Virus record (IMG/VR): IMGVR_UViG_3300023181_000077
Coordinates: 1 to 25,798 of that record
Direction: 5' to 3' (one strand)
DNA: 25,798 bases
Source of the DNA: a virus
Shown here: in pieces, positions 1 through 25,798 of the stretch
Layout: each line of letters opens with the position of its first letter
Numbering within the stretch: the stretch's first letter is position 1
Notes under the pieces: generated by a model
Seen by the model: the letters and a program-made list of their open reading frames with translations, nothing else
Told to the model about the DNA's origin: nothing
Databases searched by the model: none
Program-made: the position numbers and the translations under genes

Positions 1-102
1 TTTTCCAAATAAATGGCTTAATATTCCCTTAAAGTGGTCTAAACCCCGTAAAATACGATACAATTTCAATATATTCTCATTGAATTAATGCTATTAGGGT
101 TT
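1..102 (-). other. Left edge, no confident gene
   Basis: No ATG-started reading frame covers this stretch on either strand. On the minus strand one frame is open from about position 85 to the window edge and reads like plausible protein (…LYRILRGLDHFKG…), but it has only a TTG as possible start and no ATG. It may be the 5' end of the next leftward gene with an unusual start, or simply spacer. It cannot be decided without the sequence to the left. Confidence 0.3.
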
Positions 103-279
103 TTAAACCTCTTTAATTGTTACACTTACCTTTACACACGTCCACCCGTTTTTAAGCCATGAGCGCCATGTGTAGCAGCCTACGAACCAGTTTATGCAGG
201 ACTTCTTTTTAATAGCCATGCTGCTCTCTATAAACTTTCCTGATGGGTCTTTTATTACCCACATTTTTAATGTTTTCAT
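103..279 (-). CDS. Small conserved-looking phage protein, 58 aa
   Basis: An ATG-started frame (stop TAA) sits 3 bases after the stop of the upstream gene in the same tight leftward run, which supports it being real. The protein is rich in Trp and Cys: it starts MKTLKMWVIKDPSGKF, continues with a basic stretch, then a block with four Trp (WFVGCYTWRSW…GW) and a beta-like C-terminus (CVKVSVTIKEV). Small proteins with a Trp-rich core and a W-x-C-V-K-V ending are common in Bacteroidota phages, with no known function. No signal peptide or membrane segment is visible. I infer a small folded cytosolic protein. Confidence 0.7.
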   Translation of the reverse strand: MKTLKMWVIKDPSGKFIESSMAIKKKSCINWFVGCYTWRSWLKNGWTCVKVSVTIKEV

Positions 280-282
280 TGG

Positions 283-1401
283 TTAGTTGCTTAGGGTTAT
301 GGGTTCGCCTGTGTACAGTTTAAAGTCTGATTTTTCGAACAAATTGTTCTCTCCTTTCCTTTTATGAGTATAAAATTTAGATTCCTTAACTACAGAAGCA
401 TAGAAGTTCTCTTTATCCTTAGCTAAGGTAATTGGATCACTTAACACTAAATAAGGATCTCCTGTGCCTTTATATTGTAGTACATTAGATATATTCCAAT
501 TTATTTCCTCTTTAGCCGGCTCTATTATTTCTGCCCAGATGCCATTATTGAATAAGCAACACTCAGAATTGTACCAAAGCCTATCATGTTGGTAAAACAT
601 ATTTTCTTGTCCTAATATTTCAGTTTCGTTATCGTAAACATCAATTATTTTGCTTAAAGGATTATACCCACGCTTCTTAGCCTCGTTTATTAAAGCGGTT
701 TCAATTTCTTTAGGAGTGGCTAAAACCAAATCATGCATGAGCTTAATTAATGCCTTACCTGCGCCTATCCATTTTCCGTCCATACTAAACCCATATACCA
801 TAGCATTTTTATCATTGATTGAAGCTATATATATTAGGTAACTGTTTTTAACATCTTTATACCACTTCCCAACCTCCAAAACATTTTCCTTAAGCACTAA
901 GCGTTTAAAGTCTTCGGTGGATATTTCGATACTTTCATTTTTATCGAACCCCTCTAAGCCTGACCATGAAACGTCTTCATGAACATATAAGGCTCTGTTT
1001 AAATGAGTGCCTATCCACTTTTGTAAAACCTCCTTATTTTCGCTGTTAATGGCTAAATGCCACTTTTCAGGCAATTCAGTAAGCGGCTGCGTAGGCTCTA
1101 ATAGTAATGCTTCGGTTTCAATGTTGTTTATTTCCTGCGTGAAGTCGCTGCCTTTCTCTAATACCTTTACCCGTGCTTTAAGATTAGAAACAGCCTTTTT
1201 TAGCTTTGATTTTTTAGGTAGGAACTCGGATGCGGGATAAACTACTGATTCTATATCTGCAAAAAACCAACAGTTATCCGAAAAAGAAATAATATCCCCT
1301 ATGCGCACTTTCATATCTGTCATTTTATTGAATTTACGCGCATCTTTCTTAGTGCTAATTTTAATAGCCTCATTCGGTTTTAAATCTTTAATGTTTCTCA
1401 T
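283..1401 (-). CDS. Large hypothetical phage protein with internal repeat, 372 aa
   Basis: This is the largest gene of the left-hand block, and I do not recognise a catalytic domain. It has an internal resemblance: residues 11-17 (NEAIKIS) and 155-161 (NESIEIS) start similar segments, so it may be built from repeated small beta domains. A Lys-rich, probably coiled segment lies at about 63-83, and an acidic Pro-containing linker at about 90-112. The middle (179-212) has the pattern GKWYKDV…YLIYIASI…AMVYGFSMDGKW, and the end is again rich in Trp/Tyr. Multi-copy modules of this type are frequent in flavobacterial phages, of unknown role. Start is a clean ATG; it lies 4 bases after the upstream stop. 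Confidence 0.75.
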   Translation of the reverse strand: MRNIKDLKPNEAIKISTKKDARKFNKMTDMKVRIGDIISFSDNCWFFADIESVVYPASEFLPKKSKLKKAVSNLKARVKVLEKGSDFTQEINNIETEALLLEPTQPLTELPEKWHLAINSENKEVLQKWIGTHLNRALYVHEDVSWSGLEGFDKNESIEISTEDFKRLVLKENVLEVGKWYKDVKNSYLIYIASINDKNAMVYGFSMDGKWIGAGKALIKLMHDLVLATPKEIETALINEAKKRGYNPLSKIIDVYDNETEILGQENMFYQHDRLWYNSECCLFNNGIWAEIIEPAKEEINWNISNVLQYKGTGDPYLVLSDPITLAKDKENFYASVVKESKFYTHKRKGENNLFEKSDFKLYTGEPITLSN

Positions 1402-1405
1402 AATT

Positions 1406-1657
1406 TTACATTTTAATTAACCATTCTTCTACTGAGTGGTTACAATTGTCTTTTATCTCTTTTGCTCTGCTATTGCTTTCTAATTCTATTCTGAATGCAC
1501 ACACCCAATCTAATGTTTTTTGTGCAATTTCAATTTGTCTTTTAAACTCCGATTTAGATATTTTTTTTACAGTAGAATAATACTCTACAGTAGCTAAATT
1601 GCAGTCTAATAAGTATAATAATGCTTGTTCAGGATTTATTACTTCACTTGACCTCAT
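1406..1657 (-). CDS. Hypothetical protein, 83 aa
   Basis: A small, mostly helical protein by composition (residues 10-70 alternate Leu/Ile/Ala with charged residues), without signal peptide or membrane segment. It lies between two genes in the leftward run with 4 and 11 base gaps, and the ATG follows an A/T-rich leader like its neighbours. No family recognised. The C-terminus (HSVEEWLIKM) is intact. Probably a real cytosolic protein of unknown function. Confidence 0.65.
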   Translation of the reverse strand: MRSSEVINPEQALLYLLDCNLATVEYYSTVKKISKSEFKRQIEIAQKTLDWVCAFRIELESNSRAKEIKDNCNHSVEEWLIKM

Positions 1658-1668
1658 AATATTTTGTT

Positions 1669-2040
1669 TTATATTGTTGGTTTTTCAGGTAATGGCATCC
1701 AATGTGTTGGAAATATTTTAATCATGTCGTCGCTATTTTCAGTCCATCCCCATTCTTGAGTTAAAACACATGTAAAAATGTTTTTGTATTTACCACAATA
1801 TGATAACACTTCAATTTCTGTTTCCGGCAACCTATCATTAACAGAAATCCATACCTGCATTGTTTCCCTTATGTGGGAAAGGTTTTCGTAGTCATAAATA
1901 AAACGCTGTATTACGTTTTCAAATAACCCTGTTTTATGATTGTCGTTAACGTATTTTACAAGTTCCTGTATTTCATCCATACTCAACGGAACTACATTAG
2001 CGCGTTCCTTTTGGTGTTCTGGGCTGTTATAATGTATCAT
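1669..2040 (-). CDS. DUF551-domain protein, 123 aa
   Basis: The C-terminal half (about residues 63-121) reads as a DUF551 domain. It starts with the typical WISVNDRLPE, followed by the beta segment EVLSYCGKY, and ends with THWMPLPEKP. DUF551 is common in phages and has no established function. The N-terminal 60 residues are helical and begin MIHYNSPEHQKER; they may form a separate small domain. The start ATG overlaps the stop of the upstream gene by 4 bases (ATGA), so the pair is probably translationally coupled. Family call is by motif only. Confidence 0.85.
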   Translation of the reverse strand: MIHYNSPEHQKERANVVPLSMDEIQELVKYVNDNHKTGLFENVIQRFIYDYENLSHIRETMQVWISVNDRLPETEIEVLSYCGKYKNIFTCVLTQEWGWTENSDDMIKIFPTHWMPLPEKPTI

Positions 2041-2345
2041 ACGTGTTCTTCTTTTAGTTGTTCTTTAATCATAGATTCTACTTCATCAGCAAAGGCGTGG
2101 TTTAAGGGTGCAAACCAGTCATATTTAAACATAATTTCGCATATACCCTGTTTAGTAATCATTGGACTGTTTACAATTTCATTCAAAAGTAAATATTGTT
2201 CATTACCACTAACATCTATATCTCGAATAGTATATATTTCATCTTTTATCGGCATTTTTAAACCATCATAAAATGTATTAGATAAATCGTAATTTGGAAT
2301 TTTAATTACACAAACAACTTTCTGCCCTACTTTAAAATTACTCAT
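2037..2345 (-). CDS. Hypothetical protein with SH3-like start, 102 aa
   Basis: The N-terminal 60 residues are beta-rich and follow the pattern FKVGQKVVCV…IKDEIYTIRDI…YLLLNEI. This resembles small SH3-like barrel proteins common in phages. The C-terminal part (WFAPLNHAFADEVESMIKEQLKEE) is a single acidic helix. No catalytic motif is visible. It overlaps the upstream gene by 8 bases and the downstream DUF551 gene by 4 bases, so it belongs to the same transcript. Confidence 0.7.
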   Translation of the reverse strand: MSNFKVGQKVVCVIKIPNYDLSNTFYDGLKMPIKDEIYTIRDIDVSGNEQYLLLNEIVNSPMITKQGICEIMFKYDWFAPLNHAFADEVESMIKEQLKEEHV

Positions 2346-2724
2346 TGCTTTTAGTTTTTAATTGGTTAATATCTATATGCGGTCTTTCAGTTTCTTTAAA
2401 TTGTTGTTCAGGTTCGTAGTTACCATGTTGTGAACGCATGTATTGCTTCTCTGCTGCCTTATCGTACTCTTTAAGCAACATACTTACCCTTTCAAGTTTT
2501 TGGCGCAATACAGGCTCTAATTCTGGGTTAAAAAGTATTTCCCTGCTTAGTTCTGAATGTTCTTTACATAATGCCATGTAACCATCAGAATTACGGTTAT
2601 ACATTGGCTGTAACGGGTCATCGGTAATTAACCAACGCTTATCTTTATTCTTCCATATTAAAGAGCATAGAAATACTATAAAGAAAAAGAATAATACTGT
2701 GTAGTCAAATAGGTTTAATTCCAT
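2338..2724 (-). CDS. Single-pass membrane protein, 128 aa
   Basis: One clear hydrophobic segment lies at residues 8-24 (YTVLFFFFIVFLCSLIW), followed by the basic cluster KNKDKRW and a soluble, charged C-terminal region of about 100 residues. This fits an N-out/C-in inner-membrane anchor. There is no lipobox. It is followed by overlapping genes on both sides, and the next gene upstream (2724-2966) is also a small membrane protein, so the two may act together. Function unknown. Confidence 0.7.
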   Translation of the reverse strand: MELNLFDYTVLFFFFIVFLCSLIWKNKDKRWLITDDPLQPMYNRNSDGYMALCKEHSELSREILFNPELEPVLRQKLERVSMLLKEYDKAAEKQYMRSQHGNYEPEQQFKETERPHIDINQLKTKSNE

Positions 2725-2966
2725 TATTTTAATTCTTTTAAAAGTTTTTTAATTGTTTCGCAACGTTCGTAATCTTGTGTTTGTATAGCTTTATTAAGTA
2801 TATCTGTCAAAACATATTTCCTTAATTCAACGTCGTATATGTCCTTGTGTAAATAAGCCTCTTTTAAATTATTTATTTGCTTAGTGAAATGGCTAAACAT
2901 AACTTGTATTGCAACTACTAAAAAAAGGCATATTATTATTGCTGATTCAGATAATGCTTGGTTCAT
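2724..2966 (-). CDS. Small membrane protein, 80 aa
   Basis: An N-terminal hydrophobic segment spans residues 9-26 (AIIICLFLVVAIQVMFSH). It is followed by a helical, probably coiled-coil cytoplasmic part ending in KKLLKELK. It shares a base with the genes on both sides (stop/start overlaps TAATG), a hallmark of coupled translation. No similarity to holins with two or three segments is visible. Role unknown. Confidence 0.7.
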   Translation of the reverse strand: MNQALSESAIIICLFLVVAIQVMFSHFTKQINNLKEAYLHKDIYDVELRKYVLTDILNKAIQTQDYERCETIKKLLKELK

Positions 2967-3196
2967 TATTTTAATTGTTTAAGTAAGTTGTTTAATCCCC
3001 TGCCATCGTTTATGCCTTTGCCTGTGTGCCAACCGCTATATGGATAAAATGTAATTAAATTGCCTTTAAAATTAAATCGTATCTGTGTGGAATCTTGGTA
3101 AACTATTTCTAATCCCAAAGCTTTTATTTCTGCTATAGCTTTATTTATTCTAACTGGCTCTAATTTTTGTTGGCGTTCTATATCTAATCTTGCCAT
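2966..3196 (-). CDS. Small conserved phage protein (GW-GRG type), 76 aa
   Basis: The sequence has a helical N-terminus (ERQQKL…AIAEIKALG), a short beta region (IRFNFKGNLITFYPYSGW) and the glycine-rich ending GKGINDGRGLNNLLKQLK. This combination (beta hairpin, Y-x-GW, GK-x-I-x-DGRG, LLKQLK) is one I associate with small proteins of Bacteroidota phages, without assigned function. The overall fold suggests a nucleic-acid-binding or adaptor domain, but this is inference. Its ATG overlaps the stop of the 49-aa gene upstream. Confidence 0.75.
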   Translation of the reverse strand: MARLDIERQQKLEPVRINKAIAEIKALGLEIVYQDSTQIRFNFKGNLITFYPYSGWHTGKGINDGRGLNNLLKQLK

Positions 3197-3345
3197 TATT
3201 TTATACTTTTTAGAGAATCATTTTTAAGATATGCCATAACATCGAATGTTACACCCGATTCATTGCCGTTAACCCTTGTTTTGTGGATTAAATTACCGTT
3301 CATGTATATGTAAACCTCGTTGTTGTTTTTTACTGTGTAGACCAT
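3196..3345 (-). CDS. Hypothetical protein, 49 aa
   Basis: This short frame starts with ATG two bases after the stop of the NUMOD-type gene, and its TAA shares one base with the next ATG (TAATG), so it fits exactly into the operon. The product starts MVYTVKNNNEVYIYMNGNL and is beta-rich, with a helical C-terminal part (VMAYLKNDSLKSIK). No known family. Its reality is supported by the spacing only. Confidence 0.65.
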   Translation of the reverse strand: MVYTVKNNNEVYIYMNGNLIHKTRVNGNESGVTFDVMAYLKNDSLKSIK

Positions 3346-3347
3346 AA

Positions 3348-3785
3348 TTAATGATGTTTACTTTGTTTCCATCCATCCTGCAGTAAACTATTTATTTTAT
3401 CGGGATGTACCTGTTTTGAAGTTTTACCTTTTATTACATAAACCCAACCTTTTAAAGCCCTGGTTTGCTCTAAAAGTTTCGCGGTAGGCAAAGCATCGGT
3501 AGCAAGTACTTTATTGGCTGCGTTAAGCTTATTACCTATTGCGTTATCCCTGCTTACTGTCTTAGCCTTACTGCGTATTTCCTTTTTAATTGCAGCCGCT
3601 TTCTTTTCCTGCAACTTCCACTTAAAACCCGCTGATTTACCTATTCTCCCCGCTATGCAATTTGCTATCGATGTTGCTGAAACTTTATTTTCAAAAGCTG
3701 CTTGATTTATGCAATCGTACTTTTTAAGTACTTTGCCGGCATCATCTAATTTAGATACCGGCTTTGTGTTGTTTAGATATGACAT
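3348..3785 (-). CDS. Stand-alone NUMOD1/IENR1-like DNA-binding protein, 145 aa
   Basis: Residues 5-56 match the NUMOD1/IENR1-type DNA-binding module found in homing endonucleases: KPVSKLDDAGKVLKKYDCINQ, then a helix with VSATSIANCIAGR, then GKSAGFKWK. In the usual family this module sits beside an HNH or GIY-YIG nuclease; here no nuclease domain is present. The middle (60-80) is very basic. The C-terminal 35 residues (WVYVIKGKTSKQVHPDKINSLLQDGW) look like a separate small domain. It may be a remnant of a homing endonuclease or a phage DNA-binding regulator. The ATG follows the upstream gene by 4 bases. Confidence 0.75.
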   Translation of the reverse strand: MSYLNNTKPVSKLDDAGKVLKKYDCINQAAFENKVSATSIANCIAGRIGKSAGFKWKLQEKKAAAIKKEIRSKAKTVSRDNAIGNKLNAANKVLATDALPTAKLLEQTRALKGWVYVIKGKTSKQVHPDKINSLLQDGWKQSKHH

Positions 3786-3789
3786 AATT

Positions 3790-4269
3790 TTATTTATAAG
3801 GATTGTTATTATCGGTTACTGGTATCCATGAGCCTTCGGGTAAATCAAGAGCGAAATGTAATCTTTGCATATCTATAACCATGTGGTTTGGCAACATTAA
3901 ATAACCGTTTGTTTTCATATTATACCCAAAATTCACTCTTCCATTCATTACTTCTAAAAAACCACTTCTTTTTTTAAATACCCAGGGCTCAGATTTAGCG
4001 ATATTCCAGTAAGCAACGAGAGAGCATTTTTGAGGTCCGTTACACTTTTCAATATCTTTATCAATATCAGTGTTAGGTCGGGCTAATATGTGGTACTCAG
4101 TACCAATTAAATCATATTTAATCATTAAAGCTCTAACACTACCATTTAGATTATGTTCACACATAAACCCTTCTTTCCATAATTCTAAAATAGAATAAAC
4201 CCTTCCCTCTTTATCCTGCAACACATAACCATTGCCGTATAAATCCGCTGCTATTTTTTTAGTTATCAT
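3790..4269 (-). CDS. Hypothetical protein, 159 aa
   Basis: A globular protein of mixed composition with no signal peptide and no transmembrane segment. Noticeable features are a tyrosine- and Asn-rich beta core at 115-140 (GRVNFGYNMKTNGYLMLPNHMV) and the ending LPEGSWIPVTDNNNPYK. I cannot link it to a family. The start overlaps the stop of the zinc-ribbon gene upstream by 4 bases (ATGA), which also supports that smaller gene. Confidence 0.65.
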   Translation of the reverse strand: MITKKIAADLYGNGYVLQDKEGRVYSILELWKEGFMCEHNLNGSVRALMIKYDLIGTEYHILARPNTDIDKDIEKCNGPQKCSLVAYWNIAKSEPWVFKKRSGFLEVMNGRVNFGYNMKTNGYLMLPNHMVIDMQRLHFALDLPEGSWIPVTDNNNPYK

Positions 4270-4478
4270 TTTATAAGCTTTTTAAATTCCTTAACGTCGA
4301 CTTCTATATCTCGTAATTTAGTACCACAACAGGGGCAATTTATATATCTAAAGTTAGTGTTGGGTATATGCATCATAAAACCTCTATTTGTTGCTGTTTC
4401 TGATGTATAAAGGTTAACGGCCCCAATAGCTATTAACGCTTTAAAGCACCCACATAAATCTTTTACTTTTGTTATAAT
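4266..4478 (-). CDS. Zinc-ribbon-like small protein with non-AUG start, 70 aa
   Basis: An open frame ends in TGA overlapping the next ATG (ATGA). It encodes a small four-cysteine protein: CGC near residue 9, a central variable region, and NCPCCGTKL near residue 48, followed by a helical tail. The C-x-C…CPxCG pattern is typical of small phage zinc-ribbon proteins. No ATG exists upstream of the first Cys pair: an in-frame TGA lies further up and the only start-like codons are ATT (4478) and the following ATA. The ATA stands where neighbours have ATTATG, so an ATG-to-ATA change is likely. The coordinates given assume the ATT start. Confidence 0.55.
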   Translation of the reverse strand: MITKVKDLCGCFKALIAIGAVNLYTSETATNRGFMMHIPNTNFRYINCPCCGTKLRDIEVDVKEFKKLIK

Positions 4479-4738
4479 GGTTTTGTTTTTTCAATCATTT
4501 GTGATACAAATTCCTTTCGCTGCTTAGTGCCTGTTTCTCCATCTTCAAACCAAAATGGAAAACCTGCATTTTCAGGTTTATTATGTTTAAAATCATCAAA
4601 CAATGATTGTTCTTCTTCTGTTGTAAAAATACCTATACCCCATAAACAAAACGTGAAAAAACATAGTCCATCGTTTAATTCTTCCATATCCTTTATTTCC
4701 TCCCAAAGAAGTAAATAAAGCTCGTGTAGTGTTCTCAT
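4472..4738 (-). CDS. Small conserved phage protein, 88 aa
   Basis: A helical, acidic protein whose layout recalls a recurring small family in Bacteroidota phages. It has an N-terminal ELYLLLWEEI helix, the GLCFFTFCLWG motif around residue 24, FTTEEEQSLFDDFKHNKP, then FWFEDG and a C-terminal R-x-EF-x-x-x-I helix. Family role is unknown. It lies 11 bases downstream of the 54-aa gene and overlaps the start of the zinc-ribbon gene. Confidence 0.7.
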   Translation of the reverse strand: MRTLHELYLLLWEEIKDMEELNDGLCFFTFCLWGIGIFTTEEEQSLFDDFKHNKPENAGFPFWFEDGETGTKQRKEFVSQMIEKTKPL

Positions 4739-4749
4739 TCGGTTGCTTT

Positions 4750-4914
4750 TTAAAGTTCAATGAATATTTTAACCCTGTCTATACACTCCGAAGTACATAG
4801 ATTTAAATCAAAGCATCTTAACGCTATATCATTTAACACTGATAAGGTAACGCCTATTTTAAGCCATTTTAAGACATCAATATAGTGCTGTAATGTATTT
4901 CCTTGTTTGTTCAT
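4750..4914 (-). CDS. Hypothetical protein, 54 aa
   Basis: The longest frame begins at a TTG inside the upstream gene. The ATG at 4914 (protein MNKQGNTLQHYIDVLKW…) is preceded by AATT, like nearly every start here, and lies 5 bases after the upstream stop, so I chose it. The product is a small helical protein with three Cys (two in LNLCTSEC). No family recognised. Confidence 0.6.
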   Translation of the reverse strand: MNKQGNTLQHYIDVLKWLKIGVTLSVLNDIALRCFDLNLCTSECIDRVKIFIEL

Positions 4915-4919
4915 AATTT

Positions 4920-5171
4920 TTAGTTTAAGCAATGTTTAAATATTTTTAAATCCTGTGCGCTGTAGTATTTGTGATTTCTAAACGTAAATAAATACCAATA
5001 CTCATATCCATTGTGTTCTTTATAGTTTTTGGACTTTTTTCCTGTAAAGTTTAGTATTTGCGTTTTAGATTCCCAAAACCTTTCATAAGGGTAAAGCATT
5101 AAAAGCATATCGTTTGGATCTGTTATTTCGGATATGTGTTTTACCTGCATCCAAGTTGTAGTGTTTTGCAT
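4920..5171 (-). CDS. Hypothetical protein, 83 aa
   Basis: A Tyr/Trp/Phe-rich soluble protein. The middle contains YPYERFWESKTQI and the end YSAQDLKIFKHCLN. There is no signal or membrane segment and no motif I can name. It starts with ATG 13 bases after the stop of the small membrane protein gene upstream and is followed closely by the next gene. Confidence 0.6.
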   Translation of the reverse strand: MQNTTTWMQVKHISEITDPNDMLLMLYPYERFWESKTQILNFTGKKSKNYKEHNGYEYWYLFTFRNHKYYSAQDLKIFKHCLN

Positions 5172-5184
5172 AATTGATTGTTTT

Positions 5185-5298
5185 TTACATTAAAATTAAC
5201 CCTATAGCCAATATTAAAATTATAATCCCCATTGCTATTATTATCTTTTCACGGTGTCTTAAAACGAATACATTTAACCGCTTCTTAGTTGTTTTCAT
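5185..5298 (-). CDS. Tiny single-pass membrane protein, 37 aa
   Basis: A short ATG frame fills a gap between two genes. It encodes a basic N-terminus (MKTTKKRLNVFVLRHREK) followed by an uninterrupted hydrophobic segment (IIIAMGIIILILAIGLILM). Basic-then-hydrophobic layout and exact fit in the operon gap support a real membrane micro-protein, with the N-terminus in the cytoplasm. Function unknown. Confidence 0.6.
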   Translation of the reverse strand: MKTTKKRLNVFVLRHREKIIIAMGIIILILAIGLILM

Positions 5299-5308
5299 GA
5301 TGCATGTT

Positions 5309-5653
5309 TTAAACTATATCCCTTAAGGCATTTAAAATCCTTTCTTTAGGTGTTTTTCCAGTTAAATGCCTATTTAAATTATCATCGTTTATTCGCCATA
5401 CATTATTATGCGTTAAAACAGATGGGTCTGCTGAAAATCCAAACGCCATTTCATGATAAGATGAAAGAATATTTGATAAAGCCCAAGCCTCATCGGTATA
5501 TTCATTTTCATCATCATCGTTTAGTTTAACACCGCAATGCCCTAAAGCGCAATGGCATTTAGAGTTTAATTCAGATGTTAGGTAAACAATAGTCCAAAGG
5601 TTATCTGGTATTGCTTCAAATTTTTCAATAAAGTATTCTCTTGTAAATTCCAT
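5309..5653 (-). CDS. Conserved phage protein with CALGHCG motif, 114 aa
   Basis: The N-terminal helix YFIEKFEAIPDNLWTI is followed by a Cys/His-containing loop (CHCALGHCGV, residues 33-42) and a helix TDEAWALSNIL. The C-terminal part ends in helix TPKERILNALRDIV. The CHCALGHCG loop could bind a metal. I have seen this layout (short helix, CALGHCG, EA-x-AL) as a recurrent unknown family in phages, with no assigned function. Start ATG is clean. Confidence 0.7.
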   Translation of the reverse strand: MEFTREYFIEKFEAIPDNLWTIVYLTSELNSKCHCALGHCGVKLNDDDENEYTDEAWALSNILSSYHEMAFGFSADPSVLTHNNVWRINDDNLNRHLTGKTPKERILNALRDIV

Positions 5654-5664
5654 TATATTATTTT

Positions 5665-5793
5665 TTAAAGGTTTTTAAGTTCTCGTTTATAAGCCTGTAT
5701 TTCGTATTTTAGTAAATAACGGTCTACAGTATCAGTACTGGTTAATAAACTTGCCTCATGTAAGCTTATTAGTTTTAAAAGGTATGTTTTCAT
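5665..5793 (-). CDS. Small helical protein, 42 aa
   Basis: A short ATG frame occupies the gap between two genes: its ATG is 3 bases downstream of the lipoprotein gene stop. The product (MKTYLLKLISLHEASLL…DRYLLKYEIQAYKRELKNL) is amphipathic, with a C-terminal helix rich in Lys/Glu/Leu. Supported by position and codon pattern only. Confidence 0.55.
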   Translation of the reverse strand: MKTYLLKLISLHEASLLTSTDTVDRYLLKYEIQAYKRELKNL

Positions 5794-5796
5794 TGT

Positions 5797-6018
5797 TTAG
5801 TTTTTAGAAATTACAGTACTATCCAATTTACCGCCGTTTACCAATGCATAAGCATCTGGGCTATCGTAAAGCGTATCATTGATATTTATGTGATCCTGTT
5901 CTACTGGAGTACCTTGTTTTACATTGATGCTTTCAACGTGTAGAGTAGAAAATTCAGACGCCTTAACACATGAGGTTAAAGTTGATAATAAAATAAGTGA
6001 TGCTATAACTGTTTTCAT
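5797..6018 (-). CDS. Small phage lipoprotein, 73 aa
   Basis: A type II signal peptide is evident: MKTVIASLILLSTLTSC, with lipid-modified Cys at residue 17 (lipobox TLTSC). The mature part is about 56 polar residues and has no membrane segment, so it is expected to be a surface or periplasmic lipoprotein. It is the first gene after the tandem operator/promoter repeats at 6058-6096, with a leader of about 35 bases. A role in altering the host surface, such as superinfection exclusion, is only inference. Confidence 0.75.
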   Translation of the reverse strand: MKTVIASLILLSTLTSCVKASEFSTLHVESINVKQGTPVEQDHININDTLYDSPDAYALVNGGKLDSTVISKN

Positions 6019-6057
6019 AATGATATATTGTTATTTGTTACTGTTTTAATTCTTTAA

Positions 6058-6130
6058 CAAACCTAATATATTTTATGTTTAAAACCTAATATATTTGTGG
6101 TTTTATTTTGTTGTAAAAGTAATATATTTT
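6058..6130 (-). promoter_or_regulatory. Tandem AAACCTAATATATTT repeats, probable promoter/operator
   Basis: Two copies of AAACCTAATATATTT (6059-6073 and 6082-6096) lie 23 bases apart, and a third degenerate copy (TAATATATTTT) lies at 6120-6130. The same pair with the same spacing occurs at 20280-20318. Read on the minus strand, the gene-proximal copy contains TAGGTTTG, which fits the Bacteroidota -7 element TAnnTTTG. It would start transcription about 30-35 bases before the lipoprotein gene at 6018. A clear -33 TTG is missing, so the region may need an activator or be an operator. Confidence 0.55.
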
Positions 6131-6155
6131 TAAAACCCTTTATTTTATTGGTGTT

Positions 6156-6368
6156 TTAAGGCAAATTATTTTTAGTAGCAACCATAGCAAAAAACCCCTT
6201 TTGGTAGTTAGAATAAATCCATCCTGCTGATTTTTTCATTTTAAGTGCCTCGCCAAAAGTCATATCTTTTATAATTACCGTTTCGCCTTTAGTAGCTACT
6301 ACGGTAATCATTGTTTCAAGTGGTAAAATGTGGTAATCTTTTGGTTGAGGCTTTTTAGATGCTGCCAT
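6156..6368 (-). CDS. Hypothetical protein, 70 aa
   Basis: The longest frame starts at a TTG (6374), but the ATG at 6368 (MAASKKPQPKDYH…) is the better start. It lies inside the last codons of the HNH gene, with a 14-base overlap. The product is basic at the N-terminus, then beta-rich (METMITVVATKGETVIIKDMTF pattern) with a helix EALKMKKSAGW and ending ATKNNLP. Family unknown. Confidence 0.6.
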   Translation of the reverse strand: MAASKKPQPKDYHILPLETMITVVATKGETVIIKDMTFGEALKMKKSAGWIYSNYQKGFFAMVATKNNLP

Positions 6369-6798
6369 TTTCAATACGGCTTAATGTATAACCTTTGTCT
6401 TTTGCCCATTGCGGATTGCGCTCAACATAATCGTGTCCATCCATAGATAAAGCTATCCAAAATCTAATATCTAAAAGCAATGGGATATCATTTAATCTTG
6501 CAAATTCATCAGCATACCCCAACCTCCCTTTTTTGTGATGTACTGTAGTGGCTTCATTTCCTGTTATCGGGCAAATCTTGTTTTCCGGCTTACCAAGATA
6601 TTCAATTCTTAACACCGTGTACTTTGCATTTAGTATAGCCTGCTTTTTAGACACCTTATTAATCGATTTAAACGGCTTTAGCGGCTTTTCTTTCTTGTCT
6701 GAATACATACACTCACTTGAACAATAACGGTCTGTCGTACGCGATAATTTAAACTCTTTGCCGCATACCTTACATGGTTTATGTGTTTTAGGAGGCAT
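6355..6798 (-). CDS. HNH-type zinc protein (NinG-like), 147 aa
   Basis: An N-terminal zinc ribbon is visible: CKVCGKEF (residues 8-15) and YCSSEC (25-30). It is followed by a basic linker and an HNH-like core, CPITGNEATTVHHKKGR, with the pair HH at about residues 88-89, and then …GHDYVERNPQWAKD with His at about 121. This layout resembles NinG/HNH proteins of Bacteroidota phages, thought to act on recombination intermediates or DNA. Whether it cleaves DNA is unknown. Start ATG overlaps the end of the 42-aa upstream gene. Confidence 0.75.
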   Translation of the reverse strand: MPPKTHKPCKVCGKEFKLSRTTDRYCSSECMYSDKKEKPLKPFKSINKVSKKQAILNAKYTVLRIEYLGKPENKICPITGNEATTVHHKKGRLGYADEFARLNDIPLLLDIRFWIALSMDGHDYVERNPQWAKDKGYTLSRIENGSI

Positions 6799-6916
6799 GA
6801 TTATCTTTAGCTAAACTTAAAGCCATCTTTAATCCTGCCAAATACCCATCGTCAAAAGTATCCCATGCAGTTATTTGATTTATTGTGTCTTCGAGTTGTT
6901 TTATATATTCTTTCAT
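6788..6916 (-). CDS. Small helical protein, 42 aa
   Basis: A short ATG frame ends 11 bases inside the HNH gene. The protein (MKEYIKQLEDTINQITAWDTFDDGY…) has an N-terminal coiled helix and the motif FDDGYLAGLKMAL, typical of tiny helical phage proteins. Support is the overlap with the next start and the AAT-rich leader. Function unknown. Confidence 0.6.
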   Translation of the reverse strand: MKEYIKQLEDTINQITAWDTFDDGYLAGLKMALSLAKDNHAS

Positions 6917-6930
6917 ATTTTTAATAATTA

Positions 6931-6948
6931 AGGGGCTGTTACGCCCCT
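6931..6948 (-). terminator. Short GC hairpin, weak terminator
   Basis: A perfect 6-bp stem AGGGGC/GCCCCT with a 6-base loop is followed on the minus strand by TAATTATTAA. It lies between the 109-aa gene (7013) and the 42-aa gene. The T-tract is interrupted, so it may only pause or process the transcript. A tiny 13-codon frame just upstream (6959-7000) I treat as noise. Confidence 0.4.
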
Positions 6949-7012
6949 GTTTATGTATTTAGTCGATAAGGCTCCGTTTGGGCGGTTTTGTTGTACTCAT
7001 ATTTATATTTAT

Positions 7013-7342
7013 TTAATAATTAGCTTTAAAGTAAGCGTATTGTTTTTTTGTTATGGCAGGTATAGTATCATCAAAGTCTGTAAAAGATGTATATTTATTT
7101 TCGCTATCTTTTAATTCAGCTAATTGTTTATCCATTAATCCAATTGGATATTCACGGCTCCATGCGCTGTTGTTAAACCAGTAATGAGAAACATCATTGT
7201 TGGTTTTAATTTCTGCATCTAAGTTTTTTTCTTTAAGCCATTGTGAATATTCTAAAGATTCTTCATGTGATGCTAAAGATTCAATCAATTCATTACTTGC
7301 GAATTCGTTAGAATAACCTGTTGGATAAATTGAGTTTTCCAT
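7013..7342 (-). CDS. Hypothetical acidic protein, 109 aa
   Basis: A soluble acidic protein with aromatic clusters (HYWFNNSAWSREYP at about 53-66) and no signal or membrane segment. The N-terminal half reads as helix (ELIESLASHEESLEYSQWLKEK). It starts with ATG two bases after the upstream stop. No family recognised. It is followed by a 96-base non-coding spacer with a hairpin. Confidence 0.6.
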   Translation of the reverse strand: MENSIYPTGYSNEFASNELIESLASHEESLEYSQWLKEKNLDAEIKTNNDVSHYWFNNSAWSREYPIGLMDKQLAELKDSENKYTSFTDFDDTIPAITKKQYAYFKANY

Positions 7343-7344
7343 TT

Positions 7345-7641
7345 TTATAGTGTTTTATGTTTATATGTATCTTTAACATCGAAGTGATAATATATGTTTT
7401 CAAAATCCCTTTGCGTGTAGTTTACGCTTTCAATTCTGCCAAACTCAATATAATTATATTCTATTTCTTTTGCTTCCGAAAGTAAAATATACTTTTGGTA
7501 CTCGTCGTAACTTTCGCTGTATTCGGCTGAACTAAATACAACTTCCCTTTTGCCTACAATTACTAAATAATAATATTCAGGTTCGGTTTCGTGGTCTGAA
7601 TGCTTGTAGGCTTCGTGTAGTAACATTTCGTCGTGGTTCAT
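7345..7641 (-). CDS. Hypothetical acidic protein, 98 aa
   Basis: Very rich in Glu, Asp, Tyr and His (for example HSDHETEPEYYYLVIVGKR and YSESYDEYQKY). A highly acidic small protein of this kind could be a DNA mimic or an inhibitor, but no specific motif supports that. It starts with ATG, separated by 6 bases from the SPFH gene, and therefore is in the same leftward transcript. Confidence 0.55.
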   Translation of the reverse strand: MNHDEMLLHEAYKHSDHETEPEYYYLVIVGKREVVFSSAEYSESYDEYQKYILLSEAKEIEYNYIEFGRIESVNYTQRDFENIYYHFDVKDTYKHKTL

Positions 7642-7647
7642 GAAATG

Positions 7648-8616
7648 CTATTTAATATTTATAAATGAACCTGAACTGCCTGTAGTAGTTGTGGGTAGCT
7701 TACCATCCCATTTCTGTATTTTCATGTATTCAATATACAAAGGGGTAAGCTTCTGTTCTTTTAGCTGAACCGCTTTAGCTTCGGCAAGTGCTTTGATTAC
7801 AGTTTTAGCACTATCAGCCTGTGCTAACGCAACGATACGCTCTTTGTCTGCCCTTGCTGCGCTTGCTTGTGCAGCACTTGTTATTGCGTCCTGTGTAGCT
7901 TTTGCCTTTGCCTCAATGCTTTCTGCAATACTTCTCGGTGGCTGTATATTAGTTTTAAGTTGGCTTATTTCAAACCATTTACCAACACGCTTATTTGCTT
8001 CAACTATAATAGCGGCCTCAAACAATGAGCGATTATTAAATATATCCTCAATAGGATAAGTATTAGCAACATCATTTACAGCACCCAAGATAGCGTTCTT
8101 TAACCATCCCTGTTCTACAGCCTGTAAACCGCCTGTTTTATATGTAGAACGTAAATTAGTAAACATATCCGCTGCCATAGGGGATTTTACAGAATAATTT
8201 AAAGCGGGGCTTATGTCACATGCAAAACCACCTTTAGCAACAATAACGCTCTTTCCATAATCAATATGATGTTGGTCTAATGGTATTTGTTGTAGTTCCT
8301 CTGTGTAGGAATTATAAAGTATTAACCCTGACACTTCTTCAATATTTGAAGCCCCGCGATTATCTCCCACAAGATTAACCCTTAATCCTTTATAACCTGC
8401 CTCAATTTTTTTCATTGAATACGGCTGCAAGAAGATAAACAAAATACCTAAAATTAGAAATACTAATGGCTTATAGTTAAACTTAACTTCCTCTCTGTAA
8501 CCGCCCCTAACATTAACATCGGCAATACTCTCCTTTGATAATATTTTAAAACGTGTTTGTGCAACAAAAGCACCCCAAATAATTAAAAAAACGACTAATA
8601 AAATAACTGTTACCAT
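7648..8616 (-). CDS. SPFH/prohibitin-like membrane protein, about 322 aa
   Basis: Two hydrophobic segments at the N-terminus (TVILLVVFLIIWGAFVA and PLVFLILGILFIFLQPYS) precede an SPFH domain. The domain reads GYKGLRVN…SGLILYNSYTEELQQIP, then …VKSPMAADMFTNLRS…, then a helical Ala/Glu-rich C-terminal stretch (AESIEAKAKATQDAITSAAQASAARADKER and beyond, coiled coil) and a Gly/Ser-rich tail. SPFH proteins (prohibitin, HflK/C) form membrane rings. The frame opens at an ATG in the upstream terminator (8649), but MVTV at 8616 begins the membrane segment and is the likelier start. It directly follows the kissing-loop leader. Confidence 0.8.
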   Translation of the reverse strand: MVTVILLVVFLIIWGAFVAQTRFKILSKESIADVNVRGGYREEVKFNYKPLVFLILGILFIFLQPYSMKKIEAGYKGLRVNLVGDNRGASNIEEVSGLILYNSYTEELQQIPLDQHHIDYGKSVIVAKGGFACDISPALNYSVKSPMAADMFTNLRSTYKTGGLQAVEQGWLKNAILGAVNDVANTYPIEDIFNNRSLFEAAIIVEANKRVGKWFEISQLKTNIQPPRSIAESIEAKAKATQDAITSAAQASAARADKERIVALAQADSAKTVIKALAEAKAVQLKEQKLTPLYIEYMKIQKWDGKLPTTTTGSSGSFINIK

Positions 8617-8638
8617 GATATATGATTTTTTAAAATAC

Positions 8639-8729
8639 AAAAAACCCATACTATCCGAATGCTTCTCACTTCATTCTTCAAATACGGGTTTTGTTACTTT
8701 TTAAGTTGCTATAGTGTGAGAAGGCAACA
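8639..8729 (-). ncRNA. Leader RNA K3 with kissing-loop and terminator
   Basis: The RNA begins about 5 bases after the promoter box at 8734. The first hairpin is GTTGC/GCAAC (8728-8724 and 8709-8705), with a 14-base loop starting CTTCTCAC. The second is GAATG/CATTC with a 10-base loop containing GTGAGAAG (8669-8662), the exact reverse complement of CTTCTCAC: 8 nt of loop-loop pairing. The outer stem of the second hairpin is AAAACCC/GGGTTTT (8692-8686 and 8647-8641), followed by a T-run, so this is an intrinsic terminator. The SPFH gene start follows. No ligand or protein site is visible. Confidence 0.65.
8641..8692 (-). terminator. Intrinsic terminator upstream of SPFH gene
   Basis: The 7-bp stem AAAACCC/GGGTTTT encloses the GAATG/CATTC inner hairpin and is followed on the minus strand by TTTTTTG (8644-8638). 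It would stop transcripts coming from the K3 promoter and probably from the upstream genes, unless the loop-loop pairing or a factor changes it. The ATG inside it at 8649 is why I reject that start for the SPFH gene. Confidence 0.7.
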
Positions 8730-8733
8730 GATA

Positions 8734-8760
8734 CAAATATATAAAAGTTTTCCAATTCAA
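8734..8760 (-). promoter_or_regulatory. Leftward promoter with TATATTTG box
   Basis: The -7 box TATATTTG (8741-8734) fits TAnnTTTG exactly. A TTG lies 16 bases further upstream (8760-8758), slightly closer than the usual 17-23. Transcription would start near 8729, immediately before the first hairpin of leader K3. The stretch 8742-8781 up to the RuvC-like gene is otherwise featureless A/T-rich sequence. Confidence 0.6.
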
Positions 8761-8781
8761 TACTAAAAAAGCTAAAATATT

Positions 8782-9297
8782 TTACGTTTGTATTTTACCA
8801 ATTAACCTACCCTCAATCCAATACCAGTCATTTAAAACTTTAATGCGCCCGAAACTCATAATACATAATGCATCGGATATTGCTAATGTAACCTTTATTT
8901 CAGGGTAATTTTCTTGTGCTAACGCTTTATACCTATTTTTCCTTATCTGCTTGCTTTCGCCCTTAATACGCTTTATTAACGCTGTTTGCCATGTAGCGGG
9001 ATGAACCTCACAATAAGGCAGCCTATTAGTCTCTAATAATGTTTTAAGCTTAGTGTAACCATCCATCATTTTAGCTATTGCGAATTTTTTTCCAACAGCA
9101 TCATCTGCACCCCCTGAAAAGTGACTTACCTTTTCTAAAAATACCAATGGGTTTTCAAAGTTCTCTTTTATGTAAGCAAATTTGTCATTTAAATCAATCG
9201 AGGCTTTTGGTATTTTAAAGGCTTCAATATTTCCATTGTCGTAAATCGCAATCCCTCCGCTTGCGCCTGGATCTATTCCTATTATTGTGTATTTCAT
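8782..9297 (-). CDS. RuvC-like Holliday junction resolvase, 171 aa
   Basis: The RNase-H-fold pattern of RuvC is clear: GIDPGASGG (residues 7-15) with Asp9, then VFLEKV with Glu55, and finally AISDALCI with Asp142, the three expected acidic metal ligands. The fourth acid usual in RuvC is not obvious. The protein (171 aa) is close to the usual RuvC size (about 170). In phages it resolves recombination or replication branches before packaging. It overlaps the MmcB-like gene by 4 bases (ATGA). The A/T-rich spacer downstream of its stop (8782) contains the K3 promoter. Confidence 0.9.
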   Translation of the reverse strand: MKYTIIGIDPGASGGIAIYDNGNIEAFKIPKASIDLNDKFAYIKENFENPLVFLEKVSHFSGGADDAVGKKFAIAKMMDGYTKLKTLLETNRLPYCEVHPATWQTALIKRIKGESKQIRKNRYKALAQENYPEIKVTLAISDALCIMSFGRIKVLNDWYWIEGRLIGKIQT

Positions 9298-9857
9298 TTT
9301 TTGGGCAAATTTTTAATTGAATTGTTTACTTTTTCTTTTAGGCACTCATCATTATATGCTATAGCTTGTCTATTTAGAATAGTAAGCTTTTGAGCACAGA
9401 AATAGTGACGCCAATTATTTACCCTTAACATCTTTGTTAGAAGATTTAATATATTATGTTTATTTTTATGGATTATTTTTGATTTACGAACAGTTATAAG
9501 TTCGCCATCCTGAAAGTATATTAAACCCATATAAGGCTTTAAATCACTTTCTAATATAATTCCCTTTCCGTTTATAAGCGGGCATACATAGGTAAAATAA
9601 TTAGGCAAATATCTCGATGACAGTTCGCTTTTTGATTCTAAGCACCAGTTAATGTATTGCCATTTTGATTTTTTAGCATCAGCCCTAAAATCAGAACGGC
9701 TTACCTTTACTTCAAACTCTGAAACATAGCCACTTTTAGCTAAAGAAATAACATCAAGTTCTCCCCTAAAAAAGTAGTTAAAGTTTTCAGCAACGTGATT
9801 ACCTTTATGTATTTCTGCTTTACAGATAGTTTCTTGTATTTCTTTAGTTAAGTTCAT
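9294..9857 (-). CDS. MmcB/RecB-like PD-(D/E)XK nuclease, 187 aa
   Basis: The N-terminal region carries a PD-(D/E)XK core: RGELDVISLAKSGYVSEFEVKVSRSDF, with Asp35 and Glu49-x-Lys51 as likely catalytic residues, then helix DFRADAKKSKW with basic residues. The C-terminal third is helical and basic. MmcB-like proteins are related to DNA repair nucleases. Here it sits between the helicase-like ATPase and the RuvC-like resolvase, overlapping the latter by 4 bases, which suits a replication/recombination role. Family assigned by motif. Confidence 0.75.
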   Translation of the reverse strand: MNLTKEIQETICKAEIHKGNHVAENFNYFFRGELDVISLAKSGYVSEFEVKVSRSDFRADAKKSKWQYINWCLESKSELSSRYLPNYFTYVCPLINGKGIILESDLKPYMGLIYFQDGELITVRKSKIIHKNKHNILNLLTKMLRVNNWRHYFCAQKLTILNRQAIAYNDECLKEKVNNSIKNLPKK

Positions 9858-9860
9858 GTT

Positions 9861-10760
9861 TTAAGGTTTTGTAAATTCTACAGTAGTTGTTTTTTTTACG
9901 GGTTTATCTTCTTTTACCGGTTCATAATCTTGCATTACATAAGGTAATCTTTCATCGTTTACATTTAATCCAAAGGTTTTAAATTTCTTCCCTCGCGAAC
10001 GTTGGCATATAACCTCTGAATAATCCCCCATATCTTTTACTATAAGTACAGTTTCGCATTTTTGCTGCAATATTGTTCCTAAATGCCCCCTTGCTTTGTC
10101 TGTGCCTGGATTAATGTGTAAAACTCCTGTAATATGGCAATTAGCCATTGTGGTGTATTTCATTAATCTTTGAGTAAATTCCATACTTTCAGTTAGAGAG
10201 TTAAAATCAGCAAGGAAATCAACATATCCATCTAATGATACAATTCCTAATTTATCCTTGTATTGACTTTTTGTAAATAACCACTCTAAGTATGCTATTC
10301 GTTGAGGTGCGCTGTATTCACGCAATTTAACGCAAATGTAATAACTATGTATTCCTCCCACTGCTCGCCTTATCCTATCTGCTGTATTCCAACTGTCATG
10401 AGCATCCTGTTCGGTGTCAATATCAATAATATACTTACCCACTAAATCATGGCCTTTAATGTCAGGGGCGTATAAGTTTGCAGTACCTCCAATTGCACAC
10501 GCTAAAATTAAACTCTTTGCCCATGTCTTACGACTTTTTTCCTCTCCCTTAATCATCGATATATTTCCAAAAGTGCCAAACCTTAAAGGGTAATGGATGC
10601 CATTATAAGACTTATCATCTAATCCGATTGATATGGCTAAAGGCGGTCTTGTTGGCTTTGTATTTAAATCAACTGTGCTTTTTTTATGTACATCAGCATA
10701 ATCTAATTCTTTAGGCTCATCTTTTAAAGCTAAGTCTGGTGTTATTTTTTGTATTGCCAT
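9861..10760 (-). CDS. RecA/RepA-like phage ATPase (helicase-type), 299 aa
   Basis: A P-loop ATPase with a variant Walker A: KGEEKSRKTW (residues 71-80; the usual GxxxxGK[TS] second Gly is Arg). Then come IIDIDTEQD (111-119), a Walker-B-like LGIVSLDGYVDFLADF (171-186) and a late HINPGTDKARGHLGT segment. KSRKT-type P-loops are typical of RepA/RecA-like ATPases of Bacteroidota phages. Its place, between the methyltransferase and the nuclease and downstream of a DnaD-like gene, suggests a replicative helicase or its loader. Hydrolysis by this variant site is presumed, not shown. Confidence 0.75.
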   Translation of the reverse strand: MAIQKITPDLALKDEPKELDYADVHKKSTVDLNTKPTRPPLAISIGLDDKSYNGIHYPLRFGTFGNISMIKGEEKSRKTWAKSLILACAIGGTANLYAPDIKGHDLVGKYIIDIDTEQDAHDSWNTADRIRRAVGGIHSYYICVKLREYSAPQRIAYLEWLFTKSQYKDKLGIVSLDGYVDFLADFNSLTESMEFTQRLMKYTTMANCHITGVLHINPGTDKARGHLGTILQQKCETVLIVKDMGDYSEVICQRSRGKKFKTFGLNVNDERLPYVMQDYEPVKEDKPVKKTTTVEFTKP

Positions 10761-10762
10761 AT

Positions 10763-11407
10763 TTAAAACATTTTAATTTGACTTTCATGTTGTTTTAGAC
10801 GTTTTAAAGCACTTTCATAATAATCCTTATCTAATTCACATGCTGTAAGGTCAAAGCCTAAATTATGGCATGCAATGGCTATGCTGCCGCTTCCTAAATG
10901 AGTGTCTAATATCTTGTCTCCATTTTCAGCATAATTCATAAGCAACCATTCATAAAGCTTAACAGGTTTTTGAGTAGGGTGTATTCTAACCTCTTTATCT
11001 TTCATATTTCCTTGCAGCATACCATTCCACATAAAAATAAATTTATCTACTATAACTCCAAATGAATGACTGGCCAATTCACATTTTGAAAATGTACTGC
11101 TTTCATTTTGCTTATCCCAAACTATCCTCCCAACATTAGGTATATATTTAGCGTAATAATTGCATCCCCAAATTATTTGATGCTTGCTTACCCTGAATAA
11201 TTCATTAAAATAAAACTCATTAGGCACTTCCCAATTTTGTATTTTTTTAGTTTGTCTTTTTACTCCGGTCGTGGATATATCATTACCCGTGTAATTGGCT
11301 TTGCCATAATCTTCGAAGTAAGGCGGGTCTACAATTGCTAAATCGAAATGTTTATCAGGATAACGTGCCATTAAAGCCATGTTATCCTCGTTTGTTATTT
11401 GTATCAT
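10763..11407 (-). CDS. DNA adenine (or cytosine-N4) methyltransferase, 214 aa
   Basis: Motif IV DPPY (residues 27-30) comes first, followed by the HPTQKP signature (143-148) and motif I LDTHLGSGSIAIA (167-179), with ACELDKDY after it. This order (DPPY before the SAM-binding motif) is that of beta-class amino-methyltransferases. No separate target-recognition insert of notable size is seen, so the recognition site cannot be guessed. No restriction gene is adjacent, so it is an orphan phage methylase, probably protecting phage DNA from host nucleases. Begins 9 bases after the upstream stop. Confidence 0.9.
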   Translation of the reverse strand: MIQITNEDNMALMARYPDKHFDLAIVDPPYFEDYGKANYTGNDISTTGVKRQTKKIQNWEVPNEFYFNELFRVSKHQIIWGCNYYAKYIPNVGRIVWDKQNESSTFSKCELASHSFGVIVDKFIFMWNGMLQGNMKDKEVRIHPTQKPVKLYEWLLMNYAENGDKILDTHLGSGSIAIACHNLGFDLTACELDKDYYESALKRLKQHESQIKMF

Positions 11408-11416
11408 AGTTAAACT

Positions 11417-11929
11417 CTATTTGTTTTCATACCTAATCAATAATTCGCTTAAAAAGTCATTAAGCTTATTTGTAATTTCTTTTTCGCCCCACGGGTTTAA
11501 TGACTTTAAAAGCTCTTTTTGGTTTTCCTTTATTATCTGCCTATCTGTATTTTTAATAGCTTCTATTTCTTTAGGCGTTTTTCCATTCAATACATGCTCC
11601 ATGTTCAATCCAAATATAGAAGCGGCATCATACCATTCTTTTATATTCATTAACGTTCTAAAACGTTCGTAATGGTCTTTTAACGGTTGTTCTAATAATT
11701 GCTGTATTTCCTTTTCAGCTAAAAACTTATCCCATGAATAACGCTGTAATAAATCGCAATAATAAATAACTGCTATTTTGCTAAAATGATGGTTACGCGA
11801 TAATCTTTCTTCTTTAGCTAAATTAATCCACTCAACAATATCATTAAAAGCAGCTACATCTGTTTGGTTTGGCTTATTACCTTTTGCTATTGTATATGCA
11901 AGTCTGTTCATTGATTTTTCTATATTCAT
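11417..11929 (-). CDS. Conserved phage protein next to replication genes, 170 aa
   Basis: A helical protein without catalytic motif: N-terminus MNIEKSMNRLAYTIAKGNKPNQTDVAAFN, then long amphipathic helices (EWINLAKEERLSRN; IYYCDLLQRY) and a C-terminal helix pair. It recalls small helical proteins that flank replication genes in flavobacterial phages; function unknown. It is downstream of the DnaD-like gene, in the position where a helicase loader could be, but no ATPase motif is present, so this is only a suggestion. Confidence 0.6.
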   Translation of the reverse strand: MNIEKSMNRLAYTIAKGNKPNQTDVAAFNDIVEWINLAKEERLSRNHHFSKIAVIYYCDLLQRYSWDKFLAEKEIQQLLEQPLKDHYERFRTLMNIKEWYDAASIFGLNMEHVLNGKTPKEIEAIKNTDRQIIKENQKELLKSLNPWGEKEITNKLNDFLSELLIRYENK

Positions 11930-11967
11930 AGGCTATAGTTTAATTTAAGGCTGTCTAAAGCTTTTTT

Positions 11968-12732
11968 CTAAGTTTTAGATGCCAATATCCTTGTTATATT
12001 TTTTCGTAGGTTTGAAAGGCTTAAAACGGTTTTCTTCCAAAACAAATCATCATCGTTATTTAAGTAATCATAAGCAGCAACTAAGTTTTCAATACTTACA
12101 CCATCGCTTTCTACCATAAGCCGTATTTCTGTAACGTAGTTTTTATAAACTGCCTTTTCCTGATTATTAGTTGGTAGCTGTTTTTCTTTAAGATTTTTAA
12201 TAAATACTTTTCTAAACTTATCAGCCATTACAAAGTACATTAATTCCTTTTCGGTAACTTCAATTTCGGTGTCTTTGTATTTTAAATTATTACCTGAAAT
12301 TGAAATATCGGACATCTTTATTTTTAATAAAGATATATATGGTTTATTATTTGGTATAGGTTGGCGATTTCTGTCTGTTCCATTTGCTAATTCTCGCTCC
12401 TCCATTTGCGGTTTTTCGCTAATGGTTGATTCTATTGGGATAGAGTACCATTTTGTGCGGTCGTAACCCTTTTTATTATGGCTGCTAACTAATATTAATT
12501 TAGCCTTATGTAAATTTATTAAACAGGTCTTTATTTGACTTTCCGTAAGCCATGTAAATTGCTCTGTAAAGGCTTTAATACTATTAAAAGTCCAGTACTG
12601 ACCATCATGAAAATTAACCTTATTAGAGCGATTAAAATCAACCCAATAATCAATGTTTGATAATATAATAGCGGCATCAGTTCCAACTAACTTAGCTATT
12701 TCTGGTTCGAATGTCATTTTAACTTTACTCAT
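11968..12732 (-). CDS. Phage replication protein with winged-helix start (DnaD-like), about 254 aa
   Basis: From the chosen ATG the N-terminus reads MSKVKMTFEPEIAKLVGTDAAIILSNIDYWV, then WTFNSIKAFTEQFTWLTESQIKTCL and then helix-plus-wing. This is a DNA-binding domain seen in phage replisome organiser proteins. The C-terminal region (after about 170) is helical and charged, like a DnaD-type partner domain. A longer frame starts at 12759 inside the KilA-N gene, but the ATG at 12732, 5 bases after that gene's stop, matches the local pattern. Probably origin recognition or helicase loading. Confidence 0.7.
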   Translation of the reverse strand: MSKVKMTFEPEIAKLVGTDAAIILSNIDYWVDFNRSNKVNFHDGQYWTFNSIKAFTEQFTWLTESQIKTCLINLHKAKLILVSSHNKKGYDRTKWYSIPIESTISEKPQMEERELANGTDRNRQPIPNNKPYISLLKIKMSDISISGNNLKYKDTEIEVTEKELMYFVMADKFRKVFIKNLKEKQLPTNNQEKAVYKNYVTEIRLMVESDGVSIENLVAAYDYLNNDDDLFWKKTVLSLSNLRKNITRILASKT

Positions 12733-12736
12733 AACG

Positions 12737-13387
12737 TTAAAACTTTTGGTATTTAACATTATACATTTTTCTCATTTCTATTAGAAGCTGCTTATATGAA
12801 GTAATAAAATTCATGTCGATTGCAAAAGCCAATTTTGTTTGAATATCATTTATTTCATTTAGCTGACTTTCATTAGCACTTTGCCTTAATTCCTTACCTG
12901 TTTTATTATACACAATCCATTGAATAGCCTTTGCAACCTCTTGGAATGAGTAACCGTTAAGCTTAACTAATGAGCTTGATAAAGTTTTATAATTATCGCC
13001 TGCTAAATTTCTTTGTTGAATAAGCTCATCATAAACAAACTTAATTACAGAAAGTTTAAACTTAGGGTTAAGCCACATCGCGAAATCAATAAATAAATAA
13101 GGGTGCATCCATATTTCATCTTTAGTACGCCCCTTTGCTGTATTCCGACCCTTTTTTTCTTGAATAGCCATAACAGAAATTTCTGATTGGGCTATTTCCT
13201 CATTAAGAGCTTCAAGAAATTCAGTAGTTGCTTTTGATTTAATGAAATCCTGCATATTCTTTCTTTTATTAGTTGGTCTTTCATTCCAAGCAGATAATAG
13301 AAAGTTTGCATCGAAGTAACCATCTTTTGTTCGTTGTAGTATATCAAAACTACCCATTTTACGAACCATTGTAACTGATGTTATCAT
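12737..13387 (-). CDS. KilA-N domain protein, 216 aa
   Basis: The KilA-N domain covers about residues 14-120: FDILQRTKDGYFDANFLLSAWNE, then NMQDFIKSKATTEFLEAL, then KDEIWMHPYLFIDFAMWLNPKFKLSVIKFV. KilA-N is a DNA-binding domain of phage regulators/antirepressors. The C-terminal region (120-216) is helical and basic. It is the first gene behind leader K2, whose terminator ends only a few bases upstream, so its expression, and that of the replication genes after it, should depend on read-through. Whether it acts as antirepressor or transcription factor is not shown. Confidence 0.85.
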   Translation of the reverse strand: MITSVTMVRKMGSFDILQRTKDGYFDANFLLSAWNERPTNKRKNMQDFIKSKATTEFLEALNEEIAQSEISVMAIQEKKGRNTAKGRTKDEIWMHPYLFIDFAMWLNPKFKLSVIKFVYDELIQQRNLAGDNYKTLSSSLVKLNGYSFQEVAKAIQWIVYNKTGKELRQSANESQLNEINDIQTKLAFAIDMNFITSYKQLLIEMRKMYNVKYQKF

Positions 13388-13392
13388 AATGT

Positions 13393-13445
13393 AAAAACAA
13401 AAGCCGATATTATCAAGGCTTCCAGTCCTATCAAATAATCGGCTT
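13393..13445 (-). terminator. Intrinsic terminator upstream of KilA-N gene
   Basis: Arms AAGCCGAT (13445-13438) and ATCGGCTT (13408-13401) form an 8-bp stem, continued by TAT/ATA with a small bulge, and are followed by TTTTGTTTTT on the minus strand. It ends 6 bases before the KilA-N ATG, an attenuator position. The apical loop is complementary to the upstream hairpin loop of leader K2. Confidence 0.75.
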
Positions 13446-13497
13446 GTTTAGGTTAAAGTGCAACCTATAAATATCTTATGTGTAGCTGGAAGTCTAC
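13393..13497 (-). ncRNA. Leader RNA K2 with kissing-loop and terminator
   Basis: The first hairpin is GTAG/CTAC (13497-13494 and 13485-13482), with loop ACTTCCAG. A middle hairpin AGGTT…AACCT lies at 13466-13450. The terminator hairpin has outer arms AAGCCGAT/ATCGGCTT and inner AGG/CCT, with loop ACTGGAAG. Its CTGGAAG (13425-13419) is the exact reverse complement of CTTCCAG in the first loop (7 nt). Transcription would start right at hairpin one. The terminator ends 6 bases before the KilA-N start codon. The middle hairpin resembles that of K1 (see findings). Confidence 0.7.
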
Positions 13498-13501
13498 GAG
13501 A

Positions 13502-13509
13502 CAAATATA
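13502..13509 (-). promoter_or_regulatory. Leftward TATATTTG promoter box
   Basis: The -7 box TATATTTG fits the Bacteroidota consensus. No TTG at the usual upstream distance is visible; the upstream DNA is A/T-rich. Transcription would begin within a few bases of 13497, the first base of the K2 hairpin. The exact TSS is inferred from the typical 4-7 base distance. Confidence 0.55.
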
Positions 13510-13519
13510 CAAATATTAT

Positions 13520-13816
13520 TTAATTGTAATATATATTAAAATCAATTTTGTGTTTAGCGTAATAAGAAAGCACTCTATTGCTTACGTTTCCATGCTTGCT
13601 TAACTCCTTTATTTTACACTCAAAACTGCCGTCTGTATGCACGGTTATATCTGTAACAATACCTAATTCTCCTTTCTTAACCATTTTTACTAAATTTCCT
13701 TTTTTAACATCCAAAGAAGATTTGTATTCATCTGTTACAAGAAGTAATTCTTCATTTATTTCAGATATTTTATTTCTTAGGGATGCTACTTTTTCCCAGT
13801 ATTCTTGTTTATTCAT
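13520..13816 (-). CDS. Hypothetical coiled-coil plus beta-domain protein, 98 aa
   Basis: Residues 1-40 form an amphipathic helix (EYWEKVASLRNKISEINEELLLV), likely coiled coil. The rest (VKKGNLVKMVKKGELGIVTDITVHTDGSFECKI…) is a small beta barrel of SH3/KOW-like type. No catalytic residue is visible. It is the last gene before the K2 spacer, so its transcript probably runs into the K2 leader. Confidence 0.6.
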   Translation of the reverse strand: MNKQEYWEKVASLRNKISEINEELLLVTDEYKSSLDVKKGNLVKMVKKGELGIVTDITVHTDGSFECKIKELSKHGNVSNRVLSYYAKHKIDFNIYYN

Positions 13817-13834
13817 TTTTTTTAATTTGTAAAG

Positions 13835-14413
13835 TTAGAATTGTTTTCCATTTTCTTTAATGCGGTTTTCAATTTTGTGGTCAGCACGATTAGCATTGTA
13901 CTCTAACTTTTCCATTACAGCCCCGCCAATATCATAACCCCAGCGTCCGCAATAATCCATAATCCTAATTACAGCGTCTGCCATTTCTACTTCTGCCATT
14001 GGTCGGTTATGTAAATGGTCATCCATTAGGTTTTTACGTTCTCCCTCCATAGCTTCTGATAATTCACTATGTATTAAACATATCATTTCGGCTTTGTTAC
14101 GCTCTTTTAATTCGCCTGTATTAATATCTGTGTGCCACCCTGCTAATAGAGAAGCGTTGTAGCAGATATCTCTTATACCGTTTAATTGAGCATCATAATC
14201 TGATAATTCAAAAACCCATTTTACATCATAACCCCGAACACCTTTTGCGCCTTTAGTTTCAATTTCATAATCAACATGATGAGAGAGGCATTCCAAAAAA
14301 CTTAGTTGGGTTTCGTCAATATCATTACCTACGCCAATTATTCCATTTATTTGTATTGCGTAACATGAATACCCTGTATTTGTTTTTTCAACTATAACCG
14401 TTAATTCTTCCAT
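13835..14413 (-). CDS. HicB-like domain fused to MazG-type NTP pyrophosphohydrolase, 192 aa
   Basis: The N-terminal 50 residues have the HicB-antitoxin/DUF1902-like pattern LTVIVEKTNTGYSCYAIQING…VGNDIDETQLSFLECLSHHV. After a short linker (to about 75), the C-terminal half has the all-alpha NTP-PPase (MazG-like) motifs: IHSELSEAMEGER (Glu117, Glu120) and AEVEMADAVIRIMD (Glu143, Asp146), the EExxD-type metal set. MazG enzymes hydrolyse NTPs/dNTPs, possibly also ppGpp. The pairing with a HicB-like half and no toxin is unusual. The enzyme domain is surer than the HicB part. Confidence 0.75.
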   Translation of the reverse strand: MEELTVIVEKTNTGYSCYAIQINGIIGVGNDIDETQLSFLECLSHHVDYEIETKGAKGVRGYDVKWVFELSDYDAQLNGIRDICYNASLLAGWHTDINTGELKERNKAEMICLIHSELSEAMEGERKNLMDDHLHNRPMAEVEMADAVIRIMDYCGRWGYDIGGAVMEKLEYNANRADHKIENRIKENGKQF

Positions 14414-14417
14414 ATTT

Positions 14418-14741
14418 TTAATTTGTAAAGTTTAAATTTAGTGTCCCAGTTTCTTTACTCGCGTTTTTCTGCTGTTTTAAGCGCATTTCTTTGCTTATCC
14501 ACACCACAATGTACTTAGTCTTGTTATTCGGTCGCTTAGCCGCTACAAATGGATTTACAGGGTGTTTAAATATTAATTCCTGCTTTGCTAATTGTTGTAA
14601 AGCGTTACCCCATTCGCTGCCATTGCCTGTAATTTTACCACCCGCCATTTTATAGGCTTGTTTGAGGTCTTCTACTGTAAATGAAATAAACCTTTTGCTT
14701 ACCCATTTCTTTGAGAACTCGTAAGGGGTTAGATTATTCAT
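14418..14741 (-). CDS. Hypothetical protein, possible winged helix, 107 aa
   Basis: Residues 1-60 (ISFTVEDLKQAYKMAGGKI…EWGNALQQLAKQELI) look like a small helical, winged-helix-like domain. The C-terminal region KTKYIVVWISKEMRLKQQKN is basic. It could bind DNA, but this is inference only. It overlaps the upstream paralogue gene by 4 bases (ATGA) and is 4 bases from the MazG gene. Confidence 0.6.
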   Translation of the reverse strand: MNNLTPYEFSKKWVSKRFISFTVEDLKQAYKMAGGKITGNGSEWGNALQQLAKQELIFKHPVNPFVAAKRPNNKTKYIVVWISKEMRLKQQKNASKETGTLNLNFTN

Positions 14742-15112
14742 TTTTTAAGTTTTACCCATCCATATTCGATTTCAATGCCATTTCCTAAATAATATCCGTT
14801 TTTTGTTAAAAAGTTTATTACTTTGATATATGCATCTAAGTCACAATCTTCTGATCCACCATTTATAAAATCCATAGCGGCATTTATCTTTATGTTATCA
14901 TTACCTACATATCCAAGAATAGCACCAAGTTCAATACATTCTTTTCCAGATATTGATGAAATCGGGTTTAGAATTAAATATTGTGTGTGCTGTAATGATG
15001 CTTCAATCCAATATTCTTCGGTGTTTTCGCAAATAGCATTTCCAACAGTTAAAACATCCTGACCGTAATACTTTGCAAAGAATTTAATTTTGTTACTTAT
15101 ATTATTTTTCAT
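14738..15112 (-). CDS. Phage protein paralogous to the 19843-20247 gene, 124 aa
   Basis: Its layout matches that of the gene at 19843-20247: an N-terminal short helix with IKFFAKYYGQDV, then YLILNPISSISGKECIELG (45-63), a variable middle, and FLTKNGYYLG…EYGWVKLK at the end. The partner has YLELKPLSSITDEDAIEVA and DYLRSKGYALPY…EYNWIKLK. So the two genes are a diverged pair of one family of unknown function. Soluble, no membrane segment. It overlaps the downstream gene by 4 bases. Confidence 0.7.
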   Translation of the reverse strand: MKNNISNKIKFFAKYYGQDVLTVGNAICENTEEYWIEASLQHTQYLILNPISSISGKECIELGAILGYVGNDNIKINAAMDFINGGSEDCDLDAYIKVINFLTKNGYYLGNGIEIEYGWVKLKK

Positions 15113-15123
15113 AATTATTATTT

Positions 15124-16041
15124 TTAAAATTTATCCCAGTTTTCTTGTACCCATTCATCACAAATAATTACACGGGCGTTAATGCTTTCAATTACTTCTC
15201 GGTCATATTCCATTTCAAAAGTAATTAACCTTTTTTCCTTTGGTAATTCAATGAAATCTGATGTGTCATGAGTGCCAAAAACATATCTAAATTCATTTAA
15301 CGCGTCTTTCGTATAAACATGGTTTTTAACAATGTCGTAAGCTACTTTTTCGGGTATTTTATCAAACTCAATATTGTTATTCCACGCCCACGATTTAAGT
15401 TCTTTCTCAATAAGGTAGGCGGGGGTATTATTAAGCGTGTAGCAAAGCTTAAAATGCCTTTTGCCGGTCAAATCCATGTAAGCATGTCCCTGGTAAAAAT
15501 AATCCTTGTTAGTAATTTCAGTTTCTCCAAAAGGAAAGGTAAAAATTGTATAGCTGCTTTTGTTGTCAATTACGGTATCGGCTATAACTACATCGGGTCT
15601 GCCGCACTTGTACTCATCTTCAAATTGCTGCGTGTTTGAATGCAAAAAATTATTTGTGTATAATAACTCATTAATCAATCCAAAACCATCCTGCTCAGTT
15701 AAATTCCCTTTATCAGTAAACTTACTTGCAAACTCTTTACGCCTGTTATACTTCTGCTCAATAATCCATTCCTTAAGATATGTTTTGCATGTTTCAGATA
15801 ATTCAATTATGTGCTTTATCTTGTCGTATTTTTCAACATCTGCTTTTGCTTTAGGTAGTGAAACTTCTCGTATGCCGGTAGCTAACTTTTTTGTTTTATC
15901 TACATACGCTTCATAACGCACAGTTAAATCAATAATCTTTTGTTTAGCGGCTAAGTATTTTTCATAATTAGTTAAACCCTTTGCCTCGGTCATTATCTTA
16001 CCCACCATTGATGCTCGGCACTTAAATTTTACTGGCTTCAT
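15124..16041 (-). CDS. PD-(D/E)XK nuclease (YqaJ/RecB-exonuclease-like), 305 aa
   Basis: The catalytic region has GNLTEQDGFGLI (Glu116), then CGRPDVVIAD (Asp150) and VIDNKSS (Asn160-Lys161; the usual Glu/Asp-x-Lys is Asp159-Asn-Lys), followed by YFYQGHAYMDL, a motif after the core as in Cas4/YqaJ-like exonucleases. The N-terminal 100 residues are helical. Such nucleases make 3' single strands for annealing in phage recombination. It overlaps the RecA-like ATPase gene by 20 bases, so the two form a module. Confidence 0.8.
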   Translation of the reverse strand: MKPVKFKCRASMVGKIMTEAKGLTNYEKYLAAKQKIIDLTVRYEAYVDKTKKLATGIREVSLPKAKADVEKYDKIKHIIELSETCKTYLKEWIIEQKYNRRKEFASKFTDKGNLTEQDGFGLINELLYTNNFLHSNTQQFEDEYKCGRPDVVIADTVIDNKSSYTIFTFPFGETEITNKDYFYQGHAYMDLTGKRHFKLCYTLNNTPAYLIEKELKSWAWNNNIEFDKIPEKVAYDIVKNHVYTKDALNEFRYVFGTHDTSDFIELPKEKRLITFEMEYDREVIESINARVIICDEWVQENWDKF

Positions 16042-17104
16042 GCTGTAATATTTTTACTTTCTGTTTTTTTAATAAGTCCTTGTTTTCCTCGCTTAACTGA
16101 ACATCTTCATTATCTTCCAACTGTTTTAATTGGTCTATAGTTTCAGATTTTTCAATAAACTTTTTAATACGTTCTTGTTCCTGGTCTTGTTGGGTTTCAG
16201 GTTTAGCCTCATCATTGGCATTATCTTCTTTTTGCTTATCATAAGCCTTTGCGCTTTCAATACAAATAGCAAAATGTGATTTAAGTTTTTCCTTTTCCTC
16301 TTTATCAAGAGTTGACCATAATTCCTTAACTGCTTCAACGCCATTTTCACAAGCCATTAAAGCTTCTGATTTAATCTTAGTTATTTCAGGACTTTCTTTT
16401 TCTCCCTGATTAAGCCATTCACGTATTTTTATCCCTGCGTTTTGTCCTATGTAACCATTTCCATCGCCAAAAGCTTCTTTTAAAAATGATGGAATTTTAA
16501 GGAATGATTGATTTTTGCCCTCGTTAAACATCATAAGAGATGCAGTTAATTCAAACATGAAATTCTTTTCGCAAATAGGCTGTATGCCTAAACTCACAGG
16601 CTTATTAGGGTCTTTAAAATCGGTTTTCTCCCTTGCACGTATGCAGCAAATAATATCCATGTTAGCCTGTAAAAGTACATTCATGAAATATTTATTGCTT
16701 CTTTTAGCCCCTATCCAGTTAGCTACTTTACGCGGACTTCCATCTGCTTTTGGAGCATTAGCAATGTCATCAAGACCACCTAACCCTTCCATTAAATGGC
16801 TAACGCTATCTATAACTAATATCTTAACTCCTGCATCTTGAAACTCTTGTATAGCGGCTGCATATCGTTCAGGGCTAAAAGGAGGGTAAAGGTCAGCTAT
16901 CATAAACTTATCATCTAAGATGCCCGCGTATAATGAACCCCTGCCGTTTTCAGTATCTAAAAATCCTATTTCAGAAGCTTTATTTACCATTCCACGCGCC
17001 ATTAGTAACGCACTATAAGTTTTACCACTACCGCTTATTCCTGCAAGCCCTATGACTACTTTTGATTGACCTGATTGAACGGGTCGTATATTTAATATTG
17101 CCAT
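16022..17104 (-). CDS. RecA-fold AAA ATPase (AAA_24/Sak4-like), 360 aa
   Basis: Walker A GISGSGKT (residues 22-29) is preceded by a strand (KVVIGLA). The strand GFLDTENGR (47-55) and Walker B VKILVIDS (93-100) follow. After about residue 230 comes a long acidic/Lys-rich tail, likely helical or disordered. Phage AAA_24 proteins of this kind are Sak4-type RecA-like annealing proteins, or substitutes for them, and are paired with a nuclease as here. It starts 1 base after the HTH gene stop and is followed by the nuclease with a 20-base overlap. Confidence 0.8.
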   Translation of the reverse strand: MAILNIRPVQSGQSKVVIGLAGISGSGKTYSALLMARGMVNKASEIGFLDTENGRGSLYAGILDDKFMIADLYPPFSPERYAAAIQEFQDAGVKILVIDSVSHLMEGLGGLDDIANAPKADGSPRKVANWIGAKRSNKYFMNVLLQANMDIICCIRAREKTDFKDPNKPVSLGIQPICEKNFMFELTASLMMFNEGKNQSFLKIPSFLKEAFGDGNGYIGQNAGIKIREWLNQGEKESPEITKIKSEALMACENGVEAVKELWSTLDKEEKEKLKSHFAICIESAKAYDKQKEDNANDEAKPETQQDQEQERIKKFIEKSETIDQLKQLEDNEDVQLSEENKDLLKKQKVKILQHEASKI

Positions 17105-17105
17105 G

Positions 17106-17351
17106 TTATTTATTTTCTACTGTTATAAAGTCATTTACTTTCAATTTTGATATTTTAGCTAAATGCAAAACATCTGAAACTACTACCGGTGCATTAGAAT
17201 TATTATAGTTCCTTAGAGTAGCATCACTTAGCCCCATATCCTGCGCAAGTTTAGCCTGTGTCAACTCTTTTTTATCGGGATTATTTTTATTGATTGTTTC
17301 AATAACTTTTTTGATGTCAATCTTAACCCCTGTTCTGTTCTTTTCGCTCAT
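17106..17351 (-). CDS. XRE-type helix-turn-helix protein, 81 aa
   Basis: The HTH runs from about residue 30 to 52: LTQAKLAQDMGLSDATLRNYNN, a Cro/CI-type pattern with the recognition helix LSDATLRNYNN. It has no C-terminal dimerisation or peptidase domain, so it is a Cro-sized regulator. It sits in the early leftward region just before the recombination genes, not next to the rightward antirepressor, so it is not clearly the phage repressor. Which operators it binds is unknown; the tandem 23-bp-spaced motifs are possible targets (speculation). Confidence 0.8.
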   Translation of the reverse strand: MSEKNRTGVKIDIKKVIETINKNNPDKKELTQAKLAQDMGLSDATLRNYNNSNAPVVVSDVLHLAKISKLKVNDFITVENK

Positions 17352-17357
17352 GTTAAA

Positions 17358-17735
17358 TTATTTTAATTTATTAATTTCAATATCTATAGAATCCGTATAT
17401 TTTTTAAGTAATGCTAAATTTAACTTGGCTTGCTTGTCGTGTTTTTTATAAGTCCTGTTTAACTTCGTATTTTCTGCCAGAATATCATCCATTTCATAAT
17501 TACCTGACCTTGCTTTAGCTTCAAGTACAGGCTGCTCAAATAACACTATATCTTGGCAAACATCAAAATGTAGCTGAACTACCGATTTTATGCTATCTGC
17601 TTTGTGTTTATATAAATCCAATTTAATAGTATTCACTATAGGCGGCTCATAAGCTAATTTTACAGGTAGTTTTTCCAGTTTATAATCGTTACATGAATAC
17701 ATAGCGGCTAAGCCAATTAATAATAAGCATTTCAT
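17358..17735 (-). CDS. Small phage lipoprotein, 125 aa
   Basis: A type II signal peptide with lipobox AMYSC (MKCLLLIGLAAMYSC; Cys15) is followed by a mature, soluble region with a coiled helix (about 75-125, NTKLNRTYKKHDKQAKLNLALLKK). No transmembrane segment. One of five lipoproteins encoded here. Possible host-surface or entry-blocking role; not demonstrable from the sequence. Confidence 0.75.
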   Translation of the reverse strand: MKCLLLIGLAAMYSCNDYKLEKLPVKLAYEPPIVNTIKLDLYKHKADSIKSVVQLHFDVCQDIVLFEQPVLEAKARSGNYEMDDILAENTKLNRTYKKHDKQAKLNLALLKKYTDSIDIEINKLK

Positions 17736-17738
17736 AGT

Positions 17739-17930
17739 TTATTGTATTTTAGTTAAACATATTCTTACATGAGCCCAATCGTAAGTTGTATCGTATGAAT
17801 CATGTTTAAATTGGACTCTAATTCGTGTCTTAAGTACTAATATAACTTCTCCCTCATCATTATTTTGCTTAAACCTGTCTTTTACTTTTACACCTTGTTT
17901 AAATATTTCTTTGGATTCTTGTGTTGTCAT
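17739..17930 (-). CDS. Small SH3-like beta protein, 63 aa
   Basis: The core reads FKQGVKVKDRFKQNNDEG, then EVILVLKTRIRVQFKHDSYDTTYDWAHVRICL. This is consistent with a small SH3/KOW-type barrel. A possible adaptor or RNA/DNA-binding protein; function unknown. A 43-base spacer (17931-17973) on its upstream side has no feature I can call. Confidence 0.55.
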   Translation of the reverse strand: MTTQESKEIFKQGVKVKDRFKQNNDEGEVILVLKTRIRVQFKHDSYDTTYDWAHVRICLTKIQ

Positions 17931-17973
17931 AATTCATTATTTTTAGGTTTTATGGATAACCAGTTTTTATGCT

Positions 17974-18366
17974 TTATAATTCCCAAAAACTAAGTTTTCC
18001 TTTTACATTTAAAATTGGCTCGTCGTATAGTACAGCATTAGCAAGTACCCAATTGTAAATAGGTTTTTCTCCTTCGGCTGCTTTCTCTGCCCAAATGCTG
18101 CTGTGGCTTATTACGCAATCTATTATATCTACTTCGCCTATTATTGCGCCATCAGGCCTGTTAGGAAGATAATCGGCAGTCCACTCATGACCTACATGAT
18201 TAAGCTGTTTATCTGTTAGCAACTCATACAGAGAGCCAGCGGATTTAGCTGCAGCATGTATGTAAATGCGGCCACGGAACGATGTTTTCCACGTGCGGTT
18301 TTCTATGTTCTTGATGCCGTGGACTATCAAGCTTGCCCACGGCTGTTTTACAGTTATAGCTTTCAT
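17974..18366 (-). CDS. ASCH-domain protein, 130 aa
   Basis: The N-terminus has the ASCH (PUA-like) signature: KQPWASLIVHGIKNIENRTWKTS (residues 7-29) and FRGRIYIHAAAK (30-41). The C-terminus ends with NWVLANAVLYDEPILNVKGKLSFWEL. ASCH proteins are RNA- or nucleotide-binding, and some are nucleases or N4-acetylcytidine amidohydrolases; which of these applies is not visible. It starts in ATGA overlap with the small gene upstream. Confidence 0.85.
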   Translation of the reverse strand: MKAITVKQPWASLIVHGIKNIENRTWKTSFRGRIYIHAAAKSAGSLYELLTDKQLNHVGHEWTADYLPNRPDGAIIGEVDIIDCVISHSSIWAEKAAEGEKPIYNWVLANAVLYDEPILNVKGKLSFWEL

Positions 18367-18479
18367 AATTCAATTATTTTTTCGTAGTTAGGATTTTGCC
18401 CGTAATCTGTAAATAAATTACTTAAAGGCATGGCGTAATTTGGATCTGGGTGGGTTTGGGTTATTTCTATTGTTATCAT
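18363..18479 (-). CDS. Hypothetical protein, 38 aa
   Basis: A short ATG frame whose start overlaps the upstream gene stop (ATGA) and whose TGA overlaps the ASCH start (ATGA). The double overlap makes it a good candidate for a real micro-gene. The product (MITIEITQTHPDPNYAMPLSN…YEKIIEL) is soluble and otherwise unrecognisable. Confidence 0.65.
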   Translation of the reverse strand: MITIEITQTHPDPNYAMPLSNLFTDYGQNPNYEKIIEL

Positions 18480-18679
18480 GGTTTAATTATTTCTGCATTA
18501 ATAATACATGGCTTGTAAGCCCATTTAAGTATAGAATCTAAATGCCTGCCAATAGTTTGAGGATCTTTAGTGTTTTTAATTACTGTACCCCCGAATGTGC
18601 GCTCTGTGCAACTGCCATCAGTAAATATAATTATAGTATGGTTGTCTGATACTACCGTTTGTTTTATGCTCCAATCCAT
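18476..18679 (-). CDS. Hypothetical protein, 67 aa
   Basis: A beta-rich small protein (HTIIIFTDGSCTERTFGGTVIK) with two Cys and a helical middle (IGRHLDSILKWAY). The segment IIIFTDGSC recalls nothing certain. It is soluble, with ATG start, and its TGA overlaps the next start. Function unknown. Confidence 0.6.
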   Translation of the reverse strand: MDWSIKQTVVSDNHTIIIFTDGSCTERTFGGTVIKNTKDPQTIGRHLDSILKWAYKPCIINAEIIKP

Positions 18680-18691
18680 AATTGTTTAATT

Positions 18692-18901
18692 TTATTTTAT
18701 TACTTCTTTAAATGATATAACACCACAAGCTATAGGGTATTTAGTATCACAATACAAACAATCCCCATGTAATGATGGTTTTCCGTGTATAAAAGAAAAA
18801 ACCTTATGCTCGCCATGATTAAATTCAACGTCTATAAATTTTTCTTTATTTTCACATGATGTTATACAAAACATAAAAAGGATTATGATAAATGTTTTCA
18901 T
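18692..18901 (-). CDS. Small Cys-rich lipoprotein, 69 aa
   Basis: The signal peptide MKTFIIILFMFCITSC has a lipobox (ITSC, Cys16), followed by ENKEKF. The mature part has the metal-type pattern CLYC (residues 48-51) and a later Cys at 59, and ends in VISFKEVIK. Could be a periplasmic or surface lipoprotein with a structural metal or disulfide. Another member of the lipoprotein set. Confidence 0.7.
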   Translation of the reverse strand: MKTFIIILFMFCITSCENKEKFIDVEFNHGEHKVFSFIHGKPSLHGDCLYCDTKYPIACGVISFKEVIK

Positions 18902-18909
18902 GCTATTTT

Positions 18910-19179
18910 TTATTTAAGCTTATTCAATAACAATTCGCCTTCCTGTTTTTTAATATTCATAAGCTTACTTATTGAATCAGCCGATACTGGTAACTTATCA
19001 CTCCATATTTTTATTATATTCCCATCGTGATATACAGTGGTGTATAAATAATCAGCATCAACGTTTGGTAGCATTTCCTGTTCTACTCTGTCTGAGCTTT
19101 GTAATATCACGCATTTGCAATATAAAACAAACAAAAGGACAATAATTGCATAGCCTAAGTACTTTAATTCTGTTCTCAT
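18910..19179 (-). CDS. Membrane-anchored protein, 89 aa
   Basis: The N-terminus has one hydrophobic segment (LGYAIIVLLFVLYCKCVIL, about 8-26), then a periplasmic-type region with TTVYHDGNIIKIWSDKLPV and a helical C-terminus. No lipobox: the Cys pair CKC lies inside the membrane segment. Function unknown. It starts 3 bases after the 42-aa gene stop. Confidence 0.65.
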   Translation of the reverse strand: MRTELKYLGYAIIVLLFVLYCKCVILQSSDRVEQEMLPNVDADYLYTTVYHDGNIIKIWSDKLPVSADSISKLMNIKKQEGELLLNKLK

Positions 19180-19182
19180 AGT

Positions 19183-19311
19183 TTATAATTTTATAGCATT
19201 TAATTTATTGTTTGCATCAACAACCGATTGCCTGGTTTCAATAGTTGGGTTTTTAAGATAGGCTTTTATTGCCACGCCTCTTGATTGTAATTCTTGGTGT
19301 AATGTTTCCAT
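19183..19311 (-). CDS. Small helical protein, 42 aa
   Basis: A longer frame reaches into the HD gene, but the ATG at 19311 (METLHQELQSRGVAIKAYLKN) is the sensible start: it follows the HD gene stop by 16 bases with the usual A/T leader. The product is a short soluble helix-rich protein ending NANNKLNAIKL-like. Function unknown. Confidence 0.55.
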   Translation of the reverse strand: METLHQELQSRGVAIKAYLKNPTIETRQSVVDANNKLNAIKL

Positions 19312-19327
19312 GATTATTGTTTTAAGG

Positions 19328-19840
19328 TTATATTTTATGATCGTTAAGGCAAATATCCATTTCGTCAAACATATCACTATATAATGGCAAAAATAATACA
19401 GCTTTAAAATTAATAGCTTCATTCCTATACGCATCAGCCATTTTACTATTAGTAGATACAGAATACTTTATATTAGCAATACGGTCACATATTTTAACGA
19501 AAGTTGCATACTTGCAATCACGAATGCCTTTGTAGTATTTTGCGTTAGCGCGTTCTTTCCTGTTTTTGCCCTTTTCATTAGTTACAGCATATACTATTTC
19601 AGCAACATTAACACCTGAGGTTTCTTTAACGTCATTATATGTTTTCCTGCAATCTTCTATTAAATCATGACACCAACATGCTTGTATCACTATTTCCAAG
19701 TCCTCAGGTGGTATAAGATACGAAAATTGTTTAGCCGTGTTAGCTACCATTTCTAAATGCAATTTATACGGTTTACCATCGTATTTATGATTGGTATCTT
19801 CGTGGCAGGATATTGCCCATTCTTTTATTAGGTTTGTCAT
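19328..19840 (-). CDS. HDxxED phosphohydrolase, MESH1/SpoT-hydrolase-like, 170 aa
   Basis: The HD-domain residues are in place: His28 in HLEMVA, HD at 58-59 in CWCHDLIEDC with Glu62-Asp63, and Asp119 in VKICDRIANIKYS. HDLIED matches the HDxxED signature of (p)ppGpp hydrolases (SpoT hydrolase half, MESH1). The length (170 aa) suits a stand-alone small hydrolase. Substrate could be ppGpp or another alarmone or nucleotide, which is not provable here. In a phage this would reduce a host starvation or defence signal. It lies 2 bases after the paralogue gene upstream. Confidence 0.8.
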   Translation of the reverse strand: MTNLIKEWAISCHEDTNHKYDGKPYKLHLEMVANTAKQFSYLIPPEDLEIVIQACWCHDLIEDCRKTYNDVKETSGVNVAEIVYAVTNEKGKNRKERANAKYYKGIRDCKYATFVKICDRIANIKYSVSTNSKMADAYRNEAINFKAVLFLPLYSDMFDEMDICLNDHKI

Positions 19841-19842
19841 GA

Positions 19843-20247
19843 TTATTCAGTTTTTAATTTTATCCAGTTGTATTCAATTTGTTGTTCTACAGATAAATCT
19901 AAGTAAGGCAAAGCATAACCTTTTGAGCGTAGGTAGTCGCTTGCAAACCTATCGTAAATTATATGCACTTCAGCAGATTGTATTTCATCACCCCAATAAT
20001 AATCAAGTTGTATTAAATTGCCGTCTGATTTTACATTAAAAGCTGATTTTTCTAAATTATTAGCCACCTCAATAGCATCTTCATCGGTAATTGATGAAAG
20101 GGGTTTTAATTCAAGGTAATAACATTCTTGTAGCCTTAATGAATTTAACTGCTCTGTTTTTCTCGTTTCCCATAATTTATGCCTAACAGTTATTGTCCCT
20201 AAATACAAACCCATAAATCTGATTTGATTTTCAATTGTATTTTCCAT
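19843..20247 (-). CDS. Phage protein paralogous to the 14738-15112 gene, 134 aa
   Basis: The core YYLELKPLSSITDEDAIEVA (43-62) and the end DYLRSKGYALPYLDLSVEQQ…YNWIKLK match a family common in Bacteroidota phages without known function. It starts with ATG 32 bases downstream of the TAGGTTTG box in the tandem repeat at 20279, so that box is its likely promoter. A second copy of the family is at 14738-15112. Confidence 0.75.
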   Translation of the reverse strand: MENTIENQIRFMGLYLGTITVRHKLWETRKTEQLNSLRLQECYYLELKPLSSITDEDAIEVANNLEKSAFNVKSDGNLIQLDYYWGDEIQSAEVHIIYDRFASDYLRSKGYALPYLDLSVEQQIEYNWIKLKTE

Positions 20248-20278
20248 TGTTATAATTAATTATTGTTTTTCTATACAG

Positions 20279-20318
20279 CAAACCTAATATATTTTAGCTT
20301 ACAAACCTAATATATTTT
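20279..20318 (-). promoter_or_regulatory. Tandem AAACCTAATATATTTT repeats, probable promoter/operator
   Basis: Two 16-base copies (20280-20295 and 20303-20318) have the same 23-base spacing as the pair at 6059-6096. On the minus strand both contain TAGGTTTG (20286-20279 and 20309-20302), fitting TAnnTTTG. The upstream copy could also supply a TTTG at -33, though only 15 bases apart. Start of transcription is predicted near 20273, about 26 bases from the 20247 gene. Two identical copies with fixed spacing point to a bound regulator. Confidence 0.6.
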
Positions 20319-20337
20319 ATGTTTATTTTAATTTAAA

Positions 20338-20371
20338 GCAAAAAAAATACCGCCTACTTTCGTAAACGGTA
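20338..20371 (-). terminator. Intrinsic terminator with GAAA tetraloop
   Basis: A 10-bp stem (TACCGTTTAC/GTAGGCGGTA, with two G-U pairs) has a GAAA tetraloop and is followed on the minus strand by T8. It stops transcripts starting at the promoter 20418-20446 after only about 70-80 bases, and perhaps the spanin transcript as well. Confidence 0.8.
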
Positions 20372-20412
20372 ATAAAAACAATAGAAAATAAATAGAATTA
20401 AATAACAATATC
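20345..20412 (-). ncRNA. Short promoter-terminator transcript, candidate small RNA
   Basis: Between the promoter box at 20418-20425 and the terminator lie about 40 transcribed bases without a start codon of use. With its terminator this gives an RNA of about 65-70 nt that codes for nothing. It has no hairpin complementary to the GAAA loop, so it does not belong to the kissing-loop group. It may be a leader or a small regulatory RNA. Confidence 0.45.
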
Positions 20413-20417
20413 AGTCG

Positions 20418-20446
20418 CAAATATAGTAAACATTAGCGACAAACAA
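20418..20446 (-). promoter_or_regulatory. Leftward promoter TTG-18-TATATTTG
   Basis: TTG (20446-20444), 18 bases, then TATATTTG (20425-20418) agrees well with the Bacteroidota -33/-7 consensus. It starts just after the spanin gene stop at 20451, so it drives the downstream terminator-ended transcript. Confidence 0.75.
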
Positions 20447-20450
20447 TGTA

Positions 20451-20951
20451 TTACTTATTCCTTAGCTCATTAAACATATTAGTTACATTAGAGGCATGTT
20501 TATTCATTGTTCGGTACATCAGCAACATTGCTACTATAAAAACTACTACAACGCCCCCTATTAAGTATAATATCCATGTAGAGTTAAATTCCTCTATCTT
20601 GGTTTTTTCCTTTTCCTTTGTTGTTTGTAAAAGTTGACTATTGTATTTAGTAATAACATCGATTAAAGCTGCGTTACAGTCTGCTTGTTGGATTATTCCT
20701 TGTTTATCATATATTACCTTAAGTTGAGTGCCGTTAGTGCCTTGTACGTATATTGTCGTGTCCCTGTAAATTATGTTTGCGGGTGGAATATATGTAGCAA
20801 TACCACCATCGCGCTTTTCTGTAGTTTCAATTTGCTCTTTAAAGTCGGTATCGGTTTTAGTCTTGGATGCTTGCTTTTGTATATCGCAGGAAGCTATAGA
20901 GCATATTATTAAAATAAAAAAGAATATTATTGAAGTTTTCTTAATTACCAT
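20451..20951 (-). CDS. Candidate unimolecular spanin (lipoprotein with C-terminal membrane segment), 166 aa
   Basis: N-terminal lipoprotein signal FFFILIICSIASC (Cys22), a polar ectodomain of about 100 residues (Lys/Glu/Thr-rich, helical at 108-123) and one C-terminal transmembrane segment (126-147, ILYLIGGVVVVFIVAMLLMY) with a basic tail. Lipid anchor at one end and membrane anchor at the other is the plan of u-spanins (such as T1 gp11), which span outer and inner membrane at lysis. No sequence identity is claimed. The next gene upstream (20956-21192) is another small lipoprotein. Confidence 0.6.
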   Translation of the reverse strand: MVIKKTSIIFFFILIICSIASCDIQKQASKTKTDTDFKEQIETTEKRDGGIATYIPPANIIYRDTTIYVQGTNGTQLKVIYDKQGIIQQADCNAALIDVITKYNSQLLQTTKEKEKTKIEEFNSTWILYLIGGVVVVFIVAMLLMYRTMNKHASNVTNMFNELRNK

Positions 20952-20955
20952 AATT

Positions 20956-21192
20956 TTAGTTTTTTATTAATAATTTCATCCTATAATCAACACTATCATC
21001 AAATGGTTTAATAGTATCATTTAAAAAATCTATTGTTTTGTCACTCCAGGTTTCTAATGGATAAGGGGTGTTTATTATATTCAGAGTATCCCCAATAGTA
21101 TTGAATATATATGGCTTATTGCATATACATTTCTTACCACAAGATGTTAAAGACAATAATGTCATGAACATAATTAATAATCGTGTTTTCAT
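20956..21192 (-). CDS. Small lipoprotein, first gene of the leftward region, 78 aa
   Basis: Signal peptide MKTRLLIMFMTLLSLTSC with lipobox (SLTSC, Cys18), followed by GKKCICN (two more Cys) and a polar mature part without membrane segment. It starts 46 bases after the terminator at 21238-21265 and lies 4 bases before the candidate spanin. Could be an o-spanin-like or surface lipoprotein; unproven. Confidence 0.75.
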   Translation of the reverse strand: MKTRLLIMFMTLLSLTSCGKKCICNKPYIFNTIGDTLNIINTPYPLETWSDKTIDFLNDTIKPFDDSVDYRMKLLIKN

Positions 21193-21237
21193 TTATAGGG
21201 TTTTTAAGTTTAAACAAAGTTAGTCAATTACTTAAAC

Positions 21238-21265
21238 AAAAAAACCGTGCATCTCTACACGGTTT
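21238..21265 (-). terminator. Leftward terminator in the control region
   Basis: An 8-bp perfect stem (AAACCGTG/CACGGTTT) with an 8-base loop is followed on the minus strand by a T7 run. It is located between the leftward -7 box at 21303-21310 and the first leftward gene, so it attenuates that promoter. I found no hairpin upstream with a complementary loop. Confidence 0.8.
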
Positions 21266-21302
21266 ACCAACCCCTTAAAACTTAATCATGAAAATTACTC
21301 TA

Positions 21303-21310
21303 CAAATATA
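21303..21310 (-). promoter_or_regulatory. Leftward TATATTTG box
   Basis: TATATTTG on the minus strand fits the -7 consensus. No TTG is seen 17-23 bases upstream. It would give a leader of about 30 bases before the terminator. Overlaps the region of the rightward promoter's upstream side, so the two promoters may interfere. Confidence 0.5.
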
Positions 21311-21328
21311 TAAATATTTCCCTGCTTA

Positions 21329-21358
21329 TTGCTTAATAATGTTTTTTATGTATATTTG
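21329..21358 (+). promoter_or_regulatory. Rightward promoter TTG-19-TATATTTG
   Basis: TTG (21329-21331), exactly 19 bases, then TATATTTG (21351-21358): an excellent match to the Bacteroidota consensus. The start of transcription is predicted near 21364, one base before the first hairpin of K1. It directs transcription toward the antirepressor operon. Confidence 0.85.
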
Positions 21359-21363
21359 TCCTG

Positions 21364-21481
21364 TAGTTAAACGCAACTTAACTCAAAAGGAAAATATTTA
21401 GGTGCTTATTAAGCCTTATGGTTTATACATCTACTACAAAAATCCCAAAGACAGTTGCGTTGTCTGCGGGATTTTTCTTTT
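21364..21481 (+). ncRNA. Leader RNA K1 with kissing-loop and terminator
   Basis: First hairpin: AGTTAA/TTAACT (21365-21370 and 21378-21383) with the 7-base loop ACGCAAC. Middle hairpin: AGGTGCTT…AAGCCT (21400-21416). Terminator hairpin: outer AAAAATCCC/GGGATTTTT, inner AGACA/TGTCT, apical loop GTTGCGT (21454-21460). The two 7-base loops are perfect reverse complements. A run of T (TTTTTCTTTTT) ends the stem. About 350 bases then lead to the antirepressor gene. The structure suggests a premature-termination leader or a ~115 nt RNA. Confidence 0.75.
21438..21481 (+). terminator. Intrinsic terminator of leader K1
   Basis: Arms AAAAATCCC (21438-21446) and GGGATTTTT (21468-21476) with the inner 5-bp stem AGACA/TGTCT and loop GTTGCGT, followed by CTTTTT. 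Strong on the plus strand. A frame on the plus strand (21418-21603) runs through it and is probably not a gene. Confidence 0.85.
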
Positions 21482-21828
21482 TATCCCTAATCAAATTAGA
21501 TCGGTTGTTGTGGTTTGGTATAAAATACGGGCAGCGCAATAAACTTAAACTGTTACTGAAAGGGGTCTATATGAAGCAGACTATGGCACTAAGGTATGAG
21601 TAGTATATATAGCGGTTAGGCATTTATAACTGAAAGTTGATACCAATCCAATGAACTATGCCGTTACGTTGGACACTTTACGGGAAGTCATGGCTCCGAA
21701 AGCAAAGATTATTCTGTAATAGTGAGTGATAACTTATATTGTAGAATATAGGGGTAACTCACTATGCACATTAACAAAAAGAACATTCACCAAAAGCAAT
21801 TAACTATATAAATATAAAATACAATATT
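21482..21828 (+). other. Non-coding stretch with possible RNA structure before the antirepressor
   Basis: No convincing gene lies here. The base composition is somewhat less A-rich than its neighbours and there are several short complementary pairs: GTCT…AGAC around 21573-21589, AACT-GAA-AGTT near 21630, GGCAT (21619-21623) with ATGCC (21658-21662), TCCAA with TTGGA. A 45-base imperfect inverted repeat ends it (next entry). It could be a structured 5' leader, operator region or small RNA. Tiny frames in it (22 codons from 21651) are unsupported. Confidence 0.4.
21720..21764. repeat. 45-base imperfect inverted repeat
   Basis: TAGTGAGT (21720-21727) pairs with ACTCACTA (21757-21764). Inside, TATATT (21735-21740) pairs with AATATA (21745-21750) around a GTAG loop; the segments between do not pair. 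It lies about 65 bases ahead of the antirepressor start, so it may be an operator or an RNA hairpin. It lacks a T-run, so it is not a terminator. Confidence 0.55.
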
Positions 21829-22542
21829 ATGGAAATACTTAAAATTATTGAAACTGAACAAGGTAAAGCGGTGTCAGCACGTGAATTACACAGTTTTTTA
21901 GAAACAGCAGACCATTTCACTCAATGGTGCAAAAGAATGTTTGAATATGACTTTATAGATAACGTTGATTATAAGGCGGTTAAGGAATTCGTTGCTGCCA
22001 AAAATGGTATTGGAGGCACTTATAAAACAGATTACGCATTAACTTTAGATTGTGCAAAAGAATTAGCTATGCTACAAAGAAGCGATAAAGGTAAAGAAGC
22101 CCGTAAGTATTTTATTGAATGTGAAAAAAGACTTAATGGACTAAATCCTAAAATTCCAAAAACATTTTCACAGGCTCTAATGTTAGCAGCCAAGCAAGCC
22201 GAACAAATAGAGGTTCAGCAAAAACTATTAGAAGATAATAAACCCAAAGTTGAGTTTTACGAACAGGTTACAGGCAGTAAAGATGCATTCGATATGGTGG
22301 ATGTTGCTAAGGTTTGTAATTTAGGCGTTGGGCGTAATAAACTGTTTGAGTTCTTAAGGGATATTTCAGTACTAAGAGAAAACAACACCCCTTATCAAAC
22401 ATACATCGATTCGGGTTATTTTAGGGTTATAGAAAGCAAATACAATAAACCCGATGGCAGCGTAAACATTAGCCTTAAAACAGTAGTTTATCAGAAAGGT
22501 ATCGACTTTATTATTAAAAAATATAACCAATCAAAACAATAA
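21829..22542 (+). CDS. Phage antirepressor (AntA/AntB plus ANT C-terminal domain), 237 aa
   Basis: Residues about 10-95 form an AntA/AntB domain: AVSARELHSFLETADHFTQWCKRMFEYDFIDNVDY, then YALTLDCAKELAMLQRSDKGKEARKYFIECEKR. The C-terminal part (about 115-235) is a KilAC/ANT-like domain: FYEQVTGSKDAFDMVDVAKVCNLGVGRNKLFEFLRD…YFRVIESKY. Antirepressors inactivate a phage repressor, turning on lytic genes or immunity changes. It is the first gene of the rightward operon, behind the K1 leader, and starts with ATG after an A/T leader. The gene after it is 5 bases away. Confidence 0.9.
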   Translation: MEILKIIETEQGKAVSARELHSFLETADHFTQWCKRMFEYDFIDNVDYKAVKEFVAAKNGIGGTYKTDYALTLDCAKELAMLQRSDKGKEARKYFIECEKRLNGLNPKIPKTFSQALMLAAKQAEQIEVQQKLLEDNKPKVEFYEQVTGSKDAFDMVDVAKVCNLGVGRNKLFEFLRDISVLRENNTPYQTYIDSGYFRVIESKYNKPDGSVNISLKTVVYQKGIDFIIKKYNQSKQ

Positions 22543-22547
22543 ATATT

Positions 22548-23081
22548 ATGAAGCTACAATTAGAAAACATACAAGGGTATTTAGCGCATGGGTTGAAAGT
22601 TAAAAATCTAAATCCTTTTAACGATTATTCAGGAGGTAAAGAAATATTAACTATTGATGGTACTTACTATCTTTATCCTGAAAGCAAAGAGCCTATATTT
22701 TCCATGTCTTTTAAGGAATATTCTACAGGTAAAAGTTTTGATTCATGCACTCCAATCCTACGCAAATTAGAACTTACAAAAATTATTAAGGTTAAAGGTG
22801 TTGAAATAATCCCTATTGTAGAATTAGCTAAGATAGCCTTCCCTTTGCAAAATTGGGAATTAGGGGTTTATGTGGCTGTTGCTGAATACATAAAAGATGA
22901 TATACATTTTTGGTATGTTAATTCAGTTAAATCATTTTCAAACAATTTTAAAATATATACACCTAATCAACTACAACTATTCAAATGGCTATACGCTAAT
23001 TTATACGACGTAGATGGGCTTATTGATGCAGGTTTGGCAATAGATGCCGATACACTTGAAATAAACCCTTATAACAGCTAA
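22548..23081 (+). CDS. Conserved Bacteroidota-phage protein, 177 aa
   Basis: A layout common in small early genes of these phages: N-terminal IQGYLAHGLKV, then TPILRKLELTK in the middle, and the C-terminal QLQLFKWLYANLYDVDGLIDAGLAID. No catalytic residues or membrane segment. Function unknown. It starts 5 bases after the antirepressor stop, so it is in the same rightward operon. Confidence 0.75.
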   Translation: MKLQLENIQGYLAHGLKVKNLNPFNDYSGGKEILTIDGTYYLYPESKEPIFSMSFKEYSTGKSFDSCTPILRKLELTKIIKVKGVEIIPIVELAKIAFPLQNWELGVYVAVAEYIKDDIHFWYVNSVKSFSNNFKIYTPNQLQLFKWLYANLYDVDGLIDAGLAIDADTLEINPYNS

Positions 23082-23091
23082 AAAACATATT

Positions 23092-23295
23092 ATGACAAAA
23101 CAGCAAAAGGCTAACCAGGACAAAAACAGGTACTTTACAGATACAGGCGTTGACATTACAGAACGAATAACAAGCGGTAAAACACTATTCTTTGAATGGC
23201 GAAATGAAGCCGCTAAATACGCTGAACAAAAAAGGACTTATGTATTTGAAGTATTTAACAGAACCGAGCAGATAGGCTTCGGGGTAACAACTTAA
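23092..23295 (+). CDS. Hypothetical protein, 67 aa
   Basis: A Gln/Lys-rich N-terminus (KQQKANQDKNRYF), then TDTGVDITERITSGKTLFFEWRNEAAKYAEQK, then a beta ending (YVFEVFNRTEQIGFGVTT). Looks like a small soluble folded protein. Preceded by AATT-type leader and a 10-base gap. Unknown role. Confidence 0.6.
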   Translation: MTKQQKANQDKNRYFTDTGVDITERITSGKTLFFEWRNEAAKYAEQKRTYVFEVFNRTEQIGFGVTT

Positions 23296-23299
23296 GATT

Positions 23300-23728
23300 A
23301 TGGCATTAAAAGCAAGTGAATTAAGAATAGGTAATTATGTTTCTAAAGGAGATGAAATAATAAAAGTAGATAGTATAGATGAAGTAGGTATAAATCTATA
23401 TGCATGGCACACAGGCGGAGAATGGGGTAGTTCGGGTCATATAGAACCAGACTTTAATCATTTAGATATTTTAGGAATACCAATAACAGAAGAATGGCTT
23501 TTGCGTTTTGGGTTTCAAGATCCATCGGATAGTCACGGGGAATATTTATCATTAACATATAGAGGTCAAACCTTATTTTCAACTGATGTGAGCACAGCCT
23601 TTAAATATGTTATATATACTCAACATAAGGCAATAGGGGAACTTGAAATACATTACGTACACGAACTGCAAAACCTTTATTTCGCACTCAAAGGCATAGA
23701 ACTAACTTTAACTGATAAAACCAATTAA
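23300..23728 (+). CDS. Conserved Bacteroidota-phage protein (ELRIGNYV type), 142 aa
   Basis: The N-terminus ELRIGNYVSKGDEIIKVDSIDEVGI is the start of a family often seen in Bacteroidota phages and mobile elements. It is followed by IPITEEWLLRFGF (about 65-77) and the C-terminal IHYVHELQNLYFALKGIELTL. No catalytic motif; probably an adaptor or nucleic-acid-associated domain, unproven. It starts 4 bases after the upstream stop. Confidence 0.8.
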   Translation: MALKASELRIGNYVSKGDEIIKVDSIDEVGINLYAWHTGGEWGSSGHIEPDFNHLDILGIPITEEWLLRFGFQDPSDSHGEYLSLTYRGQTLFSTDVSTAFKYVIYTQHKAIGELEIHYVHELQNLYFALKGIELTLTDKTN

Positions 23729-23730
23729 TT

Positions 23731-23871
23731 ATGGATTTACAAGAAGCTATACAAGTATTAGAACATCATCAATATTGGTGGAAAGGCACTAACATTCCAA
23801 TCGGGGATGTGCGTAAATTAACCGAGGCTTTGGATATAGCGATTGAAAAGCTAAAAGAGATTAAACAGTAA
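23731..23871 (+). CDS. Small helical protein, 46 aa
   Basis: An ATG frame placed directly (2 bases) after the upstream stop. The protein (MDLQEAIQVLEHHQYWWKGT…RKLTEALDIAIEKLKEIKQ) has two helices with Leu/Ile heptads separated by a Trp-Trp and NIPIGD turn. Composition and fit in the operon support it. Function unknown. Confidence 0.65.
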   Translation: MDLQEAIQVLEHHQYWWKGTNIPIGDVRKLTEALDIAIEKLKEIKQ

Positions 23872-23880
23872 CAATAAAAT

Positions 23881-24126
23881 ATGGCAAAGGCAGTATATAC
23901 TTTATTTAGGGTTTCTAAAAAACTAAGGACTACAAAAAAAGATGCTTTTTTAATATTGAGGCATCTTAAAATAAAGGTTTTGTGGATTTCATATCATCCA
24001 ATGTTTTTAAAACATGATATTGATAAGATAAAATTAATATACCCGATAGTAGCAAAGCCTAAAAAGCCTTATTTTGAGTTTGCAGAAGTAATTATAAAAA
24101 GTAAAAATATATGTGGGGATATATAA
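23881..24126 (+). CDS. Hypothetical basic protein, 81 aa
   Basis: A Lys-rich N-terminus (FRVSKKLRTTKKDAFLILRHLKIKV) and a C-terminal beta/helix mix. Basic overall, possibly nucleic-acid-binding. Its end overlaps the next gene's start by 16 bases, in a different frame. Start is ATG after AATAAAAT. No family known. Confidence 0.55.
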   Translation: MAKAVYTLFRVSKKLRTTKKDAFLILRHLKIKVLWISYHPMFLKHDIDKIKLIYPIVAKPKKPYFEFAEVIIKSKNICGDI

Positions 24127-24446
24127 TTCAAGGAATAGGTAATTGCTTAGGCTTTATTATAGGTATAGTTTTGTTAATAATACCATTCATTTTATCTAAG
24201 GCTATAAAAGGCACTAAGTACAAATTAACAGAACTTAAAAAGGCGTTTATTAAATATAAGAACAAGTGTCTTAAAGATAGTGACTATAAGGATATGCATT
24301 TAGTAGATAAAGTTATCGAAAACCTTAACAACGACATTCAGATTAAAGAAGTAAATAGCTTTAAAATAGAATCTGATAAAAAGTTTAAGGTTAATAAAAA
24401 AGGACTTAAGCTATTAGTGAAATATAAAGTAAAAAGAAAACAATAA
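24111..24446 (+). CDS. Membrane protein with basic C-terminal part, 111 aa
   Basis: One hydrophobic stretch at residues 4-31 (YIIQGIGNCLGFIIGIVLLIIPFILS) is followed by a Lys-rich, charged region of 80 residues. The size is holin-like, but the single long segment and the highly basic tail are not a typical holin pattern. It is in the rightward operon, not beside the endolysin. Function uncertain. Confidence 0.6.
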   Translation: MWGYIIQGIGNCLGFIIGIVLLIIPFILSKAIKGTKYKLTELKKAFIKYKNKCLKDSDYKDMHLVDKVIENLNNDIQIKEVNSFKIESDKKFKVNKKGLKLLVKYKVKRKQ

Positions 24447-24448
24447 TT

Positions 24449-24562
24449 ATGAAGAAACATAAAAAGCTACATGCTAAACGTAAACAAAAATTTATGGCTT
24501 ATTGCCGTATTGCAGGAAGTAAATGTTATAACCCATTTTGTGCATTTGGTTGCATGAAATAA
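24449..24562 (+). CDS. Tiny basic Cys-rich protein, 37 aa
   Basis: A short ATG frame two bases after the previous stop encodes a strongly basic start (MKKHKKLHAKRKQKFMAYC) and four Cys spaced as YC…KCYNPFC…FGC. It may bind a metal or nucleic acid. The terminator hairpin begins 4 bases after its stop, so it is the last gene of the operon. Function unknown. Confidence 0.6.
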   Translation: MKKHKKLHAKRKQKFMAYCRIAGSKCYNPFCAFGCMK

Positions 24563-24566
24563 AAAT

Positions 24567-24594
24567 AGCCTCCATTAAGGGGGCTTTACTTTTA
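24567..24594. terminator. Bidirectional terminator between the two operons
   Basis: A 7-bp stem AGCCTCC/GGGGGCT (one G-U pair) around ATTAA. On the plus strand it is followed by TTACTTTTACT, on the minus strand by ATTTTTATTT. It therefore can end both the rightward antirepressor operon and the leftward lysin/endonuclease transcript. Confidence 0.75.
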
Positions 24595-24647
24595 CTACAA
24601 ATCTGATAATAGCTTTTTATAATATTCAAACTTCTTTAAAACTTCTT

Positions 24648-25310
24648 CTAATTACATCTTATGAGATTAGTTTTATTTTTATTCTTACCATTAAGCATAC
24701 ACCTAAGATATACTTGGTTTATGTTATATGTTTCTGCTGCATCTTTTGTATTATAGTAAAATATTCCAGTTTCTAAATCTAATATAGGTATAGATCTAGG
24801 GTTTATTGAATTGGTAAATCTTTTTATAGCTATTTCCTTCATTTTACTAATAGTTTCAGGCAAATGATTTTTACCGAAGAAAGGATTTTTATCCCCATCA
24901 TACCTACCCTTCATCGCCATAGATTGTGCATGTTTCTGTTCTTCACTGACTTTTGATGTTCTTCCTTTTGAGTACGAATTACCTATATTAGTTATTCTAT
25001 ATGCTTCTCTTGCCTTTTCGTAGTCTCTTGCTGAAAAACTCCTTTTCATATATTTAGTTTTAGATATCATTTTATGAAAACCCAACGCCATTTGTCTATC
25101 TCTATATATTAACCATAGTAACCAATGTGCTAGGAAATGTTCTCTTGATGTTAAATATACTATGTTATGTGTTTCATTATTTCCTCCTTTGCACTTAGGT
25201 ATTATATGATGTTTTTCAAAATAATACCCACTTGATTTCAGGATTTTTCTTTCTTCTTTTAGTATTAGCCTTGTGTATATTAATCTATCGTATATTATAT
25301 TATAGTCCAT
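24648..25310 (-). CDS. HNH homing endonuclease with NUMOD modules, 220 aa
   Basis: HNH core: YFEKHHIIPKCKGGNNETHNIVYLTSREHFLAHWLL (residues 30-64), with His34-His35 and later Asn/His residues. Two NUMOD3-like basic modules follow (about 108-135 and 137-162; NPFFGKNHLPETISKMKE), then a C-terminal NUMOD1-like DNA-binding segment (176-213). The longest frame starts at TTG 25313; the ATG at 25310 is better. It overlaps the last codons of the GH19 lysin gene by 11 bases. A free-standing homing gene placed next to a phage gene is typical. Confidence 0.85.
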   Translation of the reverse strand: MDYNIIYDRLIYTRLILKEERKILKSSGYYFEKHHIIPKCKGGNNETHNIVYLTSREHFLAHWLLWLIYRDRQMALGFHKMISKTKYMKRSFSARDYEKAREAYRITNIGNSYSKGRTSKVSEEQKHAQSMAMKGRYDGDKNPFFGKNHLPETISKMKEIAIKRFTNSINPRSIPILDLETGIFYYNTKDAAETYNINQVYLRCMLNGKNKNKTNLIRCN

Positions 25311-25798
25311 CAATTATTTTTTTATATTCTATGAATTTATTCTGAACGTGTTGTAAACCTATTTCTCCGCCGTTTACAGCCTTTCTAACGGCTTTTACGC
25401 TTGCAACATCACTATATAGCATCTTGATCCATAACTTAGCGTGTGTAAAGAAAAATATAGCTGATTCCCAAAAGTATTTTGTTACAATTAAATCGGGGTT
25501 TGTCATTATAGCGGTATCCTGGGTAAATTTAGAGAATGCCTTGTAATTATCCCTAAAAGTTAATTGAATTCCTCCACGCCCTCTAAAACGCCAACCATCG
25601 CCACTTTCTACACTTCCATTACCTAGACGATTAGCATAAGTATAATTTGCTATTAATTCAGGTTTACGACTTATCTTTTTAGCCAAGGCATTTGGTTTTC
25701 CGTTTAATGCATATCTTGATGGCCATGTTTTGGCTAATCCGGCACTACTATAATTAAGGTTCTCGTATGCAACGGTAAAGTTTCCAGTTTCATTATCT
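25300..25798 (-). CDS. GH19 family endolysin, C-terminal part (5' end outside window)
   Basis: The frame continues past 25686 (only a TTG there) to the window edge, so the gene is cut at its 5' end; about 165 residues are visible. They match GH19 chitinase-like phage lysozymes: ETGNFTVAYENLNYSSAGL, LAKTWPSRYAL, then PELIANYTYANRLGNG and GDGWRFRGRGGIQLTFRDNY, ending in a helical domain. GH19 lysins cleave the murein sugar backbone during lysis. The catalytic Glu (usually in HE[ST]G) appears as NETGNF, with Asn in place of His, close to the cut edge. Confidence 0.9.
   Translation of the reverse strand, partial: DNETGNFTVAYENLNYSSAGLAKTWPSRYALNGKPNALAKKISRKPELIANYTYANRLGNGSVESGDGWRFRGRGGIQLTFRDNYKAFSKFTQDTAIMTNPDLIVTKYFWESAIFFFTHAKLWIKMLYSDVASVKAVRKAVNGGEIGLQHVQNKFIEYKKIIDGL

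Follow-up and report, generated by a model that had tools for sequence, protein, structure and literature searches.

A family of 5' leader RNAs in Bacteroidota phages with complementary loops in a 5' hairpin and an intrinsic terminator

The guanidine-IV riboswitch (GGAM-1 or mepA motif) and its Gd4v variant (PMC7736828, PMC9788692, PMC11611296) consist of two hairpins whose loops pair with each other, the 3' hairpin being a Rho-independent terminator. They sit just upstream of genes. Because the linker becomes shorter as the terminator stem extends, the kissing loop hinders completion of that stem and the polymerase reads through (PMC11611296; PMC7736828). The pairing lies within highly conserved ligand-binding loop nucleotides, and the riboswitch accompanies guanidine and transport genes of cellular bacteria. 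The guanidine-II riboswitch (mini-ykkC) likewise has two hairpins with kissing loops; these are short and conserved, and the kiss is linked to ligand binding (PMC9300104). Neither guanidine-II hairpin is known to be a terminator. In pT181-type antisense attenuators loop-loop pairing in a leader decides termination, the partner being a separate antisense RNA (PMC4878617). Structured phage RNAs that control termination near promoters include the put antitermination RNA of HK022, which has two hairpins, is not known to carry a terminator of its own and acts on the polymerase, and the c4 antisense RNA, which works by antisense pairing. Gene regulation in phages of Bacteroidota is little understood.

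The stretch of DNA analysed here (the window) is an IMG/VR virus record of 25.8 kb with Bacteroidota-phage-like gene content. Its K3 leader, on the minus strand (8741–8641), runs from a Bacteroidota-type -7 element through a 5' hairpin and a short linker to an intrinsic terminator. The -7 element, TATATTTG (8734–8741), is one that precedes nearly all members of the family described below. The 5' hairpin GTTGC[CTTCTCACACTATA]GCAAC (8705–8728) is supported by sequence and fold, and its stem pairs covary in 53 sequences; the loop holds the kissing strand CTTCTCAC (8723–8716) and a 3' tail, ACTATA. The A-rich linker (8690–8704), whose final bases are paired when the outer stem is drawn at its longest, measures 12–15 nt depending on where that stem is counted from, a small correction to an earlier note on this sequence. 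The terminator core (8641–8692; sequence and fold), after which comes a U-tract, a feature also of 41 orthologous leaders, has an outer stem of 12 bp (8692–8681 / 8652–8641), a UGAA/GGAU internal loop (8680–8677 / 8656–8653) and an inner stem GAATG/CATTC closed by the apical loop AAGTGAGAAG, that is GAATG[AAGTGAGAAG]CATTC. Within this loop GTGAGAAG (8669–8662) is perfectly complementary to CTTCTCAC over 8 nt. The minimum-energy fold is exactly the 5' hairpin plus the terminator hairpin (-21.5 kcal/mol, z = -2.8). The promoter, hairpin, terminator and 8-nt loop complement that the earlier note had proposed are all present, on the minus strand. K3 is followed by a gene for an SPFH/Band_7 protein (7648–8616, minus; Pfam PF01145, E 9e-15), a phage-encoded membrane protein of unknown role (phrog_200). 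Its start is more likely ATG 8616, about 24 nt past the terminator, than the automatically assigned 8649, because the latter falls within the terminator.

Two further leaders of this plan are found in the window. K2 (minus strand) has the same -7 element TATATTTG (13502–13509), a 5' hairpin GTAG[ACTTCCAG]CTAC (13482–13497), a linker of 36 nt and a terminator (13401–13445) with apical loop ACTGGAAG and internal loop UGAU/UGAU, all assigned by sequence; the loop-loop complement is 7 nt. The gene for a KilA-N domain protein (12737–13387, minus; Pfam PF04383) starts 13 nt past this terminator. Orthologous leaders (L010, L011 and L022) carry different codes that are still complementary. K1 lies on the plus strand and comprises, again by sequence, TATATTTG (21351–21358), the 5' hairpin AGTTA[AACGCAACT]TAACT (equivalently GTTAA[ACGCAAC]TTAAC; 21365–21383), a linker of 54 nt and the terminator AAAAATCCC..AGACA[GTTGCGT]TGTCT..GGGATTTTT (21438–21476), whose loop GTTGCGT is a 7-nt complement. 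The next gene encodes an AntA/KilAC phage antirepressor (21829–22542, plus; Pfam PF08346, PF03374). K1 ends 353 nt upstream of it; the leader of its orthologue (L027) is about 20 nt upstream. The gap may reflect an insertion or a short unannotated gene in between.

The loops of K1, K2 and K3 are unrelated to one another, and the earlier claim of three loci, on both strands, with unrelated loops and a common plan held for K1 and K2 as for K3. So did the judgement that three chance occurrences are very unlikely: a strict scanner applied to 300 dinucleotide shuffles of the window found no leader in 294, one in six and never two, vs three in the real sequence. Cross-pairing between the three loci, a check that the same note had called for, is only weak, at best -3.7 kcal/mol compared with -8.6, -9.8 and -11.6 kcal/mol for the cognate pairs.

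K3 belongs to a large, widespread family of 5' leader RNAs in Bacteroidota phages, as shown by sequence, conservation and covariation. When the K3 leader alone was used as a blastn query, Cellulophaga phage phi18:3 (77% over 139 bp) and Tenacibaculum phage Gundel_1 were recovered; K2 recovered Flavobacterium phage FCL-2 and its relatives, and K1 alone found no relatives by blastn. The full architecture is present in these phages with different, self-complementary loops (CTTCTGAC/GTCAGAAG in phi18:3, GCTCTCAC/GTGAGAGC in Gundel_1 and CATCCAC/GTGGATG in FCL-2). A scanner for promoter, 5' hairpin and terminator with complementary loop returned 26 leaders in 1.05 Mb, compared with 2–7 in shuffles; 14 of them had a complement of at least 8 nt (1.5 in shuffles). 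A search of IMG/VR with a pattern for the K3-type terminator half alone, TGAAN{4,5}AAGTSAGAMGN{4,5}SGAT, returned at least 119 stretches. Although it is no part of the pattern, a complementary 5' loop was present in 98 of the 119, the other 21 being unrelated matches without inner-stem pairing or truncated by the contig end. Besides IMG/VR contigs, nine named phages carry at least one leader: there are two each in phi18:3, phi13:2, Gundel_1 and FL-1 (three in the phage of the window), at least one each in FCL-2, Harreka_1, 11b and filifjonk9-1, and in phi19:3 one clear leader plus a weak covariance hit where phi13:2 has its second. The second leaders of phi13:2 (L317, 23456–23561) and phi18:3 (L003, 23578–23683) share the code CCTTCAC/GTGAAGG; the tiny annotated ORF gp059 of phi13:2 is probably no gene, because this leader overlaps it.

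In bacteria the leader is rare. With the pattern made slightly stricter, 84,980 species genomes of bacteria and archaea gave eight matches, three with a full leader, and a covariance model was positive in four of 399 Bacteroidota genomes, three of the four already known; one positive bacterial-genome sequence and an IMG/VR record contain the same leader (L065/L184). With so few matches in bacterial genomes, we regard the family as essentially phage-borne. In 50 test loci the covariance model R2, built from a pattern-selected set with the stated structure, gave 29 matches with E no higher than 0.1; the E-values mostly fell between 1e-7 and 1e-15, at the expected site upstream of the gene. The model gives low scores to leaders with other internal loops, so a single model misses part of the family.

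The complementarity of the loops was assessed with sets chosen in several ways. Among leaders defined by promoter, hairpin and terminator only, without a complementarity criterion, nine of 21 other than K3 have a complement of at least 7 nt, where 0.14 is expected from permuted pairs. In named phage genomes such a complement accompanies 12 of 18 terminators that follow TAnnTTTG and 10 of 74 that do not. For genes chosen on protein homology alone (DUF6291 and a primosomal-type protein), 66 non-redundant upstream regions were collected; 41 have a terminator 5–25 nt ahead of the start codon, and loop complementarity of at least 6 nt is found in all 41 (at least 8 nt in 26, against 0.5 expected). 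These 41 orthologous leaders contain 33 different kissing sequences in which nearly every position varies, complementarity being kept although the kissing sequence is fully replaced. Covariation, which the earlier note had wanted examined along with a search for further members, is strong: in 53 aligned members the score is 0.475, vs 0.108 after shuffling and no more than 0.054 with slid partners, and compensatory changes are seen at kissing positions 2 and 6 and at nearly all stem positions. This set admitted perfect kisses only, and its 100% kiss pairing is therefore by construction; the two-sided changes are not.

Most members have the UGAA/GGAU internal loop, which is flipped in phi18:3 and takes the form UGAU/UGAU or UGAC/UGAU in some; FCL-2, Harreka_1, 11b, L116 and others have AGUA/GAA instead. 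From sequence alone, without 3D evidence, we infer tandem G.A pairs for UGAA/GGAU and a bulged G with the sarcin-ricin signature for AGUA/GAA. Of 66 leaders of the UGAA/GGAU type, 55 have a kiss of 8 bp; the type has an inner stem of 4–5 bp, an outer stem of 10–12 bp and a linker of 12–15 nt. In its terminator loop two nucleotides (AA) precede the kissing strand and none follow it; in the 5' hairpin loop the kissing strand comes first and a 3' tail of about 6 nt (ANWAUA) follows. These tails hardly vary, and they fit the general observation that the deep groove can be crossed by a few nucleotides and the shallow groove takes about six. Across the family the linker is close to AAAGRARTTA and 12–15 nt long in most members, longer in some types, and the 5' hairpin starts a few nt past the -7 element. 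The kissing loops are swapped between hairpin and terminator in filifjonk9-1 (L319), L010, L011 and L130:11620, a pattern that conservation of the kissing module itself would produce. At about 13870–13975 of filifjonk9-1, the 5' hairpin holds AAGTGAGACG and the terminator CGTCTCACACTAC.

The genes downstream are unrelated (DUF6291 proteins, replication initiators, helicases, HNH endonucleases, SPFH and KilA-N proteins, antirepressors). The distance from terminator end to start codon has a median of 19–23 nt and is 5–25 nt in the homology-chosen set; the U-tract is 65–90% T over about ten positions in the 41 orthologous leaders. Where coding sequence directly adjoins the same gene upstream the leader is absent, and because many leaderless regions are coding right up to the gene, the leader marks the first gene of an operon. 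A leader-peptide reading (a short ORF such as ATG AAG TGA in the terminator) was considered and rejected, since the frame is not conserved among members.

The phage leaders meet the structural criterion of guanidine-IV, a 5' loop paired with the loop of a Rho-independent terminator; their position just upstream of genes is the same, and here too the paired state is proposed to block closure of the outer terminator stem. They do not meet the criterion of conserved ligand-pocket loop nucleotides, given their varied kissing sequences, nor that of guanidine, sugE-type transporter or related metabolic genes downstream, which are phage genes instead. What sets them apart is a freely varying pairing of 7–9 bp and a structured internal loop in the terminator stem, together with their diverse downstream phage genes and near restriction to phages. 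The resemblance to pT181-type control, where pairing of loops decides termination, is inferred for the phage leaders, and in all members seen the partner loop belongs to the same transcript, in a survey that did not extend to antisense promoters. A covariance search with Rfam release 15 gave no match in the window at the gathering score and none at E<=1 in ten member loci; permissive thresholds gave only chance-level matches to the leader itself. No hit to RF01695 or any other family was obtained, with the proviso that the presence of a guanidine-IV model in Rfam 15 is unconfirmed. No described family was found in the literature searched, with subscription papers mostly outside its scope, and to our knowledge the variable kissing code, the internal-loop modules and the phage-only spread have no described counterpart. 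The suggestion of an undescribed phage RNA family is supported; the accompanying statement that no described family has this plan held only in part, since pairing between a 5' hairpin loop and the loop of a terminator is known from guanidine-IV riboswitches as well (PMC7736828, PMC11611296). As a device the leader would be a transcription attenuator of guanidine-IV-like plan, this function being inferred, and the family itself is absent from Rfam 15 and the literature searched.

The earlier note offered no function. With promoter, intrinsic terminator and gene in this order on one strand, the general criterion for an attenuator is met and a cis attenuator is the natural reading; it is the best supported one, although inferred. 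On balance we favour, with moderate confidence, a Bacteroidota-phage cis transcription attenuator with a kissing terminator, where control of termination is deduced and no expression data exist. As sequence, conservation and covariation show, RNA polymerase starts at the TAnnTTTG promoter, and the first bases of the transcript fold into the short hairpin, followed by the A-rich linker of 12–15 nt and the intrinsic terminator, whose apical loop forms about 8 Watson–Crick pairs with the 5' hairpin loop. The kiss is predicted to form co-transcriptionally as the terminator loop emerges and to compete with, or re-shape, closure of the lower terminator stem. By analogy with the guanidine-IV riboswitch, the nearest tested precedent, for which the same has been proposed, the kissed state may then let the polymerase continue into the gene, the direction of control being an inference; the balance might be set by a phage or host factor, none of which is identified, or by the RNA alone. 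By simple geometry a coaxial stack of 5 + 8 + 4 + 4 + 11 layers would be about 90 Å long, close to the reach of a 12–15 nt linker, which would make competition between kiss and terminator plausible. Besides the lack of expression data, three points speak against an attenuator. The full kiss (-9 to -12 kcal/mol in isolation) needs no ligand, which leaves the sensed signal unclear; linker length does not rise with stem length, unlike in a strict taut-linker model; and K1 is far from its antirepressor gene. On the second point, the correlation of linker with outer stem length is weakly negative, which is likely to be a boundary artefact, the linker/stem boundary being arbitrary.

The alternative that survives best is an element of mRNA stability or translation, which remains possible. 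The terminator would mostly be read through, and the kissed fold would shield the 5' end and set the start-codon distance for a ribosome that does not use a Shine–Dalgarno sequence. The tight spacing from hairpin foot to start codon (5–25 nt, median 19; median 23 in another set) and the closeness of the 5' hairpin to the -7 element agree with this. Against it, the GC-rich stem foot and the T tract are the signature of an intrinsic terminator, unneeded for either role, and compact phage genomes also predict tight spacing.

It is less likely that the leader is a stand-alone phage small RNA, a terminated RNA of about 90–150 nt that acts in trans and may do so through kissing contacts with other RNAs, for instance by competing for nascent leaders, with the gene reached by leakage. 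The leader RNA is complete and compact, its codes diversify at orthologous positions like the specificity loops of antisense-RNA systems, and codes differ within the genome in 16 of 16 multi-leader loci. Distinct codes within a genome are no evidence of orthogonality, however, because the diversity of codes predicts them by chance, and the short constant distance to the first gene of an operon and the absence at internal genes would be needless for a trans-acting RNA.

A ligand-binding riboswitch class in which, as in guanidine-IV, a metabolite or ion stabilizes the kiss is very doubtful. It is favoured by the guanidine-IV layout and by the loop tails (AA, ANWAUA) and UGAA/GGAU loop kept in the commonest subtype. 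It is opposed by the variation of orthologous kissing sequences at nearly every position, by the exchange of the internal loop for another motif, by the lack of a common pathway among downstream genes and by a phage-borne distribution nearly excluding bacterial genomes. Chance, or ordinary terminators with coincidental complementarity, can be all but discounted: AT-rich genomes do yield matches of 6–7 nt by chance, as at terminators without the promoter, but the shuffle, permuted-pair, covariation, homology-chosen and promoter controls contradict it and the compensatory changes in orthologous leaders rule it out.

A bolder form of the cis attenuator is conceivable, namely a phage-wide set of protein- and ligand-free RNA switches with a kissing code for each operon, in which the contest of cis kiss and terminator closure, or trans kissing by terminated leaders of the same code, would time expression; co-infecting phages that share codes might even cross-talk. 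The leader is common to diverse marine, freshwater and Flavobacterium phages and placed at operon starts, several of the phages examined carry it two or three times, and if the attenuator reading is true it would be a general control element. It is a modular RNA part with an interchangeable code, and since many compensated natural variants of kissing loop and terminator exist, the gating of intrinsic termination by loop-loop pairing alone is directly testable.

Promoter-proximal terminators are common in the phage of the window. Two more TATATTTG promoters on the minus strand (20425–20348 and 21310–21242) have intrinsic terminators within 45–60 nt; these are capped by GNRA-type tetraloops (GAAA and GAGA), and no kissing partner was seen for them. 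The 12-mer CCTAATATATTT occurs four times on the plus strand (6062, 6085, 20283 and 20306), as two pairs with 23 bp spacing in distant intergenic regions, and these copies may be binding sites or iterons.
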